Source: an uncultured Candidatus Pelagibacter sp.
GTDB lineage: Bacteria; Pseudomonadota; Alphaproteobacteria; Pelagibacterales; Pelagibacteraceae
Length of the DNA stretch: 64,000 nucleotides
Assembly: GCA_905612435.1 (NCBI GenBank)
Contig: CAJQRZ010000010.1
Span: forward strand, 81,999-145,998
Direction of reading: 5' to 3'
This document shows positions 1 through 64,000 of the stretch, in pieces; the first letter of the stretch is position 1, and the number at the start of each line of letters is the position of its first letter. The translations under genes were made by a program, and so were the position numbers. Below the pieces are notes generated by a model, which worked only from the letters and a program-made list of their open reading frames with translations, was not told the DNA's origin and did no database searches.

Positions 1-1
1 C

Positions 2-925
2 CAATGTATTCAGTCAAGGTATGGTTTTAACCCACACCATGCACAACTTGCTGATGCAATTGAAGTATTTATTGGTCAAGGACAAAAAGTTGGAATGGGT
101 GGACATTTAATGGGTCAAAAAGTTACTGATCAAGTTGCAGAAATGAGATCTTTACCTTCTGGTATTGATCAAAGATCTCCAGCAAGACACCCCGATTGGT
201 TGGGACCAGATGATTTAGCTTTAAAAGTTCAAGAGCTAAGACAATTAACAAAAAATAAAGTTCCAATTCAATTAAAATTAGGTGCTTCAAAAGTTTATGA
301 TGATGTTCGTATGGCTGCAAAGTGTGATCCTGACTCAATCTTTTTAGATGGAATGGAAGGTTCAACTGGAGCCGGACCTCACATAGCTGCTGCAAATACT
401 GGTATTCCAGGGATTGCTGCAATCAGAGAAGCAAGAAGAGCTATCGATGATGTTGGTAAAACTGGAAAAGTTACATTGATTTATGCTGGTGGTGTTAGAG
501 ACGGTGCGGATATGGCAAAAGCTTTGGCATTAGGAGCTGATGCAATAGCAATTGGAACTGGTGCTTTAATAGCTTTGAACTGTAACAAAGATATACCAGA
601 AGCAAACTTTGAAAAAGAAATGGGTGTTAAAGCCGGTGATTGCTATCACTGTCATACTGGACGTTGTCCAGTTGGTGTTGCTACACAAGATCCTAAATTA
701 AGATCTAGATTGAACCCTGATGATGCTGCTTTAAGAGTTTACAACTACTTACATGCGATGACATTAGAGGCTCAACTTTTAGCAAGAGCTTGTGGTAAAA
801 CTAACATTCACTCTTTAGAGCCTGAAGATTTAGCTGCATTAACAATGGAATCTTCAGCATTAGCTAAAGTTCCTTTAACAGGAACTAACTACACTGTTGG
901 TGTTGATAACTTTCACAAAATATAA
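2..925 (+). CDS. Glutamate synthase FMN-domain protein, 5' truncated by the window edge
   Basis: The frame is already open at base 2, so the start lies upstream and only the C-terminal part of the FMN-binding (GltB central domain) barrel is present. Glycine-rich strands GMGGHLMGQK, YAGGVRDGADMAKA and GADAIAIGTGA are those of GltB-type alpha/beta barrels that bind FMN. A cysteine cluster C-x2-C-x4-C followed by PVG (Cys codons at 641, 650 and 665) resembles the 3Fe-4S motif of glutamate synthase (C-x5-C-x4-C) with a shorter first gap. It matches stand-alone GlxD / MgsC proteins, which work with separate amidotransferase and GXGXG subunits. A paralogue at 4962 lacks all three cysteines. It is followed after 9 bases by the next gene and then by amt. 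Whether the amine transferred is ammonia or methylamine cannot be told. Confidence 0.85.
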   Translation, partial: QCIQSRYGFNPHHAQLADAIEVFIGQGQKVGMGGHLMGQKVTDQVAEMRSLPSGIDQRSPARHPDWLGPDDLALKVQELRQLTKNKVPIQLKLGASKVYDDVRMAAKCDPDSIFLDGMEGSTGAGPHIAAANTGIPGIAAIREARRAIDDVGKTGKVTLIYAGGVRDGADMAKALALGADAIAIGTGALIALNCNKDIPEANFEKEMGVKAGDCYHCHTGRCPVGVATQDPKLRSRLNPDDAALRVYNYLHAMTLEAQLLARACGKTNIHSLEPEDLAALTMESSALAKVPLTGTNYTVGVDNFHKI

Positions 926-934
926 GGGGTAATT

Positions 935-1345
935 ATGGTTAAGAAAAAAACAAAAGCAAAAGTAAAAAAAGAAAAAAAAATAAAACTTGGTGGTAAATCT
1001 AAAGAAACCGCTAGAGAAAAAATGATTGGGCAACATATTGGTTATAGGTATGATGTTAACTTATTGCCTGATTATAAAAAAATTACTCCATTTTTAAAAA
1101 AATATGTTGAAGCGATGGGTTGGGATGATCTTAACTGGTTAGAAGATGTACATATGGGATATGAAGAAGATAAACCTGCTGTATTTTGTAGAAATGCTAA
1201 TGGTTGGGTTACTATTCCAAAATCAATTAAGCTACCTAACAACCAACAAGATAGAGATATGATAGCTAGAGAACTTTTAGTTAAATTTCAAATGTCTCCA
1301 AAGCATCCACTTGTTGATTTAAAAAAAGCATACTTAAAATTTTAA
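935..1345 (+). CDS. Conserved hypothetical protein with a lysine-rich N-terminus
   Basis: A 136-residue soluble protein that I do not recognise. The first 25 or so residues are almost all lysine with Ala/Val/Glu, probably a disordered basic tail. The rest looks folded, with aromatic-rich stretches such as MGWDDLNWLEDVHMGYEED and a C-terminal LVDLKKAYLKF. No signal peptide or membrane segment is visible. It sits 9 bases after the FMN glutamate synthase domain gene and 180 bases before amt, so it probably ends the upstream glutamate synthase-like operon and may act with it. That link is inferred from position only. Confidence 0.6.
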   Translation: MVKKKTKAKVKKEKKIKLGGKSKETAREKMIGQHIGYRYDVNLLPDYKKITPFLKKYVEAMGWDDLNWLEDVHMGYEEDKPAVFCRNANGWVTIPKSIKLPNNQQDRDMIARELLVKFQMSPKHPLVDLKKAYLKF

Positions 1346-1525
1346 TTTAAACTTTTAAGATATTCAATTAGAGGTTGTTATTTTTTTTATAACTTTAAGC
1401 TTCTTTCTATTTTCCGCGTAATTATTAGTTTTTTTATTAACAATTTTTTATATATATAAATTTTATTATTGTTTGTCGCACCCAATTTATTTAGTCTTTT
1501 TGAAAAATAAATATAGGGAGAGATT

Positions 1526-2926
1526 ATGACAGATCAATTAGGGGCTCTTACAGTTATATTTACAGAATTTTACTACTGGGTAACAGTGGTATTGATGTTT
1601 TTAATTCACGTCGGATTCTGTATGTATGAAGTTGGAGCTTCACGTTATAAGCATCACCAACATACTTTAATGAAAAATACCATGTTAATACCGCTAGTAA
1701 CGGTCACTTGGTTTTTCTTTGGTTGGTGGATTTACTGGGCATTCCCAACAGGACCGGGAATAGCTCCTTCAATAATGAATGAGAGTGCTGCGCTAATTAT
1801 GGACGATAGTACTTTTAGTGCGAAATGGTATGCGCCAAATACTGAATTTATGGCGGTTAACTTAGGTGACCACATAAGTGGAGTATTCTGGGCTGCGTTC
1901 TTACTATTCTCATGGACGGCTGCTTCAATCGTTTCTGGAGCAATCATTGAAAGAATTACAACTTTTGCATTTGGAATTTTAGCCATTGCAATAGGTTCAT
2001 TTTTCTGGGTGATTGATGCTGCTTGGGGATGGCACTTTGATGGATGGATGCTCAAAATTTTAGGATATCATGACGCTTATGCATCAGGAGTAATTCATGC
2101 AATTGCGGGTGGATTTGCTTTAGGTGTTCTAATCGTTTTAGGACCTAGAATTGGAAAATTCTCATCAAGTGGTGAACCAAGAAATATAGGACCAAGAAAT
2201 CCTTGGCTAGTTACAATTGGATTATTTTTAATCTATACTGGTTTCTGGGGATTTTATGCGGCATGTAATATACCGATATTTGATCTTGGACCTGAGTATG
2301 GAATGGAAGGCGTAACATACTGGACAGCTACAAACATATATGTAACCCCTACTACACTGAGTGGTATAACAATGAACTTCTTGATGTCATTATCAGGTGG
2401 ATTATTGGCTGGATACGTGGTCGCCAAAGGTGATCCTTTCTGGACTTACTCAAGTGGACTGGCAGGTATCATCTGTGCATCGGCAGGTAATGATTTGTAT
2501 CACCCGATACAAGCAATGCTTATTGGTGCGATCGGTGTTGTGATTGCATACAAACTACATTACTGGGTTGAACGTAAGTTCAAAATCGATGATGCAGTTG
2601 GTGCGGTAGCAGTACACGGTTACGCAGGAGTTGCTGGACTTATAATTTGTGGATTTGTTTTAAATGGCTATCCTTCATCTGGATACAGTGTTGGAGCTAT
2701 GTGGGACGGATCAACTTATGCATCAATCAACCCATTAGGGCAATTTCTAGGAGCAATTATAATGTTCGTAGTTCTTGGACTAATACCAGGCTATGTCTTG
2801 GCTAGAATACTAAACGGATTTGGTAAATTAAGAATACCACGTGAAGTAGAAATAGCTGGACTAGACTATGAAATGATGGAGGACGATAGAGATGCTGAAA
2901 AAGCGGTCGCCTCTTCAACTAGGTAA
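1526..2926 (+). CDS. amt: Ammonium transporter, Amt family
   Basis: An inner-membrane ammonium channel of 466 residues with about eleven hydrophobic segments. The twin pore histidines can be placed at H191 (VIHAIAGG) and H364 (VAVHGYAG), and the Amt-type SIVSGAIIER segment is at about 134-143. Sequences around these sites differ from E. coli AmtB, so this is a divergent branch. The C-terminal tail (about 440-466) is acidic and cytoplasmic. A strong Shine-Dalgarno (agggagag) precedes the ATG by 5 bases. A small one-helix protein follows after 12 bases and then a terminator. No PII gene (glnK) is adjacent, unlike the classic glnK-amtB pair. Codon use is richer in C-ending codons than neighbouring genes, fitting high expression. 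Confidence 0.93.
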   Translation: MTDQLGALTVIFTEFYYWVTVVLMFLIHVGFCMYEVGASRYKHHQHTLMKNTMLIPLVTVTWFFFGWWIYWAFPTGPGIAPSIMNESAALIMDDSTFSAKWYAPNTEFMAVNLGDHISGVFWAAFLLFSWTAASIVSGAIIERITTFAFGILAIAIGSFFWVIDAAWGWHFDGWMLKILGYHDAYASGVIHAIAGGFALGVLIVLGPRIGKFSSSGEPRNIGPRNPWLVTIGLFLIYTGFWGFYAACNIPIFDLGPEYGMEGVTYWTATNIYVTPTTLSGITMNFLMSLSGGLLAGYVVAKGDPFWTYSSGLAGIICASAGNDLYHPIQAMLIGAIGVVIAYKLHYWVERKFKIDDAVGAVAVHGYAGVAGLIICGFVLNGYPSSGYSVGAMWDGSTYASINPLGQFLGAIIMFVVLGLIPGYVLARILNGFGKLRIPREVEIAGLDYEMMEDDRDAEKAVASSTR

Positions 2927-2938
2927 AGGAGAAAATAT

Positions 2939-3163
2939 ATGGCTACAGTTACAAACTGGATAGATCATTTAAGTGCAGAAGAAGTTGTCGGAGCAGTTTA
3001 TCCGGGAGCAGGATCCACTGAAACTTTACTAGTTATTCTTGGTGTAGTTTTTTGGATTGGCTGGCATGTCATCACAGCTAGATCTGAAAGTGAAAAACTT
3101 TCAAGGTTAGCTAAAAAAAGACATGGTGCTAATGATCATAAAAGCAATGTTACCGAATGGTAA
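2939..3163 (+). CDS. Small single-helix membrane protein downstream of amt
   Basis: A 74-residue protein with one membrane helix at about 29-47 (LLVILGVVFWIGWHVITA), a polar N-terminus and a basic C-terminal tail. It starts 12 bases after amt with Shine-Dalgarno aaaggag and is followed directly by a strong terminator, so it is very probably co-transcribed with amt. I do not recognise a family. Position suggests a channel-associated subunit or regulator in the place where other bacteria have glnK, but this is inference. Confidence 0.7.
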   Translation: MATVTNWIDHLSAEEVVGAVYPGAGSTETLLVILGVVFWIGWHVITARSESEKLSRLAKKRHGANDHKSNVTEW

Positions 3164-3179
3164 TATAAATTAAAGATTT

Positions 3180-3212
3180 GGGCGCTACTTGATTGTGGCG
3201 CCCTTTTTTTTT
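3180..3212 (+). terminator. Rho-independent terminator of the amt transcript
   Basis: GGGCGCTAC (3180-3188) pairs with GTGGCGCCC (3195-3203), a 9-bp stem with one T-G wobble and a 6-base loop, followed by nine T residues (3204-3212). It lies 17 bases after the stop of the 74-residue gene. It is one of the few GC-rich hairpins in the window. Confidence 0.93.
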
Positions 3213-3226
3213 ATAAAATTTAAAAA

Positions 3227-3379
3227 ATGACTGAAAATAACAACGAAGATCAAAGACCAAGTAAGATGATAGGTGTAGTATTTCCAAAAGCTAAATATGG
3301 TGTAATAACGGCTATTATCATCATTGTGGTAGTTAATCTTATCTATTATAAAGATTTCTTAATATCTTTAATAAAATAA
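3227..3379 (+). CDS. 50-residue single-helix membrane peptide
   Basis: An ATG-to-TAA frame of 50 codons between the amt terminator and the next gene. It has a polar start (MTENNNEDQRPSKM), a strongly hydrophobic helix at about 25-40 (GVITAIIIIVVVNLIYY) and a short basic end. The mix of soluble start, clean helix and Lys end is typical of real small membrane proteins. The ATG begins 15 bases after the terminator T-run, leaving little room for a promoter, and no good Shine-Dalgarno is visible, so expression is uncertain. Confidence 0.45.
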   Translation: MTENNNEDQRPSKMIGVVFPKAKYGVITAIIIIVVVNLIYYKDFLISLIK

Positions 3380-3391
3380 ACCTAAAAAACT

Positions 3392-4276
3392 ATGTGTGGA
3401 ATTGTTGGCATCTATCTCAAAACTAAAAAATTTGAAAAGAATTTAGGTAAGATGTTATCTGTAATGTTAAATAACATGGAGTCTCGTGGACCTGATAGTG
3501 CTGGTTTTGCTATATATAAAAATGAAAGTAAAAAAATTTATAAATTTTCTTTATGCATTAATGATTTAAACTTCATTAACTTTAAAAAAGAAATATCTAA
3601 AAAGATCAAAAAAGCTAAATTAAATCAAATTTCTGATCATGTAATTCTTAAAACTCAGTTGCAACCAAAAAAAGTAATTGAAATAATAAATTCAAATTTT
3701 CCTAAAGTATCAATAGTTGGATATGGGCGATCAATAGAGATATTTAAACAAGTTGGTAAACCTAAAGATGTGGTTAAAAAATTTAAGTTAGATAGTTTTA
3801 GTGGAACACATGGAATAGGTCATACTAGAATGGCTACTGAGAGTGCAATCACTACAGATGGATCTCACCCCTATTCTACTGGTGAAGATGAATGCTTAGT
3901 TCATAATGGTTCTTTATCTAACCATAATAATTTAAGAAGAGAACTTACTAAAAAGGGCACTATTTTTAATTCAGAGAATGACACTGAAGTAGCAGCTGGA
4001 TATGTATCTCATAATTTATCAAATAATAAATCTTTAAAGGATACTCTTACTTCTGGTCTTAAAGATTTAGATGGTTTTTATACTTTTATTGCAGGTACTA
4101 GAAAAGGATTTGCAGTAGTTAGAGATGAAATAGCATGTAAGCCTGCAGTGATAGCTGAAACAAAAAATTATGTTGCAATAGCTTCAGAGTTTCAAGCTAT
4201 GGCTCATTTACCAGATGTAAATAATGCAAAAATTTTTGAACCTGAACCTGGTATTGTCTACTCTTGGGGAAAATAA
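3392..4276 (+). CDS. Class II glutamine amidotransferase subunit of a split glutamate synthase-like enzyme (GlxB / MgsA type)
   Basis: A 294-residue protein starting MCGIVGIY; Cys2 becomes the N-terminal nucleophile of class II (Ntn) amidotransferases. Further family motifs are RGPDSAG (about 32-38), GIGHTRMAT (about 141-149), SHPYSTG, the glutamine-site LVHNGSLSNHNNLR and ENDTEVAA. It corresponds to the N-terminal domain of GltB as a separate polypeptide. Its stop overlaps the start of the GXGXG gene (TAATG), followed after 2 bases by the FMN subunit, so the three form one enzyme. Known three-subunit relatives are GlxBCD of rhizobia and N-methylglutamate synthase MgsABC. In the latter this subunit helps make N-methylglutamate from methylamine and glutamate. 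The sequence alone does not decide between them. Confidence 0.88.
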   Translation: MCGIVGIYLKTKKFEKNLGKMLSVMLNNMESRGPDSAGFAIYKNESKKIYKFSLCINDLNFINFKKEISKKIKKAKLNQISDHVILKTQLQPKKVIEIINSNFPKVSIVGYGRSIEIFKQVGKPKDVVKKFKLDSFSGTHGIGHTRMATESAITTDGSHPYSTGEDECLVHNGSLSNHNNLRRELTKKGTIFNSENDTEVAAGYVSHNLSNNKSLKDTLTSGLKDLDGFYTFIAGTRKGFAVVRDEIACKPAVIAETKNYVAIASEFQAMAHLPDVNNAKIFEPEPGIVYSWGK

Positions 4277-4959
4277 TGAAATTAGATTTAAAAAAAAAAA
4301 AATTAAGAGAAATAAACAATACTTTACAAAATTTAGATATTAAAAAAAATGAGAGAGAATTCACGATTATAAATCCAGAAGGAAGTCATGCTTTATGTGC
4401 CGGACTAAACCAAGAAATGAAAATTTTAATTAAAGGACATGTTGGTTATTACTGTGCTGGAATGAACCAAAAAGCTCATGTAACTATTGATGGAAATGTT
4501 GGAACAGGTGTTGCTGAAAATATGATGTCTGGAATAGTTCATGTAAAAGGTAATGCTTCACAGTCTGCTGGAGCTACTGCTCATGGTGGTTTACTAATAA
4601 TTGATGGAGATGCTAGTTCTAGGTGTGGTATTTCAATGAAAGGAATTGACATTGTAGTTAAAGGTTCGGTTGGGCATATGTCAGCGTTTATGGCACAAGC
4701 TGGAACAATGATAGTTTGTGGTGATGCAGGCGAAGCTCTAGGTGATAGCCTATATGAGACAGACATATTTGTTAAAGGATCTGTTAAATCTTTAGGTTCA
4801 GACTGCATAGAAAAAAAAATAGAAAAAAAACATATAGATAAAATTTCTATACTTTTAAAAAAAAGTGAAATTAAAAATGTTAGACCAGAAAGTTTTAAGA
4901 GGTATGGTTCAGCAAGAAAATTATATAATTTTAACATCGATAATGTATCAAGTTATTAA
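4276..4959 (+). CDS. GXGXG-domain subunit of the split glutamate synthase-like enzyme (GlxC / MgsB type)
   Basis: A 227-residue protein that corresponds to the C-terminal right-handed beta-helix domain of GltB. It shows repeated glycine turns such as GHVGYYCAGMNQ, GNVGTGVAENMMSG, GNASQSAGATAHGG and GDAGEALGDS. I chose the ATG at 4276, which overlaps the previous stop as TAATG; a TTG 12 bases upstream is open but less likely. The C-terminal 60 residues are Lys/Ile-rich. The beta-helix serves as a scaffold in glutamate synthase and is expected to hold the amidotransferase and FMN subunits together. It lies between the genes for those two subunits. Confidence 0.88.
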   Translation: MKLDLKKKKLREINNTLQNLDIKKNEREFTIINPEGSHALCAGLNQEMKILIKGHVGYYCAGMNQKAHVTIDGNVGTGVAENMMSGIVHVKGNASQSAGATAHGGLLIIDGDASSRCGISMKGIDIVVKGSVGHMSAFMAQAGTMIVCGDAGEALGDSLYETDIFVKGSVKSLGSDCIEKKIEKKHIDKISILLKKSEIKNVRPESFKRYGSARKLYNFNIDNVSSY

Positions 4960-4961
4960 TA

Positions 4962-6290
4962 ATGTCAGGAAATAAAAAAACTCACCCTCGTATTTCTTGG
5001 ACTTTTGATGAATACACAAACTCAGAAATAAGACGTGCAGCTGAAACAGGAATTTATGACATTAGAGGAGGTGGCTCAAAAAGAAAACTTCCTCATTTTG
5101 ATGATTTACTTTTTCTTGGTGCATCAATGTCTAGATATCCATTAGAAGGATATAGGGAAACTTGTAATACAAAAGTAACTTTAGGAACACGGTATGCAAA
5201 AAAACCTCTAGAACTAGATATACCAATAACAATTGCAGGAATGAGTTTTGGAGCTTTATCAGGAAGGGCCAAAGAAGCGTTAGGTCGTGGAGCTAGTATG
5301 GCTGGTACATCTACAACTACTGGTGATGGTGGAATGACTCCAGAGGAAAGAGGTCAATCTAAAAACTTAGTTTATCAACTTTTACCTTCTAGATATGGAA
5401 TGAATCCAAATGACTTAAGAAAAGCTGATGCTATTGAAATTGTTATAGGACAGGGTGCTAAACCAGGTGGTGGTGGAATGTTATTAGGTCAAAAAATTAG
5501 TGATCGTATTGCAGAAATGAGAACTTTACCCAAAGGCATAGATCAAAGATCAGCATGTAGACATCCAGATTGGACTGGACCTGATGATTTAAAAATTAAA
5601 ATATTAGAATTAAGAGAAATAACAGAATGGAAAGTTCCGATTTTTATTAAAATAGCTGGAGCAAGACCATACTATGACACTGCTTTAGCTGTTAAAGCTG
5701 GAGCTGATGTAGTCGTTCTAGATGGTATGCAAGGAGGAACCGCTGCTACACAAGAAGTATTTATTGAAAATGTTGGCCAACCAACTTTGGCTTGTATCAG
5801 ACCCGCTGTAGATGCACTTCAAGATTTAGATCAACATCGAAAAGTTCAACTAATTATTTCTGGCGGGATTAGAAACGGAGCTGATGTTGCAAAAGCAATG
5901 GCTCTTGGTGCTGATGCTGTTTCAATTGGATCTGCTGCTATGATTGCACTAGGAGACAATGATCCTATGTGGGAAAAAGATTATAATAAATTAGGAAGTA
6001 CAGCTGGAGCATACGATGATTGGCATGAAGGTAAGGACCCAGCAGGAATTACCACTCAAGATCCTGAATTAATTAAGCGTTTTGATCCAATAGCAGGTGG
6101 CAGACGTTTGTCTAATTATTTAAAAGTTATGACACTTGAAGCACAAACAATTGCAAGAGCCTCGGGTAAAAATGATTTACATAATTTAGAACCCGAAGAC
6201 TTATGTGCATTAACAGTTGAATCTGCAGCCATGGCCAGAGTTCCCCTTGCAGGAACTAGCTGGATACCGGGAATAAAAAATAAAAAATAA
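4962..6290 (+). CDS. FMN-binding glutamate synthase-like subunit lacking the Fe-S cysteines (GlxD / MgsC type)
   Basis: A 442-residue FMN barrel protein of the GltB central-domain family. Motifs include PITIAGMSFGALS (about 87-99), the glycine loop GQGAKPGGGGMLLGQK, IKIAGARPYYDTALA, VVLDGMQGGTAAT and ISGGIRNGADVAKAMALGADAVSIGS. It is strongly similar to the truncated gene at the window start. At the aligned cysteine cluster this copy reads Y, W and D where the other has C, C and C (codons at 6012, 6021 and 6036), so it should not hold the 3Fe-4S cluster. The gene starts 2 bases after the GXGXG gene. It likely forms the synthase site, adding ammonia or methylamine to 2-oxoglutarate or glutamate. 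Confidence 0.88.
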   Translation: MSGNKKTHPRISWTFDEYTNSEIRRAAETGIYDIRGGGSKRKLPHFDDLLFLGASMSRYPLEGYRETCNTKVTLGTRYAKKPLELDIPITIAGMSFGALSGRAKEALGRGASMAGTSTTTGDGGMTPEERGQSKNLVYQLLPSRYGMNPNDLRKADAIEIVIGQGAKPGGGGMLLGQKISDRIAEMRTLPKGIDQRSACRHPDWTGPDDLKIKILELREITEWKVPIFIKIAGARPYYDTALAVKAGADVVVLDGMQGGTAATQEVFIENVGQPTLACIRPAVDALQDLDQHRKVQLIISGGIRNGADVAKAMALGADAVSIGSAAMIALGDNDPMWEKDYNKLGSTAGAYDDWHEGKDPAGITTQDPELIKRFDPIAGGRRLSNYLKVMTLEAQTIARASGKNDLHNLEPEDLCALTVESAAMARVPLAGTSWIPGIKNKK

Positions 6291-6334
6291 TATTGTAGAG
6301 ATTAGCTAACAATAGTAAATTAAAATTATAAATT

Positions 6335-7660
6335 ATGCCTAAAAATTTATCTAAAATAGCTAAAGCTAAAAAAATTAAGTATTTTCTAATAAGTTTTGTA
6401 GATTTATTTGGGGTGTTAAGATCAAAATTAGTTCCAGCACAAGCTATTAGTGATATGCAAAAAAATGGTGCTGGCTTTGCTGGTTTTGCAACGTGGCTTG
6501 ATATGTCTCCAGCAGATACCGATATGTTTGCAATTCCAGATCCAGATAGTCTTATTCAACTTCCTTGGAATAAAGAAATAGGATGGTTAGCTTCAGATTT
6601 ATGGATGGGTGGAAAAACTGTTAAAGCATCGCCAAGAGTGATGCTTAAAGAGCAGATCAAAGAATTAAACAAAAAGAATTTAACCATGAAATCTGGTGTT
6701 GAATGTGAATATTTTTTAATTTCAGAAGATGGTAGTAAAATTGCTGATGCTCGAGATACTCAATCAAAACCTTGTTATGATCAATCTGCTTTAATGAGAA
6801 GGTACGACTTGATTAAAGAAATATGTGATAGCATGATTACGATGGGATGGAATCCATACCAAAATGACCATGAAGATGCTAACGGTCAATTTGAAATGAA
6901 CTGGGATTACACAGATTGTCTAATTACTGCTGATAGGCATGTTTTTTTTAAATACATGGTTAAATCATTGTCTGAAAAGCATGGATTAAGGGCAACATTT
7001 ATGCCCAAACCTTTTGGAAATTTAACTGGAAACGGATGTCATGCTCATATTTCTTTATGGAATGAAAAGATAAATAAATTTTTAGATAATGGAGATAAAT
7101 TAGGTTTAAGTAGGTTGGCATACAATTTTTTAGGTGGTATCATGAAGCTTACTCAACCTTTAACTGCTTTTTTTAACCCAACAATTAATAGTTACAGAAG
7201 AATAAATGCACCCCCAACAAAATCAGGAGCTACATGGTCACCAAGTAGTATTTCTTATACAGGAAATAACAGAACTCACATGATAAGAGTACCAGATAAA
7301 GGTAGATTTGAATTAAGACTAATGGATGGTGCTGTAAACCCATACTTGCTTCAAGCTGGAGTAGTTGCTGCTGGTCTACATGGAATAAATAATAAAATAG
7401 ATCCTGGTGAACCTTTGTCTTGTAATATGTACACTGATCATAAAAATTATCCAAATCTAAAAAAATTACCTAACACAATTGAAGATGCTTTAGAACAATT
7501 AGAAAACAGTAAAGAAATTCGAGAAGCGTTTGGTGATAATACTATTAATAGTTATTTAAAATTAAAAAAATCAGAAATTGAAAATTTTAACCAAGAAGAA
7601 ACTTTCGATAAAGAAAACCCAGTAACTGAGTGGGAAAAAAATAACACTCTTGATTGTTAG
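6335..7660 (+). CDS. GlnT-type glutamine synthetase / gamma-glutamylmethylamide synthetase
   Basis: A 441-residue member of the glutamine synthetase superfamily. Core motifs are the metal/glutamate site EDANGQFEMNWDY (about 185-197), TFMPKPFGNLTGNGCHAHISLW (about 224-245, ATP and glutamate binding), NSYRRI, NRTHMIRVP and RFELRLMDGAVNPYL. N-terminal VDLFGVLRSK is typical of GlnT and GmaS proteins rather than GlnA. In the N-methylglutamate pathway GmaS joins methylamine to glutamate and sits beside mgsABC, as here; in rhizobia glnT sits beside glxBCD. No mgdABCD dehydrogenase genes are in the window, so the methylamine reading is plausible but unproven. Cytoplasmic, ATP-dependent; probably the last gene of the 3.4-7.7 kb unit or leading into dpaL. 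Confidence 0.85.
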   Translation: MPKNLSKIAKAKKIKYFLISFVDLFGVLRSKLVPAQAISDMQKNGAGFAGFATWLDMSPADTDMFAIPDPDSLIQLPWNKEIGWLASDLWMGGKTVKASPRVMLKEQIKELNKKNLTMKSGVECEYFLISEDGSKIADARDTQSKPCYDQSALMRRYDLIKEICDSMITMGWNPYQNDHEDANGQFEMNWDYTDCLITADRHVFFKYMVKSLSEKHGLRATFMPKPFGNLTGNGCHAHISLWNEKINKFLDNGDKLGLSRLAYNFLGGIMKLTQPLTAFFNPTINSYRRINAPPTKSGATWSPSSISYTGNNRTHMIRVPDKGRFELRLMDGAVNPYLLQAGVVAAGLHGINNKIDPGEPLSCNMYTDHKNYPNLKKLPNTIEDALEQLENSKEIREAFGDNTINSYLKLKKSEIENFNQEETFDKENPVTEWEKNNTLDC

Positions 7661-7665
7661 TTTTG

Positions 7666-8808
7666 ATGAAAACAATCATAGAAAATGCTAATTGGTCAAT
7701 ACCTTCATTAATAGAAAATAAAAATTATAAATTTAATAAAAAAAAAATATTAACATCTCTTCCTGAAAAATTTATTGATGAGGCAATTCAATCTATTTCA
7801 AAATGGGAAACTTACGCACCCACACCACTATGCAAACTTAATAAATTAAACGATGAGCTAGGATTTAAAGAAATTTATTACAAAGATGAAGATAAAAGAT
7901 TTAATCTAAAATCATTTAAGGCGCTTGGAGGAGCATTTGCAGTTAATAAAATAGCAGATGAAAAAAATAATGTAACTGTTGCTACTGCTACTGCGGGAAA
8001 TCATGGAAGATCAGTCGCATGGGGTGCTCAAAGACTTGACTTAAAATGCAAAATTTTTATTAGTGAATTTGTAAGTGAAACTAGAGCTGAGGCAATGAGA
8101 AATCTAGATGCTGACGTTATAAGAGTTAGAGGAAACTACGATGCATCCTTAAGAGAATGCATCAAACAATCAAAACAAAATAATTGGGAAATTGTTCAAG
8201 ATGTTTCGTGGGAAGGATACAAAGAAGTTCCAAAATTAATTATGGCTGGGTACACAATTATGATTAAGGAAATTATAGACCAAATTAAAGATAGTTCATT
8301 TACTCATGTCTTTTTACAGGCAGGCGTAGGTGGTATGGCTGCAGCTATGATTGCTGGGTTTGCTAAATTTTCCAATAATATTCCAAAATTTATTATCGTT
8401 GAACCACAAAATGCGAATTGTGTTTTTGAAAGTATAGCAAACAACAAGCCAACAACTGTTGATATTATTAATGAGACAATAATGGGTGGAATGTCATGTG
8501 GTGATGTTTCAACCGTAGCTTGGGAAATATTAAAAGATACTACTAATTACAGTTTAACCATAACAGATGATGAAATATCCACTGTGGTTGCAATGTTGGC
8601 AGAAGCTAAACTTTCTAATAAAAAAATAATTGCAGGTGAATGTGCTGTTCCAGGAATTATTGCGTTAATTGGCCTATTTAAAAACAAAGAATATTTTAAT
8701 AAGTTAAACTTAAATTCAGATTCTAGAATTTTATTATTTGGTTGTGAAGGATTAACTGATGCAGCGATGTATAAAAAATTATTAGATGATGGATTAAAAA
8801 AAATCTAA
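7666..8808 (+). CDS. dpaL: Diaminopropionate ammonia-lyase
   Basis: A 380-residue fold-type II PLP enzyme that eliminates two ammonia molecules from 2,3-diaminopropionate to give pyruvate. The PLP lysine is K85 in SFKALGG. The substrate loop ATATAGNHGRSVAWGAQ follows at about 110-126, and QDVSWEGYKEVP, QAGVGGMAAAM (glycine-rich phosphate site) and GECAVPGIIAL are typical of YgeX/DpaL. I chose the ATG at 7666; a TTG four codons upstream overlaps the preceding glutamine synthetase gene and is less likely. It starts 5 bases after that gene, so it is probably co-transcribed and feeds ammonia to it. Threonine dehydratases are the nearest alternative, but the length and motifs favour DpaL. Confidence 0.85.
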   Translation: MKTIIENANWSIPSLIENKNYKFNKKKILTSLPEKFIDEAIQSISKWETYAPTPLCKLNKLNDELGFKEIYYKDEDKRFNLKSFKALGGAFAVNKIADEKNNVTVATATAGNHGRSVAWGAQRLDLKCKIFISEFVSETRAEAMRNLDADVIRVRGNYDASLRECIKQSKQNNWEIVQDVSWEGYKEVPKLIMAGYTIMIKEIIDQIKDSSFTHVFLQAGVGGMAAAMIAGFAKFSNNIPKFIIVEPQNANCVFESIANNKPTTVDIINETIMGGMSCGDVSTVAWEILKDTTNYSLTITDDEISTVVAMLAEAKLSNKKIIAGECAVPGIIALIGLFKNKEYFNKLNLNSDSRILLFGCEGLTDAAMYKKLLDDGLKKI

Positions 8809-8815
8809 ATTTAAT

Positions 8816-10249
8816 ATGACAAAAAAAGCAGTTGTTTGGATCAGAGAAGATCTTAGAGTAGAAAATAACCCAGCCATATCATATGCGAGCAAAAATCATG
8901 AAGCTGTAAGTGCACTATATATTTATAATAACAAATATTTTGATAAAAAAAGAGAAGCTCAAAAATGGTGGCTATCTAAATCACTTGAGTTTTTTAAAGA
9001 TAGTCTTAAAAAATTTAATATTTCTTTAGAAATAGTCTCTGGTGATGAAATAGACATATTTTCGAAAATTAAAAAAAATGATGATATCACTATTTACTGG
9101 AGTAAAGTTTACGAACCAGATGTCATTGCAAAAGGTAAGAAGATTAGAGATATATTTATAAAAAATGGAATTAATTATAAATATTTTAAAGGGAATATAT
9201 TAATTGAATTTCAAGATGTAATCAAAGATGATGGTACACCTTTTAAAGTGTTTACTCCTTTTTGGAAAAATGCTGAACAAAAATATTTAAATAAAGTACC
9301 CTCAAAAATATTTAAAATAAAAAAATTAGATAAAGAATTTAGTCACTTTAAAAAAACTATTTCTCCTAAGGAAATATTACCAAAAAAAAATTGGTTTAAA
9401 AAATTTGAAAAATATTGGAAACCCTCTGAAAGTGAAGCTAAAAAATATTTGCAGGAATTAATTAAAAATAGAATTACTGATTATGGCAACACTAGAGATA
9501 TACCTGGAGTAAATGGCACTTCAAAATTATCTCCTTTTTTGAAATTTGGTCAGATACATGTTGAAACTATATGGAGCAAATGTGATGAAGTAGCAAATAA
9601 AAGTAAAGGTTACAGAAAATATGTTAACGAACTTGGCTGGAGAGAGTTTTCACATAGTTTGATAAACAACTTTCCTGAAATGCTTAAAGGAAATCTTAGA
9701 AAAAACTTTGATAGTTTTCCTTGGGTTGAAAATGAAAAGTTCCTAAAAAAATGGAAAAAAGGAATGACAGGATATCCAATTGTTGATGCGGGGATGAGAG
9801 AGCTTTATGAAACTGGCTGGATGCACAATAGAGTTAGAATGGTAGTGGCATCTTTTTTAGTTAAACACTTAAGAATTCATTGGATGGAAGGTGAAAAACA
9901 TTTTAAGAATCATCTTATTGATTATAATGAGGCAAGCAACGTTGCTCAATGGCAATGGGTAGCTGGCTGTGGTGCTGATGCTGCCCCATATTTTAGAATA
10001 TTTAATCCAATTCTACAGGGATTAAAGTTTGATAAAGATGGCATTTACACAAAGAAATGGGTTCCAGAACTGCAAAATATGCCCATCAAATTTTTACATA
10101 AACCATGGGAGTTAGAGAGCAAATACCAAGAACAAATTAAAATTATTATTGGTAAAGACTACCCTGAACCCATTGTCGTTCACGAAGAAGCTCGTGCAGC
10201 AGCATTAAAAGCTTTTCAATCAATAAAAAAAAAAAATAATTTTTATTAG
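8816..10249 (+). CDS. phrB: Class I cyclobutane pyrimidine dimer DNA photolyase
   Basis: A 477-residue blue-light DNA repair enzyme. The N-terminal antenna domain opens with AVVWIREDLRVENNPAI. The C-terminal FAD domain carries TSKLSPFLKFGQI, NELGWREFSHSLI, GYPIVDAGMRELYETGWMHNRVRM and the dinucleotide-fold end DYNEASNVAQWQWVAGCGADAAPYFRIFNP. These include the FAD and dimer-binding residues of CPD photolyases and the Trp residues of the electron chain. It starts 7 bases after dpaL on the same strand, and its last 4 bases overlap the convergent zapE-like gene. It fits a surface-ocean organism exposed to UV. Confidence 0.93.
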   Translation: MTKKAVVWIREDLRVENNPAISYASKNHEAVSALYIYNNKYFDKKREAQKWWLSKSLEFFKDSLKKFNISLEIVSGDEIDIFSKIKKNDDITIYWSKVYEPDVIAKGKKIRDIFIKNGINYKYFKGNILIEFQDVIKDDGTPFKVFTPFWKNAEQKYLNKVPSKIFKIKKLDKEFSHFKKTISPKEILPKKNWFKKFEKYWKPSESEAKKYLQELIKNRITDYGNTRDIPGVNGTSKLSPFLKFGQIHVETIWSKCDEVANKSKGYRKYVNELGWREFSHSLINNFPEMLKGNLRKNFDSFPWVENEKFLKKWKKGMTGYPIVDAGMRELYETGWMHNRVRMVVASFLVKHLRIHWMEGEKHFKNHLIDYNEASNVAQWQWVAGCGADAAPYFRIFNPILQGLKFDKDGIYTKKWVPELQNMPIKFLHKPWELESKYQEQIKIIIGKDYPEPIVVHEEARAAALKAFQSIKKKNNFY

Positions 10250-11286
10250 GAAGTTATCTCGTACAATCTGCTAGAAGTTCGCTTAAATGCCACAAACAAA
10301 CTATTTGTAGAAGTTAAATCTTGCAAACTAGAGGCACTGCTAATTGCTAAGGGTATTTTTTTTTCATAGATAATATCAATTAGTGTAATAAATCTTTGTT
10401 GCTGATTTGAATTATCATCATTAAAAATTGGAACATTTTCTATAATCATAAAATCACATATTTCTGTAATTTTTATATAATCCTCTGCACCAATATTTTT
10501 GTTACATAAATCTTTAAAATCAAATCTAGCAATACCCTCATAATAATTTTTGATATTAAATTTTCTTCCTTTGATTAATAAAATTTTTTCTTTGCCAATC
10601 TTATCTTTAGTCAATTTTCTAAAAAGTTTATTAATCTTGAAATTGGTTGCTTCATTTAAAGGAGAAAAATATCGTTTATTTGTATTTTTTTTAGATTTAC
10701 GATAATCTTCTTTAATAATAAGAATTTCTTCATAACACATATTCTTCATTGTCTTTATAAATGGTAGAAACTGATCTCTTTGAAGGCCACCTTTATAAAG
10801 GTTATTAATTTTAATGTTAGAAGAAAAAATAACTTTTATATTTTCCTCAAATATTTTTTTAAATAAATTTCCTAATATCATCGCATCTACAATGTTGGTA
10901 ACTTGAAATTCATCAAAATAAATTAACTTATATTTTTTCTTTAATCTATTTACAAAATTATCTATAACATTAACTTTTTTGTTGTCTTTGTTTTTCAATA
11001 CAAAATCATGAAAACTAATCATAAATTCATTAAAATGCAGTCTTTGCTTAAATTGATCAAAATTTTCATAAAAAAAATTTAAAATCATGGTCTTACCTAC
11101 CCCTACATCTCCATGTAAGTAGAAACCATTTTTGCATTTTTTTTTTGAAAACAAATTTGATAACAAAGAATTATTAAAGTTTACTTGGTAAAATTTATTG
11201 ATCAACTCAACTATATTAACCTGACAATCATTGATTTCTAATCCATTAGTTTTACAGTGATCTAAAAATAATTTTTGAAAATTCAT
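10246..11286 (-). CDS. zapE: ZapE / AFG1-family ATPase
   Basis: A 346-residue P-loop ATPase of the AFG1 family. Walker A GDVGVGKT is at 59-66 and Walker B LIYFDEFQVTN is near 120. Conserved IFSSNI, LYKGGLQRDQFLPFI and a C-terminal RFITLIDIIYE...LAISSAS region are typical of ZapE, a Z-ring-associated protein of E. coli, and of its mitochondrial relative Lace1/Afg1. It is slightly shorter than the 375-residue E. coli protein. The start overlaps the stop of the upstream cupin gene by 4 bases. In many alphaproteobacteria this gene lies near TCA-cycle genes; here aconitase is in the same strand block. Confidence 0.87.
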   Translation of the reverse strand: MNFQKLFLDHCKTNGLEINDCQVNIVELINKFYQVNFNNSLLSNLFSKKKCKNGFYLHGDVGVGKTMILNFFYENFDQFKQRLHFNEFMISFHDFVLKNKDNKKVNVIDNFVNRLKKKYKLIYFDEFQVTNIVDAMILGNLFKKIFEENIKVIFSSNIKINNLYKGGLQRDQFLPFIKTMKNMCYEEILIIKEDYRKSKKNTNKRYFSPLNEATNFKINKLFRKLTKDKIGKEKILLIKGRKFNIKNYYEGIARFDFKDLCNKNIGAEDYIKITEICDFMIIENVPIFNDDNSNQQQRFITLIDIIYEKKIPLAISSASSLQDLTSTNSLFVAFKRTSSRLYEITS

Positions 11287-11711
11287 TTCTTTTTTTTAAA
11301 ATAAATTCCATATTTAGATCTTGGTCCTTTTCTAAGGCCAAATGGTCCTGATATAAATAGTGTTAATGGTTTTGTTCCTTCTTTTAAGTCAACACGGTGC
11401 AAGTTATTTGCTGTTCTAAACCCAACATATCCAGGTGACCTCCAAAACTTACCTGATTTTAAAGTTTCCCAATAACCTCCTCTTAAAATTATTGTGATAT
11501 AGGGAAATGTATGGTTGTGAATGCCTTCACCATGATCATTAGCTAACATTTCATGCATCAAAATATTAAATGGAAACCATTTGGGCCTATGTCTTAGTAG
11601 TAAATAATACCTATTCATCCAAGGTTTTGCTTGATTATACTTTGGATGAGTTGAGCCCCTATCGAGAACTATTTTTTTTCGTCCTAATTTATCTAGGATT
11701 TTTAAAAACAT
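11283..11711 (-). CDS. Small cupin-fold protein, function unknown
   Basis: A 142-residue protein with a single predicted cupin barrel: HNHTFPYITIILRGGYWE (metal-type His pair, about 68-85) and a second strand pair with LHRVDLKEG...LTLFISGP. It resembles cysteine-dioxygenase-like cupins of unknown role. No signal peptide. The C-terminal tail is basic. It lies 2 bases after bamB and overlaps the ATPase gene by 4 bases, so it is in the same transcript. No substrate can be proposed. Confidence 0.6.
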   Translation of the reverse strand: MFLKILDKLGRKKIVLDRGSTHPKYNQAKPWMNRYYLLLRHRPKWFPFNILMHEMLANDHGEGIHNHTFPYITIILRGGYWETLKSGKFWRSPGYVGFRTANNLHRVDLKEGTKPLTLFISGPFGLRKGPRSKYGIYFKKKK

Positions 11712-11713
11712 TA

Positions 11714-13090
11714 CTAATCTAATTTAATAATAGAGTTATCTTTAATTATAAATAAGCTTTGATTTAAAACAAATGGTCTTGATATTTTTTCATTATCAAT
11801 TTTAAGAATGGAAATAAGTTTTCCATTTTTTATATCTATCACAAGTAACCTTCCATGGTCAGTTGTTAAATATATATTTTTTAAACCAACTATAAATCCT
11901 ACCGGTTCAATTTTATTTTTAATTTTTAAAGAAGTACCATCAGAAAAATAATTATCCATATTTAAGCTTCCTAAGCCCCTTTTTTTAAATATTTTTTTTT
12001 TTTTTAAAGTTTTAAAAATATTTGTAATTCTGATAATATTGCCTGTTCTATTATCTGTTAATACTAAATATCCCTCATTTGATATTGAAATAATTGTATT
12101 TTCTACCAATGTAGATCTCGAACTAGAGTTAATTTTTTGTTTCCATCTTATAGTTCCATTTTTAACATCTAAAGAAAAAAATTCATTTCTGTTGTTGGAA
12201 AATAAAACAGAATCATTATTAGCGATTAAATCTGATGTTTTTAAGAAAAATGAATCTTCGTATATAGAGCTACTTTGAGTTGGTGTTTGCCAAATTAAAG
12301 TTCCATTATTAATGTCAACTGCAGTTATATCCCCAATCGAGTTATTAAATATAACTTTTCCATTAACTATAATTAATGTTAGCTTTTTTTGCGATTTTAT
12401 AAATGATTGATCAGTTTTATAATTCCATAATTCTGAACCATCTTTTAATGAGAAGCATCGTAATATATTTTGAAAATCGACAACAAAAAATCTATCTTTA
12501 AAAACTTTTACTTGTGAGTTAAATGGTGAAGAGTTATTTTTTGACCACAATAGATCACCTGTGTTTAAATTTACTGCATAATACTTTGCGATACTATCTG
12601 CTATAACTAATTTATCTTTATCAATTCCAAAAAATAAAATTGGTTTTGATTTTTTTTCATATTTTGTATAATAATTTCTTTTCCATATTTTTTTTGAAAA
12701 ATTATCAAATTTTAAAATTGATCCTTTGTTATCAAAAAATATAACATTATTATTGTTAAATACTATTTCTGGCTCATACTGGTTAAAATTTTTGATCTTA
12801 GAAAATTTAAATCTTGAAGTTTTTTTTAGATTTCCGTTATAGTTAGTTTGTCCATTATTATTATTTAAATTATTTATAAAACTATTTTTGATTAATTTTC
12901 CTGGTAAATTTACTTTTAAGTTTGGATTTAATTCTGATTTAAATACAGTTTCTTCTTTAAATTGCTCTTCAATTAATATTTTTTTTTCTTTTACTATTTT
13001 TTCAGTTTTCGTCCAAAGTCCAGTTTTTGTATCCATCGAGCAGCTAGTTACAAAAAATATTATTAAAAAAATTCTTAAGATATTATTCAT
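11714..13090 (-). CDS. bamB: Outer-membrane assembly lipoprotein BamB, PQQ-type beta-propeller
   Basis: A 458-residue exported lipoprotein. A hydrophobic signal is followed by a lipobox-like VTSC, giving Cys17 as the lipidated residue. The mature part has repeated propeller blades with the ending pattern (V/I)-x-D-x-x-(N/T)-G-x-x-x-W, for example AVNLNTGDLLWSK, SLKDGSELWNYK, AVDINNGTLIWQT and SLDVKNGTIRWKQ. BamB assists BamA in inserting outer-membrane beta-barrels from the periplasm. Its start overlaps the end of a YfgM-like gene by 8 bases, the same yfgM-bamB pairing seen in gammaproteobacteria. The usual next gene, der, is replaced by a cupin and the ZapE-like gene. Confidence 0.85.
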   Translation of the reverse strand: MNNILRIFLIIFFVTSCSMDTKTGLWTKTEKIVKEKKILIEEQFKEETVFKSELNPNLKVNLPGKLIKNSFINNLNNNNGQTNYNGNLKKTSRFKFSKIKNFNQYEPEIVFNNNNVIFFDNKGSILKFDNFSKKIWKRNYYTKYEKKSKPILFFGIDKDKLVIADSIAKYYAVNLNTGDLLWSKNNSSPFNSQVKVFKDRFFVVDFQNILRCFSLKDGSELWNYKTDQSFIKSQKKLTLIIVNGKVIFNNSIGDITAVDINNGTLIWQTPTQSSSIYEDSFFLKTSDLIANNDSVLFSNNRNEFFSLDVKNGTIRWKQKINSSSRSTLVENTIISISNEGYLVLTDNRTGNIIRITNIFKTLKKKKIFKKRGLGSLNMDNYFSDGTSLKIKNKIEPVGFIVGLKNIYLTTDHGRLLVIDIKNGKLISILKIDNEKISRPFVLNQSLFIIKDNSIIKLD

Positions 13091-13727
13091 TAAAATCTCT
13101 GTTTAATTTCTTTTGAGCTTCTAATTTTATCTTTTTATTACTTTTTTCAAGAACAACAATTTTATTAAAAAATTCTTTAGATTTTTGTTTTTCATTTTTG
13201 CTATAAAAATATTCTCCCATTAAGTATAGGGCATGAGATTTCCATATACTTTCTGAATTAATAAGAGGGTTTAAAATTTTAATTAAATTATTTTCAGTCT
13301 CAAACTCGGAATTATACAAAGCTTTTTTATAAATTAATAAATTTTTTATCTCTGTTTCTAACTTTGTCTCATTTATAACAATATCAAATAAAAAGTTTAA
13401 TTTATTTTTTTCTGTAATTATATTATTATCTATTAAAAAATATAAAGCCAATGGCGAGTATGTTTTATCTTTTTCTTTTATTATTTCAATTAATTGATTT
13501 TCAACATTAGTTTGATCTCCAGAAATAAAATTAATTGTTAAATAATTATATTTTTCAGCTAATTTAATCTTATTTTTATTTTTAAAATCTTGGTAAATAA
13601 AAAAACTAAAAGTTAAAAGAATTAAAAAAGAAATAGATATTATTAATTTTTTTCTATTTTTAATAAAAAAATTTTTAATCTTTTCATTTCTTGTATTTGT
13701 ATTTATAATTGATATTTCTTCATCCAT
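13083..13727 (-). CDS. YfgM-like membrane-anchored TPR protein
   Basis: A 214-residue protein with a cytoplasmic basic N-terminus, one membrane helix at about 28-47 (LIISISFLILLTFSFFIYQDF) and a periplasmic helical part of TPR character (ALYLMGEYFYSKNEKQKSKEFFNKIV). This is the layout of YfgM, an ancillary protein of the SecYEG/PpiD periplasmic chaperone network. The adjacent bamB gene supports the call. It overlaps bamB by 8 bases and lies 2 bases after aconitase on the same strand. Divergent in sequence and very Lys/Ile-rich, so the family call is moderate. Confidence 0.7.
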   Translation of the reverse strand: MDEEISIINTNTRNEKIKNFFIKNRKKLIISISFLILLTFSFFIYQDFKNKNKIKLAEKYNYLTINFISGDQTNVENQLIEIIKEKDKTYSPLALYFLIDNNIITEKNKLNFLFDIVINETKLETEIKNLLIYKKALYNSEFETENNLIKILNPLINSESIWKSHALYLMGEYFYSKNEKQKSKEFFNKIVVLEKSNKKIKLEAQKKLNRDFNE

Positions 13728-13729
13728 AA

Positions 13730-16399
13730 TTAAATCATTTTTCTTAAAACATATTGAAGTATTCCACCATTTTTATAGTATTCTAGTTCATTTTTGGTAT
13801 CAATCCTGCATAAAGTATTAATCTTTTTAATGAGTCCTGAAGTGTATTTTATTTCTACTTTCACTTGATCTGATGGATTAATACCTTTTTCTAAATTAAT
13901 TATACTGATTAATTCTGAACCAACTAAATTAATATTAGTTCTATTCATACCTTCTACAAATTGTAAGGGCAAGATACCCATTCCAATTAAATTTGACCTG
14001 TGAATTCTTTCAAAACTTTCAGCTATGACAACTTTTACACCAAGCAACTTAGTTCCTTTTGCTGCCCAATCTCTTGATGAGCCAGTACCATATTCTTTTC
14101 CACCTATAACAACTAAATCTGTTCCTCTTTTTTTATATTCAATTACCGCATCATATACTGGCATTATTTTTTCTTCAGGGTGTAATTTTGTTAATCCACC
14201 TTCAGTACCTGGGGCCATTTCATTTCTAATTCTTATATTTGCAAATGTCCCTCTCATCATCACTTCATGATTTCCTCGTCTAGATCCGTATGAATTATAA
14301 TCTTTCGGTAAAATTTGGTGTTTCATAAAATACTCACCTGTCGGACTCTCTTTTTGAATATTTCCTGCTGGAGAAATGTGATCTGTAGTTACCATATCAC
14401 CTAGAATTAATAATGGTCTAGCATCTTTTATTTTTTTAAAACCTTCTGGTAGATCTGGTAAGTTATCAAAAAAAGGTGGTTTCTTTACATAAGTTGAGCT
14501 TGAATCCCAATTGTAGATACTTGTATTTTTAGTTTTAATTTCTTGCCATTGTTTAGGTCCTTCTGAAACATTTGAGTATCTCCTAATAAACATTTCTGCA
14601 TTTAAAGCTTTTCTTAATGTGTCTTCAATTTCTTTATTTGAAGGCCAAATATCTTTTAGGTAAACATCATTACCATCTTTGTTTTTTCCTAAAGGTTCTT
14701 TGTAAAGATCAAATTCCATATGGCCTGCCAGTGCATAAGCCACAACAAGTGGAGGTGATGCCAAGTAGTTTGCTTTAATGTGGGGAGATATTCTTCCTTC
14801 GAAGTTTCTATTACCAGATAAAATTGACACTGAATAAATATTTTCTTTTTGTATTGCCTTAATAATATTATTAGGTAATGGACCTGAGTTACCTATACAT
14901 GTTGTGCAACCGTAACCTACTAAGTTGAAACCTAATTTATCTAAAAATATATTTAAACCTGCTTTAGCTAAATAATCGGTTACTACTTGTGACCCTGGTG
15001 CTAAAGATGTTTTTACCCAAGGTTTAGTTTGTAAGCCAAATTCTACAGCTTTTTTAGCCAACAAGCCCGCACCAATTAAAACATTTGGATTAGATGTGTT
15101 TGTACAAGAAGTTATTGCTGCAATTAATATTGAACCATCTTTAATTGCATAATCTGCTCCATTAACTTTAGAAATTTTTTTTTCTTTTCTATCTGTTGCA
15201 TCTTCAAAAACTTTTTTAAATCCTGTTGAAGCTTCTGTAAGTAAAACTTTATCTTGTGGTCTCTTTGGTCCTGATATTGTTGGAACAACTGTTGACATGT
15301 CTAATGATAAAGTGTCTGTAAATTCAATTTCATCACTAACCCACAAACCTTGTTCTTTTGCATAGCTCTCAACTATTGCAACTGTTTTTTCATCTCTTCC
15401 AGAAAATCTTAAATATTTTAATGTCTCATCATCAACTGGAAAGAAACCACATGTTGCTCCATATTCAGGAGCCATATTTGCAATAGTTGCTCTATCAGCA
15501 AGTGTTAAATTCTTTAAACCTTCACCATAAAACTCAACAAATTTTCCAACAACACCCTTGTCTCTTAACATTTTAACAACAGTTAAAACTAAGTCTGTTG
15601 CTGTTGTGCCTTCTGGCATTTTATTGGTTACTTTAAATCCAATTACTTCTGGAATTAACATTGAAATTGGTTGGCCCAACATACCTGCTTCCGCCTCTAT
15701 TCCTCCAACACCCCAACCAAGAACTGATAATCCATTAACCATAGTGGTATGACTATCTGTTCCAACTAATGTGTCAGGAAATAAATAGTCTTCGCCTTTA
15801 AATTTTTCTGACCAAACGACTTTTGATAGATACTCTAAATTAACTTGATGACAAATTCCTGTTCCTGGAGGAACTATTCTAAAATTATTAAATGCTTGTT
15901 GACCCCATTTTAAGAATGAATATCTCTCAGCATTTCTTTGAAACTCAATATCAACATTCTTTTCAAAAGAATCTGCTGTAGCAGATTTATCTACCTGAAC
16001 AGAATGATCTATGACTAGATCTACAGCTGATAATGGGTTTATTGTATTTGGGTCTTTATTTTTTTCTTTGACAGCTTCTCTCATAGCTGCAAGGTCAGCA
16101 ACCGCTGGAATTCCAGTATAATCCTGTAACAAAATTCTAGCAGGTCTGTAGGCTATTTCAGTTAATGATTTTTTTGTCTTCAGCCATTCTTTAATTGCTT
16201 TTATTTGGATTTTAGTAACAGACAGATCATCTTCATATCTTAATAAATTTTCTAATAAAACTTTAAGTGATTTAGGAAGTTTTGAAATTCCATCTAAACC
16301 ATTTTTTTCTGCTTCAGTTAAAGAGTAATATTTGTATTCTTTATTATTAATATTAATAGACTTTAAAGAATTATAAGAATTTTTATTTCCTGGTTTCAT
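13730..16399 (-). CDS. acnA: Aconitate hydratase A
   Basis: An 889-residue TCA-cycle enzyme interconverting citrate and isocitrate, the usual length for AcnA/IRP1-type aconitases. The three 4Fe-4S cysteines lie in TSCTNTSNP and GCTTCIGNSGPL. Other motifs are DSHTTMVNGLSVLGWGVGGIEAEA, ARRGNHEVMMRGTFAN-type swivel-domain sequence (YGSRRGNHEVM) and YGTGSSRDWAAKG in the C-terminal domain. The YfgM-like and bamB genes follow within 2 bases, and a LysE exporter gene precedes it by 6 bases, so it is in the middle of a long minus-strand unit. Confidence 0.96.
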   Translation of the reverse strand: MKPGNKNSYNSLKSININNKEYKYYSLTEAEKNGLDGISKLPKSLKVLLENLLRYEDDLSVTKIQIKAIKEWLKTKKSLTEIAYRPARILLQDYTGIPAVADLAAMREAVKEKNKDPNTINPLSAVDLVIDHSVQVDKSATADSFEKNVDIEFQRNAERYSFLKWGQQAFNNFRIVPPGTGICHQVNLEYLSKVVWSEKFKGEDYLFPDTLVGTDSHTTMVNGLSVLGWGVGGIEAEAGMLGQPISMLIPEVIGFKVTNKMPEGTTATDLVLTVVKMLRDKGVVGKFVEFYGEGLKNLTLADRATIANMAPEYGATCGFFPVDDETLKYLRFSGRDEKTVAIVESYAKEQGLWVSDEIEFTDTLSLDMSTVVPTISGPKRPQDKVLLTEASTGFKKVFEDATDRKEKKISKVNGADYAIKDGSILIAAITSCTNTSNPNVLIGAGLLAKKAVEFGLQTKPWVKTSLAPGSQVVTDYLAKAGLNIFLDKLGFNLVGYGCTTCIGNSGPLPNNIIKAIQKENIYSVSILSGNRNFEGRISPHIKANYLASPPLVVAYALAGHMEFDLYKEPLGKNKDGNDVYLKDIWPSNKEIEDTLRKALNAEMFIRRYSNVSEGPKQWQEIKTKNTSIYNWDSSSTYVKKPPFFDNLPDLPEGFKKIKDARPLLILGDMVTTDHISPAGNIQKESPTGEYFMKHQILPKDYNSYGSRRGNHEVMMRGTFANIRIRNEMAPGTEGGLTKLHPEEKIMPVYDAVIEYKKRGTDLVVIGGKEYGTGSSRDWAAKGTKLLGVKVVIAESFERIHRSNLIGMGILPLQFVEGMNRTNINLVGSELISIINLEKGINPSDQVKVEIKYTSGLIKKINTLCRIDTKNELEYYKNGGILQYVLRKMI

Positions 16400-16405
16400 T
16401 TAGTT

Positions 16406-16993
16406 TTAGATGTAGAACCCTATTATACAAACGATAAGTAGCAATGACATAGCATAATTAAATCGTTTAATATAATTATTATTTGTAGCAAAATTTCGCA
16501 AAAACTTACCAAAAAAAGCCCATGTAATAATACTTGTAAGAGCTGTTAAAGAGCAAACTACTAAAACTGTCAAAGAGCTGTTTAAATAATCATCTTCTAT
16601 TACAAATTTTGAAATTAGAGTAATTGCTGCCATTACACCTTTGGGATTCAGGAATTGAAATATAAAAGTGTCAATAAATTTTACAGGATTGGTTTTTTTA
16701 TCTTCTTTGGATAATGATGAAAATGAAATTTTGTAAGCTAAATATAATAAAAAAAAGGTTCCTAAAATTTTAATTGTTTCTTGTATAATTGGATATTTTA
16801 TAAAAGTAGATATCAATACAAAATTAATCAAAATAACTAATATTGTATATCCTAACCAAACTCCTAATATTAATGGTATTGTTTTTTTGATACCAAAATT
16901 AAAACCTGAAAAAGATGCGATAGCATTATTTGGACCCGGTGTGTAACCTAGGGAGCAAGAAATTCCAATTAACAAAAATAATTCTGGATGCAT
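16406..16993 (-). CDS. LysE / RhtB family amino-acid exporter
   Basis: A 195-residue inner-membrane protein with about six hydrophobic segments. The signature near the N-terminus, GYTPGPNNAIASFSGFNFG (about 17-35), is that of the LysE/RhtB family, and FLNPKGVMAAI (about 112-122) matches the second conserved loop. These proteins export amino acids or derivatives by cation exchange. It lies between csaA (5 bases away) and acnA (6 bases away). The substrate cannot be predicted. Confidence 0.82.
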   Translation of the reverse strand: MHPELFLLIGISCSLGYTPGPNNAIASFSGFNFGIKKTIPLILGVWLGYTILVILINFVLISTFIKYPIIQETIKILGTFFLLYLAYKISFSSLSKEDKKTNPVKFIDTFIFQFLNPKGVMAAITLISKFVIEDDYLNSSLTVLVVCSLTALTSIITWAFFGKFLRNFATNNNYIKRFNYAMSLLLIVCIIGFYI

Positions 16994-16998
16994 AAAGA

Positions 16999-17340
16999 TT
17001 AAGCTATAGAAAGACCATTCTCAGATTCTTGTGATGGATGAAGCAATATAACTTTTCCTTCTTTGTCAATTGATCCTAAAATGAGAACCTGCGAAATAAC
17101 TCCTGCAATATTTTTTTCAGGAAAATTACAAACACCAACAACTTGCTTTCCCTTTAGATTTTCTTCATTATAATAATGAGTTATTTGAGCTGAAGACTGC
17201 TTAATTCCAATTTCTTTTCCAAAATCTACCTCAATAACCAAAGAAGGTTTTTGAGCTTTTTCATTTTTTTTTACAGATATTACAGTGCCCACCCTAATAT
17301 CTACTTTATCAAAAATATCATAGGTTATTTGTTCTTTCAT
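16999..17340 (-). CDS. csaA: CsaA-like tRNA-binding domain protein
   Basis: A 113-residue OB-fold protein matching CsaA over its full length: FDKVDIRVGTVISV (about 10-23), IKQSSAQIT, LKGKQVVGVCNFPEK and the C-terminal ILLHPSQESENGLSIA. The fold is shared with the C-terminal domain of methionyl-tRNA synthetase. CsaA binds RNA and has been linked to protein export in Bacillus. First gene of the minus-strand run that continues to acnA and bamB; only 27 bases separate it from the divergent argE-like gene. Confidence 0.85.
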   Translation of the reverse strand: MKEQITYDIFDKVDIRVGTVISVKKNEKAQKPSLVIEVDFGKEIGIKQSSAQITHYYNEENLKGKQVVGVCNFPEKNIAGVISQVLILGSIDKEGKVILLHPSQESENGLSIA

Positions 17341-17367
17341 ATATTTAATATATAATAGAACTTATTT

Positions 17368-18558
17368 ATGAGTACAGAAAATAGTTCAGATCAATTATTC
17401 AACAATTCAATTAAAATTTTGACTGATTTAATTGGCTTCAAAACAATATCTGGAGAAGATAATAGCTCTTTAATTAACTACTGTGATGAAATTCTAAAAA
17501 AACTGGGTGCTACATCATTTAAAACTTTTGATGATGAAAAAAAAAGAGTTAATCTTTTTGCGACATTAAAAGCTAAACACTCTAGTGATAAAAAACCAAT
17601 AATTTTATCTGGTCACACAGATGTAGTTCCTGTTTCAAAAGGATGGAGTACAGATCCATTTGTAGCAACAATAAAAAATGATAAACTCTTTGGTAGGGGT
17701 GCTTGCGATATGAAAGGCTTCATAGCTTGCACATTGGCATTTGCACCAATTTACGCAAAAGCTAATTTAGATAGAGATATCCATTTTTCTTACACTTTTG
17801 ATGAAGAGACTGCATGCATAGGTGCTCCAATTCTAATTGAAGAATTAAAAAAAAGAGGAGTAAAAGACGGAATTTGTATTATAGGTGAGCCAACTAATAT
17901 GAAAATCATAGACGCCCATAAAGGGTGCTATGAATACACAACTTATTTTGAAGGTTTAGCTGGGCATAGTTCTGCTCCACATAAAGGTGTTAGTGCTGTT
18001 GAATATGCTTCTAGATATGTAAGTAAATTAATTGAATTAAGGGAAAAACTAAAAGAAAGAACTCCTAAAGACTCAATTTTTGATCCACCACACTCTACTC
18101 TTTCAATAGGTGGCATTTTTGGTGGTATAGCACATAATGTGATTGCGGATAAATGTCATGTTAACTGGGAAACGAGACCAGTTGTTAAAGAAGATGGTAT
18201 ATTCTTAAATTTAGAATTAGATAAATTTGCAAATGAAGTACTCTTGCCTGATATGAAAAAAATTTTTCTAAACTCTTCTATTAAAAAAAATATCATTGGC
18301 GAAGTTGTAGGTTTTGATAGAGATGAAAAATCCAATGCATGTGAATTAGTTTCAAGTCTGACCGGTGACAACACAAGAGAGGTTGTTTCTTTTGGAACTG
18401 AAGCTGGACTATTTCAAGAAATTGGGATTAGCACTGTTGTTTGTGGGCCTGGTTCAATTGAACAAGCTCATAAAATTGATGAATTTATAATTCTTGACGA
18501 ATTAAAAAAATGTTTAAATTTACTTAAGGGAATAAAAAATAATTCTGTTGTGAACTAA
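17368..18558 (+). CDS. argE: Acetylornithine deacetylase-type M20 metallopeptidase
   Basis: A 396-residue zinc amidohydrolase of the ArgE/DapE group. Metal and catalytic motifs are SGHTDVVPV (about 81-89), GRGACDMKGF (about 110-119), DEETACIGA (about 145-153, catalytic Glu) and GEPTNMKI; a dimerisation lid begins GHSSAPHKGVSAVEY. The expected reaction is N-acetylornithine to ornithine and acetate. It stands alone on the plus strand, with its stop overlapping a convergent aldehyde dehydrogenase gene by 4 bases. Related M20 enzymes deacetylate other N-acetyl amino acids, including N-acetyl-diaminobutyrate from ectoine, and a DoeA-like gene lies at 39 kb, so a second role is possible. Confidence 0.83.
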   Translation: MSTENSSDQLFNNSIKILTDLIGFKTISGEDNSSLINYCDEILKKLGATSFKTFDDEKKRVNLFATLKAKHSSDKKPIILSGHTDVVPVSKGWSTDPFVATIKNDKLFGRGACDMKGFIACTLAFAPIYAKANLDRDIHFSYTFDEETACIGAPILIEELKKRGVKDGICIIGEPTNMKIIDAHKGCYEYTTYFEGLAGHSSAPHKGVSAVEYASRYVSKLIELREKLKERTPKDSIFDPPHSTLSIGGIFGGIAHNVIADKCHVNWETRPVVKEDGIFLNLELDKFANEVLLPDMKKIFLNSSIKKNIIGEVVGFDRDEKSNACELVSSLTGDNTREVVSFGTEAGLFQEIGISTVVCGPGSIEQAHKIDEFIILDELKKCLNLLKGIKNNSVVN

Positions 18559-19991
18559 TCGTTCCAACCGCTTACAACTTTAACTTCTAAATATTCTTCT
18601 AAACCTAATTTACCAGCTTCTCGACCAATTCCTGAATGTTTGTAACCACCAAATGGGGCATCAGGAGCTAAACCAGCACCATTAATATCAACCATTCCTG
18701 ATCTTAATTTTCTAGCAACTCTATTGGCTTTTTCTTGATCTTGAGTTTGAATAAAGTTTAATAGTCCATAAGGAGTATCATTAGCAATAGCGATAGCTTC
18801 TTCTTCTGTTTCAAAAGGTATAATTGATAAAACAGGACCAAATATTTCCGTTCTTGCAATTTGCATTTTATTGTTAACGTCTGCAAATGCAGTAGGCTTA
18901 ACAAAATAACCTTTGTCTAATCCATCAGGTTTTCCTGTTCCACCAGCAACTAATTTAGCACCTTCATCAATACCTACTTGAATTAATGTTTGAATTTTAT
19001 CGAATTGTGTTTTTGAAACTACAGGTCCAATGTGGTCACCTTCTTTTGTAGCAACATCAACTTTCATTGAATTTGCGAAATTTTTTACTCTTTCTACAGT
19101 TTCATCATAAATAGATTTTTCAACCAACATTCTTGTTGGTGCATTACAAGATTGGCCTGTATTTCTAAAACATCTTAAAGCGCCTCTTTCAACTGCTTCA
19201 GCATCCGCATCTTTAAATATAATGTTTGCTCCTTTTCCACCAAGTTCAAGACTAACTCTTTTAAAGTCACTTGCTGCATTTTGAGAAATTAAAGCACCTG
19301 CCCTAGTTGATCCTGTAAATGAAATCATATTTATATCAGGGTGACTTGTTAATGCATTGCCAGTAACTGCTCCATCCCCATTAACTAAATTGAATACACC
19401 TTTTGGTAATTTAATTTCATCAATCATCTCTGCTAATATTATTGATGATAGTGGTGCTATTTCAGATGGCTTAAGCACCATTGTGCAACCAGCTGCTATT
19501 GCTGGAATTACTTTTAAACAAGTTTGATTCATTGGCCAATTCCATGGTGTAATTAATGCACAAACCCCTTTTGGCTCACGGATAATATTATTATTAAGAG
19601 CGTGTTCTCCTAATTTTGCTTCAAATGTGTATTCTTTTAAAACTTTTATATAAGACTTTATGTGACTTGCTCCAGTTCCTGCTTGTAACTGTGTTGAAAA
19701 ATCAATAGGTGATCCCATTTCAAGAGAAATAGCTTTAGCCATATCTGCCCATCTTTTTTTATAAACTTCATACAAATCTTCTAGGTATTTTAATCTTTCT
19801 TCTTTTGTTGAAAATGCCCAAGTTTCAAACGCTTTTTTTGCTGCACTGACAGCATCATTTACATCTTCAACTCCACCTAAGGATATAACTGCACACTCCT
19901 CTTCTGTTGAAGGATCTATTACTTTTAAATCGTTTGGTTTTTTTGGAGAAACCCATTCACCATTAATGTAAAATTTTTTCTTATCTAACAT
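18555..19991 (-). CDS. NAD(P)-dependent aldehyde dehydrogenase
   Basis: A 478-residue ALDH-superfamily enzyme. The NAD-site segment is TPWNWPMNQTCLKVIPA, the glycine turn is FTGSTRAG, the general base Glu is in LELGGKGAN, the catalytic Cys is in NTGQSCNAPTRM, and EIFGPVLSIIPF follows. It lies 15 bases after speB on the same strand, so the pair may oxidise 4-guanidino- or 4-aminobutyraldehyde in arginine or polyamine breakdown. A close paralogue is at 41110; the two share the MLDK-FYINGxW opening and most motifs. Exact substrate unknown. Confidence 0.9.
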   Translation of the reverse strand: MLDKKKFYINGEWVSPKKPNDLKVIDPSTEEECAVISLGGVEDVNDAVSAAKKAFETWAFSTKEERLKYLEDLYEVYKKRWADMAKAISLEMGSPIDFSTQLQAGTGASHIKSYIKVLKEYTFEAKLGEHALNNNIIREPKGVCALITPWNWPMNQTCLKVIPAIAAGCTMVLKPSEIAPLSSIILAEMIDEIKLPKGVFNLVNGDGAVTGNALTSHPDINMISFTGSTRAGALISQNAASDFKRVSLELGGKGANIIFKDADAEAVERGALRCFRNTGQSCNAPTRMLVEKSIYDETVERVKNFANSMKVDVATKEGDHIGPVVSKTQFDKIQTLIQVGIDEGAKLVAGGTGKPDGLDKGYFVKPTAFADVNNKMQIARTEIFGPVLSIIPFETEEEAIAIANDTPYGLLNFIQTQDQEKANRVARKLRSGMVDINGAGLAPDAPFGGYKHSGIGREAGKLGLEEYLEVKVVSGWND

Positions 19992-20006
19992 TTTTAAATA
20001 ATTATA

Positions 20007-20972
20007 TTATCTTTTAACTTTTGCAAACAAATTAGTTAATTCATAAACAATCGTTGCTGCTGCTAAAGATGTAACTTCAGCATGGTCATATGCTGGAGAA
20101 ACCTCTACAACATCTGCTGAAATTAAATTTAAACCAGATAAGCCTCTTATTACATTAACCATTTCTCTAGTTGTCATACCTGCTATTTCTGGAGTGCCCG
20201 TTCCTGGTGCAAAAGCAGGATCTAGAACATCTATATCTATTGATAAATAAAGTGGATTGTTGCCCACTCTATTTCTAATTCTTTCTGCGATTTTATCTGT
20301 TCCTTGTGTTTCAAATTCATCGCAGTGAATAATTTTAAAACCAAATTCTTCATCATTTTTAATATCATCCCTACTATAAAGAGGTCCTCTAATCCCAACA
20401 TGCATCGAGGCATTATCTAAAAATAGATTTTCTTCTCTTGCTCTTCTAAAAGGCGTTCCGTGTGTATATGGAGCACCAAAATATGTATCCCATGTATCTA
20501 GGTGTGCATCAAAATGCACTAAAGCAACTGGACCATTATTCATTTTGTTTATGGCTCTTAATAATGGAAGGGCAATTGTGTGATCCCCTCCTAAACTAAT
20601 AATACCTCCAACTTTATTAAGAAGTTCTGTTGCTCCTACTTCAATTTGTTTTATAGCTTCATTTATGTTAAATGGATTACAAGTAATATCTCCAGCATCT
20701 GCAACCTGCTGAACTTTAAAGGGTTCAACATCATAACTCGGATGATAATTAGTTCTTAAATGTCTTGATGCTTGTCTAATACTCATTGGGCCAAATCTTG
20801 CACCAGGTCTATAGCTAGTGCCAGCATCAAAAGGGATTCCAACAATTGCAACGTCACAACTTTCAACATCTCTTAATTCAGGCAATCTTGCAAATGTAGA
20901 TGGTCCTGCAAATCTTGGGACTTTAGTTCCACTAACAGGTTGAACTGGATTTTTATTTCTTTCTTTTTTCAT
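20007..20972 (-). CDS. speB: Agmatinase / ureohydrolase family protein
   Basis: A 321-residue Mn-dependent ureohydrolase. All metal motifs are present: GGDHT (about 126-130), HFDAHLDTWD (about 147-156, with DAH-x-D) and SIDIDVLDPAFAPGTGTPE (about 231-249). The N-terminal FDAGTSYRPGARFGP loop is typical of the agmatinase/guanidinobutyrase group. The expected reaction releases urea from agmatine or guanidinobutyrate. The downstream aldehyde dehydrogenase in the same transcript would suit a guanidinobutyrate or putrescine route. First gene of its unit; 56 bases separate it from a divergent gene. Confidence 0.88.
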   Translation of the reverse strand: MKKERNKNPVQPVSGTKVPRFAGPSTFARLPELRDVESCDVAIVGIPFDAGTSYRPGARFGPMSIRQASRHLRTNYHPSYDVEPFKVQQVADAGDITCNPFNINEAIKQIEVGATELLNKVGGIISLGGDHTIALPLLRAINKMNNGPVALVHFDAHLDTWDTYFGAPYTHGTPFRRAREENLFLDNASMHVGIRGPLYSRDDIKNDEEFGFKIIHCDEFETQGTDKIAERIRNRVGNNPLYLSIDIDVLDPAFAPGTGTPEIAGMTTREMVNVIRGLSGLNLISADVVEVSPAYDHAEVTSLAAATIVYELTNLFAKVKR

Positions 20973-21028
20973 TTATAAATAAAATGTACCACATTCCTTT
21001 AATTTGGAATAACATCTATATTTAATAG

Positions 21029-21751
21029 ATGGGATTATTTAGAGTTATTTTGCTGGTTTTTATTTTAATTTTGCCTGTTAAGGCAAATACAATCTACTAT
21101 CTAATTAAAATCCCTAATCTAGAAATTTACGATTTAAATACTCCTAATAAACTTAAATATTTTTATGCTGTAAAATCTTTTAGGCTTGGTACTGAAAAAA
21201 ACATAGTTTGTTTAAAAGCAGATAAAAACATTTTGGATGAAAAATATAAGATAATTCAAGAAAATTTAAACAAATACTCAACAAAATTTTTAAAAAAAAT
21301 AAATCTTAAATATATTGTTTTGTGTGAAAATTTATCAATATCTGGAATTAATACAGCTGGCATTCCGGATAATAAAATGAAAACTTTAATACTTGATATT
21401 GGGTTTGATAAGAATTATTTCCAAAGAGTAATACATCATGAAATATTTCACATTATTAATGGCAGTCATAAAACACTCTTTAATGAAGAGGTATGGACAG
21501 GATTCAACCATAAAGACTTTAAATATGCAGAATGTTCAACTTGTTCTACAAGATTAAACCTTAATACGTACAATAACACTAATGGATTTTTAACAGAATA
21601 CTCAAAATCAACTGCCTCAGAAGATATGGCAGAAGTATTTTCACACTTAATTTTTAATATAAAAAAATCGAATTATGATCCAATTCTAAAAAAAAAAAAA
21701 ACATTTATAAAAAAAAATATATTGAAAATAGATAATAATTTTAAATTTTAA
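21029..21751 (+). CDS. Exported zincin-like metalloprotease, putative
   Basis: A 240-residue protein with a signal peptide (hydrophobic core about 5-15, cleavage probably after VKA, residue 19). A zinc-binding HExxH is seen as H137-E-I-F-H141 in a helix, followed by a conserved-looking downstream acidic helix TASEDMAEVFSHLIF near 195-210 that could give the third ligand, as in gluzincins. A Cys pair (AECSTCST) lies between them. I do not recognise a named family. It is followed after 3 bases by a membrane-anchored cyclophilin, so both probably act in the periplasm. Protease activity is inferred from the motif only. Confidence 0.65.
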   Translation: MGLFRVILLVFILILPVKANTIYYLIKIPNLEIYDLNTPNKLKYFYAVKSFRLGTEKNIVCLKADKNILDEKYKIIQENLNKYSTKFLKKINLKYIVLCENLSISGINTAGIPDNKMKTLILDIGFDKNYFQRVIHHEIFHIINGSHKTLFNEEVWTGFNHKDFKYAECSTCSTRLNLNTYNNTNGFLTEYSKSTASEDMAEVFSHLIFNIKKSNYDPILKKKKTFIKKNILKIDNNFKF

Positions 21752-21754
21752 TTA

Positions 21755-22402
21755 ATGATTAAAAAAATCAAAGCATCAAAATCAGAAAAAATTACTTTAA
21801 TCCTTTTAATTATATTAGGAATTTGTTTTGTAGCTTTTTTTGTAACTATTAAAAATAAATGTTTATTTGTTAAAAATTCTAGCCCAGAAAAAATTAAATT
21901 TAAAAATCCTGAAAACATTGTAATTCTAAATGCTCCCTGTGGTAACGTAATTATTGAACTTTATCCTAATATTTCTCCTAATGCGGTTGAAAGATTTAAA
22001 ACTCTAATAAAATCAAATGCATATGATAATATTGCTTTCCATAGAGTAATAGAAAATAAATTAGTACAAGCTGGTGATTTGGAATTTGGAAAAAAAAATA
22101 GATTAGACTATGGAAAAATAGGTACTGGAAAATCAGGGCTAGGAACTATTAAATCTGAGCTTGATGGAGTGTTTAAATATACTCGTGGGAGTGTTGGTTT
22201 GGCCAGAAATTTTGAAAATAACACTGAAGACAGTCAATTTTTTGTAATTCTTCAGGACGAACCACTATTTGAAGGTGAATATACGCCTGTTGGTAAAGTT
22301 CTTTACGGTCTAAAAGTTTTGCACAAGATTAAGTACTTAAGAAACACAGAATATATTTTAAGGCCAGATTTTATTAATACTTTTAAAATGATGAATCAAT
22401 AA
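21755..22402 (+). CDS. Membrane-anchored cyclophilin-type peptidyl-prolyl isomerase
   Basis: A 215-residue protein with a basic start, a membrane helix at about 14-32 (ITLILLIILGICFVAFFVTI) and a cyclophilin domain from about 52. Active-site motifs are IAFHRVIENKLVQAGD (Arg) and NTEDSQFFVIL (Gln/Phe), with PLFEGEYTPVGKVLYG after. The domain should face the periplasm and isomerise prolyl bonds. The usual tryptophan of cyclophilin A is not evident, as in many bacterial ones. It forms a two-gene unit with the metalloprotease and overlaps a convergent dehydrogenase by 7 bases. Confidence 0.85.
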   Translation: MIKKIKASKSEKITLILLIILGICFVAFFVTIKNKCLFVKNSSPEKIKFKNPENIVILNAPCGNVIIELYPNISPNAVERFKTLIKSNAYDNIAFHRVIENKLVQAGDLEFGKKNRLDYGKIGTGKSGLGTIKSELDGVFKYTRGSVGLARNFENNTEDSQFFVILQDEPLFEGEYTPVGKVLYGLKVLHKIKYLRNTEYILRPDFINTFKMMNQ

Positions 22403-23424
22403 CCTAAAATTTTATCAATTTTATTTTCTAATTCTTTATTTTCTAAAAATAATTTTAAATTTTTAATAAATAACTCAAGAGTCATTTTTACATAGTTTCC
22501 ATTATCATCTGAAGATATATGGGGTGTGATTATAAGGTTTGGCGTATGCCAAATTTTAGAATTTTTTTCTATTGGTTCATTTGTAAAAACATCAAGTATT
22601 GCTCCTGATAACTCTTTATTATTAAGTTTTTTACATAAAGAGTCATAATCCAAAACTGATTGACGTCCGATATTTACAATTCCACACGATGGTTTAAGCA
22701 TATCTAATCTTTTACGATCAATTAAATTTTTAGTTTCTGAAGTTTCTGGCAGTGCAAGATACAAAATATCTGCTATTGGTAGGATTGAATCAATTTTGTC
22801 AATAGTTAGAATTTTAGAACAACCCTCAACAGGTCTTCCTTTTTTATTAACACCTATAATATTTGCGCCAAGTGGTTCCAAAAGTTTTGCCATTGAAGAT
22901 CCTAATGAACCTGTGCCAACAAGTATAATATTTTTTCCTGCTATGGGATTGCTAAATAAAGACACAAACTCTTTATTTTTTTGATTTGTAATAATTTTTG
23001 GCATATGATTTTGAAGCATTAAGACACTCATTAAACCATACTCACCTGCTTTCTTTGCATGAACCCCACTACTATTTGTTATTACTAATTTATCAAATGA
23101 CCAGGTAAAAGGTGATAAATGTTCAACACCTGCCGCGGTACAATGAATCCACTTTAAATTAGGAGCAATTTTTTTAAGATTTGAGGTTGGAAAATCATAA
23201 GTAAGCAGAATTTCCGATCTAAACATAGATGCGTTGAAATTATCTTCATCCCAATCAATAAAAAACTCAACTTTTTCTTTAATACTAGGTTCAGTTTCCA
23301 AAGCTTCTTCAAAGTGTTCTTTGGTTATAGTAAAGTTTTTTTCACCTTCTAAGTCACATGGAAAAGTGCCAGGACGTCCATGGTTATTTTTAATATGAAT
23401 TTTAATTTTTTTAGTATTTATCAA
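22396..23424 (-). CDS. D-2-hydroxyacid dehydrogenase
   Basis: A 342-residue NAD(P)-dependent dehydrogenase. The nucleotide-binding loop is LVGTGSLGSSMAKLL, and the catalytic triad appears as Arg in NIGRQSVLD, Glu in TNEPIE and His in TPHISSDD. The N-terminal catalytic domain has LKWIHCTAAGVEHL. No in-frame ATG lies near the start; TTG at 23424 follows GAAAGGA at a fitting distance and overlaps the upstream Rieske gene by 14 bases, so I accept TTG. Coupled translation with the Rieske oxygenase implies that it reduces an oxo acid or oxidises a hydroxy acid from that pathway. Substrate unknown. Confidence 0.83.
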   Translation of the reverse strand: MINTKKIKIHIKNNHGRPGTFPCDLEGEKNFTITKEHFEEALETEPSIKEKVEFFIDWDEDNFNASMFRSEILLTYDFPTSNLKKIAPNLKWIHCTAAGVEHLSPFTWSFDKLVITNSSGVHAKKAGEYGLMSVLMLQNHMPKIITNQKNKEFVSLFSNPIAGKNIILVGTGSLGSSMAKLLEPLGANIIGVNKKGRPVEGCSKILTIDKIDSILPIADILYLALPETSETKNLIDRKRLDMLKPSCGIVNIGRQSVLDYDSLCKKLNNKELSGAILDVFTNEPIEKNSKIWHTPNLIITPHISSDDNGNYVKMTLELFIKNLKLFLENKELENKIDKILGY

Positions 23425-24772
23425 AAATTCCTTTCTTTTCCATTTTAGATAAATTGTTTATAATATGAGTATCTCTCTCTTTAACTGACATATTCTCTAG
23501 ATCAAATTGCATTTTCATAATAGCTGATCCTATCGACTTGATAAATTTACGGTCATCTATATTTCTTTTCGGTACTCTTAGTATTGTATCTTGACCATTT
23601 GTTTTTACTATACCTCCCTTTATTTTTTTTGGTTGTGGTGGCTCATTACCTTTTTCTAAACTTTTTACTAAGTTTCTAATTCTACGTCTATAAATCATAA
23701 CTCCTTTGTCTGTTGGCATTAAATGCTCACCTTTGTGAGTACTGATAGAGCCCATTCCCTCTACTGCTTCTGCATCACCTGGATTTTTTTGCTTTTCTTC
23801 AAAAGTTCTGTTCATGATTTCACCAGCTTCAATTTTTTCACAGCCTTCTTTATTATTGTATTTAATTGGGTCTCCTCTTTCTCCAAAATTTCCCCACGCT
23901 AAAGCTATACAATGATGATCATCGACTGGCACCACCCATCTTGTAAAAGAACTTCGACCAAAATATCGAGTTTTAGTGCCATCAGCTGCAAAAGCTGCTC
24001 CTGCTTGTGTAAAATTTGGTAGAATTAATTCATTTACTCTTACCCAAACATTATCATTTATACGACGTGTATTACATCCAAGATATTGAATTCCTCTTTC
24101 AAAAAATTCTATCTCTCCTACTTCAGCAAAACCCTCTGAAAATTGTATTCCAGAACTTTGACCGTGTAGAAAAGAAGTGTGAACAGGATCCATAATGGCA
24201 TCAAGAACTTGAATCCAATTACAATTATATTCTATACGATATGGTCTTGTTATATTACCAGGAATTTCAAATGCATCATAATGAGGAAACTCTGGTATCT
24301 TATCCATTGGACCTAAATAAGAAAATATTAATCCATTAAATTCAATAACAGGATAAGCTCCAAGTTTAAATGTTTTTCTTAACTTGGTTGCTTGCTTTGA
24401 ATTAGAATCTTCACCTGGTGTTTCAAGAATTTCTCCATCTGTAGAAAATAACCAACCATGATAACAGCATCTGATCCCTCTTTCTTCAGTTTTACCGTAT
24501 ACCAAGGAAGCTCTTCTATGGGGACATGCTTTATGAACTAATCCAATATTATTTTTACTTGTTTTAAAAATTACTAACTCTTCACCAAGAATTCGAATCT
24601 CTTTTGGTGTCTCACTAACTTCAGAGGTTAATGCTACTGGGTGCCAGTATCTTCTTAGGTATTCCCCGCAGGGTGTGTTTGCATTTGTTTGAACTATGTC
24701 TTCATCTATTTTCAATATAGCTGTTTGATTATATCCTCTAAAACCTTCTTTTTTAAAATTAGATTTATTCAT
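23411..24772 (-). CDS. Rieske non-heme iron oxygenase, alpha subunit (phthalate/vanillate-type)
   Basis: A 453-residue oxygenase. The Rieske 2Fe-2S ligands are C83, H85, C102 and H105 (CPHRR and CCYHGW). The mononuclear iron site is visible as the family pattern N/D-x-x-H-x4-H in DAIMDPVHTSFLHG. It is longer than most, with a C-terminal helical tail. The layout fits single-component-type alpha subunits such as phthalate dioxygenase, which hydroxylate or O/N-demethylate with a separate reductase. No reductase gene is adjacent. It is divergent from a second, different Rieske gene across 91 bases and co-translated with a 2-hydroxyacid dehydrogenase. Confidence 0.87.
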   Translation of the reverse strand: MNKSNFKKEGFRGYNQTAILKIDEDIVQTNANTPCGEYLRRYWHPVALTSEVSETPKEIRILGEELVIFKTSKNNIGLVHKACPHRRASLVYGKTEERGIRCCYHGWLFSTDGEILETPGEDSNSKQATKLRKTFKLGAYPVIEFNGLIFSYLGPMDKIPEFPHYDAFEIPGNITRPYRIEYNCNWIQVLDAIMDPVHTSFLHGQSSGIQFSEGFAEVGEIEFFERGIQYLGCNTRRINDNVWVRVNELILPNFTQAGAAFAADGTKTRYFGRSSFTRWVVPVDDHHCIALAWGNFGERGDPIKYNNKEGCEKIEAGEIMNRTFEEKQKNPGDAEAVEGMGSISTHKGEHLMPTDKGVMIYRRRIRNLVKSLEKGNEPPQPKKIKGGIVKTNGQDTILRVPKRNIDDRKFIKSIGSAIMKMQFDLENMSVKERDTHIINNLSKMEKKGIFDKY

Positions 24773-24863
24773 TAAAATTTATACAACTGCTCGTTTAAAA
24801 CTATTAGATTGTAAATCTTAATATTCTAAATTAGGCTTTTCAATATAAAAAATAAAATTAATC

Positions 24864-25988
24864 ATGGGTGACTTAATTAAAATTAAAAAACCAAAGAATA
24901 GTAGCACTGTATTTGGCTTACCTGCTAAATCTTATACTGATAAAAAATTTTGGGAAAAAGAATGTGATACAGTTTTGTCTAATGGTTGGTTATTTGTTGG
25001 TTTTGTTCATGAGTTTAAAGATAATGGCGATGTAATACCAATACATATTGCTGACAAACCAATACTGCTTATAAAAAATAATGATAGTAAAATTGTAGCA
25101 TTCCACAATGTATGCAGTCATCGTTGTCTTAAACTTGTTGATGAAAAAAAAAATATTGGAAAAATTATTCAATGCCCTTATCATTCTTGGACTTATGACC
25201 TCGATGGCAATTTAAAAGGTGCCCCACATATAGGTGGAACTAATCAACATAAGCCTAAAGGGTTTAATTTTTCTGATCATGGGTTAAAATCAATACGTGT
25301 TCATGTTTGGCATGACTGGATATTTATAAATTTAAATAATAATGCTAAAAAATTTGAAGATTATGCAAAACCACTTATTGCAAAATTTCAAGATATAGAT
25401 CTTAAAAAATTAACATATGCCACTACTTTAGATTTTGGAAAAATAAACACTAATTGGAAATTTCTTATAGAAAACTTTATCGAACCTTATCACGTTCAAT
25501 TTGTTCATAAAACTACAACTAATCAACCACTTAAAGATCACTATACAGTTGTTGATGGCCTCTGTTATGGTAGCGGTGTTGATGTTAAAGAGGAAGATAA
25601 TAAAAATAATAGTGCTTTATCTGTTACATCACGTTACTTATCTCTTTTCCCTAATTTTATAATAGGAACCTATTTTCCAAATCAAATAGGTGTTTATTTA
25701 AATGTGCCATTAACTCCAAGCCTAACAACACAGAAGAGGGTTATTTATACTACAGATGAAAAAACCATGTCTGAAGATGAAATAAAAGTTACCAAAAAAA
25801 TTTGGTGGAGTGTACACAAAGAGGATCATGAAATGTGTGAAAGATTACAAGAAGGAAGATCTTCACCTGCATCTAACGAAGGTGGGCTTTTATCTCCTCA
25901 TTGGGAAAAAGGTGTTCAAGCATTTCAAAAACTTATAATAGATTCGACAATGAAATCAAAAACAATAAAAAGGAAAAAAAATGTCTAA
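24864..25988 (+). CDS. Rieske oxygenase of the quaternary-amine (GbcA / CntA / StcD-like) group
   Basis: A 374-residue Rieske oxygenase. The 2Fe-2S ligands are C84, H86, C104 and H107 (CSHRC, CPYHSW). The catalytic iron histidines are H210 and H215 in ENFIEPYHVQFVH; the Glu residues just before them are typical of enzymes acting on betaines, carnitine or stachydrine. That gives demethylation or C-N cleavage of a quaternary or N-methylated amine as the best guess. It heads a five-gene plus-strand operon (glyoxalase, cupin, glutamine-synthetase-like, alpha/beta hydrolase) and overlaps the glyoxalase gene by 8 bases. Confidence 0.85.
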   Translation: MGDLIKIKKPKNSSTVFGLPAKSYTDKKFWEKECDTVLSNGWLFVGFVHEFKDNGDVIPIHIADKPILLIKNNDSKIVAFHNVCSHRCLKLVDEKKNIGKIIQCPYHSWTYDLDGNLKGAPHIGGTNQHKPKGFNFSDHGLKSIRVHVWHDWIFINLNNNAKKFEDYAKPLIAKFQDIDLKKLTYATTLDFGKINTNWKFLIENFIEPYHVQFVHKTTTNQPLKDHYTVVDGLCYGSGVDVKEEDNKNNSALSVTSRYLSLFPNFIIGTYFPNQIGVYLNVPLTPSLTTQKRVIYTTDEKTMSEDEIKVTKKIWWSVHKEDHEMCERLQEGRSSPASNEGGLLSPHWEKGVQAFQKLIIDSTMKSKTIKRKKNV

Positions 25989-26400
25989 AGAAATTAATCT
26001 AGATGGATATAGACTTGCACACACAATGATAAGAGTTAAAAATCTCGAAGCATCTTTTAATTTTTACTGCAAAACTTTAGGAATGAAAGTTTTGAGAAAA
26101 ACAGATTATCCAGAAGGTAAATTTACAAATGCTTTTATTGGTTATGGGCTTGAGACAGAATCTCCATGTCTAGAACTTACTCATAATTGGGATCAAAAAG
26201 ACGATTACGATAAAGGTAATGGATGGGGACATATATGCATTGAAACACCTAATGTTTACAAAGCTTGTGAAGACCTTGTTAAACTTGGTATAAATATTAC
26301 TCGTAAACCAGGTCCTATGAAGCATGGAACAAGAGTTATAGCATTCTGTGAGGATCCAGATGGATATAAAGTAGAGTTAAACGAACCAATAAAAATATAA
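25981..26400 (+). CDS. Glyoxalase I family protein
   Basis: A 139-residue vicinal-oxygen-chelate protein. All four metal ligands of glyoxalase I can be placed: His in AHTMIRVKN, Glu in LELTHNW, His in GWGHICIE and Glu in KVELNEP, so it may be a true lactoylglutathione lyase. It overlaps the Rieske gene by 8 bases and is followed after 18 bases by a cupin gene. In this operon it may detoxify methylglyoxal or formaldehyde-type aldehydes made by the oxygenase, or act on a pathway intermediate. The second reading is speculative. Confidence 0.85.
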   Translation: MSKEINLDGYRLAHTMIRVKNLEASFNFYCKTLGMKVLRKTDYPEGKFTNAFIGYGLETESPCLELTHNWDQKDDYDKGNGWGHICIETPNVYKACEDLVKLGINITRKPGPMKHGTRVIAFCEDPDGYKVELNEPIKI

Positions 26401-26418
26401 AACTGAAAGGAAATACAA

Positions 26419-26814
26419 ATGTCAAAAAAACCACAATTATATAAATTTAAAGATATTGAAAATAGACTGCATACATTAGAGCCTGGTAAGAGCTACATTA
26501 AACCATTTGTAACTAGTAAAGTAAGTAACACTATGTGTGGCGGATTAAATTTTTTAAACAAAGTTTCTGTACCATGGGATTTAACTTGTGATGAAATCAT
26601 CTATTGTATGGAAGGAACTTTTCGTCTGACTTGTGATGGAGAGTCTTTCATTTGCAACCCTGGAGATGTACTTTATGTTCCAAAAGATAACCATATAGCT
26701 TACGAATGTGATAAAAAATGTGTAATATTTTATGCTGCTTATCCTCATGATTGGAAGCAACAAGCAGGTATAACATTTGTTCCAGGAATAGATCCTGAGG
26801 ATATGCCAAAATAA
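26419..26814 (+). CDS. EutQ-like single-domain cupin
   Basis: A 131-residue cupin resembling EutQ of ethanolamine utilisation. The barrel is seen in VPWDLTCDEIIYCMEGTFRL and NPGDVLYVPKDNHIAYECD, with Glu and His in place of the full metal-binding histidine set. The C-terminal segment YAAYPHDWKQQAG is characteristic of this group. EutQ of Salmonella has acetate kinase activity, but similar cupins occur next to many amine-degrading operons with unknown roles. Between the glyoxalase and glutamine-synthetase-like genes; good Shine-Dalgarno (gaaagga). Confidence 0.7.
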   Translation: MSKKPQLYKFKDIENRLHTLEPGKSYIKPFVTSKVSNTMCGGLNFLNKVSVPWDLTCDEIIYCMEGTFRLTCDGESFICNPGDVLYVPKDNHIAYECDKKCVIFYAAYPHDWKQQAGITFVPGIDPEDMPK

Positions 26815-26836
26815 TAAGGAATTAAAGGAGATCAAT

Positions 26837-28258
26837 ATGAACAAAAATGAAAAGATTTATTATGAAAACTTTAAAGATGCAGTTGAACGTAATAGAAAAA
26901 AATTACCTGCTGTTCATAAAAAACTAAAAAGCGCTGGTGTAAAATATGTTTTATCAAGCTGGATTGATCTCCACGGCATTCCAAAATCAAAACCTGTTCC
27001 AATGAGTGATTTTGAACCTTTATGCTTAGGAAAAGGACCTCAGTTTGCTGTTCATTCTATTTCTTTTGTTCCAGAACTTACTCCCGCAGATTCTGATCAA
27101 ATAATGTTACCTGATTTAGATGCAATTTATATTTGTCCATGGGATAAAACGACTGCAATAATTTTTGCTGATCTTTTTTGGGAGGATAAACCTTATAATG
27201 TTTGTCCTCGGCAAGCTTTAAAGCGTGCCATGCAAAAAGCTCAAGATGCAGGATATAAAGGAATGGCTGGCATAGAACCAGAGTTTATTGCAATGAAGTA
27301 TGATGAAAATGGTGAACCTGTTAAAGCCATTGATAATGATCCAGCTAAAGGTATTAGGCCGAGACGACAAGCTTTTGGTTATGATGTGGAACACACATTA
27401 GATTCTATGCATTTTTTAAAAGAACTTATAGACATTTTAAATGATCTAGGTTGGATGATACATGATGTTGTTGCAGAAGGTGCTTACTCTCAATTTGAAC
27501 TAGATTTTCACTACACTAACCTTTTAGAGATGGCAGATAGATTAGTTTTTCTTCGAATTCTTTTAAAAGAAATAGCAAAAAAAAATAATATGTTCATTAC
27601 TTTTATGCCTAAACCAACAATAGGAGATTGGAGATCTGGAGCTCATATAAATTTTTCAATGATTGATAAAAATGGAAAAAATATTTTTGATGGTGGAAAT
27701 AAATTTTCCAAAGAATGTATATTTGCAGTAGGAGGATTAATGAAACACTCAGAAGCTCTAACTTCAATTACTTGCTCAACTGTAAATTCATATAACGGTT
27801 TAGTCCCTAGAGTTGGAGGTTTTGAAGGTGGAACGGTTACTTGGGCACCAACAAATATTACTTATGGACATAACAATAGATCTGCACAATTTCGATTACC
27901 TCAAAACAGATATTGTATTGAAAATAGAGCAGCAGATATGACAATGAATGTGTATCTAGCGCTTTCAATGACAATTTCTGCAGCTATTGAAGGAATTGAA
28001 AAAAAAATACATCCAGGTGAACCAACGGATCAAGATTTGTATAATATGTCAGAGAGTGAGTTTAAAAAACTTGGAATTAAAAGACTACCAAGAAATTTAC
28101 TATTAGCGATTGAAGCTCTTAAAAATGATAAACTAACTGATGAAGTTTTAGGGCCTGTTATGAAAAAATCATTACTTGCATATAAGAATGATGAGTGGGA
28201 GAGATATCATCAAGCTGTTACCGACTGGGAAGTAAAAGAGTATCTTAGACTTTATTAA
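26837..28258 (+). CDS. Glutamine synthetase-like gamma-glutamyl amine ligase
   Basis: A 473-residue glutamine synthetase-superfamily protein, only distantly similar to the one at 6335. Core motifs: SSWIDLHGIPKSKPVP near the start, AGIEPEF, AEGAYSQFELDFHY (glutamate/metal site), TFMPKPTIGDWRSGAHINFSM (ATP and glutamate loop, altered from the GlnA form), NSYNGLVPR, NNRSAQFRLP and ENRAADMTMNVYLAL. Divergence at the ammonium side fits ligases that couple glutamate to another amine, as in isopropylamine, ethanolamine or aniline breakdown. It follows the cupin by 22 bases and overlaps the hydrolase gene (TAATG). It probably activates the amine that the Rieske enzyme attacks, or traps the released amine. 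Confidence 0.82.
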   Translation: MNKNEKIYYENFKDAVERNRKKLPAVHKKLKSAGVKYVLSSWIDLHGIPKSKPVPMSDFEPLCLGKGPQFAVHSISFVPELTPADSDQIMLPDLDAIYICPWDKTTAIIFADLFWEDKPYNVCPRQALKRAMQKAQDAGYKGMAGIEPEFIAMKYDENGEPVKAIDNDPAKGIRPRRQAFGYDVEHTLDSMHFLKELIDILNDLGWMIHDVVAEGAYSQFELDFHYTNLLEMADRLVFLRILLKEIAKKNNMFITFMPKPTIGDWRSGAHINFSMIDKNGKNIFDGGNKFSKECIFAVGGLMKHSEALTSITCSTVNSYNGLVPRVGGFEGGTVTWAPTNITYGHNNRSAQFRLPQNRYCIENRAADMTMNVYLALSMTISAAIEGIEKKIHPGEPTDQDLYNMSESEFKKLGIKRLPRNLLLAIEALKNDKLTDEVLGPVMKKSLLAYKNDEWERYHQAVTDWEVKEYLRLY

Positions 28259-29268
28259 TGAAAAAGTTTCAAGAGTTTAACTTAGGAGGAGTTAAACTTT
28301 TATCTGGTAAAATTCTAAAGTCAGCCAAATTAGTTTACCAAACTTATGGTAAATTAAATAAAAACTGCTCAAATGTAATTGTACTTCCAACATTTTATAC
28401 AGGAACTCATATTCGTAATGAAGGTTTTATTGGTAAAAATAGAGCTTTGAATCCAAATAAATATTTTATCATTTCAATAAATATGTTTGGTAACGGTCTA
28501 TCTTCTTCACCAAGCAACACAGCTAGATTACAACATGGTTCTCAATTCCCAGAAATAACACTTTGGGATAATATTCATTGTCAGCACAAACTAATAACTG
28601 AAAAACTTAAAATAAAAAAAATTGCATTAGTAACAGGTTGGTCTATGGCTGGTTGTCAATCATATCAATGGGCAGCTCAATATCCTAATGTGGTTAAAGC
28701 AATTCTTCCCTTTTGTGCATCATCCAAAACCTCAATACACAATCATGTTTTTTTAGAAGGTGTAAAAGCTGCTTTGATAACTGATAAAAATTGGAAGAAC
28801 GGTAAATATAAAAAACAGCCTGTTGCAGGCTTAAAAGCTTTTGGTCGTGTATATGCAGGTTGGGCTTTTTCTCAAGATTTTTATAGGGAAAAACTTTATA
28901 AAAAAATTGGGTACAAGAATGTAAAAAATTTACTAGATGATTGGTCAAATGATCATGCAAAAAATTGGGACGCTAACGATCTTTTATGCAAATTAAAGAC
29001 TTGGCAATTAAACGATATAAGCATTGGTCCAATTTATAAGGGTAACTATATAAAAGCTCTTAAGTCAATTAAAGCAAAAACAATTATAATGCCCTGCAAT
29101 CAAGATTTATATTTTAGAACAAAAGATAATGAGTATGAAAAAAAATTTATTAGAAGATCTTCTTTAAGATCAATTGATTCACCTTATGGACACTGTGCAG
29201 CAAATCCTGGCAATGATAAAAACTTTCAAAATAAATTAGATAGAAATATTGTTGAATTATTAACTTAA
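28258..29268 (+). CDS. MetX-like alpha/beta hydrolase
   Basis: A 336-residue alpha/beta-fold protein in the homoserine O-acetyltransferase (MetX) family. N-terminal LVYQTYGKLN and the nucleophile elbow GWSMAGCQSYQWA (Ser in G-x-S-x-A-G) are clear, with Asp in PCNQDLYF and His in YGHCAANPG completing the triad. MetX normally has GGSMGG at the elbow and longer sequence, so acetyl transfer to homoserine is doubtful; hydrolysis of an ester or amide is equally likely. Its ATG overlaps the stop of the ligase gene, which suggests a linked step, perhaps release of a gamma-glutamyl product. Confidence 0.75.
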   Translation: MKKFQEFNLGGVKLLSGKILKSAKLVYQTYGKLNKNCSNVIVLPTFYTGTHIRNEGFIGKNRALNPNKYFIISINMFGNGLSSSPSNTARLQHGSQFPEITLWDNIHCQHKLITEKLKIKKIALVTGWSMAGCQSYQWAAQYPNVVKAILPFCASSKTSIHNHVFLEGVKAALITDKNWKNGKYKKQPVAGLKAFGRVYAGWAFSQDFYREKLYKKIGYKNVKNLLDDWSNDHAKNWDANDLLCKLKTWQLNDISIGPIYKGNYIKALKSIKAKTIIMPCNQDLYFRTKDNEYEKKFIRRSSLRSIDSPYGHCAANPGNDKNFQNKLDRNIVELLT

Positions 29269-29371
29269 TTAAACAAAAAATAGGAAAAAACGATCTTTTA
29301 AATTGTGAGTTGAATCCAATTTAGTAACAATAAAGCTTTTGATATAGCTCAAAATCTATCATAATAATTAT

Positions 29372-30538
29372 ATGAAAAATCAACTTAAGAAAAAGCTTAA
29401 GAAGGTTAATAAAAATTTTAGTAGTCAAAAAATAATTAAAGAACCGTTAGAACTATTTAAAAAAATAAATTTAAAAAAATTTGGAAAAGTTACTACAGAT
29501 TCTTTAGTTAATTTAACTAAAACATACAAAAACTTTAAAAAAAAACAGAAACTAAAAGAAATAAAAAAAATTAATCTTGAAAGAAAAGAAAAGATTAATG
29601 CAATCAAGAAAGAGAAATTAAAACAACAACAACAAAAATTAAGTGAAGAAAAACAAATAAAAAAAGATTATTTAAATAAATTGAAAGAAGAGAAACAAAA
29701 GATTGAAAACCAAAAAAAACAAAGGTTAAAAATTGAAAAACAACACCGACAAAATGAAAGACAAAAAATTAAGATCAAAGAACAAAGATTAAAAGCAGAA
29801 GAACAAAAGTTAAAAGACCAAAAAGAAAAAAAACTACGAGAAGATGATCTAAAATTGAAAGAAGAAAAATTAAGATTAGAATTCTTGGAAAAACAACGGA
29901 TAAGACAAGAAAAACAAAAATTAAAAGAAGAAGAACAAATAGAAAAAAATTTAGCAAAAGAAAGAACTAGGGAAGAAGAGCAGAGAATAATAGCAGAAAA
30001 ACAAAAATTAAAAGATTTGGAGATTCAAAAACAAAAAGATGAAAATCATAAATTACAAGAAGAAGAACATAAATTAAAATATGAAGAACAAAGATTAAAA
30101 GAAGCTGAACAAAAAATAAGGGAAAAAGAAACTCAGAGATTAAGAGAAAATGAAATACAAATATTAAAGGAAGAAGAAGAGCTAAGGACAAAACAAGAAG
30201 CATTTAGATTAAAAGAACAAGAAGAAATAGCAGAATTAAAAGAATTAAAACTAAAAGAACAACTACATAGAAAAAAAGAAGAAGAGTTTAAGCTAAAAGA
30301 AGAAGAACAAAAATTAAAAGATTTAGAAGAACAGAAAGTAATAAATGCTAAAATTACAGAAGAAAATAGAATCAAAGAAGAAAATATAAGAATAAAAGAA
30401 TGGGAAAGAACATTTGATGAAGAACAAAAAAAAAAAGAAGAAGAGCTTATAAGAAAATTCAGTGAAGAAAAAATTAAAGATGAAGATGAAGATGAAAAAT
30501 TAAATGATGAAGATGAAAAAATAAAAAACGAAGAATAA
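29372..30538 (+). CDS. Highly charged extended-helix / coiled-coil protein
   Basis: A 388-residue protein made almost only of K, E, Q, L, R, I and D. Residues about 1-75 are basic; from about 80 to 355 there are irregular repeats of types LKEEEQKLKE, RLKAEEQKL and RIREEEQ; the last 30 residues are acidic (DEDEDEKLNDEDEK). No Pro or Cys and only one Trp. It predicts a long coiled coil or a single stable alpha-helix, with opposite charge at the two ends. No signal peptide or membrane helix. It stands alone 103 bases after the MetX-like gene. Role unknown: structural rod, filament or spacer are options. A non-coding reading is rejected because the frame is intact for 1.1 kb. Confidence 0.75.
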   Translation: MKNQLKKKLKKVNKNFSSQKIIKEPLELFKKINLKKFGKVTTDSLVNLTKTYKNFKKKQKLKEIKKINLERKEKINAIKKEKLKQQQQKLSEEKQIKKDYLNKLKEEKQKIENQKKQRLKIEKQHRQNERQKIKIKEQRLKAEEQKLKDQKEKKLREDDLKLKEEKLRLEFLEKQRIRQEKQKLKEEEQIEKNLAKERTREEEQRIIAEKQKLKDLEIQKQKDENHKLQEEEHKLKYEEQRLKEAEQKIREKETQRLRENEIQILKEEEELRTKQEAFRLKEQEEIAELKELKLKEQLHRKKEEEFKLKEEEQKLKDLEEQKVINAKITEENRIKEENIRIKEWERTFDEEQKKKEEELIRKFSEEKIKDEDEDEKLNDEDEKIKNEE

Positions 30539-30548
30539 TAAAAGATTA

Positions 30549-32771
30549 TTAATTAATTAAAGGTTTTCCAGTTGCCAAGGTATATTTAATTCTTTCTTGT
30601 GTTTTTTTGTTTTTTATTAATCTCATGAAAGAGTCTAATTCTAATTTAAATAAATAGTCTTCAGATAAAGTTTTGTCGATTGTAGTATCTCCCCCACTTA
30701 AAACATTAGCTAACTCTTTTCCCACTTCAATCCCATGGTCAAAAATTAATTTATTATTATAAAGTTTTTCTAAAATTTTAATCATTTCATCTTTAACTAT
30801 TTTTCCTGGTAGATTAAATTTTTTTTCATTTGGAGACTTAAAATCTCTATTTTCTTCTAAAATTTTCCTTGAAACTCCTAATAAACTATTTCTATTCATT
30901 ATTTTTTTATCTTTTACTTTTAGATACTTTAGAGGCTCTGCTTCAACTGGTGATGTGGCAGTTTTGGCATAGCCAATAATATCAAAAACCTTTAAAGGAG
31001 CATAATGTGGATTTTTTTTAGCTTCTTCGGTATCTAACCATCTTGCGAGCATCTCTTTACACCCACCACCAGCTGGAATTAATCCAACTATCGTTTCAAC
31101 TAGTCCAACAACAATATTTGTATGAGAAACTACAAAATTACTTTGTACCATAACCTCAAAACCGCCACCAAGCGTTAAGCCTGATGGAGCAGAAATAACT
31201 GGGTGATCAGAGTATTTAAGATGTTTACAAGTTATTTGAAAATATCTAATAAATTTTTCTATAGATTTAAAATCATTTTTATCAGCAAAATCCATTGTAT
31301 AATTTAAGTTAACTCCTGCAGAAAATTGCATACTTTCATTAATAATTATTAAAGGTTTGTCTGTAGCCTTCTTTAAAGCATCCATTGAATCATAATCAAG
31401 AGCATTTGCTTTGGTTGTAAATTCAACAATGTTATAATCTTTAAATCTATAAATTTCCGCAGAACTATTTCCATCTACACTTACAGCTGTTTTTTTAACT
31501 TTTCCTAAAGTTTCAATTTCAGTATATTTTTGTCTTTCACCATAAAATTTCTCATCTTTTGTTTTTGCCAGATTCTCTAAAAAATTATTACCTTTATAAT
31601 CTTCAACTTTATTAAAAAAGTTAACTACACCAATTTCTTCGAGCATCTCAAAGGGGCCTTTGGTCCAGTTAAAACCCAATCTCATAGCTTCATCTATATC
31701 ATTAAACTCTTTGGTAATTTCCGGAACTAAAGATGATGCATATTTGATTATTTTTGAAATGACTGACCAAGCATACTTACCATATTTATCATTTCTATTA
31801 ATTAAAGATTTAAGATCAACTTTTTCAGATTTAATATTAATTTTTTTACTTGGTAAATATTCACCAGTTTCAAGGTTTAATGCTTCCATTACCTTTTTTC
31901 CATCAGATTTATTAACTCGGTAAAAACCACCTTTTCCTTTTCGACCAGTATATCCTGTTTCTATTAATTTTTTTACTAACGGAATTTCTTTTGCAACATC
32001 ATGGAAATTATCAGTTTTTGGCAACTCTTTAATAAAACTTTTAAGGACATCGGCCATTAAGTCTATTCCGATAAGGTCATAAAGACCAAATACTCCTGTT
32101 TTAGGAATTCCCATAGGTCTACCAAATATTGCGTCAGCTTCTTCAATTGAAAGATTCTCTTTAAATGCTTCTGTCATTGCAATTTGCATTGCATAAACCC
32201 CCACTCTATTTCCTAAAAATCCCGGTGTATCATTACAGATGATTGCACCTTTCCCTAATTCATTTTCGCAAAAATTTTTTAAAGAATTAATTTTATCTAA
32301 ATCGTTATTTTCATTTTTAACAATCTCTAGGAGGCCCATATATCTAACAGGATTAAAAAAGTGAGTTATGCAAAAGTCTTTTTTTTCATCATCTGATAGA
32401 TTTTGAGATAAAACTTTGATAGGAATTGATGAAGTGTTTGATGATACTATTGCTCCATTTTTTCTTTCCTTAAATATCTTTTTATAAATATCATGCTTAA
32501 CGTCTATTCTTTCAACAACAGCTTCTACCACCCAGTCAGCATCCTTAACTGTATTGAAGTCATCTGAAATATTACCAACTTTAATATTATTTATTTTTGA
32601 TTTATCTAATAAAAGTGGTGGTCTTGATTTATAAATTCTATCTCTAGCTTGTTTGCTTATTTCTGTTTTTAAATCAAGTAAAGTGACTGGAATATTGGCA
32701 TTACATAAATGAGCTGCAATACCACTACCCATTGTTCCTGAACCAATAACTACTACTTTTTTAATTTCCAT
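30549..32771 (-). CDS. Bifunctional 3-hydroxyacyl-CoA dehydrogenase / enoyl-CoA hydratase
   Basis: A 740-residue beta-oxidation enzyme. The dehydrogenase domain is first: NAD loop VIGSGTMGSGIAAHL (about 8-22), ITHFFNPVRYMGLLEIV and the C-terminal helix region GFLGNRVGVYAM, FGRPMGIPKTGVFGLYDLIG. The hydratase (crotonase) domain is in the C-terminal half, with Glu in TLGGGFEVM and Glu in LVETIVGLIPAGGG. This domain order is the reverse of FadB/FadJ and is common in alphaproteobacteria. It is divergent from a thiolase gene at 32900; together they can degrade short acyl-CoAs or convert acetoacetyl-CoA to acetyl-CoA. Confidence 0.92.
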   Translation of the reverse strand: MEIKKVVVIGSGTMGSGIAAHLCNANIPVTLLDLKTEISKQARDRIYKSRPPLLLDKSKINNIKVGNISDDFNTVKDADWVVEAVVERIDVKHDIYKKIFKERKNGAIVSSNTSSIPIKVLSQNLSDDEKKDFCITHFFNPVRYMGLLEIVKNENNDLDKINSLKNFCENELGKGAIICNDTPGFLGNRVGVYAMQIAMTEAFKENLSIEEADAIFGRPMGIPKTGVFGLYDLIGIDLMADVLKSFIKELPKTDNFHDVAKEIPLVKKLIETGYTGRKGKGGFYRVNKSDGKKVMEALNLETGEYLPSKKINIKSEKVDLKSLINRNDKYGKYAWSVISKIIKYASSLVPEITKEFNDIDEAMRLGFNWTKGPFEMLEEIGVVNFFNKVEDYKGNNFLENLAKTKDEKFYGERQKYTEIETLGKVKKTAVSVDGNSSAEIYRFKDYNIVEFTTKANALDYDSMDALKKATDKPLIIINESMQFSAGVNLNYTMDFADKNDFKSIEKFIRYFQITCKHLKYSDHPVISAPSGLTLGGGFEVMVQSNFVVSHTNIVVGLVETIVGLIPAGGGCKEMLARWLDTEEAKKNPHYAPLKVFDIIGYAKTATSPVEAEPLKYLKVKDKKIMNRNSLLGVSRKILEENRDFKSPNEKKFNLPGKIVKDEMIKILEKLYNNKLIFDHGIEVGKELANVLSGGDTTIDKTLSEDYLFKLELDSFMRLIKNKKTQERIKYTLATGKPLIN

Positions 32772-32821
32772 AAGATTTAAAATGATGATTTTTATATTAG
32801 AATTATAATAATTAAACTAAA

Positions 32822-32855
32822 TAGAAATGCAATTATATAGTCTTTACCATTTCTA
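32822..32855. promoter_or_regulatory. Inverted repeat between divergent beta-oxidation genes
   Basis: TAGAAATG (32822-32829) and CATTTCTA (32848-32855) are an exact 8-bp inverted repeat with an 18-base spacer, in the 128-base region shared by the promoters of the dehydrogenase/hydratase and the thiolase. A dimeric regulator could bind here. In DNA this AT-rich a chance match is possible. Confidence 0.35.
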
Positions 32856-32899
32856 AAATAAGAAATATGTATAAGGTGTAATTTTAAGGATTAAATTAA

Positions 32900-34024
32900 A
32901 TGTATAAAGCAGTTATAGCAGGTTATTCTAGGTCTCCGTTCACAATGGCAAAAAAAGGAGAGTTAATTGACATTAAGCCTATTAATTTATTGGCAGAAGT
33001 TATAAAGAATCTTATTTCTAAATCTAAAGTTAATCGAAATTCTATTGAAGATATTGTTATTGGCTGCGCTTTTCAAGTTGGTGAACAATGTTTTAATATA
33101 GGAAAGTTGGTAACTTTTTTAACTGGAATGGATATCAAAACCTCAGGTATGACAGTAGATAGATGGTGCGGATCATCTATGGAAGCAATACATATTGCTG
33201 CTGGAAAAATTGCAATGGGATCAGGCAAAGCGTTTATTTGTGGAGGAGTAGAAAGCATGACACGTGTAACAGCAGGATTCGATCCTATGCCTTTTCCTTA
33301 TTCAGAAACAGAAAATCCAAATGTTTATTTTTCAATGGGTATTACCGCTGAAAATGTTGCAAGAAAATATAATTTAACAAGAAAAGAACAACAAGAATTT
33401 GCAATATCCAGTCATCAAAAAGCATTTAATGCTCAGTCAAAAGGTAATTTTGACAATGAAATTACTACTATAGGTAATTGTTCTAAAGATGGAAATATAA
33501 GACCAAAAACTAATCTAGAAATTTTAGATGGTTTAAAACTTGCGTTTGATCAAAATGGTACGATTACTGCTGCAACATCATCTCCATTAACCGATGGTGC
33601 TGCTGCTACTTTAATTTGTGAAGAACAATTTGCCAAAGATAATAATTTAAATATTTTAGCTAGAATTGTTTCTACTGCTGTTCAAGGTTGTGTGCCAGAA
33701 CTAATGGGTTTAGGACCAATTGGAGCTTCTAAAAAAGCATTAAAGAGAGCCAATTTAACAATTGAAGACATTGATATCGTAGAACTCAATGAAGCATTTG
33801 CTTCACAATCTTTAGCTTGCATTAAAGATTTAGGTATTGATAAAAAAAAAGTAAATTTAGACGGAGGCGCCTTAGCTCTTGGACACCCTCTTGGAGCAAC
33901 AGGTGCTAGAATTACTGGTAAAGCAGCTGAATTGTTAAGAAGAGAAAATAAAAAATATGCTCTAGCAACTCAATGTATTGGTTTAGGAATGGGTATTGCT
34001 ACAGTTATTGAGTCAGTAAATTAA
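32900..34024 (+). CDS. Acetyl-CoA acyltransferase (thiolase)
   Basis: A 374-residue thiolase. The acyl-accepting Cys is in DRWCGSSMEAIHIAAG (about residue 89). The C-terminal active-site segments are ELNEAFASQSLA, GGALALGHPLGATGAR (His) and ATQCIGLGMG (second Cys). It cleaves 3-oxoacyl-CoA or acetoacetyl-CoA with CoA. Divergent partner of the dehydrogenase/hydratase. It could also handle acetoacetyl-CoA formed downstream of the carnitine route at 49-51 kb. Its end meets the Pot permease gene 4 bases away, convergent. Confidence 0.92.
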   Translation: MYKAVIAGYSRSPFTMAKKGELIDIKPINLLAEVIKNLISKSKVNRNSIEDIVIGCAFQVGEQCFNIGKLVTFLTGMDIKTSGMTVDRWCGSSMEAIHIAAGKIAMGSGKAFICGGVESMTRVTAGFDPMPFPYSETENPNVYFSMGITAENVARKYNLTRKEQQEFAISSHQKAFNAQSKGNFDNEITTIGNCSKDGNIRPKTNLEILDGLKLAFDQNGTITAATSSPLTDGAAATLICEEQFAKDNNLNILARIVSTAVQGCVPELMGLGPIGASKKALKRANLTIEDIDIVELNEAFASQSLACIKDLGIDKKKVNLDGGALALGHPLGATGARITGKAAELLRRENKKYALATQCIGLGMGIATVIESVN

Positions 34025-34028
34025 TTAA

Positions 34029-34883
34029 TTAATTGTTAATACCTCTTAGTCTTTCAGATCTTCTTCTTAAAAGTTCTGCGGTAACCAAAATTAAAGTGGA
34101 CATTATAATTAAACATGTTGCTACTGCCATTATTGTTGGACTTAACTGTTCTCTTAATCCAACCCACATTTGAATAGGTATAGTTGTGTTGTCAAGTCCT
34201 GCTAAAAATAACACAACAACAACTTCATCAAATGATGTTACAAAAGCAAATAATGCACCAGATATTACACCTGGTAAAATTAATGGTAATGTTATTTTCA
34301 TAAAAGTATTTACAGGATTACTACCTAAGCTTGCGGCTGCTCTTGTAACACTGTGATCAAATCCAGTTAATGTTGCTGTAACCGTAATTACAACAAAAGG
34401 TGTTCCTAAAACGATGTGTGCTAAGATAATACCAGTGTGTGTTGCTGATAATCCTACTTTTGCCATAAAAAAAAATATTGCTGTTCCTGAAATAATCAAT
34501 GGAACAATCATTGGTGAAATTAATAAAGCCATGACTGCTGCTTTGTAGGGCATATGTCTACTACTTAAGCCTAATGCAGCAACTGTTCCAAGTATAGTTG
34601 ATCCAATTGTTGCAAAGAAAGCAATAATGATACTGTTTTTAGCTGCTAATCCCCAAGGATTTTTAGTTCCCCAAATCATATCCTTATACCATCTTAATGA
34701 AAAACCTTCTGGATCTAATGCTAACATTTTTGCTGAAAAGTGAATGTATTGTTCGGCATTAAAAGAAAGTGGCAAAATTACAAATAATGGTGCTATTAAA
34801 AAGAAAAACACTAAACCGCAAATAGTTAAATAGGTGTAATGCCATATTCTATAATTTAAAGATGTGTATTTTGGTAATGACAT
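34029..34883 (-). CDS. potC: PotC-type ABC transporter permease
   Basis: A 284-residue inner-membrane permease with about six helices. The coupling motif for the ATPase is visible as RAAASLGSNPVNTFMKITLPLILPG (EAA loop; too long to be by chance). The first helix is LTICGLVFFFLIAPLFVIL. It closely matches the PotC / YdcV family of spermidine-putrescine-type importers. Last gene of the potADBC-ordered unit, 4 bases after potB. The true substrate could be a polyamine or another cationic amine. Confidence 0.88.
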   Translation of the reverse strand: MSLPKYTSLNYRIWHYTYLTICGLVFFFLIAPLFVILPLSFNAEQYIHFSAKMLALDPEGFSLRWYKDMIWGTKNPWGLAAKNSIIIAFFATIGSTILGTVAALGLSSRHMPYKAAVMALLISPMIVPLIISGTAIFFFMAKVGLSATHTGIILAHIVLGTPFVVITVTATLTGFDHSVTRAAASLGSNPVNTFMKITLPLILPGVISGALFAFVTSFDEVVVVLFLAGLDNTTIPIQMWVGLREQLSPTIMAVATCLIIMSTLILVTAELLRRRSERLRGINN

Positions 34884-34887
34884 AATT

Positions 34888-36135
34888 TTATCCTAATTTA
34901 ATATTATCTATTCCTACTAGTTTATTATAAATCCAGTAAATAGTTAAAACACCAACCAACAACATCGCACCTAGTGCTGATGCAAAAGCCCAATCTAGAG
35001 AGCTCTTCATATGATACGCAATTGTATTGCTTATTAACGATCCGCTAGCACCTCCTACTAAAGCTGGTGTAATATAATAACCAATCGATAGAATAAAAAC
35101 TAACAAACATCCGGCGCCAATACCTGGCACAGTTAATGGGAAATAAATTTTGTAAAATGATATTAGAGGTGTGCCACCTAATGATTTTCCTGCTCTCATT
35201 AAACTTGGTGATATAGTTTTCATCACACTGTAAAGAGGTAACACCATAAAAGGTAATAAGATTTGTGTCATTGCAACAAAAGTCCCAATTACATTGTACA
35301 TCAGTTCCGGCCTATTATCATTTGCAGCAAAACCAAGCAATACAATTAAATCATTAATTGGTCCTTGTTGTTGAAGCAAAACCATCCAGCTTGAAGTTCT
35401 TACAAGTAGTGAAGTCCAAAAAGGCAACAACACACAAATCATTAATAAATTACTATACTTCATAGGTAAAGTGGCCAATAAATGTGCAATCGGATATGCG
35501 AGAACAAAACAAAATATAGTCACCCAGAAAGCCACATTAATTGTTCTCATCCATAAAATTTTGTGAATTCTTCTATCTTCTGGAACTTGAACTATTTCTC
35601 TCTCTTGATTAAATTTTAGATCAACTCCTTTTAAATATTTTGCATAAGACCATGCGGGGGCTGTATTTTTTAGAGCACCCATAAACTCCATTTGTCCCCA
35701 TCTTTTATGAACTTCAATAAATTGTTCTTTATAGTTTCCCTGTTCAAACTTATTAAGTTTTCTAACTGTTTTTTTAATTAAGCTACTAAAACCAGATTTT
35801 TCATAATTTAATCTTGCTATAATTTGTCCATAAGTTTTATTCTCTTTTAAATATGACAAATCTTCATATAGTGCTGCATAAACTGGTTCTTTTGGTAAGT
35901 CCTTAGCATCCCATTTTTCCATTGCTGTAAAAGTTTTTGGAAGCATTCCTGAAATTTTTCGATCATCAATACTTCTAAACAACATTTCACCAATTGGAAA
36001 AACATAAATGATTAAAATAAATAAAAATAATGGAGCAACAAGAAGTACTGCTCTTATTTTGTTTCTTCTTTCAGCTTTTTTTAAACTAACTTCTAAAGGT
36101 ATTCCGTCTGAAGATAATATTTGTTCTGTACTCAT
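34888..36135 (-). CDS. potB: PotB-type ABC transporter permease with a long soluble insertion
   Basis: A 415-residue permease. Helix 1 (about 30-50, AVLLVAPLFLFILIIYVFPIG) is followed by about 140 polar residues (roughly 55-195) before helix 2, far longer than the usual PotB loop; this inserted region should lie in the periplasm. The EAA loop is RAGKSLGGTPLISFYKIYFPLTVPG. The ATG is 7 bases after a 12-bp hairpin with a T-run that ends the potD transcript, so its ribosome site is largely within the hairpin. Translation or transcription of potB is thus likely to be damped relative to potD. Confidence 0.87.
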   Translation of the reverse strand: MSTEQILSSDGIPLEVSLKKAERRNKIRAVLLVAPLFLFILIIYVFPIGEMLFRSIDDRKISGMLPKTFTAMEKWDAKDLPKEPVYAALYEDLSYLKENKTYGQIIARLNYEKSGFSSLIKKTVRKLNKFEQGNYKEQFIEVHKRWGQMEFMGALKNTAPAWSYAKYLKGVDLKFNQEREIVQVPEDRRIHKILWMRTINVAFWVTIFCFVLAYPIAHLLATLPMKYSNLLMICVLLPFWTSLLVRTSSWMVLLQQQGPINDLIVLLGFAANDNRPELMYNVIGTFVAMTQILLPFMVLPLYSVMKTISPSLMRAGKSLGGTPLISFYKIYFPLTVPGIGAGCLLVFILSIGYYITPALVGGASGSLISNTIAYHMKSSLDWAFASALGAMLLVGVLTIYWIYNKLVGIDNIKLG

Positions 36136-36136
36136 A

Positions 36137-36169
36137 ATAAAAAAGGGCGGTTATAAAATAACCGCCCTT
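36137..36169 (-). terminator. Terminator / attenuator hairpin between potD and potB
   Basis: AAGGGCGGTTAT (36143-36154) pairs exactly with ATAACCGCCCTT (36158-36169) with a 3-base loop. On the minus strand the hairpin is followed by TTTTTTATT and then directly by the potB start codon. It should end most transcripts after potD or protect their 3' end, giving more binding protein than permease. Confidence 0.9.
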
Positions 36170-36203
36170 ATAATATAATAAAAACTTAATCTATAAAACT
36201 AAA

Positions 36204-37328
36204 TTATAGACCAGCCTTCATAGCTTCCCATTTTTCACCAATTTCATCTTGGTTATCAGCCCAAAAATTTGGGTTCATAAGCATGTATTTTTTAGTGTTA
36301 GCAGGTGCTGTTGGCATATGTGGTACCATATTAGTCGTACCATCTTTAAACCAAGGTTCTCCAGCTTCCATAACAGCTATTGAAGATTTTCTCCAAGGAG
36401 CGTAAGCAATATACTTAGCACTTCCTGCTAGACCTTCAGTACTTGTCATTTCTCTAAGCACTTTCAAAGCGCTACCATCAGCATCTCCTGGTCCACCTTT
36501 AACCATAGCGAAATACTCATAGTCAAGAATTTGTGAATCCCAAACTTGTACTATTGGAGTACCTTCTATTTGCGCGTTAAAGAATCTACCATTCCAACCA
36601 GTAGCCATAACAACTTCGCCATTAGCTAATAATTCTGGTGGCTGAGCTCCTGCATTCCAAAATACACATCCGCCTTTTGGATCAGTACAAAGTTTCTTAA
36701 TCGCAGCAATAGCTTTGTCTACTCCTCCTTCTTTTTCAAGAGCATCCCAAACTTTACCGTTACCTTTACCTGGATTAACTTTTAATGCACCAACTGTAGC
36801 AAGTTCTATACTAGACATTGCACCTTTATATATTGCTCTTTTACCAGGAAACTTTTTAGTATTAAAAAAGTCTTTGGCAGTTTTAGGTTTTTTCTTCCCT
36901 ATAGTGTCATTGTTGTAAGCAAAGTTCCATGAATACAGAATGTTTCCAACTGCACATTTAGAAGGCATGCTAGTAAAAAAGTCATCAGAAGCTTTTGTTC
37001 CATCTGGAGCAGGAGCAAAGTCTTTGTCAAAATCGAATTCAACAAAAATTCCTTCGTCGCAACCAATGATAGTGTCTTTTGCATACACATCAATGATATC
37101 CCACGTAATTGCACCAGCTTCTTTTTGTGCTTTAATCTCTGATAATCCACCTGTGTAGTCTACCCAATTAACAGGTATTCCCAATTTCTTAGCAGTAGGA
37201 TCACCGTACCCTAATTTTTGACTTTCAGTATAAGCACCACCCCAAGACGCAACAGTAACTGCGAATGCTGAAGTTGTGATAGAAAGTACAAAAGAAAGAG
37301 CTAGTAATAATTTACTTAATTTTCTCAT
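36204..37328 (-). CDS. potD: PotD-type periplasmic substrate-binding protein
   Basis: A 374-residue exported binding protein. The signal peptide ends at SAFA (about residue 23). The mature start VTVASWGGAYTESQKLG is typical of spermidine/putrescine-type (cluster D) binding proteins, and MPSKCAVGNILYSWNFAYN, VVMATGWNGRFFNA and YIAYAPWRKSS are conserved. Two Cys pairs (about C94/C120 region and CTDPKGGC) may form disulphides. C-rich codon use and a strong GGAGG site suggest high expression. It has its own promoter-like sequence in the 111-base gap after potA. The ligand may not be a polyamine; marine relatives bind various amines. Confidence 0.88.
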   Translation of the reverse strand: MRKLSKLLLALSFVLSITTSAFAVTVASWGGAYTESQKLGYGDPTAKKLGIPVNWVDYTGGLSEIKAQKEAGAITWDIIDVYAKDTIIGCDEGIFVEFDFDKDFAPAPDGTKASDDFFTSMPSKCAVGNILYSWNFAYNNDTIGKKKPKTAKDFFNTKKFPGKRAIYKGAMSSIELATVGALKVNPGKGNGKVWDALEKEGGVDKAIAAIKKLCTDPKGGCVFWNAGAQPPELLANGEVVMATGWNGRFFNAQIEGTPIVQVWDSQILDYEYFAMVKGGPGDADGSALKVLREMTSTEGLAGSAKYIAYAPWRKSSIAVMEAGEPWFKDGTTNMVPHMPTAPANTKKYMLMNPNFWADNQDEIGEKWEAMKAGL

Positions 37329-37362
37329 TTATCCTCCGTTAACGTTATTTTTTAAAAAAAGA

Positions 37363-37391
37363 AGTAAAACAATATCGCTCAGATGTGTCAA
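37363..37391 (-). promoter_or_regulatory. Sigma-70-type promoter candidate for potD
   Basis: On the minus strand an exact TTGACA (37391-37386) is followed after 17 bases by TTTACT (37368-37363), 4 of 6 to TATAAT, 35 bases before the potD ATG (37328). The region also carries GTTAACGTTA close to the Shine-Dalgarno. An own promoter would let potD be made in excess of potA. Confidence 0.55.
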
Positions 37392-37439
37392 CAGCTGATT
37401 CAACCATATTTTCTTTTATTTATGTGATTTTTTAATGCG

Positions 37440-38528
37440 CTATTTTGGATCTAAAGCTCTACTGTCTTTACTATTCCAACCAACATTAATATCATTTCCT
37501 AATTTAATGTCTAGGTTAGACGTACTATTTGGAATTTTTAAAATAAATTGATCATTACCCAATAGATTAATTCTAACTCTTGTATGATCGCCATGATAAA
37601 TAACTTCTTCGATTTTTCCTTTATGATTATTGTCCATTTTATCTTTTGGATTAATCAAAGCTCTTTCTGGTCTCAAAGATACAGTAGTTTTTTCTCCCTT
37701 GGCCTTAACTGAAATTGGATTTGCCAAAATTTCAGTACCATTATTTAATTTAACTTTGCAAGTATCGCCTGAGATATCACTAACTATTCCATCAAATATA
37801 TTATTTTCTCCAATAAATCCTGCTACAAACGAATTAACAGGTCTTTCATATAGTTCGTCTGGGCTCGAAAGTTGTTGAACTTTTCCATCATTAAAAACTG
37901 CAATACGATTTGACATCGTTAAAGCTTCAGTTTGATCATGAGTTACATATACAACTGTTACACCTATGCTTTCATGAATATGTTTAATCTCGTACTGCAT
38001 GCTTTCTCTTAAATTTTTATCTAATGCTCCTAATGGTTCATCCATAAGAACAACTTGAGGATCAAATACTAATGATCTTGCAACTGCTACCCTTTGTTGT
38101 TGACCTCCAGATAATTGCATTGGCATTCTTGCTTCAAAACCTTGAAGTGCTACCATTGATAAAGCTTTATCAATTTTTTTATCAGCTTCATCTTTTGGAA
38201 TTTTTCTTACTCTCAATGGAAATGCTAAATTTTCATATACAGTCATATGAGGGAATAAAGCATAATTTTGAAAAACCATTCCAATTCCTCTTTTATGAGG
38301 TGGAATATTTGAAATTGCATTACCGTCTAAATAAATTTCTCCATGAGTTGGAGTTTCAAAACCTGCCAACATCATTAAACAAGTTGTCTTACCAGAACCA
38401 GAGGGTCCTAACATTGTTACAAATTCACCTTCAGCAATATCAAGTTTTAGACCTTTAACGACTAAGATTTTTCCATCATAGCTCTTGTCTACATTATCAA
38501 ATTTTACGAATTCACTGTTTTTTGACAT
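37440..38528 (-). CDS. potA: PotA-type ABC transporter ATPase
   Basis: A 362-residue ATPase. Walker A GPSGSGKTT (about 41-49), signature LSGGQQQRVAVARSL (about 138-152), Walker B VVLMDEPLGALD and the switch His in VTHDQTEAL are all intact. A C-terminal TOBE domain (about 260-362) follows, as in PotA/MalK. It energises the PotB/PotC permease. First gene of the transporter unit; the potD gene follows after 111 bases with its own likely promoter. Confidence 0.93.
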   Translation of the reverse strand: MSKNSEFVKFDNVDKSYDGKILVVKGLKLDIAEGEFVTMLGPSGSGKTTCLMMLAGFETPTHGEIYLDGNAISNIPPHKRGIGMVFQNYALFPHMTVYENLAFPLRVRKIPKDEADKKIDKALSMVALQGFEARMPMQLSGGQQQRVAVARSLVFDPQVVLMDEPLGALDKNLRESMQYEIKHIHESIGVTVVYVTHDQTEALTMSNRIAVFNDGKVQQLSSPDELYERPVNSFVAGFIGENNIFDGIVSDISGDTCKVKLNNGTEILANPISVKAKGEKTTVSLRPERALINPKDKMDNNHKGKIEEVIYHGDHTRVRINLLGNDQFILKIPNSTSNLDIKLGNDINVGWNSKDSRALDPK

Positions 38529-38572
38529 CGAGGATTTAAAACATTAGTTGTGTTATTTTTCAAGAACTTTTA

Positions 38573-39103
38573 TTATATAGTGTTTATATTGATTATATAC
38601 CTTGCAGATGCGTCTGTTTGAACAACGCTACAATGTTTTTTTTGCCCATTAAATATAACTAATTGATTTTCTACAGAATGAACCTTTTTCTCATTTTCAA
38701 ACATAGTACAACCATTATTGGTGTTTAAATAATATATACAAACTGTATGGGGAAAGTCATAATCAACATGAAAAGGGTCTGGTTTCTGGACATCTCTTCT
38801 TGGATACAATGAAGACCTAATTCTTAAAATATTTTGATACTTTATTTTTTCTTTAATTTTATTCATTAATTTTGACATTAATGAAAAATTTGGGCTTTCT
38901 GGAAATCTATCAATAAATGTTTTGGGATGACAATCTTTAAAACTATGAATAAAATATCCATCTCTATCTTGATCCCTGCCATCTTTATGAGCAATAAAAT
39001 TTACATATCTCCACTGACACCTTGGAGACATAATAAAATTTTTTACTTCCAGAAAGTCTTCAGAATCTAAGAAATTATCAATTATTTCAAGATTATTTGA
39101 CAT
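38573..39103 (-). CDS. Small 2OG-Fe(II) oxygenase
   Basis: A 176-residue oxygenase with the iron facial triad as HxD in PFHVDYDFPHT (about 120-130) and the distal His in GQKKHCSVVQTD, with Arg in SARYIIN for 2-oxoglutarate. It resembles small 2OG oxygenases of cyanophages and marine bacteria. I chose the second ATG (39103), which gives an 11-base overlap with the upstream hydrolase gene; the first ATG (39142) would add 13 residues inside that gene. Not EctD-like in length or motifs. Substrate unknown; co-transcription with eutA/doeA-like genes is the only hint. Confidence 0.72.
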   Translation of the reverse strand: MSNNLEIIDNFLDSEDFLEVKNFIMSPRCQWRYVNFIAHKDGRDQDRDGYFIHSFKDCHPKTFIDRFPESPNFSLMSKLMNKIKEKIKYQNILRIRSSLYPRRDVQKPDPFHVDYDFPHTVCIYYLNTNNGCTMFENEKKVHSVENQLVIFNGQKKHCSVVQTDASARYIININTI

Positions 39104-40259
39104 ATATATCTTTTGACATATTGCAGAATAACTCACTTCCATTTTCTGTAACTCTCACAGATTCTGATGCTTCCACTCCCCAGTCACCAAATTGCATGAC
39201 TGCGATCATATGAAATGTAACATTTGGATGTAGAGTAGTTTTGTCTCCTTTTGATATATTTAAAGTATGCTCTCCCCAATCTGGAGGATAGCCAATTCCT
39301 ATTGAGTATCCAGTTCTAGACTCTTTTTTAATATTATATTTATCCAAAACTTTCCAAAACTTTTGTGCTACATCATCAGCTGTATTGCCGGGTTTTATTG
39401 CAGATATTCCGGCCTCTAAAGCTTCAATTGTTGCCTTCATAGCGTCTATTTTTTTTTGTTCTGCTTTACCCAGCTGAACTGTTCTCGCCATTGGCACATG
39501 ATATCTTTTATGAACACCCGCTAACTCAATAATGGTTGCCTCTCCTGTAACAAACTTATCTTGTGTATGTGTTAAATGGGAAGCTGAAGTACCTTTACCA
39601 GTTGGTAGCAAGGTTGCAATACTGGCATAATCCCCACCATACTCTGGAGTGCCACTAAATAATGTTTTTTGAATATTTGCTACAGCATCACATTGTCTTA
39701 TGCCTGGATTGATAGAATCAAATGCTGTATTCATTGCTTTTTCAGAAATCAAAGCAGCCGATTTCATTAAATTTATTTCTGCATCTGATTTAATAACTCT
39801 TGCCCAATTTACTAATCGTTCGCAGTCTTTGAGTTTAGCGTTCGGTAAGCCTTGTTTAATTTTTTCGTAACAATATGCTGTAAAATAATGACTATCCATC
39901 TCAAGGCCAATATTTAATCTATCCCATTTTTTTTCTTTAAATAATTCAACTAAACGATCATAAGGATGAAGAGGCCATGCATGAATATACTTTTCTTCAT
40001 AAACAATAATATTTTCATTTTTTAAATAAGTTTTTATATAAGCACCTCCTGCATCTTGAGCTCTTACAAAACAAATTGGTTCATCAGCATTAACATGAAC
40101 TATAACGCATTGTGCATAATAAAATGACCAAGCATCATAACCAGTTAAATAATTCATATTAGAAGTATCTTGAGAAATAAGTAGCTCGATGCCTTTTTTT
40201 TGCATAGAGTTTTGTACTTTTTTTAATCTTTTTTTGTATTCTTTTTTTGTAAATAACAT
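39093..40259 (-). CDS. doeA: Ectoine hydrolase-like protein (DoeA / EutD, creatinase fold)
   Basis: A 388-residue pita-bread (M24/creatinase) protein. MNYLTGYDAWSFYYAQ near the start and RTGYSIGIGYPPDWGEHTLNI, DWGVEASESVRVTENG near the end are the sequences I associate with ectoine hydrolases, which open the ectoine ring to N-acetyl-diaminobutyrate. The canonical metal-binding Asp pair of M24 peptidases is not kept (IIELAGVHKRYHVPMART), consistent with metal-independent creatinase-like action. It lies 2 bases after the EutA-like gene. A proline dipeptidase is less likely for these reasons. The deacetylase partner doeB is not adjacent. Confidence 0.72.
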   Translation of the reverse strand: MLFTKKEYKKRLKKVQNSMQKKGIELLISQDTSNMNYLTGYDAWSFYYAQCVIVHVNADEPICFVRAQDAGGAYIKTYLKNENIIVYEEKYIHAWPLHPYDRLVELFKEKKWDRLNIGLEMDSHYFTAYCYEKIKQGLPNAKLKDCERLVNWARVIKSDAEINLMKSAALISEKAMNTAFDSINPGIRQCDAVANIQKTLFSGTPEYGGDYASIATLLPTGKGTSASHLTHTQDKFVTGEATIIELAGVHKRYHVPMARTVQLGKAEQKKIDAMKATIEALEAGISAIKPGNTADDVAQKFWKVLDKYNIKKESRTGYSIGIGYPPDWGEHTLNISKGDKTTLHPNVTFHMIAVMQFGDWGVEASESVRVTENGSELFCNMSKDIYVK

Positions 40260-40261
40260 AA

Positions 40262-41008
40262 TTAATTTCCTGATAACAACTTTCCAAATCCTAGAATAGA
40301 GTCAGTTTTTCCAATACTTTGTAAAGTATCCCAAATTAAAACTTGATTGCTGCATAAAACAATTTTATTTAATTTTTTTTCAAGTTTATCAATAATTGAG
40401 AGTGCCGGTAAATTTGTGCAAGAAAGAAAAACTGCTTCAGCACCTTCCAATTCCATATTCGAAATAACATTAAATAAGTGATCTGGATCAATTTTAGCAA
40501 TATCGCCATCAATTGAAATATCAAAATATGAATTTGAAGTTACAATAAAATCTTCTTTTTTAAAATAATCAACTACTTCATCATTTAATTCTTTTGAATA
40601 AGGTGTAAAAATTGCAACTTTACTTATATTTAATTTTTTTAAAGCATTACTAGCTGCAGTACTTGGTGTCGTAACTTTTGCTTCTGGTTTAGCTAATTCA
40701 ATTTTTTTTTTTATTGAATCATAGCCTACTGCAATCGTTCCAGATGTACATCCATATACTACACAATCTAATTTTTCATCAGGCAAGATATCACTTGAAA
40801 CTTCAGTTACTGTTTTAGACATTTTAATTAGATTTTCACTAGTTAGAGGTGAATAACAATGAATACGGTTAACAAAAAGATCAATATTCATATTTCTGGT
40901 TACATTAATAAAGTCTTTTTCAATCATAAAATCAGTAGCTAAAGCAATTAATCCTACTTTGGGATTAACACTAGAGTTATATTTTGGTTCTATTTTTATT
41001 GAATGCAT
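40262..41008 (-). CDS. EutA-like Asp/Glu racemase superfamily protein
   Basis: A 248-residue protein of the maleate isomerase / arylmalonate decarboxylase / Asp-Glu racemase fold. Two active-site cysteines are apparent: YGCTSGTIAVGYD (about 85-97) and FLSCTNLPALSII (about 196-208), symmetry-related as in this superfamily. EutA of ectoine utilisation belongs here and is encoded next to the hydrolase, as here. Its reaction in ectoine breakdown is not firmly settled. First gene of the minus-strand unit; divergent from an aldehyde dehydrogenase across 101 bases. Confidence 0.7.
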   Translation of the reverse strand: MHSIKIEPKYNSSVNPKVGLIALATDFMIEKDFINVTRNMNIDLFVNRIHCYSPLTSENLIKMSKTVTEVSSDILPDEKLDCVVYGCTSGTIAVGYDSIKKKIELAKPEAKVTTPSTAASNALKKLNISKVAIFTPYSKELNDEVVDYFKKEDFIVTSNSYFDISIDGDIAKIDPDHLFNVISNMELEGAEAVFLSCTNLPALSIIDKLEKKLNKIVLCSNQVLIWDTLQSIGKTDSILGFGKLLSGN

Positions 41009-41109
41009 TTTTAAAAATAAAATATATCATAGCCTTTTTACTTTTCACTAAAATTAAAAAAAATGAAAACTAGAGATATTAAATCTAATTAATATGTTAA
41101 TAATATTTT

Positions 41110-42540
41110 ATGCTTGATAAAAGAGACTTTTATATTAATGGTAAATGGAGCAAACCATCAAAAAAAAATGATTTTGAGGTTATTAACCCTTCAAATGAAG
41201 AACCTTTTGCAACAATCTCTTTGGGACATGAAGAGGATACTAATGCAGCTGTAAAAGCAGCTAAAAATGCTTTTGTTAAATGGAAAGAAGCCTCGAAAGA
41301 AGAGAGAATAGAACTTTTAGAAAAGCTACTTAAAATCTATAAAAAAAAATTTAACGAAATGAGCAATGCAATTTCAATGGAAATGGGTGCCCCTATTGAT
41401 TGGTCATCTTCTGCTCAAACTACTTCTGGGCAATCTCATTTAGAAGACTTTATCTTAAGATTAAAAAATTTTAATTTCGAGGAACATTTTGACTCAAAAT
41501 CAAATAACTACATATGTTATGAACCAATAGGAGTGTGTGGATTGATTACTCCATGGAATTGGCCAATTAATCAAATAGCACTAAAAGTAGTACCTGCATT
41601 AGCGACAGGTTGTACAATGATACTAAAACCTTCTGAGATAGCACCTATCTCTGCAATGTTGTTTGCTGAAATGATTGATGAAGCAGGTTTTCCATCTGGA
41701 GTTTTTAATTTGTTAAACGGAGATGGAGCTGGTGTTGGAACTCAATTATCCAGTCATCCTGATATTGATTTAATTTCGTTTACAGGGTCAACAAGAGCTG
41801 GAAAGTTAATTTCAAAAAATGCAGCGGATACAATTAAAAAAGTTTGTTTAGAACTCGGTGGAAAAGGTGGAAATATTGTTTTTGCTGATTCTTACCCTAA
41901 TGCAATTAGAGATGGAATTAGAAATGTAATGAGCAATTCTGGACAATCATGTGATGCACCAACAAGAATGTTAGTTGAAAAATCTATTTATGAAAGAGCT
42001 ATTAAAGAAGCGGCAGAAGAAGCAAATCTTATAAATGTTGATCTAGCATCAAAGAAAGGTAGTCACATAGGTCCTGTAGTTTCTAAAATGCAATATGATA
42101 AAATTATCAATCTTATTGAAAGTGGAATTAAAGAAGGTGCTACGTTAGCAGCAGGTGGACCTGATCTACCGAATAATTTAAATAAAGGTTATTTTATCAA
42201 ACCAACAATTTTTACAAATGTTAGAAATGATATGGAGATAGCAAAAAAAGAAATTTTTGGACCAGTTCTATCTATAATTCCATTTGAAACAGAAGATGAA
42301 GCAATAAAAATTACTAATAACACCGAATATGGTCTTGGAAATTATTTGCAAACTGAAGATAAGGAAAAGGCTCACAGAGTAGCAAAAAAATTAAGATCAG
42401 GTTGTGTTTATATAAATGGTAACGCAGCTGACCCAGGAACTCCCTTTGGAGGATACAGGCAATCAGGAAATGGACGCGAAGGTGGAGTTTGGGGTTTAGA
42501 AGAATACCTCGAAGTTAAAACCATCACTGGCTGGAAATAA
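41110..42540 (+). CDS. NAD(P)-dependent aldehyde dehydrogenase
   Basis: A 476-residue ALDH, close paralogue of the gene at 18555. Motifs: TPWNWPINQIALKVVPA, FTGSTRAGKLIS, LELGGKGGN (base Glu), NSGQSCDAPTRM (catalytic Cys) and EIFGPVLSIIPF. It stands alone on the plus strand beside the EutA/DoeA-like unit and 0.7 kb from gamma-butyrobetaine hydroxylase. Reasonable substrates from context are aspartate semialdehyde (ectoine route) or 4-trimethylaminobutyraldehyde (carnitine route). Sequence cannot choose. Confidence 0.9.
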   Translation: MLDKRDFYINGKWSKPSKKNDFEVINPSNEEPFATISLGHEEDTNAAVKAAKNAFVKWKEASKEERIELLEKLLKIYKKKFNEMSNAISMEMGAPIDWSSSAQTTSGQSHLEDFILRLKNFNFEEHFDSKSNNYICYEPIGVCGLITPWNWPINQIALKVVPALATGCTMILKPSEIAPISAMLFAEMIDEAGFPSGVFNLLNGDGAGVGTQLSSHPDIDLISFTGSTRAGKLISKNAADTIKKVCLELGGKGGNIVFADSYPNAIRDGIRNVMSNSGQSCDAPTRMLVEKSIYERAIKEAAEEANLINVDLASKKGSHIGPVVSKMQYDKIINLIESGIKEGATLAAGGPDLPNNLNKGYFIKPTIFTNVRNDMEIAKKEIFGPVLSIIPFETEDEAIKITNNTEYGLGNYLQTEDKEKAHRVAKKLRSGCVYINGNAADPGTPFGGYRQSGNGREGGVWGLEEYLEVKTITGWK

Positions 42541-42561
42541 ATTAATATCTCAATTTAAATC

Positions 42562-43203
42562 ATGCATCTAATTCACAGAGGTATATTAAACAAAAGTTAC
42601 AAAGAGAATAATTTAAAATCATTTAAGGCATCATTCAAAAAAGGTTATGGAATTGAAACAGATATACATGCTACAAAAGATAACAAATTTATATGTTTTC
42701 ACGATTTTACTTTAAAAAAAATATTTAAAATAAACAAAAGTATAAAAAACTTAAATTACAAAGATCTAAATAATATCAGCAAAAATAATAAAGTTGAGAT
42801 ACCTCTTTTAAAAGATTTATTAATATCATCTAAAACAAAACATTATTTATTCATCGAAATAAAACCTTTATTTTCAAAAATTCTATTAGAAAAACTATTA
42901 AAAGAAACAAATAAATTTAAAAAATGTGTGTTTATATCTTTTAAAGAAAAAAATATTTACGATTTATTGAAAATTAAAAAAGTAACGAACGTAGGTTTAT
43001 CTTTTCCCTCAAATATAAGTGTAAAAACAATTATTAAGAAATCTAAAAATAAAAATGTGAACTGCTTAATTTTGGATAAATATTTTATTAATAATAAAAA
43101 AATACAAGAAATTAAAAAAAATAAATATTTTTACACAATTAAAAGTAAAAAAGAATTTTTTAAATATAGTAAAAAAAATAATTTAATTTTTGAAAACTTG
43201 TAA
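42562..43203 (+). CDS. Glycerophosphodiester phosphodiesterase domain protein
   Basis: A 213-residue GDPD-family protein. Catalytic pattern: HRG at residues 5-7, E-T-D in GIETDIHATKD (about 31-41), CFHDFTL (catalytic His, about 49) and Glu in LFIEIKP (about 96). No signal peptide, so it is cytoplasmic, like UgpQ. It would release glycerol-3-phosphate and an alcohol such as choline or ethanolamine from deacylated phospholipid. That could supply a betaine precursor in this neighbourhood. It follows the aldehyde dehydrogenase by 21 bases; AT and Lys content is very high. Confidence 0.82.
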   Translation: MHLIHRGILNKSYKENNLKSFKASFKKGYGIETDIHATKDNKFICFHDFTLKKIFKINKSIKNLNYKDLNNISKNNKVEIPLLKDLLISSKTKHYLFIEIKPLFSKILLEKLLKETNKFKKCVFISFKEKNIYDLLKIKKVTNVGLSFPSNISVKTIIKKSKNKNVNCLILDKYFINNKKIQEIKKNKYFYTIKSKKEFFKYSKKNNLIFENL

Positions 43204-43205
43204 GC

Positions 43206-44330
43206 CTATTTTTTAAGAAAATTTAATCTTCCTAAAATTTCATCTCTATCCATGTAATACCCTTGTAAATGTCGATGACCAGAATTTGGATCAAAAGCAG
43301 TTCTTCCATGGAGGGCCCTTCTGTTATTAAATGAAAAAATATCGCCTGGCTCTAATCTAAATTTAATTTGAAATTTATCATCATGTAAAAGATTTCCAAA
43401 TCTACGATGTGCTTCATACACCTTGTTCATAATATTAGGATGACAATCTAATGTGTCCATAGTAGCTACACTAAATCTTATATCGTTATAATCTCCATCT
43501 TTAGTTAATGAAATCGCAGTCGCATGAAAGCCTCTAATTAATTCTTGAGTATAATCTTTATCTTTAAATTTTATTGGAACATTCACTAAAGTTTCAAAAA
43601 TATCTTTTTCGTTTCTTCTTAAATAATCAGCTACCGCAAATCCATCTACGGATGAAGAATTTCCCCCTTCTGCAGAGTTAATTAGGCAATGAAGAAATTG
43701 ATACCCCGGTGGTGTTTCAAACCAAGGTAAGTCCATATGATTTTTTAGAGCATGCGCTGTATACGCTGAATTATTTGGTTTTGGTATATTAATAACTTCA
43801 AAAGGTGTGTTAAAAAAAGTTTGCCTAGTATGACTTATTCTATTTAAAACTGGAAATGCTGACTCTTTTTCAAGTGGAGTATTCTTTACAATTGCAATTC
43901 CTTTATAATGTAAAAGTTCTAGCCATTTAATTAGACCTTCTTCACTATTTAAAATTTCATCATGTCCTATACTTATGGAATTTAAATTTTTTTCTAAAGA
44001 GCTATCCCATAATTGATAAGGTGAAATATATTTTTGCTTACTTTTTAATGTATAACAATTTTCTCTAAGCCATTTTGAATCATAATAACTAGTATGATTT
44101 CCTTCACTCCATTCAATTACAAGTTTTCCTTCTTCAGTTACTCTAAATTCTTTAGCACTTAAATTTTTTGAAACTTCAAGAATATTAAACATTCTGTGAT
44201 TTGAATCTTTATCATGAGCTGTTGGACAGTTATCTCTTAACCAAAAATAATTAAAATTACTCTCCTGCCCGTCACTCCACTTTATATGAAGGTCATTTTT
44301 ATTTTTCTCAACTTTTGAAATACTGAACAT
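43206..44330 (-). CDS. Gamma-butyrobetaine hydroxylase-like 2OG-Fe(II) dioxygenase
   Basis: A 374-residue enzyme with the two-domain layout of gamma-butyrobetaine hydroxylase: an N-terminal DUF971-like domain (WSDGQESNFNYFWLRDNC) and a C-terminal TauD-like domain. The iron ligands are HMD in NHMDLPWFETPPGYQFLHC and the distal His in NNRRALHGRTAF. Only one of the zinc-site cysteines of the N-terminal domain is evident. The expected reaction is gamma-butyrobetaine to L-carnitine. The neighbouring betaine transporter and carnitine dehydrogenase support this over trimethyllysine hydroxylase. Divergent from the transporter across 132 bases. Confidence 0.87.
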   Translation of the reverse strand: MFSISKVEKNKNDLHIKWSDGQESNFNYFWLRDNCPTAHDKDSNHRMFNILEVSKNLSAKEFRVTEEGKLVIEWSEGNHTSYYDSKWLRENCYTLKSKQKYISPYQLWDSSLEKNLNSISIGHDEILNSEEGLIKWLELLHYKGIAIVKNTPLEKESAFPVLNRISHTRQTFFNTPFEVINIPKPNNSAYTAHALKNHMDLPWFETPPGYQFLHCLINSAEGGNSSSVDGFAVADYLRRNEKDIFETLVNVPIKFKDKDYTQELIRGFHATAISLTKDGDYNDIRFSVATMDTLDCHPNIMNKVYEAHRRFGNLLHDDKFQIKFRLEPGDIFSFNNRRALHGRTAFDPNSGHRHLQGYYMDRDEILGRLNFLKK

Positions 44331-44359
44331 TTCTAATAATTATGTAGTTTTAAAGGTTT

Positions 44360-44386
44360 TTCAATGCACTTTATAGTTGCATTAAA
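44360..44386. promoter_or_regulatory. Inverted repeat, operator candidate of the carnitine/betaine genes
   Basis: AATGCA (44363-44368) and TGCATT (44378-44383) pair exactly around a 9-base spacer, and the flanking TTT / AAA extend the symmetry across one mismatch. It lies in the 132-base region between divergent gamma-butyrobetaine hydroxylase and the binding-protein gene, where one regulator could control both. Confidence 0.4.
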
Positions 44387-44462
44387 ACAAATAGATGCTT
44401 GAATTTGAATTCCATACATTATTAACTACCCTGATTAAAACTTAACTTAAGGGAGAAAAAAT

Positions 44463-45482
44463 ATGAAGTTTTTAAAAAGATTAGTCCTTTCAGCCTTCTT
44501 TATATCTACATTATCATTAGTAGGAACTAGTGCAAATGCAGAGTGTAAAGCAAGATTGGGAGATTTTGACTGGAGTAGTGCTAATATTCATACAGCAATT
44601 ACTACTTTCATACTTGAAAAAGGATACGGCTGTAAAGTTGAGGTAACTAAAGGAAGTACAACACCTATTATGGCTGCTCACTACGATGGTCAATTAGATG
44701 TAATTACTGAAGTTTGGTACGACAATATTATTGCTAACTACGAACCATATGTAGCAGATGGTACTATCAAAAATATTGGAGTTAATACACCAGACTCGCA
44801 GCAAGCTTTCTACGTAGATAAAACTACAGCTGATAAATACAATTTAAAATCTGTTGAAGATATGAAAGATCCTAAAATAGCTGCACTATTTAAAGATCCT
44901 GAAAACCCTTCAAAAGGTAGAATGACTAGCTGTATTTCTGGTTGGACTTGTTACACTGTAAACTTAGTTAAACAAAAAGAGTATGGTTTAGATAAATACT
45001 ATACAAATTTTGACCCAGGTTCTGGGGGAGCATTAGATGCTGCTATTGCAGGTGCTTTTGCTAAAAAGAAACCTATCTTTACATACTATTGGGCACCGAC
45101 TGGCTTAATGGGTAAAGTTGATCTAGTTAGATTAACTGAGCCTAAGTTTGTCAAAAAATGTTGGGATGATATGTCTGCAGTTGTTGAAAAAATCAAAGCA
45201 GAAGGACCAGAAGCATATACTAAGTCTTGTGCATGTGAATACAGAGATATGGCGTTAACTAAATCTGTATTGACTAAATGGGCTGCTGCTCATCCTGCGG
45301 AAACTAAGTTCTTATCGCAGTACTCAATTCCTACTGCTACAGTTAATAAAATGTTAGCTTTCTACGAAGATGAGTCAGATGGTGACATGGACTTAACAGC
45401 TAGAGAATATTTAAAATCAGAGTCAGCTTGGACTAAATGGGTTCCTGCTGATGTTGCTAAAAAAGTAAAAGCAGCGCTTTAA
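44463..45482 (+). CDS. proX: ProX / OpuAC-type betaine-binding periplasmic protein
   Basis: A 339-residue exported binding protein; signal peptide cleavage likely after NANA (residue 26). The mature part opens with the cluster F pattern of glycine betaine-type proteins, with ITEVWYDN, CISGWTCYTVN, FTYYWAPTGL (aromatic residues likely for the cation cage) and a Cys pair at SCACEYRD. Codon use is C-rich and a GGGAG ribosome site is present, as for abundant binding proteins. Ligand: glycine betaine, carnitine or gamma-butyrobetaine, the latter favoured by the adjacent catabolic genes. Followed by a UACG-loop hairpin before the permease. Confidence 0.88.
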   Translation: MKFLKRLVLSAFFISTLSLVGTSANAECKARLGDFDWSSANIHTAITTFILEKGYGCKVEVTKGSTTPIMAAHYDGQLDVITEVWYDNIIANYEPYVADGTIKNIGVNTPDSQQAFYVDKTTADKYNLKSVEDMKDPKIAALFKDPENPSKGRMTSCISGWTCYTVNLVKQKEYGLDKYYTNFDPGSGGALDAAIAGAFAKKKPIFTYYWAPTGLMGKVDLVRLTEPKFVKKCWDDMSAVVEKIKAEGPEAYTKSCACEYRDMALTKSVLTKWAAAHPAETKFLSQYSIPTATVNKMLAFYEDESDGDMDLTAREYLKSESAWTKWVPADVAKKVKAAL

Positions 45483-45503
45483 TTTTACATAAAAAATAAT
45501 TTG

Positions 45504-45529
45504 AAGGAGCCCTACGGGGCTCTTTCTCC
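45504..45529 (+). terminator. Hairpin between the betaine-binding protein and permease genes
   Basis: GAGCCC (45507-45512) pairs with GGGCTC (45517-45522) around a TACG tetraloop, and AAG/TTT extend the stem by three pairs (one wobble). A weak TTTCTC follows. This is a likely partial terminator or 3'-end stabiliser, giving more binding-protein mRNA than permease mRNA. Confidence 0.8.
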
Positions 45530-45543
45530 AAAAAAATAATCAT

Positions 45544-46560
45544 ATGTTTAAAAATAAAAAAAATTTATTTAACTTAAGTCTATTAGGAATTTTTATATGG
45601 TTATTAATTTCAAGTTATAATTCATCAAAAAGAAAACCTGAAACTATAGGGGAATTATTTAAAGATTTTTCGTGGTTAAGTGATTGGCCCAAATGGCTAG
45701 ATTTACCGTTAATGCCATTGATTAATAAATTGTTTAAATCTCTTAATGAAAATTATGGTTTTATTTTTGAAGCAATAAATAACTTTTTATTATTCTTGCT
45801 GATGGGTTTAAAAAATTTCTTAGTTCAGGCTCCTTGGCCATTAGTTATTATAGGTGTTGTTGTGCTTGCTTATTATGCAAGTGGTAAAAAAATTAAAACT
45901 ACTGTTGCAGTTGGTTTTTGTACATTCTTTATTGGATTTTTACATCCACGTTTTTGGGATAAGGCAATTGAAACAACTTCAATTATGTTAATCAGTATAT
46001 TTCTATGTCTTATTATAGGTGTTCCAATAGGAATATGGATGTCTAGAGCTAACAAGGTAAGAGAGAAAATTCTTCCTATACTAGACTTGATGCAAACAAT
46101 TCCAGCCTTTGTGTATTTAATTCCAGGTATAATGCTATTCGGTCTTGGCGCAGTACCAGCTATTATTGCAACATTTATTTATGCTGTACCTCCATTAGTT
46201 AGATTAACAGATCTTGGAATTAGGTTGGTTGATACAGAAGTAACTGAAGCAGCAGATGCATTTGGTGCTAGTAAAAAACAAAAATTATGGGGAGTTCAAA
46301 TTCCATTAGCACTTCCTAATATAATGCAAGGGGTTAACCAATGCACGATGATGGCATTGTCTATGGTTGTTATTGCATCAATGATTGGAACAAGAGGTTT
46401 AGGGGATGAAGTTCTTTTAGGTCTTCAACAATTAAACGTAGGTAGAGCTGCAGAAGCAGGAATTGCTATTGTATTATTGGCTATTGTATTAGATAGAATT
46501 ACTCAATCTTATGGAGAAACACTTCAAGAAAGAAATTCTCCAACCAAAGAAAAAAAATAA
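45544..46560 (+). CDS. proW: ProW-type ABC transporter permease
   Basis: A 338-residue inner-membrane permease. An N-terminal helix and amphipathic region precede a core of about six helices. The ATPase-contact loop is EAADAFGASKKQKLWGVQIPLALPN. IGVPIGIWMSR and LDLMQTIPAFVYLIPGIMLFGLGAVPAI are characteristic of ProW/OpuAB. It starts 61 bases after proX and its stop overlaps the ATPase start (TAATG). Confidence 0.92.
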   Translation: MFKNKKNLFNLSLLGIFIWLLISSYNSSKRKPETIGELFKDFSWLSDWPKWLDLPLMPLINKLFKSLNENYGFIFEAINNFLLFLLMGLKNFLVQAPWPLVIIGVVVLAYYASGKKIKTTVAVGFCTFFIGFLHPRFWDKAIETTSIMLISIFLCLIIGVPIGIWMSRANKVREKILPILDLMQTIPAFVYLIPGIMLFGLGAVPAIIATFIYAVPPLVRLTDLGIRLVDTEVTEAADAFGASKKQKLWGVQIPLALPNIMQGVNQCTMMALSMVVIASMIGTRGLGDEVLLGLQQLNVGRAAEAGIAIVLLAIVLDRITQSYGETLQERNSPTKEKK

Positions 46561-47585
46561 TGTCTAAAATAGAAATTAATAATATTTATAAAATTTTTGG
46601 TAATAAACCTCAATCTGTAATGCCGATGGTTAAAGATGGGGCAACTAAAGATGATGTTTTAGAGCAAACTGGTCACACGGTGGGATTAGACAATGTTTCT
46701 TTAAAAATTGAAGAAGGTGAAACTTTCGTTTGTATGGGTTTGTCTGGTTCTGGAAAATCTACACTAATTAGACATTTAAATAGATTAATTGAACCAACAG
46801 AGGGTGAAGTTATTATAGATGGTACCAATATAATGAATTGCAACCCAGAACAGTTAATTGATTGGAGAAGAAATCGTATTAGCATGGTGTTTCAAAGGTT
46901 TGGTTTATTTCCTCACAAAACTGTAAAGCAAAATGTTGGCTATGGTTTAGAAATGCAAGGAAAGTCGGAAGATGATAGAGATAAAATTGCCATGGAGAAA
47001 ATTGAAGCTGTCGGTCTTAATGGCTTTGAAAATCAGTTTCCAAATCAATTATCTGGTGGAATGCAACAACGTGTTGGTTTAGCAAGAGCTTTAGCAACAA
47101 ACTCAGATATTATGTTAATGGATGAAGCTTTTAGCGCATTAGATCCTTTAATTAGAAGTGATATGCAAAAACAATTGATAGATCTTCAGTCAGAGTTAAA
47201 AAAAACAATAATTTTTATTACCCATGATTTAGATGAGTCTTTAAGACTTGGTGATCATATTGGAATACTAAATGCTGGAAAATTAGTGCAAGTAGGAACA
47301 CCTATAGATATCATAATGAAACCTGCCGATGATTATGTAAAAGCATTTGTTAAAGATGTTAATAGAGCAAGAGTAATAAAAGCTAAAATTATCATGAAAA
47401 AAGCAAATGAAGTAAATGGAATTGATAAAACTAATTTAATTAAAGTCCAGGAAGATCAATTTATAGAAGAATTTTTACCACAAATAGTATGTACAGATGC
47501 TAATTGTGAAGTAGTTGATAAAAGTGGAAATGTTAAGGGATATATAACTAATAAAGAACTTCAAGAAACTTTAACTAAGTCATAA
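46560..47585 (+). CDS. proV: ProV-type ABC transporter ATPase
   Basis: A 341-residue ATPase. Walker A GLSGSGKST (about 60-68), MVFQRFGLFPHKTV, signature LSGGMQQRVGLARAL and Walker B IMLMDEAFSALD are intact; ITHDLDESL carries the switch His. The N-terminal extension (about 1-50, IFGNKPQSVMPMVKDG) is typical of ProV/OpuAA. The C-terminal part is a shortened CBS-like region. Energises betaine uptake with ProW. Confidence 0.94.
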   Translation: MSKIEINNIYKIFGNKPQSVMPMVKDGATKDDVLEQTGHTVGLDNVSLKIEEGETFVCMGLSGSGKSTLIRHLNRLIEPTEGEVIIDGTNIMNCNPEQLIDWRRNRISMVFQRFGLFPHKTVKQNVGYGLEMQGKSEDDRDKIAMEKIEAVGLNGFENQFPNQLSGGMQQRVGLARALATNSDIMLMDEAFSALDPLIRSDMQKQLIDLQSELKKTIIFITHDLDESLRLGDHIGILNAGKLVQVGTPIDIIMKPADDYVKAFVKDVNRARVIKAKIIMKKANEVNGIDKTNLIKVQEDQFIEEFLPQIVCTDANCEVVDKSGNVKGYITNKELQETLTKS

Positions 47586-47588
47586 TTA

Positions 47589-48377
47589 ATGGTTAACCAA
47601 TCATTAAAAAATAAGAAAATTATCATTTCTGCAGGTGCTTCTGGAATTGGTTTAGCGACTGCAAAAATTTTCCTTGCTAGAGGTGCATATGTTTATCTCT
47701 GTGATATTAATAGCAAATCTTTAAATAAGCTAAATAAACATCCTTTAAAAAACAAAAAATTATTTGCTTATCTTTGCGATGCTTCAAATGAATATCAGGT
47801 ATCTGATTTTTTTGATAAAGTTAAAAAAAAAACAAAAAAAATTGATGCTTTAATTAATAACGTCGGCATTGCTGGACCCACAAGTTCTCTTGAAAAAATA
47901 AAATCAAAAGATTGGGAAAATACTTTGCATGTTGATGTAAATAGTCATTTTTATTTTACTAAAAGAGCTATTCCACTAATTAAAAAATCTAAAAATGGCT
48001 CAATAATTAATATTTCATCTACCGCTGGAATATTTGGCTTTCCATTACGTTCGTCGTATGCTGCAAGCAAATGGGCAATCATAGGTGTTACAAAAACTTT
48101 AGCAATGGAGCTTGGTAGATTTAATATAAGAGTTAATGCAGTTTGTCCTGGAACTATTAAAGGAACAAGAATGAAAAAAGTAATAAGAGATAAAGCTAAA
48201 TTTACTAAAGTTTCCACAAAGGTAATTGAAAAAGATTTTATCTCAATGAGTTCTATGAAAAAATGGATTCTAGAAGAAGATATTGGGAAAATGTGCTCTT
48301 TTTTAATTTCAGATGACTCAAATAAAGTTTCTGGACAAGTAATATCTGTTGATGGTCACACAGAAAGAAACGATTAG
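47589..48377 (+). CDS. Short-chain dehydrogenase/reductase
   Basis: A 262-residue SDR. The NAD(P) loop is SAGASGIGLATAK (about 14-26), NNVGIAG follows, and the catalytic Ser-Tyr-Lys set is in ISSTAGIFG and YAASKWAIIG. C-terminal GQVISVDGHTE is usual for the family. It follows proV by 3 bases, so it is expressed with the betaine transporter and probably oxidises a hydroxyl or carbonyl in the same catabolic route. Substrate unknown. Confidence 0.88.
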   Translation: MVNQSLKNKKIIISAGASGIGLATAKIFLARGAYVYLCDINSKSLNKLNKHPLKNKKLFAYLCDASNEYQVSDFFDKVKKKTKKIDALINNVGIAGPTSSLEKIKSKDWENTLHVDVNSHFYFTKRAIPLIKKSKNGSIINISSTAGIFGFPLRSSYAASKWAIIGVTKTLAMELGRFNIRVNAVCPGTIKGTRMKKVIRDKAKFTKVSTKVIEKDFISMSSMKKWILEEDIGKMCSFLISDDSNKVSGQVISVDGHTERND

Positions 48378-48383
48378 ATTTAA

Positions 48384-48412
48384 AAAACCTCCCCTAAGTT
48401 TAAGGGGAGGTT
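48384..48412 (-). terminator. Terminator between convergent SDR and pseudoazurin genes
   Basis: AACCTCCCCT (48386-48395) pairs exactly with AGGGGAGGTT (48403-48412), 7-base loop. The T-run lies on the minus-strand side (plus strand aaaaaa before the stem), so it best serves the pseudoazurin transcript. It may also slow the plus-strand transcript. Confidence 0.82.
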
Positions 48413-48484
48413 AATATTAACTTAACAACCTAATTGGGAGAGAGATTAATAAAGCTAATTCTTAAAATTTTTTCTATATATTTC

Positions 48485-48934
48485 TTATAATGAGTTAATT
48501 AAATCCGGCGCAAGTTTTTTAGATTTACCAGAATATCTAATTGATTTAATGTTATCTAGATTAGATTTATCTTCTCCGACAATTATAAAGCCAATCATTC
48601 CCATGCTCTTATGTGGTGTACACCAATAAGCATAAATTCCAGGGACATCAAATTTGAATTCCACATCTTTATTATATTTAGATTTAAATTTATCAACACC
48701 TTCAGGAACACCACCTTTTATAAATTCAACATTGTGACCTTTATTTGTGGCTTTCCAAAAAACTTTATCTCCTACATTTATTTTTACAATTTTTTGGGAG
48801 AAAACCATGCTTTCTTTTCCTTGTTTATTCAACATTTCTACTGTTGCATCAGCTGCAAAGGAATTTGAGTTTAAAGATATTACTGAAAACAAAGCTGTAA
48901 TTAGGATAGCTATTTTTTTTATTCTATTTATCAT
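48485..48934 (-). CDS. Pseudoazurin-type blue copper protein
   Basis: A 149-residue exported cupredoxin; signal peptide ends at SFA (about residue 27). The type 1 copper ligands are His in GHNVEF, and Cys, His and Met in YWCTPHKSMGM. VGDKVFWKATNKGHN is typical of pseudoazurins. It would carry electrons in the periplasm. It is a single gene between the betaine transporter unit and the carnitine dehydrogenase, and no redox partner is visible in the window. Confidence 0.9.
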   Translation of the reverse strand: MINRIKKIAILITALFSVISLNSNSFAADATVEMLNKQGKESMVFSQKIVKINVGDKVFWKATNKGHNVEFIKGGVPEGVDKFKSKYNKDVEFKFDVPGIYAYWCTPHKSMGMIGFIIVGEDKSNLDNIKSIRYSGKSKKLAPDLINSL

Positions 48935-49071
48935 ACTTGATTAACTTTCTGCACATATGGGTTAATAAATTATTACTATTCATATAATTAGTTAAAAAAA
49001 AAAATCAACTTTACTAAGTGTAACAAGTTGCCACATTAATATTAAACCAACTTATAGTTTAACTTTTTTCA

Positions 49072-50016
49072 TTATCTCAATTTTTGTTCATATTTTTTTC
49101 TCATCAAAAGTAAATCTAATAAATAATTATCTCTGATGTTTGAAATTTTTGCTACTGATTTTCCTTTAGATTGTTTTTTGGTTCCATCGACTAACCTTTT
49201 AATTAATCTATTTGATAAGTTTGGAGCTTTTAGTTTTGTCCATGGAAATTTTAAGGCTGGTCCAAACTGTTCTAACATATGCTTCATTCCAGATTTACCT
49301 CCCGCTAAATGAAAAGTTATAAAAGTGCCCATTAATGACCACCTTAAACCTGGCCCATCTTCTATTGCTCTATCTAAATCCTCTGTGGTTGCATATCCTT
49401 CATTAATAATATGCAATCCCTCTCTCCATAAAGCCTCTTGAAGTCTATCAGCCAAATAACCTGGTAATTCTTTTTTTACATTAATAGGATTCATTGAAAT
49501 AGATTTATAAAAATCATTAGCTTTTTTTAAATTTGCTTTTGATGTTTTTTTTCCTGGCACAATCTCCACAGCAGGTAATATATATACTGGATTAAATGGG
49601 TGACCAATAATACCTCTGTTTGGATTTTTACATTTTGAAAAAATAATAGATGGTAATAGTCCTGATGAGCTTGAAGATATAATTGCATTAGGTTTTGAAT
49701 GTCTTCCAATATCTGACATTAATTTAGTTTTTAATTTATAATTTTCTGTTGCACATTCTTGAATAAAATCTGCATCTTTTATTGCTTTTATTAGTGATGT
49801 CTCAAAACTTAAGTTTTTTAAATTAATTATCTTTTTTTTAAAAAGTTTTTTTACAAATGGAATAGCTCTTTTAATTTCTTTAATTAATATTTTTTTTTGC
49901 TTTATATTTAAATCAAATGCTATAACTTTTTTATTGTGTGCTAACATTCTGATAATCCAACCTGCTCCAATAACTCCCGTTCCAATCACGGCAATCTTAT
50001 TTATCTTAGATGGCAT
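49072..50016 (-). CDS. L-carnitine dehydrogenase
   Basis: A 314-residue member of the 3-hydroxyacyl-CoA dehydrogenase family. NAD loop IGTGVIGAGW (about 11-20). GHPFNPVYILPAVEIV, PGYLADRLQEALWREGLHIINEGYATTEDLD and GLRWSLMGTFITFHLAGG are the stretches I associate with L-carnitine dehydrogenase rather than 3-hydroxybutyryl-CoA dehydrogenase. The product is 3-dehydrocarnitine. It follows the BKACE gene by 5 bases, the usual pairing in carnitine catabolism. Confidence 0.88.
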   Translation of the reverse strand: MPSKINKIAVIGTGVIGAGWIIRMLAHNKKVIAFDLNIKQKKILIKEIKRAIPFVKKLFKKKIINLKNLSFETSLIKAIKDADFIQECATENYKLKTKLMSDIGRHSKPNAIISSSSSGLLPSIIFSKCKNPNRGIIGHPFNPVYILPAVEIVPGKKTSKANLKKANDFYKSISMNPINVKKELPGYLADRLQEALWREGLHIINEGYATTEDLDRAIEDGPGLRWSLMGTFITFHLAGGKSGMKHMLEQFGPALKFPWTKLKAPNLSNRLIKRLVDGTKKQSKGKSVAKISNIRDNYLLDLLLMRKKYEQKLR

Positions 50017-50021
50017 TAAAT

Positions 50022-50909
50022 TTATTTATGTTTTGTAAGTTTTAATTTTTCTCTTGTTTCTGCTGGTGTCATTATAGATGATCCAAGATCATCTATAATT
50101 CTTATAGCTTTTTCAACCAATTGTGCATTAGTTGCTAATTTTCCTTTTGATAAATATAAGTTATCCTCAAGTCCTACTCTTGGGTTTCCCCCCATTAAAA
50201 CTGTTTGAGCAACATATGGCATTTCATTTCGTGAAATTGCAAAGCCAGACCAAACCCCTTCTTTTGGCATTATATCTAACATAGCTTGCATTGCTAATGT
50301 AGTTGCTGGAGCGCCCCATGGAATTCCTAAACACAATTGAAACATTGGTGGATCACTTAACAGTCCTTCTTTATAAAGTTGAGAACCAAACCACATATTT
50401 CCTAAATCAAAAGCTTCTATCTCTGGTTTAACTCCAATATCTTTTAATCTTTTTGCAGCTTTTCTTAAATCATTTGGCGTATTAACTGTAATTACAGAAC
50501 TATCACCAAAATTTAAAGTACCCGCATCTAGTGTACAAATTTCAGGAAGAAATTGTTCAGCATTTGCAATTCTTTCCATTACATTTGCCATATCTGTTAG
50601 TGGACCAAATTCTAATGGATTTTCTCCTTGGCCAATGTCAAGATCGCCTCCCATTCCAGTTGTTAAATTTAAAATTACATCCGTGTCACTTGATCTAATT
50701 AGATCAATTACTTCTTTGTATAGCTCTAATCTTCTGCTTGGTTTACCATTATCTTCTCTTACATGAATATGTGCAATTGCAGCACCAGCTTTAGCTGCTT
50801 CAATTGCTGCAGTTGCTATTTGTTTTGGTGTTTTTGGTAAATCAGGATGTTTACTAGCTGTATCCCCAGATCCAGTTACTGCACACGATATGAATACTTT
50901 ATTGTTCAT
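50022..50909 (-). CDS. Beta-keto acid cleavage enzyme (BKACE), 3-dehydrocarnitine-type
   Basis: A 295-residue TIM-barrel protein of the BKACE (DUF849) family. Zinc-site motifs are AHIHVREDNGKPSR (about 45-58) and the later histidine-free barrel region; NLTTGMGG and CTDAGTLNF-like LDAGTLNFGD match the family. With acetyl-CoA it should convert 3-dehydrocarnitine to betainyl-CoA and acetoacetate. Downstream carnitine dehydrogenase in the same transcript supports this substrate. No betainyl-CoA thioesterase gene is seen in the window. Confidence 0.88.
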   Translation of the reverse strand: MNNKVFISCAVTGSGDTASKHPDLPKTPKQIATAAIEAAKAGAAIAHIHVREDNGKPSRRLELYKEVIDLIRSSDTDVILNLTTGMGGDLDIGQGENPLEFGPLTDMANVMERIANAEQFLPEICTLDAGTLNFGDSSVITVNTPNDLRKAAKRLKDIGVKPEIEAFDLGNMWFGSQLYKEGLLSDPPMFQLCLGIPWGAPATTLAMQAMLDIMPKEGVWSGFAISRNEMPYVAQTVLMGGNPRVGLEDNLYLSKGKLATNAQLVEKAIRIIDDLGSSIMTPAETREKLKLTKHK

Positions 50910-50944
50910 TTTAATATTAAGAAATATACTCTAGATTAATAAAG

Positions 50945-51670
50945 ATGGAAATAAGTGAATTACAAAAAGATTTAGCAGCTGTATTTAGATGGACTGCAAG
51001 GCTTAATATGAACGAAGGTATTGCTAATCATTTTAGCGTATGTTTACCTAATTCAAAAAGCTTTTATGTAAATGGTTCTGGATCACATTTTAGTTCTATT
51101 AAAGCTAGTGACATGGTTTTAGTAGAACAAAATAAAATTGAAGAAATTAAAAAAAAACCGGAATTAGTTGATCCCACAGCATTAAATATTCATGGCACAA
51201 TTCATAAAAAAGTTCCTCATGCAAGATGCATACTTCATGTGCATTCAAAATATGCTACAGCCCTATCAACTTTAAAAGATCCAAAATTAAAACCTATAGA
51301 TCAAAATACTATGCGTTTTTATAATCGTGTTGCAATTTTTAATGATTTTGGAGGACTAGGGTTTGAAGAAGAGTCAAATAAAATGGCAGCAGCGATTGGT
51401 AACAATCGTTCAATGCTACTAGCGAACCATGGAATATTAACTGTTGGAGAAACTGTGGCTCAAGCATTTGATGAATTATATTACTTTGAAAAAGCTTGCG
51501 AAACATACATCACAGCATTATCAGCTAATAAAGAATTAAATGAAGTAGAATCAAATATTGCAGAAAAGACAGCTCAAGAATGGGAAAATTATCCAGTTAA
51601 TATGGGTGAACAACATTTAAAAGAAATAAGAAAGATACTAGACAAAGAAGATTCAAATTATAAATCATAA
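50945..51670 (+). CDS. Class II aldolase / adducin family protein
   Basis: A 241-residue protein. Zinc-binding motif HVHSKYATAL (about 98-107) and LANHGILTVG (about 158-167) are typical of the family, with ANHFSVCLP and VNGSGSHFS near the start. Members cleave sugar phosphates or, in proteobacteria, act on unknown substrates. It is divergent from BKACE across 35 bases, so may share its promoter region. Its role in carnitine use is unproven. Followed immediately by a small secreted protein. Confidence 0.82.
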   Translation: MEISELQKDLAAVFRWTARLNMNEGIANHFSVCLPNSKSFYVNGSGSHFSSIKASDMVLVEQNKIEEIKKKPELVDPTALNIHGTIHKKVPHARCILHVHSKYATALSTLKDPKLKPIDQNTMRFYNRVAIFNDFGGLGFEEESNKMAAAIGNNRSMLLANHGILTVGETVAQAFDELYYFEKACETYITALSANKELNEVESNIAEKTAQEWENYPVNMGEQHLKEIRKILDKEDSNYKS

Positions 51671-51671
51671 T

Positions 51672-52142
51672 ATGAAAAAAATAATAATTATTTTTTTATT
51701 TATCTGTACGCCTTTATTGGCCGGAAAAGTAGAACGGCTAGGTTTTTATAACTTACAAGAACTTCTAGAGGACGATAATTTAACTTATAAAATTATTAGA
51801 AGTTGTGTTTCTTTAAATTCTGCCATAACAGAGATCACAAAAGAAGAACATCCCGAATTATCAAAAAGTTTTTTTGAGACAGCAAACTACTTATACCCTT
51901 TTGGCATTCTTACTTTATCAAAAATAAAAAAAATGAATTATAAAGATGTTGAGAAAGAGTATATGACCAGTGTGACTGCCCAAACATCTGACTATATGGA
52001 TTTCATGAAACAAAATGGAGTAGCTAACCAAAGTTTTATCAAAGGAACTTTTATTGGGGATGATCTTAATTTTTGTAACGAAATTAGATCTGCAATAGAA
52101 ATAACCATAACGGAAACTAAAAAATTGAAATCAAAAAACTAA
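51672..52142 (+). CDS. Small exported hypothetical protein
   Basis: A 156-residue protein with a signal peptide (IIIIFLFICTPLLAG, cleavage about residue 18) and a mostly helical mature part with two cysteines (RSCVS and NFCNE) that may form a disulphide. No family recognised. It starts one base after the class II aldolase stop, so it shares that transcript. Confidence 0.6.
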   Translation: MKKIIIIFLFICTPLLAGKVERLGFYNLQELLEDDNLTYKIIRSCVSLNSAITEITKEEHPELSKSFFETANYLYPFGILTLSKIKKMNYKDVEKEYMTSVTAQTSDYMDFMKQNGVANQSFIKGTFIGDDLNFCNEIRSAIEITITETKKLKSKN

Positions 52143-52149
52143 GATTAAA

Positions 52150-52455
52150 TTATTCAGATTTTTTCTTAAACTTTGGAATTTTTGATTTCTTTTTTTTCTT
52201 AAATTTAGGAATTTTAGATTTTTTTGATTTTTTTACTCCTTTTCCCGAGGAAGCTTTCTCTTCGATTTGTGGCATTATTTCTTTACATTCTTCGGTATTA
52301 CAGAAATAAGTCGCACCTGTTTTATTATTATAAAGGTAAGCTCCACAATTAGATTTCTTTTTTAAAGTACAGTTTGCAGGTTCTAAAATATATTCAGAAT
52401 GTACGTTGGTCGAAATGAATAAAAACAATCCAAGAACTAAAAAAAAAAATTTCAT
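52150..52455 (-). CDS. Small exported protein with a repeated basic tail
   Basis: A 101-residue protein with a signal peptide ending near VHS (residue 20). The mature part has four Cys (NCTLKKKSNC, YFCNTEEC) suggesting two disulphides, and a C-terminal tail with KSKIPKFKKK present twice in tandem. The tail is strongly cationic. Convergent with the preceding gene. Function unknown; the Cys part could be a small fold exposed in the periplasm. Confidence 0.55.
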   Translation of the reverse strand: MKFFFLVLGLFLFISTNVHSEYILEPANCTLKKKSNCGAYLYNNKTGATYFCNTEECKEIMPQIEEKASSGKGVKKSKKSKIPKFKKKKKSKIPKFKKKSE

Positions 52456-52624
52456 ACAAAGTTTACTATTAGCGTTAAAAATAAAATTGATTCAACTATT
52501 AATAGAATATATTTTCAATAATTATTTACCTCAATTTAGTATATATTTTCCCTACATAACAAGTGAAAATTTACCTATAAAAAGTATATATAGAAAAGAT
52601 TAATTTATATACCACTAGATAATT

Positions 52625-52650
52625 TTTTTTATACGTGAGAGTATAAAAAA
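52625..52650. promoter_or_regulatory. Inverted repeat upstream of the CUT2-type operon
   Basis: TTTTTTATAC (52625-52634) pairs exactly with GTATAAAAAA (52641-52650) around GTGAGA. It lies 22 bases before the ATG of the binding-protein gene and just before its GAGGAGAG ribosome site. It could be a repressor operator or an mRNA leader hairpin. The rest of this 217-base gap holds nothing I can name. Confidence 0.45.
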
Positions 52651-52672
52651 TATAACTAATGAGGAGAGAAAT

Positions 52673-53875
52673 ATGAAAATAAATAGAATTATCTATGTTG
52701 TCATTTTTTCTTGGTTTCTAGGAATTTTTAGTACCGCTTCTGCAGGAGAATTATGCACTGAGTGTCTAAAAAAAGTTCCTAAGGAAATGAGAGATTATGT
52801 CTACAACATGGACTTTATGGATAAAGACCAACCTCTAGGACCAGCAGTTATGAAGGGCTGGAAGAGTAAGAGAAAACCACCATGGACAATAGGTTATGCA
52901 AGTACTTACGCAGGTAATACATGGCGTAAGGGTGCAATGGAACGTTTAATGGAAGTTGTTTATCCTAAATGGAAAGCACTTGGAATGGTTGATGAAATTG
53001 TAATTACTCAATCAAACTTGGATGACTCTTTGCAAATTCAGCAAATGAGACAGATGATAGATGGCGGAAAAGTTGATGCAATTATTGTATGTTGTTCAAA
53101 CATAACTGCTCTTAACACAACTATTAAATATGGTTGGGAAAAAGGCATACCTACACTTTCATTTACTGGCTTTACAACATCGCCATATTCAATCAACACA
53201 TCTGTTAACTACAGATTGGTTGGTTATTATGTAGGTGCATGGATGGCTGAGTTAATTGGTGAAAAAGGTAATGTAATAGTTATCGAAGGAATACCTGGTT
53301 ATTCAGCATCTGACCAACAAAACAAAGGGGTACTAGCTGCACTGTCAGAATATCCTAATGTAAAAGTTGTTGGACAATTAGCTCATAACTGGACTTCTCA
53401 AGTTGCTCAGAAAGAACTTTCACAGTGGTTATCAACAAATACAAAAAAAGTTGATGGTATTGCGGTTCAATCATCTGGAGAAACTGGAACTTTACAGGCA
53501 TTACTACAGTCTGGTCTTGATCCAATTCCACCAATCGCATTAGGTGGAGAGCTAGGTGCTCTATGTTATTGGAGACAAAATCCTAAATATATTGATGAAG
53601 CGATATATGCATGGCCTCCAGGAGATGAAGTAGAGTTAGGTATGGACGTAATGATTAGAACTTTGCAAGGTCAAAGTCCTATGATTCAATCTATATTAGT
53701 TGGTCCTGCTACAAAAAATTTCGATGAAATCAAAGCAATCTTAGATGAAGATTGTGATCGAAATTCTACTGGTTGGGATAATCCAGGAATGGAAAAATGG
53801 GCTCCTAAAGAATACGTAGATGCATTCTTTGAGAATCCAAGCGATCCTACAAAATACGATCCAAAATCTCACTAA
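52673..53875 (+). CDS. CUT2-type (ribose/LacI-fold) periplasmic binding protein
   Basis: A 400-residue exported protein; signal peptide ends at TASA (about residue 24). The type 1 periplasmic fold is indicated by PWTIGYASTYAGNTWRKG (about 68-85), LQIQQMRQMIDGGKVDAIIVCC, NVIVIEGIPGYSASDQQNKG and IAVQSSGETGTLQALL. A Cys pair near the N-terminus (CTECLKK) and a C-terminal acidic Asp/Pro-rich end extend it beyond the usual 300 residues. The strong GAGGAG site and C-rich codons suggest abundance. Ligand unknown; the operon points to a compound processed by PxpA/biotin carboxylase enzymes. Confidence 0.85.
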   Translation: MKINRIIYVVIFSWFLGIFSTASAGELCTECLKKVPKEMRDYVYNMDFMDKDQPLGPAVMKGWKSKRKPPWTIGYASTYAGNTWRKGAMERLMEVVYPKWKALGMVDEIVITQSNLDDSLQIQQMRQMIDGGKVDAIIVCCSNITALNTTIKYGWEKGIPTLSFTGFTTSPYSINTSVNYRLVGYYVGAWMAELIGEKGNVIVIEGIPGYSASDQQNKGVLAALSEYPNVKVVGQLAHNWTSQVAQKELSQWLSTNTKKVDGIAVQSSGETGTLQALLQSGLDPIPPIALGGELGALCYWRQNPKYIDEAIYAWPPGDEVELGMDVMIRTLQGQSPMIQSILVGPATKNFDEIKAILDEDCDRNSTGWDNPGMEKWAPKEYVDAFFENPSDPTKYDPKSH

Positions 53876-53890
53876 TACTTTTAATTAAGT

Positions 53891-55639
53891 ATGAGTGCTG
53901 AAAAAAATATAGAAGACAACACCTCTAAAGAGGTGTTGTCTGACAGATCTAAAAATGTCCAGGGCGATATTTATGTCCAGGATGTTCATAAATATTTTGG
54001 TGTAACTAAAGCTTTAAACGGAGTAAATTTTAATGCAAATTTTGGTGAGATACATGCAATAGTTGGTGGAAATGGCTGTGGCAAAAGCACTTTAGCAAAA
54101 GCAATGTCTGGAGTGTTACCAGTAGATAAAGGTAAAGTTTCAATACTTGGTCAAACTCCAACTTCTCCTGTAATGGCTAGAAATATGGGGATAGCAACAG
54201 TATTTCAAGAAGTAATGATTGCGGAAGAATCATCCGTAGTAGATAATTTATTTGTTGGTTCAGATGATTTTTGGTACAAAAATTTAACTCAAAGAGAAAA
54301 AGTATTAAAAGCCCAAGAAATTATGGAAGATCTTGTTGGTGAATACATTGATCCATACACTCAAGCTTTTAATTTATCACTTCCAATAAAGGCTTGGATT
54401 ACAATTGCAAGAGCATTTTTAAGAGAAAATACTAAAGTATTAATTCTTGATGAATCATCAGCTGCTCTTGATTTTGATTCAACTGAAAGATTATTTAAAA
54501 AAATGAGAGAATTGCGTGACAGAGGTGTTGCAATATTGATTGTTACACACCGAATTGCTGAATTAGTTAGAATTAGTGATAAAGCAACTGTTATGAGAGA
54601 CGGTAAAGATGTCGGAGTATTAGAGAAAAAAGATCTTAATGAAAAAAATCTAATAGGCCTAATGACTGGAAGAGAAGAAACTGGGGAAAAATCTACATCA
54701 GTAGCAATACAAACTAAAACTGAAAAAGTTGTAATGAGAGCTGAAAATTTAGTTGTTTGGCCAGATAGTAAGCCTGTCAATTTTGAAATTAGAAGAGGAG
54801 AAATAGTCGGTGTAACAGGTCTAGATGGAAATGGGCAAGATGACTTTGTTAAAATCTTAGCAGGTGTTCAAGAATCTCATGGAGGTACTTTAGAGGTTTT
54901 AGACACTAATGAAAAATTTTTGAAATTCAATTCACTTGATAGTGCAAAAGAAAATGGAATATCTTTTGTTTCTGGTGATCGAAAAAAAGAAGGAATACTT
55001 CCTAACTTAAGTATATATGAAAATTTAGTTGTCCCTCTTTATGAAAAAACTAGTAAGGCAGGGTTTTTAGGGTTTGTTAATTGGATGGAGTTAAATGGAA
55101 TTTTTGATTGGGAGGTAGAGAGATTAAGTATTAAAACTGGCTCAAGAGATGATTTGATTGGTTCATTAAGTGGAGGAAATCAACAAAAAGTTATGATTGC
55201 AAGATCATTTGCACAGCACCCTAAAATTCTTATTTTAAATGATCCAGCGAGAGGCATAGATATAAGTACTAAAAGAGATCTATATGTTCATTTAAGAAAA
55301 TATGTTGAAGAAGGTAATACAGTTGTTTTCTTATCCAGTGAATTAGAGGAATTTATTGGACTATGTCCAAAAGTAATAGTTTTTAGAAATGGAACAATAT
55401 TTGATATTTTTGAAAACGACAGAATTAATGCAGACACTTTGCTCGAAGGAATGTTTGGTCAAACAGCAGGAGTTGGTGAAACAACTGTTTCAAATAAATC
55501 AAATTTATCCACATTACCCATTCAAAATAAATCACTTGATGATAATAAAACAAAGGTAACACAAAAAATAAAAGTAGTAAATTTTGATAATCAAAATGCG
55601 AATAAAGATAAAACTAAAATAAAAATTAAAACATTTTAA
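53891..55639 (+). CDS. RbsA-type ABC ATPase with two nucleotide-binding domains
   Basis: A 582-residue tandem ATPase. Domain 1: Walker A GGNGCGKST, Walker B VLILDESSAALD, but its signature is degraded to LSLPIKAWITIARAF. Domain 2: Walker A is degenerate (GLDGNGQDDF) with a good signature LSGGNQQKVMIARSF and Walker B ILILNDPARGID. One good site in each half is usual for RbsA. A tail of about 70 polar residues follows, with KIKVVNFD at 559-566, a motif like the one ending the next protein. The first 25 residues precede the ABC domain; an 11-bp perfect hairpin lies in them (53915-53940). Confidence 0.88.
   Translation: MSAEKNIEDNTSKEVLSDRSKNVQGDIYVQDVHKYFGVTKALNGVNFNANFGEIHAIVGGNGCGKSTLAKAMSGVLPVDKGKVSILGQTPTSPVMARNMGIATVFQEVMIAEESSVVDNLFVGSDDFWYKNLTQREKVLKAQEIMEDLVGEYIDPYTQAFNLSLPIKAWITIARAFLRENTKVLILDESSAALDFDSTERLFKKMRELRDRGVAILIVTHRIAELVRISDKATVMRDGKDVGVLEKKDLNEKNLIGLMTGREETGEKSTSVAIQTKTEKVVMRAENLVVWPDSKPVNFEIRRGEIVGVTGLDGNGQDDFVKILAGVQESHGGTLEVLDTNEKFLKFNSLDSAKENGISFVSGDRKKEGILPNLSIYENLVVPLYEKTSKAGFLGFVNWMELNGIFDWEVERLSIKTGSRDDLIGSLSGGNQQKVMIARSFAQHPKILILNDPARGIDISTKRDLYVHLRKYVEEGNTVVFLSSELEEFIGLCPKVIVFRNGTIFDIFENDRINADTLLEGMFGQTAGVGETTVSNKSNLSTLPIQNKSLDDNKTKVTQKIKVVNFDNQNANKDKTKIKIKTF
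53915..53940 (+). other. 11-bp perfect hairpin inside the first codons of the ATPase gene
   Basis: GACAACACCTC (53915-53925) pairs exactly with GAGGTGTTGTC (53930-53940) around TAAA. It lies 40 bases after the binding-protein stop. It has no T-run, so it is not a classical terminator. Probable role: stabilising the 3' end of binding-protein mRNA or pausing translation, in line with hairpins at the same place in the other two transporter operons. Confidence 0.75.
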
Positions 55640-56154
55640 TGAAAACAAAAGATAAAAATAATTATTATAACGATGAAGATGAAGTTAATTTTGATAAATT
55701 AAATAATTTTAGAAAATTTAATTCTGACATTAAAAGTAGTACTCAATCTAAAAATCATAATATTAAATATGCTAATTCTGATAAAAATTATTTTAATAAT
55801 ATTATAAAAACTGAGGAAAATTTACCTTTATTTACAAAAAAAGATGCTCAAAAAGAAGTGACATATTATAATTCATCGGATTTTCAAAAATTTGATCAAT
55901 TTAATAACTTTTTGGAATACAAAGACAATGCAGAACAAAAGCAAAATATAAATATAGATTCTGAATTGAGTTATTCATCAAATGACTATGGTGAGTTTAA
56001 CAAAATAATTCCAACAAAAAATACAGGAAAAAAAATAATTAATAATAAAAATCAAAAAGTTAAGATTATTGATTATAGTAAATTAAAAGATAATGAAAAA
56101 AATCTTAAAAATAAAGTGGGAGTCGAAAAAATAAAAATTGTTTATTTTGATTAG
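55639..56154 (+). CDS. Asn/Lys-rich disordered protein with a 34-residue repeat
   Basis: A 171-residue protein of no known family, rich in Asn, Lys, Asp and Ser, with no membrane helix or signal. The pattern Y-x3-D-x3-F-(D/N)-x-(L/I/F) occurs four times, starting at residues 10, 44, 77 and 112, a spacing of 33-35; a weak fifth copy starts at 146. It ends in KIKIVYFD, like the tail motif of the preceding ATPase. Its ATG overlaps the ATPase stop (TAATG), and the permease gene follows after 6 bases, so it is an intrinsic part of the transporter operon. It could be an adaptor for the transporter and enzymes. Confidence 0.7.
   Translation: MKTKDKNNYYNDEDEVNFDKLNNFRKFNSDIKSSTQSKNHNIKYANSDKNYFNNIIKTEENLPLFTKKDAQKEVTYYNSSDFQKFDQFNNFLEYKDNAEQKQNINIDSELSYSSNDYGEFNKIIPTKNTGKKIINNKNQKVKIIDYSKLKDNEKNLKNKVGVEKIKIVYFD
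55666..56007 (+). repeat. Four protein-level repeats of motif Y-x3-D-x3-F-(D/N)-x-(L/I/F)
   Basis: The four 12-residue cores lie at 55666-55701, 55768-55803, 55867-55902 and 55972-56007. Spacing is 99-105 bases. The DNA between copies is not obviously alike, so the repeat is conserved at protein level. Two more copies occur in the biotin carboxylase-KipI linker at 62047-62082 and 62119-62154. Confidence 0.65.
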
Positions 56155-56160
56155 AAAAAT

Positions 56161-58485
56161 ATGGAAGTAATTGAAAAATTAAAAAAAACCTATAGACCAA
56201 GTGCAGATACTTCATCAAATAAGTATCTAATGGTTCCAATTTTTATTTTTTTTGCTTTACTGATTTTTGCTCTAATTAGAAGTCCAATACTTATTTCTCA
56301 ATCAGGTATTGGTAGTGCAATAATGCTTACTGCTCCTTTAATATTAACTACATATGCTTTGACATTCATTGCAATGGCAGGAAGAGGAGGAGTTGATTTA
56401 TCTATTGGTCCTTTCATGGGCTTTATAAACGTAAGTAGCATTCAGTTATATGCCGCAGGATATTTACAAACACCTATTACATGGTTTGTGTATGCAATTT
56501 CGATGGGTTTGCTATGGCAACTTTTTTATGCTTTAATTGTTTGTTTTGTAAGAGTTTCACCAATTATTGTTTCGCTAGCAGGATATTTAGCATTTGCAGG
56601 AATTAACATCGTAATTTTACCAAGACCAGGAGGGATTGCTCCTGATTGGCTGCTTCCATGGGGAGAAGGTTTTACTATCTTAAACCCAATATTTCTCCTG
56701 ATGATTTTAGCAACGATATTTTTTTATATAATCACTCACACAGCTTTTTGGGGTCATCTAAAATTAATGGGTTCGGATGAACGTGCTGCTTTTACAAGTG
56801 GTGTAAAAATTAATTTAGTAAGAATAGTTGCTCATATGATAGCAGGAATTTTTGCAGCTCTTTCTGCAATATGTTTTACTGCTCTTGTTGGTTCTGGAGA
56901 TCCCTTGCAAGGAACCAAATACACTTTATTAGGTATTACGGCACTAGTTCTAGGAGGTGCAAGTTTAGCTGGAGGACGTGGAGGTGCCTTTGGTGCAATT
57001 CTAGGTGCTTTAAATTTATATCTTATAAATTATATCTTAGTTACTTTTAGGTTTGAAAGACTTCAAAGCTTTGTATCTGACTTATCTTATGGTTCAGTTT
57101 TGGTTATAGCTTTATTGGTCAGCCTTATACTTCCTTATGTCACAAGAGTTACTAAAGGTTTATCTGTAATAGTTTTTTTCATTCTAATGGCGTTTGCTGG
57201 GTTATTTGTCATGATACATCAAATTTATGATCAACCAATTGTCATTGAAAAAGTTGTTGAGAATGATGCGAAATCTGAAACTGAGACAAGAGGATCAATA
57301 GTAAGAAAAGTAGACGCAACAGGAAATATTATTGTTGAAGATAGTGGAAGTGCAACTACGGGACAAGGTACCTCTAAGGGTGGCTCTCTTGCGGGACATG
57401 GAGTGGTTCAGTTCACTGAAACGCCAGGAACAATTATTTTTTATATAATTTTAGGAATAGCATTTGTTGCTCTTTTATTTTATTTATTATCGGCTCATAG
57501 AAGTCCATCTACTATTACTTTTGTGTTTATTGTGGTGGTAATGGCTACTGGTTTAATTTTCAATCCAGAAGATAAAGGGAAAGACACACTGAAAGATACA
57601 GAAAAAATAACCTTACAATCTAATCAAGTAAGTAGTATTGAAACATCTGCTCCTCAATATTTTAGTTTAGAAAAAATAAATTTTCTACCTAATGTTATAG
57701 AGAGCACTCTTATTTCTGGGACTACCTATAGTATAGTTTATTTAGCTGGTATTGTATTGTTTGCTTCATTGATTATTGTATCTATGCTACCCCAGTTTAG
57801 TCCTAGAACCAAATCAACAGCAATGATGTTTTTTCTAGCTGCTTTATCTTTAATTGTATTAAAAGGTATTTCATATAATAACTTAATTGAAAACACAGAT
57901 ATTAGCTTTTTTGGTATTCAAGGGTATGGTGTAATATTAGTAGTTTTACTTCTATTTGTTATAACCGCACCATTTGTTCACTCAAGAATAAAAAATTTAA
58001 CCAATGTCTATATATTTGGATTTGGTATTCTTGCTATAATTTCTACATATTTTATAGGTGGAAATACATTTATTCCTGATGATCCATCTCTTTATCAACC
58101 TAAAATTATAAACGAATTAAACATTGTAGATCTTTCACAGGTTGAATATGAGGGCACTAAAAGATTTTTCTATGAAACTGTAACTTCGGGATATTCCCAA
58201 TTTGCATTCAGTATTCTAGCAGTATTTTTACTTCAATATTTTTTATTTCTTAATATGGGTAAAAAAGGGAACTACAGAAGATTCGCACCATATATTTATA
58301 TAGTTATATTTGCTGTAGCGCTTTGGTCTGCAATTTTTTATTCAGTTGGATATTCATTTTATAAAATTTTAGCAGTATTTGTTATTGGTATTCCAATTAC
58401 TCCTTTAGTATGGCAATTTATGTCTATTTATAATGAGAAAAATGCCCGTGATAATCAACTTAGTCAATGGGAAGAGGTAAAGTAA
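56161..58485 (+). CDS. CUT2-type permease with a large extra C-terminal membrane part
   Basis: A 774-residue membrane protein, over twice the usual RbsC length. Residues about 1-340 are a normal permease: GRGGVDLSIGPFMGF, VRVSPIIVSLAGYLAFAGINI, GVKINLVRIVAHMIAG and LGGASLAGGRGGAFGAILGA. After a polar loop (about 365-415, KVVENDAKSETETRGS) come six or more further helices in two blocks with a second long soluble loop (about 470-520 and 640-680). The added part resembles no transporter I know. Spacing to the second permease is one base. The extra helices are probably an accessory or sensor domain. Confidence 0.82.
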   Translation: MEVIEKLKKTYRPSADTSSNKYLMVPIFIFFALLIFALIRSPILISQSGIGSAIMLTAPLILTTYALTFIAMAGRGGVDLSIGPFMGFINVSSIQLYAAGYLQTPITWFVYAISMGLLWQLFYALIVCFVRVSPIIVSLAGYLAFAGINIVILPRPGGIAPDWLLPWGEGFTILNPIFLLMILATIFFYIITHTAFWGHLKLMGSDERAAFTSGVKINLVRIVAHMIAGIFAALSAICFTALVGSGDPLQGTKYTLLGITALVLGGASLAGGRGGAFGAILGALNLYLINYILVTFRFERLQSFVSDLSYGSVLVIALLVSLILPYVTRVTKGLSVIVFFILMAFAGLFVMIHQIYDQPIVIEKVVENDAKSETETRGSIVRKVDATGNIIVEDSGSATTGQGTSKGGSLAGHGVVQFTETPGTIIFYIILGIAFVALLFYLLSAHRSPSTITFVFIVVVMATGLIFNPEDKGKDTLKDTEKITLQSNQVSSIETSAPQYFSLEKINFLPNVIESTLISGTTYSIVYLAGIVLFASLIIVSMLPQFSPRTKSTAMMFFLAALSLIVLKGISYNNLIENTDISFFGIQGYGVILVVLLLFVITAPFVHSRIKNLTNVYIFGFGILAIISTYFIGGNTFIPDDPSLYQPKIINELNIVDLSQVEYEGTKRFFYETVTSGYSQFAFSILAVFLLQYFLFLNMGKKGNYRRFAPYIYIVIFAVALWSAIFYSVGYSFYKILAVFVIGIPITPLVWQFMSIYNEKNARDNQLSQWEEVK

Positions 58486-58486
58486 A

Positions 58487-59887
58487 ATGAAAAGATCATC
58501 TTTTCTATTCCTTAAAGGATTAGGATTAATATTTGCAATTCTTTGCGGTATAGGAACTGCAGTACTTGGTTGGTACGATGGTGCTGATTGGATGAATATT
58601 ACCACCTACTCTATTGCTGTAACTGGATTAATATTATGGGGATGGTATCATTTTTCTGTTAGATGGATTAATGAAGATTTAAAAAAAAATATATTTACTA
58701 AATTTCCTAAAGAAGAAAATGCACTAGATGAAGAAGATGAAGAAAATTTCTTCTTTAAAAATGTTAGAGAAAATAGGTGGAAAACAGTAGCATTTCTTGG
58801 TGTTATTCTTATTTTTACATTTGTATCTTTAATTTCAGAAAATTTCTTTTCAGGAAGAACGTTAGTTTCTTTTTTAATCTTCCTTATATTCGTAATTTTT
58901 ATGGGTGTCATAAGCAGATATATAAAGGGAAGTAAAAGTGTTTTTGTTGGTATAGGAGTTTTGATTGGATTATTTATTATTGGATCCTTAACTATACCTG
59001 GCTTCTTGACTACTATGAATATGAAATCAATGTTAGTCTTTGCGTCATTTCTTGGTTTAGCAACAATCGGACAAACTTTTGTTGCACTTTTAGGAGGTCT
59101 GGATTTATCGATCCCTTTTGTTATTGGTTCAATGAATGTTGCATTAATGTCGTTAATTTCTAAAGGAGTTTCACCTTGGTTGGCTTGTCTAGTGATATTA
59201 TTATTAGGGGCTTTAATTGGGTTTGTTAATGGTTTTTTAAGCTTTAGGCTTCAAGGACAAGCATTAATTTTAACTTTGGGCGTTGGATTTTTTGTTAAAG
59301 GTGGAGTTCAAATATTAGTTTCAATGGGAACTTTTTCAGCTGGTACAGTTTTTGGAGTAGTTCCAGATTGGATGCAAAATTTAGCATCTATGGGTGGAAA
59401 AACTCTTGGTCTTCCAATACCTCCTGTAATCATTATTTGGATTGTAGTAAGTATTTTAGTTATTATTGCTCTAAGATTAACAAAATGGGGGAGACATTTA
59501 TATGCTTTAGGAGGAAGTAGATTATCCTCATCAAGACTATCAATCTCTGAAAGAGGATATTGGATTGGAGCTTATGTCATTAGTGGATTTTTCTCTGCTT
59601 TGACTGGAATATTACTTCTTGGTTGGAGTGGTGGAGGATATGTTGGAGCTGGAGATATATATTTATTTACAACAATAGCCGCTGTAGTTATTGGAGGAAC
59701 CTCATTGCTAGGCGGTTCTGGAGGATATGGATTAAGTGTTATCGGAGTTTTTATTTTACAAATAATAACAACAGTTCTAATTGGATGGGGTTTAAGCTGG
59801 GAAGCGCAACAATTTATTCTTGGGTTATTAATTATACCGATGGTGGCTCTTTATGCCAGATCACCTCATATAAGAAGTCAAATATAA
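58487..59887 (+). CDS. CUT2-type permease with an N-terminal extension
   Basis: A 466-residue permease. The first 150 residues hold four hydrophobic helices and an acidic loop (KFPKEENALDEEDEENFFFKN, about 74-94). The core has GLATIGQTFVALLGGLDLSIPFVIGSMNV (about 190-218), GFLSFRLQGQALILTLGVGFFVKGG and VIGGTSLLGGSGGYGLSVIG, all typical RbsC-family segments. With the previous gene it forms a heterodimeric channel. The gene 12 bases downstream is pxpA. Confidence 0.87.
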   Translation: MKRSSFLFLKGLGLIFAILCGIGTAVLGWYDGADWMNITTYSIAVTGLILWGWYHFSVRWINEDLKKNIFTKFPKEENALDEEDEENFFFKNVRENRWKTVAFLGVILIFTFVSLISENFFSGRTLVSFLIFLIFVIFMGVISRYIKGSKSVFVGIGVLIGLFIIGSLTIPGFLTTMNMKSMLVFASFLGLATIGQTFVALLGGLDLSIPFVIGSMNVALMSLISKGVSPWLACLVILLLGALIGFVNGFLSFRLQGQALILTLGVGFFVKGGVQILVSMGTFSAGTVFGVVPDWMQNLASMGGKTLGLPIPPVIIIWIVVSILVIIALRLTKWGRHLYALGGSRLSSSRLSISERGYWIGAYVISGFFSALTGILLLGWSGGGYVGAGDIYLFTTIAAVVIGGTSLLGGSGGYGLSVIGVFILQIITTVLIGWGLSWEAQQFILGLLIIPMVALYARSPHIRSQI

Positions 59888-59899
59888 AGGAAAAAATTT

Positions 59900-60619
59900 A
59901 TGACTAAATTAAATTGTGATATGGGTGAAAGCTTTGGAATTTATAGAGCTGGTAATGATGAAGAAATAATGCCTTTGATAGATATTGCTAATGTTGCTTG
60001 TGGATTTCATGCGTCTGATCCAAATCATATGAGAAAAACTGTAGCACTTGCAAAAAAACATGGTGTAAAAGTTGGTGCTCACCCTTCTTTTCCAGACTTA
60101 CAAGGGTTTGGAAGAAGAGAAATGAAAATGCCAAGACAAGATATAAAAAATATGATCATGTATCAAGTTGGTGCTTTAAAATCATTTTTAGACGAGCAAG
60201 ACATGCCCCTAAATCATATTAAACCTCATGGATCATTATATGTTATGGCTGCAAAAGATGAAAATATGGCACATGCTATTGCAGATGCTGTAGAAACTTT
60301 TAATGTTAGTATTTTTGGCATGGCAAATACATGTCATGAGAAAGTTTATAAAGATGAAAGAGGTTTAAACTTTGTCTCTGAATTTTACGCTGATCTAGAT
60401 TACGACGAGAATGGAAAATTAGTAATAGCAAAAGGTAAAAATGCAACTTATGACAGTAAAATTGCCACTGATCGCGTTTTACGAGCTATATCAGAAAAAA
60501 AGGTTACAAATACTGTTGGCAAAGATATAGATGTTGGGTGTGATACTATTTGTGTACACTCAGACACTCCTAATGCTGTAGAAATTATTAAAGGTATCAA
60601 GTCAGCTCTTAAAAAATAA
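59900..60619 (+). CDS. pxpA: LamB/YcsF family protein, 5-oxoprolinase subunit A-like
   Basis: A 239-residue protein matching PxpA (YbgL/YcsF) over its length: LNCDMGESFGIYRAGND (about 4-20), ANVACGFHASDPNHM, GAHPSFPDLQGFGRREM, HIKPHGSLYVMAA and GCDTICVHSDTPNA. With PxpB and PxpC it hydrolyses 5-oxoproline to glutamate using ATP in E. coli. It is placed 12 bases after the permease and 5 bases before the carboxylase-KipI gene, so the transporter and enzymes are one transcript. Confidence 0.92.
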   Translation: MTKLNCDMGESFGIYRAGNDEEIMPLIDIANVACGFHASDPNHMRKTVALAKKHGVKVGAHPSFPDLQGFGRREMKMPRQDIKNMIMYQVGALKSFLDEQDMPLNHIKPHGSLYVMAAKDENMAHAIADAVETFNVSIFGMANTCHEKVYKDERGLNFVSEFYADLDYDENGKLVIAKGKNATYDSKIATDRVLRAISEKKVTNTVGKDIDVGCDTICVHSDTPNAVEIIKGIKSALKK

Positions 60620-60624
60620 AATAA

Positions 60625-63084
60625 ATGAAAAAAATTCTCATAGCTAATCGAGGAGAAATAGCTTGTAGAATTATTGATAGTTGTAAAAAATTGAATTTAT
60701 ATTCAATTGCCGTCTACTCTGATATCGATAAAAATAGTAAACATGTTAGAAAAGCTGATGAATCAATTCATATAGGTGCCTCTAAAGCACAAGAAAGCTA
60801 CCTATCAATAACAAAGATTATCGATGCTGCTAAAAAATTAAATGTAGATGCAATACATCCAGGTTACGGATTTATGGCAGAAAATTCAGAATTTGCTCAA
60901 AAAATAATTGATTCAGATATTATTTGGATAGGTCCCAAGCCAAATACAATTATATCAATGGGCAATAAAGATATTGCAAGAGAACTCGCGGTAAAAAATA
61001 ACCTCCCAATTTGCCCTGGCTTAAATAATGATGAACTAAAAAGGGATGACCTAGAAACAAAATGTAATGAAATAGGGTTTCCAATTTTAATAAAAGCAAG
61101 TGCTGGCGGAGGAGGAATTGGAATGCAAATTGCAAATAACTATGAGCAATTAATTCAATCAATTGAAAAAACTAAAAATTTAGCAAAGAAAGCTTTTGGT
61201 AATAGTGATATTTTTTTAGAAAAATTTATATCTAATGCAAGACATATAGAGATTCAAGTCTTTGGTCTTGGTGAAAAGAAAGCCTTACATTTTTATGAAA
61301 GAGATTGTTCAATACAAAGACGTTTTCAAAAAATTATTGAAGAAAGCCCAGCACCCAAAATTGAACAATCAATTATAGATGAAATGGCAGAGAATGCTGT
61401 AAATTTTGTTACAAATCAAAAATATGAAGGAGCGGGAACAATAGAATTTATATACGACATTGATAATAAAAAATTTTATTTTTTAGAAATGAATACTCGA
61501 ATTCAAGTAGAACATCCAGTTACTGAGGCTATTACTGGTTTTGATTTAGTTGCAATGCAAATTAAATTTGCATTAAAAATGGATATAGATTCAATAGATC
61601 AAAATAAAATTAATAAATCAGGACATGCAATTGAATGTAGATTGTATGCTGAAGATCCAACTAAAAATTTTCTTCCATCTCCTGGAAAAATTACAAAACT
61701 AAAAATTCCAAATATTGGTTTGACTAATATTAGGCTGGATATTGGTGTTGATGAAGGAGATGAAATTTCTTTTTATTATGATCCTATGATTGCAAAAATT
61801 ATATCTAAAGGTGCAAATAGAAATGAAAGTATAAACAACATGATTCATTATTTGAATAGTTTTGAAATCGAAGGAATTAATACAAACAAGGATTTTTTAA
61901 TATCAGTACTACAAAATAAATCTTTTGAAGAAGCTAGCTATAATACAAAATTTATAGAAAATAATTTATCTTTGTTTACTAAAAAAATAACAAGTATACC
62001 AACAATAAAAAATGAAGTTTTAGAACCAGATAAAATTATTCAAAAATATACTGACAAAGATGTAAAGGCTTTCGAAAAAATAGTTTCAAAATCACCTAAA
62101 GATAAAACTTCCCAAAATTATACAGAGAAAGATATAAAAACATTTAACAATATTGTATTAAAAAAAACAAATACTAGTAATGCGTCCTCATCTTCAATAA
62201 AGAATATTCCTGGTAAAGTGTACAAAGAACCAAAATTTAAACCAGGTGGTGATAAATATATGTTCATTGAATTCGGTAATCTTATGGATCTTGAAATAAA
62301 TTTTACTGCACAAAACTTGGCTAAAGCTATTCATGATAATAAAATCAAAGGAGTTTATGAAACAGCTCCTTGTTTTGCATCAATGCTAATTCACTATAAT
62401 CCTGATGAAATAAAATTTAATGATTTAAAAAATGAAATGAAATCACTTATTAAATCATTAGGTCCAACTGACGATATTGAAATTAATAGTAGGGTTTTTT
62501 CATTTCCAACTGTTTACCTTGATAAGTGGACAAAAGAATGCATTGAAGATTATTCTAGCAAAATATCAAAAAAAACACCTGATCCTGAGTTTATTGTGGA
62601 GCTAAATAACCTTGAAAATACTGATCAATTTGTAAGAGTGCATTCCGGCACTGAATATTGGGTATCTGCACTTGGTTTTTGGCCTGGCCTGCCCTTTATG
62701 ATGCCTCTTGATCCTAGATGCAAACTAACAGCTCCAAAATATAATCCTCCTAGAACTTGGACACCAAAAGGAGCTATCGGTATGGGCGGATCTTCTACAT
62801 CAATCTATCCAGATAGATTGCCTGGAGGATATCAAATATTTGGGATTATCCCTGTTCCGATTTGGGATACACAAAAAAGCTTTTCAGTATTTGAAGAAAG
62901 CATATGTCTTTTTAAACCAGGAGATAGAGTAAAATTTATACCTACCACATATGAAGAATTTGATCATGTTTCAAATAAGGTGAAAGATAAATCTTATGAC
63001 TATAATATTGTTGAGTATCAAAAATTCTCAGTCAAAAACTACAAAAAATGGTTAACTACGATTGATAAAACGAAAAGGTTTTAA
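60625..63084 (+). CDS. Biotin carboxylase fused to KipI / PxpB domain
   Basis: An 819-residue fusion. Residues about 1-450 are a full biotin carboxylase: ILIANRGEIACRII, HPGYGFMAENSEFA, KASAGGGGIGM (ATP-grasp loop), FYERDCSIQRRFQKIIEESPAP and EMNTRIQVEHPVTE. A Lys/Asn-rich linker (about 460-535) holds two copies of YTxKDxKxFxxIV at 475 and 499. The C-terminal part (about 540-819) is KipI/PxpB-like: PCFASMLIHYNP, GLPFMMPLDPRCKLTAPKY and GGYQIFGIIPVPIWD. Urea carboxylase has the same domain order but also a biotin-carrier domain; no such AMKM motif is seen here. The fusion suggests a carboxylating variant of 5-oxoprolinase or of an allophanate-type enzyme. Confidence 0.87.
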   Translation: MKKILIANRGEIACRIIDSCKKLNLYSIAVYSDIDKNSKHVRKADESIHIGASKAQESYLSITKIIDAAKKLNVDAIHPGYGFMAENSEFAQKIIDSDIIWIGPKPNTIISMGNKDIARELAVKNNLPICPGLNNDELKRDDLETKCNEIGFPILIKASAGGGGIGMQIANNYEQLIQSIEKTKNLAKKAFGNSDIFLEKFISNARHIEIQVFGLGEKKALHFYERDCSIQRRFQKIIEESPAPKIEQSIIDEMAENAVNFVTNQKYEGAGTIEFIYDIDNKKFYFLEMNTRIQVEHPVTEAITGFDLVAMQIKFALKMDIDSIDQNKINKSGHAIECRLYAEDPTKNFLPSPGKITKLKIPNIGLTNIRLDIGVDEGDEISFYYDPMIAKIISKGANRNESINNMIHYLNSFEIEGINTNKDFLISVLQNKSFEEASYNTKFIENNLSLFTKKITSIPTIKNEVLEPDKIIQKYTDKDVKAFEKIVSKSPKDKTSQNYTEKDIKTFNNIVLKKTNTSNASSSSIKNIPGKVYKEPKFKPGGDKYMFIEFGNLMDLEINFTAQNLAKAIHDNKIKGVYETAPCFASMLIHYNPDEIKFNDLKNEMKSLIKSLGPTDDIEINSRVFSFPTVYLDKWTKECIEDYSSKISKKTPDPEFIVELNNLENTDQFVRVHSGTEYWVSALGFWPGLPFMMPLDPRCKLTAPKYNPPRTWTPKGAIGMGGSSTSIYPDRLPGGYQIFGIIPVPIWDTQKSFSVFEESICLFKPGDRVKFIPTTYEEFDHVSNKVKDKSYDYNIVEYQKFSVKNYKKWLTTIDKTKRF

Positions 63085-63089
63085 TTTTT

Positions 63090-64000
63090 ATGGTGGAAGT
63101 AATTAAAAAAGGTCTAGAAACATCAGTTCAAGATTACCCAGGTAGAATTGGAACTTTAAATCAAGGATTTCCAGCTTCAGGTCCAATGGATAGTTGGTCT
63201 TTTAGACTGGCAAACATATTAGTGGGGAACGAACCTGGTGAAGCAGCTCTAGAATGTCAATTCATAGGTCCCACACTTAAATTTAAAAATGACAGAACAA
63301 TAGCAATCACAGGAGCAAACATGTCTCCCAAGTTAGATGGTAAAAGTATTCCATTGTGGGAAAGTTTAGAAGTTAAAGCCAATCAAACTTTAGAAATGCA
63401 GTTTGCTACTGTAGGTGCCAGATCATATATAGCTTTTTCTGGTGGTATTAATAGCAAACCATGGTTGGGTTCAAGATCAACTTTTCATAAAGCAGGAGTT
63501 GGAGGAATTAATGGTAAAGCTATACAGGATGGCCAAACTTTACCTTTAAGAAAAAATAAAACTATTCACCCAAGAAAAATCAAAAAAAACTCAATCCCAA
63601 TAATGTCTACTGATAAAAATTGGTCTATAGAAGTTGTGCTAGGTCCAAATGATGATTGGGTTGATAAAAAGGGACATGAAATATTTCTTAACTCTAAATG
63701 GAAACTTCAAGCAAAAAGTGACAGAACTGGCTATAGGTTGGATGGACCTAAATTATCTTTTACTGACAAAGCAACAAACAAAAGTCTTGAAAATGGATCA
63801 GAACCTTCAAACATTATTGATCAAGGTTATCCAGCTGGGGCTGTAAATCTTGCTGGTCAAACTCCAATAATACTGGTTAATGATGGGCCTAGCATGGGTG
63901 GCTTTATTAACCCCTATACCGTTCCGTCTGCAGCATTTTGGAAATTAGGTCAAGCTAAGCCAGGTGATACTTTTAATTTTGTTGAAGTTTCAGTTGAAAA
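63090..64000 (+). CDS. pxpC: KipA / PxpC-type carboxyltransferase-like subunit, 3' truncated by the window edge
   Basis: An open frame from ATG 63090 to the window end (303 codons). It matches the KipA/PxpC (AHS2) family: LETSVQDYPGRIGTLNQGFPASGPMDSWSFRLAN (split here as ETSVQDYPG and PASGPMD), ITGANMSPKLDG, IAFSGGINSKPWLGSRST and LVNDGPSMGGFINPYT. It begins 5 bases after the carboxylase-KipI gene. PxpB and PxpC form a complex that does the ATP-dependent step in 5-oxoproline cleavage. The unseen C-terminus, or the next gene, should be inspected for a biotin-carrier domain, which the operon otherwise lacks. Confidence 0.9.
   Translation, partial: MVEVIKKGLETSVQDYPGRIGTLNQGFPASGPMDSWSFRLANILVGNEPGEAALECQFIGPTLKFKNDRTIAITGANMSPKLDGKSIPLWESLEVKANQTLEMQFATVGARSYIAFSGGINSKPWLGSRSTFHKAGVGGINGKAIQDGQTLPLRKNKTIHPRKIKKNSIPIMSTDKNWSIEVVLGPNDDWVDKKGHEIFLNSKWKLQAKSDRTGYRLDGPKLSFTDKATNKSLENGSEPSNIIDQGYPAGAVNLAGQTPIILVNDGPSMGGFINPYTVPSAAFWKLGQAKPGDTFNFVEVSVE

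Follow-up and report, generated by a model that had tools for sequence, protein, structure and literature searches.

A candidate multivalent adaptor that shares short sequence elements with the transporter and the enzyme of a Pelagibacter operon

The window, by which we mean the whole analysed stretch of 64,000 nucleotides from an uncultured Candidatus Pelagibacter sp., carries an operon on its forward strand that combines an ABC transporter with an enzyme complex. The transporter genes encode a periplasmic substrate-binding protein (52673..53875; PF13407), an ATPase (53891..55639; PF00005 in two stretches), permease 1 (PM1; 56161..58485), a protein of 774 aa that matches PF02653 at 54-305 only and has a long extra C-terminal half, and permease 2 (58487..59887; PF02653). 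Between the ATPase and PM1 genes lies an ORF for a predicted disordered protein of 171 aa, here called SML (55639..56154), whose ATG shares one base with the stop codon of the ATPase and which yielded no match in a Pfam scan. SML was found in all 32 loci that hold an ATPase of the SML operon type. The enzyme genes follow with a LamB/YcsF (PxpA-like) subunit (59900..60619; PF03746), a biotin carboxylase-KipI (PxpB-like) fusion of 819 aa (BC-KipI; 60625..63084; PF00289, PF02786, PF02785 and PF02682) and KipA (PxpC-like; 63090..64000; PF02626), an open ORF that is cut by the contig end. In relatives, a 72-aa biotin-carrier-like protein is encoded downstream. The LamB/YcsF, KipI and KipA families thus stand in one gene group, as in the 5-oxoprolinase PxpABC, which is the topic of a 2026 paper (PMC13274462, in the part available to us). 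In contrast to PxpABC, KipI is fused here to a biotin carboxylase, relatives encode the biotin-carrier-like protein, and the subunits carry the two sequence elements, A and B, that are described below. The fusion suggests a carboxylation step instead of, or besides, the ATP-dependent opening of 5-oxoproline.

The operon belongs to the flotillin-associated rhodopsin (FAR) cluster, AG-390-L03 of PMC10308929 being our locus L037. According to the part of that paper available to us, the FArhodopsin gene lies beside a flotillin gene of the same strand in a cluster of about ten co-directional genes, PxpA and carboxylases included; that part makes no mention of shared motifs or of a disordered adaptor. 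The same-strand adjacency of FArhodopsin and flotillin is present in the clusters of genomes G112 and G101 (PF01036, PF15975), and in G112 one stretch holds transporter, LamB, BC-KipI, KipA, flotillin and rhodopsin. The run of about ten co-directional genes was seen in relatives, the contig of the window ending in KipA; in the window's own assembly, a 91% identical flotillin is located on another contig (C21). A search of 398 genomes of the phylum with the cluster flotillin, aimed at a cluster without the transporter, gave a match at E 1e-110 in the own genome alone.

Motif A (Y-x3-D-x3-F-x2-[LI]) is present in four copies in SML and in two copies in the BC-KipI linker. The SML copies start at residues 10 (YNDEDEVNFDKL; 55666..55701), 44 (YANSDKNYFNNI; 55768..55803), 77 (YNSSDFQKFDQF; 55867..55902) and 112 (YSSNDYGEFNKI; 55972..56007), that is, at a spacing of 33-35 residues, and AlphaFold predicts helices there at residues 12-27, 46-55, 79-88 and 114-123, respectively. 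The linker copies, YTDKDVKAFEKI (62047..62082) and YTEKDIKTFNNI (62119..62154), have the nearly invariant residues Y475, D479, F483 and I486, and Y499, D503, F507 and I510. All six positions agree with those reported in an earlier sequence-only reading, which had also proposed one common core for them. The four SML copies all fit the proposed form Y-x3-D-x3-F-[DN]-x-[LIF]; however, as the D/N position is occupied by E in the first of the linker copies, the core common to SML and linker is Y-x3-D-x3-F-x2-[LIFV], whereby Y-x3-D-x3-F holds in all six copies and the D/N position does not. Helices were predicted at all six copies, with an onset two residues past each motif Tyr, and motif A is predicted to fold as an N-capped helix. 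The SML model (pTM 0.19) consists of separate helices, and outside the A helices and the B strands the protein is predicted to be disordered. For BC-KipI, the model reached a mean pLDDT of 40.7 and is too poor to show whether motif A docks on the enzyme's own domains.

The sequence-only reading had argued that the regular spacing speaks against chance. Over 20,000 shuffles of the SML composition, the copy number averaged 0.013 and reached 2 at most, compared to 4 observed; for the 88-residue linker the average was 0.001 and the highest value 1, compared to 2 observed. The own-genome background was taken from 499 ORFs (150,300 residues), which stem from 494 kb of an assembly that totals 1,107 kb and is 72% complete. 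This background contained eight core matches, six of which are those of SML and the enzyme, the others being single copies in L201 and L217; at least two copies were found only in SML and the enzyme. Among the 60 ORFs richest in Asn, Lys, Asp, Glu and Ser, with SML and the enzyme left out, one had a copy, so that the pattern is not an ordinary one of unrelated Asn/Lys-rich proteins, which had been named as a possible objection. An HMM built from the SML copies and run against 1,727 ORFs ranked the fused enzymes directly below the SMLs, with E 0.003 for the own enzyme and 0.19 for the nearest protein of another kind. Across homologues, with incomplete genes left out (SML of L036; enzymes of L009, L068, L071, L075 and L109), 30 of the 32 SMLs, all of them distinct in sequence, have exactly four copies, and of the 48 full-length fused linkers, with 42 distinct sequences among them, 47 have exactly two. 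The SMLs of L047 and L058 have three copies and one altered copy, and the enzyme linker of L066 is without motif A, yet the SML of this locus has four copies.

It had further been considered that the motif might be lost in homologous operons while its flanks are conserved. The opposite was observed, since in SML and linker homologues the motif is kept and the flanking residues drift. SML shows dN of 0.10-0.24 versus dS of 0.42-0.75, indicating purifying selection that is concentrated on the motif positions: there is one nonsynonymous change per 41 motif A sites in each of six comparisons (pN 0.024), whereas the remaining N-terminal part of SML gave pN of 0.106-0.258 in the same comparisons. 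An alignment of 25 SML sequences has 13 invariant columns within residues 2-138; 12 of them fall on the motif, which makes up 16 of the 137 positions (hypergeometric 4e-13). Judged by these sequence comparisons, motif A is under selection, and an origin by chance or low complexity is rejected on the basis of the shuffles, the invariant columns and the pN contrast. An SML profile match in genome G518 (L112, E 0.005) was rejected as a chance match, as it is a 90-codon frame inside the span of a longer ORF (L112:572-1927).

The second element, B, is a strand-spacer-strand arrangement at the C-terminus of SML (VKIIDY ... IKIVYFD, also given as IKIVDF ... IKIVYFD; 56059..56151), with invariant columns at I144, D145, K154, N158, K159, I165, K166, V168, F170 and D171. 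AlphaFold places strands at residues 141-145 and 166-170, and element B is predicted to fold as a pair of strands. A comparable element forms the C-terminus of the ATPase (IKVVNF ... KIKIKTF; 55568..55636), where a loose B pattern has two matches within the last 45 residues in 32/32 ATPases and a strict pattern fits 21 of the 32 tails. Two loose matches in the last 45 residues were found in only 2 of 567 own ORFs, namely the ATPase and SML. The ATPase C-terminus carries element B in the SAR11, L066, f32 and f67 loci, and in relatives the C-terminal tail of KipA carries it as well. The similarity of SML element B to the tails of KipA, of the f32 biotin carboxylase (BC) and of the f67 ATPase went beyond 5,000 shuffles, whereas SML versus the ATPase tail and KipA versus the ATPase tail were not significant alone (330 and 537 of 5,000 shuffles, respectively, scored as high). 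A C-terminal B pattern, derived from the known tails, matched 24 of 1,727 ORFs, a figure in which one ATPase appears twice. All of them are ATPase, SML, KipA or f32 BC; the L066 ATPase escapes the pattern. An HMM of the SML C-terminus reached the f32 BC and KipA tails at E 0.14-0.18, with other ORFs in the same range (0.09-0.31), and a whole-genome B pattern gave 12 matches in six genomes, nine in the operon and three elsewhere, compared to four for the control. Taken together, element B is, on the pattern evidence, a mark of protein ends in the putative transporter-enzyme system.

The comparison of lineages, which covers a handful of independent ones, shows both elements in other arrangements. 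In f32, where no separate SML was found, the counterparts of the two SML halves are located on enzyme subunits. There the ATPase is followed by KipI with an A-bearing N-terminal extension in 20/22 loci, the other two being cut, and BC ends in element B directly before PM1 in 22/22 loci; in the KipI extension, 16 of 20 loci show E instead of D in A copy 2, and copy 3 is degenerate. When A and B are treated as blocks, a single inversion turns the f32 order into that of L066 (AG-464-G03) in one of 66 cases, with breaks at B|BC and A|KipI. The adaptor is thus not the sole way to build the system, as the L066 enzyme is without motif A and f32 is without a separate adaptor found. In f67, element B is present on the ATPase and in five copies in a small ORF, the only places there with strict-B matches. 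The enzyme query retrieved only biotin-carboxylase-half matches in f67, no such enzyme was found, and no f67 ORF occurs in the match list of the A profile. Motif A therefore goes with the enzyme and element B with the transporter. In 22 loci of ordinary LamB/BC/KipI/KipA genes, neither A nor B was found in the scanned proteins. The sequence-only reading had not included element B or the KipA tail, nor the lineages with a rearranged order or without the enzyme, nor the membership in the FAR cluster.

We favor the explanation, with a probability of roughly 0.58, that SML is a multivalent adaptor which holds the BC-KipI enzyme complex at the ABC transporter. This putative assembly would belong to the known flotillin-rhodopsin cluster. 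Here, motif A would dock on a putative folded partner on the enzyme side and element B on a putative partner on the transporter or flotillin side. A single SML could recruit several enzyme complexes to the importer, with the linker copies of A as a further source of valency for the assembly, and the imported substrate might pass straight to the enzyme. The docking system suggested in the sequence-only reading is retained in part: an SML that multiplies the docking sites of the linker fits the data, whereas competition for one site is not required, because the L066 enzyme lacks motif A and its SML has four copies. The guessed tie between enzyme and transporter is strengthened by element B on the C-terminal part of SML and at the ATPase C-terminus, and by the f32 counterparts of the SML halves on KipI and BC. 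L066 also disfavors an A-A pairing of SML and enzyme as the only contact. As receptors of motif A, a 65-73-aa protein encoded after the biotin carrier is disfavored, since there is no ORF of at least 40 aa at this place in L032, and so is a GST-like protein, as none was found downstream in L037. A direct channeling of imported nutrients to enzymes is often assumed for bacteria, but to our knowledge there are few cases in which a tether between an ABC importer and an enzyme is recognizable from sequence. With a candidate tether readable in the genome, its elements recurrent in several lineages and counterparts of its halves on different enzyme subunits in a relative, a transporter-enzyme assembly becomes directly testable; if true, it would be a possible cargo for the flotillin of the rhodopsin cluster. 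Judged by titles and the starts of abstracts, none of the papers retrieved on motif-based tethers and metabolons concerns the SML system.

EPYC1 and other pyrenoid proteins with Rubisco-binding motifs are disordered and carry an evenly spaced, short helical motif that also occurs in other assembly proteins. SML resembles them in its four evenly spaced copies on separate helices, its predicted disorder and the recurrence of motif A in the linkers and in the f32 KipI extension. It differs in being bacterial and in having another motif and a second, C-terminal element like that of the transporter; moreover, motif A lies in the enzyme itself and no Rubisco is involved. It would seem unlikely, in spite of the even spacing, the presence of the same motif inside the enzyme and the lack of A where the enzyme was not found, that SML is an enzyme-clustering linker of this kind, in which A binds a folded enzyme site and the copies on SML and linker gather a condensate with the transporter uninvolved. 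Such a linker would leave unexplained why B is present on SML and on the ATPase (SAR11, L066, f32, f67) and why the enzyme-less f67 has five B copies. It is possible, if on the improbable side, that B is instead an address for a membrane platform: as a copy of the beta-strand behind the flotillin cap helix it would be added to the flotillin barrel, and ATPase, SML and KipA or BC would each be sent on their own to the flotillin cage of the cluster. Cluster flotillins do carry NIGDIKIIDVNG-like strands in the C-terminal Flot domain; such a flotillin is present in SAR11, f32 and f67, L066 has at least the rhodopsin, and the genome of an untagged f17 transporter is without a flotillin match at E 1e-40. 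The narrow end of human flotillin has a 44-stranded parallel barrel, formed by a strand that lies between the helical layers (PMC11260169, in the part available to us), and we infer that this is the strand which B resembles. In a run of a strand HMM against 1,727 ORFs, seven flotillins were directly followed by one KipA, by small proteins of f67 (three) and by the SML of L066, but at E-values of 0.9-1.4. Under a scoring matrix for the strand, the own ATPase and SML came only at 207 and 412 among 665, compared to ranks 4 and 5 for the two KipA. Flotillins of other alphaproteobacteria have the IKI[VIL] strand as well, and the long PM1 has the same presence and absence. Element B stands at the ends of other proteins and without the cap helix, and its resemblance to the cap strand is not statistically firm; the link is only suggestive. 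The cluster flotillin had no sequence match in the PDB at E 1e-5, and nothing was found in the literature on docking motifs of bacterial flotillins. A broader and rather doubtful proposal, drawn from the same patterns, would be a two-letter peptide code with helix A on enzyme and adaptor and strand B on ATPase, adaptor and enzyme subunit. Here B would mimic the flotillin barrel strand, all parts would be plugged into the flotillin cage beside the rhodopsin, and tags moved by gene inversion would serve the same assembly.

Returning to the adaptor reading, two further explanations concern SML itself. That it is a competitor which strips the enzyme linker from its partner, and thus a regulator and not a tether, would account for the same motif on SML and enzyme and for the higher copy number on SML. 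This is very unlikely, since the L066 SML keeps four copies while the enzyme has none, and since in f32 the A copies are on KipI and no free protein was found. SML does join two kinds of pieces that are found on other proteins in f32, as would be expected of a leftover from a rearrangement. We give hardly any credence to such a leftover, or to a low-complexity protein with a chance motif: the purifying selection is concentrated on the motif positions, shuffles do not reach the observed copy number, and the SML profile has 1,565 matching protein clusters at E 0.01, the best 120 of the 1,565 being listed.

On the basis of its sequence, conservation and distribution, we infer that SML, the predicted disordered protein of 171 amino acids encoded at 55639..56154 (+), most likely is an adaptor, in which the repeated motif A would collect the enzyme and the C-terminal element B would anchor the assembly to the importer or to the importer's flotillin platform. 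The gene belongs to an operon in the last 11 kb of the window, which encodes a periplasmic binding protein, an ABC ATPase, SML, two permeases, a LamB/YcsF protein, a biotin carboxylase (BC)-KipI fusion and KipA, the last operon gene in the window, which is interrupted by the contig end. The whole set falls within the flotillin-associated rhodopsin cluster described in PMC10308929; the flotillin of the same genome is located on contig C21. Pfam names were obtained for the flotillin, the rhodopsin, KipA, the biotin carrier and a GST-like protein, and SML had no Pfam match.

The sequence-only reading had reported a tyrosine motif at residues 10, 44, 77 and 112 of SML and at residues 475 and 499 of the BC-KipI linker. 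All six copies were found at these positions, sharing the core Y-x3-D-x3-F-x2-[LIFV] (motif A), and the suggestion that the repeats are not due to chance was borne out, since none of 20,000 shuffled SML sequences contained more than two copies versus the four observed. A set of 499 ORFs, covering 494 kb of the assembly (1,107 kb, 72% complete), contained eight matches to the core: four in SML, two in the enzyme and one each in two other proteins. One of the latter (YLARDKKYFNSL) lies in a 179-aa protein on the same contig as the flotillin (L217:4998-5537) and is kept in genome G112 as YLAKDKKYFDLL, in one copy only. AlphaFold predicted SML to be without a global fold (pTM 0.19), with helices at residues 12-27, 46-55, 79-88 and 114-123, each beginning two residues past the motif Tyr, and strands at 141-145 and 166-170. 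The linker copies were likewise predicted as helices (477-489 and 501-511), in an enzyme model that is poor overall. Given what is established on helix capping, the Ser/Thr-x-x-Asp directly following this Tyr may be read as a capping box combined with a hydrophobic staple.

For conservation analysis, 80 loci found with the enzyme as query and loci from further genomes were compared, whereby truncated SML and enzyme copies were excluded from the motif A counts. Each of the 32 loci holding this ATPase (>60% identity) also encodes SML, and the motif is conserved in its homologues, as the sequence-only reading would have it: exactly four copies occur in 30 of the 32 SMLs, all of them distinct, and exactly two in 47 of the 48 fused linkers of full length, which comprise 42 distinct sequences. 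The two remaining SMLs (L047 and L058) have three copies and one altered copy, and the remaining linker, from locus L066, has none. In a 25-row SML alignment, motif positions make up 12 of the 13 invariant columns in residues 2-138, and in an alignment of the enzymes the nearly invariant columns of the otherwise variable linker include Y475, D479, F483, I486, Y499, D503, F507 and I510. In each of six pairwise comparisons, nonsynonymous changes affected 1 in 41 motif codon sites versus 11-26% in the rest of the N-terminal part. A search with the SML profile at E 0.01 gave 1,565 matching protein clusters, of which the best 120 were listed.

Conservation extends to the SML C-terminus (IKIIDY ... 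IKIVYFD), here called element B, and comparable pairs are located at the end of the ATPase and, in relatives, of KipA. Within the last 45 residues, a loose pattern was found in all 32 ATPases and in 48 of the 49 KipA proteins (copies of ≤360 residues excluded), and a strict one in 21 of 32 ATPases, 47 of 49 KipA proteins and 32 of 32 SMLs. The one KipA without the loose pattern (L109) is on a Kiloniellaceae contig, on which only a KipI piece and a distant ATPase match were detected next to it. As a control, the loose pattern matched this region in 5 of 567 own ORFs, with two matches only in the ATPase and SML. The SML tail scored above all 5,000 shuffles against the tails of KipA, of BC from family f32 and of the ATPase from f67, two lineages that have the transporter too; its likeness to its own ATPase tail (330 of 5,000 shuffles as high) and that of KipA to the ATPase tail (537 of 5,000) do not go beyond shuffles. 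A C-terminal pattern, derived from tails already known, matched 24 of 1,727 ORFs, all of them ATPase, SML, KipA or f32 BC; this count includes one ATPase twice and lacks that of L066. In six whole genomes, 12 matches to a related DNA pattern were obtained versus 4 for the reversed-pattern control: SML in G000; SML and KipA in G101; SML, KipA and a further site in G112; two at the operon and two elsewhere in G024; and BC in each of G510 and G432.

Both elements occur on other hosts in f32. With permease 1 as query, the transporter was detected in 7 of 385 genomes of the class, including our own, and in 38 of 52 f32 genomes; the SML profile, in the same 385-genome draw, matched only our own genome and a frame in G518 that was judged to be due to chance. 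Gene order and tails were analyzed in 22 f32 loci. The gene after the ATPase encodes KipI with a 135-residue N-extension bearing motif A in 20 of 22 (the remaining two are cut), with copies located around residues 5 and 45 and a degenerate third around 76; in the second copy, E replaces D in 16 of 20 loci. BC is a separate gene with element B at its end, immediately before permease 1, in 22 of 22. Thus, the SML N-half has its counterpart on KipI and the C-half on BC. L066 holds a complete SML plus a fused BC-KipI, and 1 of 66 single inversions of the f32 order, with A and B as own signed blocks, yields the L066 order. Of 22 loci from other bacteria, 20 have LamB-BC-KipI-KipA side by side in that order, and none of the 22 has A or B in its scanned proteins; the f32 order thus looks derived, a direction of change that we infer.

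In f67, element B occurs without motif A. The transporter occurs together with a flotillin in three GC-rich genomes, where a rhodopsin ORF adjoins the flotillin (Pfam check in one genome). ATPase and permease 1 are separated by an ORF of ~110 residues with five B copies, and a B pair also forms the end of the ATPase. The strict pattern matched four times per genome, always in this ORF, with zero control matches; no f67 ORF was in the motif A profile list, and the enzyme query found in f67 only matches to its biotin-carboxylase half. Element B therefore accompanies the transporter, and motif A the enzyme. Family f17 has a related transporter, in which the ATPase tail is short, and an ORF like that with five B copies is absent there. 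In a GC-rich relative, a 110-aa ORF between ATPase and permease (L123:6688-7020) consists of five IKIVEFD-like repeats. Permease 1 of the window (56161-58485) has 774 aa including a long additional half; this long form is present in SAR11, f32, f67 and L066, and the untagged f17 relative has an open frame of 468 aa only.

Disordered linkers with repeated helical motifs, such as EPYC1, are a known kind, and it might be that SML is a condensate linker of the enzyme only. It could also be that SML is a competitor, or that B is a flotillin address. As to the latter, the cluster flotillins have IKIIDVNG-like strands in the Flot domain, as do flotillins of other alphaproteobacteria, and in human flotillin a narrow-end strand forms a 44-stranded parallel barrel (PMC11260169). 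With a flotillin-strand profile, B-bearing proteins rank directly after the flotillins, although with E-values of about 1, and a scoring matrix of the strand places our own ATPase and SML at low ranks. We regard flotillin as a candidate receptor rather than a result. Under the adaptor reading, an ABC importer and its enzyme would have a two-element code in common, with tags on different hosts per lineage; none such was found in literature searches on motif-based tethers and metabolons and on bacterial flotillin docking motifs.

Two small ORFs with signal-like starts (51672-52142 and 52150-52455), one with a NCGAYLYNNKTGATYFC stretch, precede the operon in the SAR11 relatives listed; in f32 and L066, ORFs of similar look are located after the cluster. 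In 7 of 8 relatives listed, a protein of 65-73 aa is encoded after the biotin carrier (L034:12844-13041, L037:12837-13046, L066:12776-12988), and L032 has no ORF of at least 40 aa there. The L034 contig, filed as a Flavobacteriales MAG, contains this SAR11 operon at 78-94% identity, so that this filing is probably a binning error.
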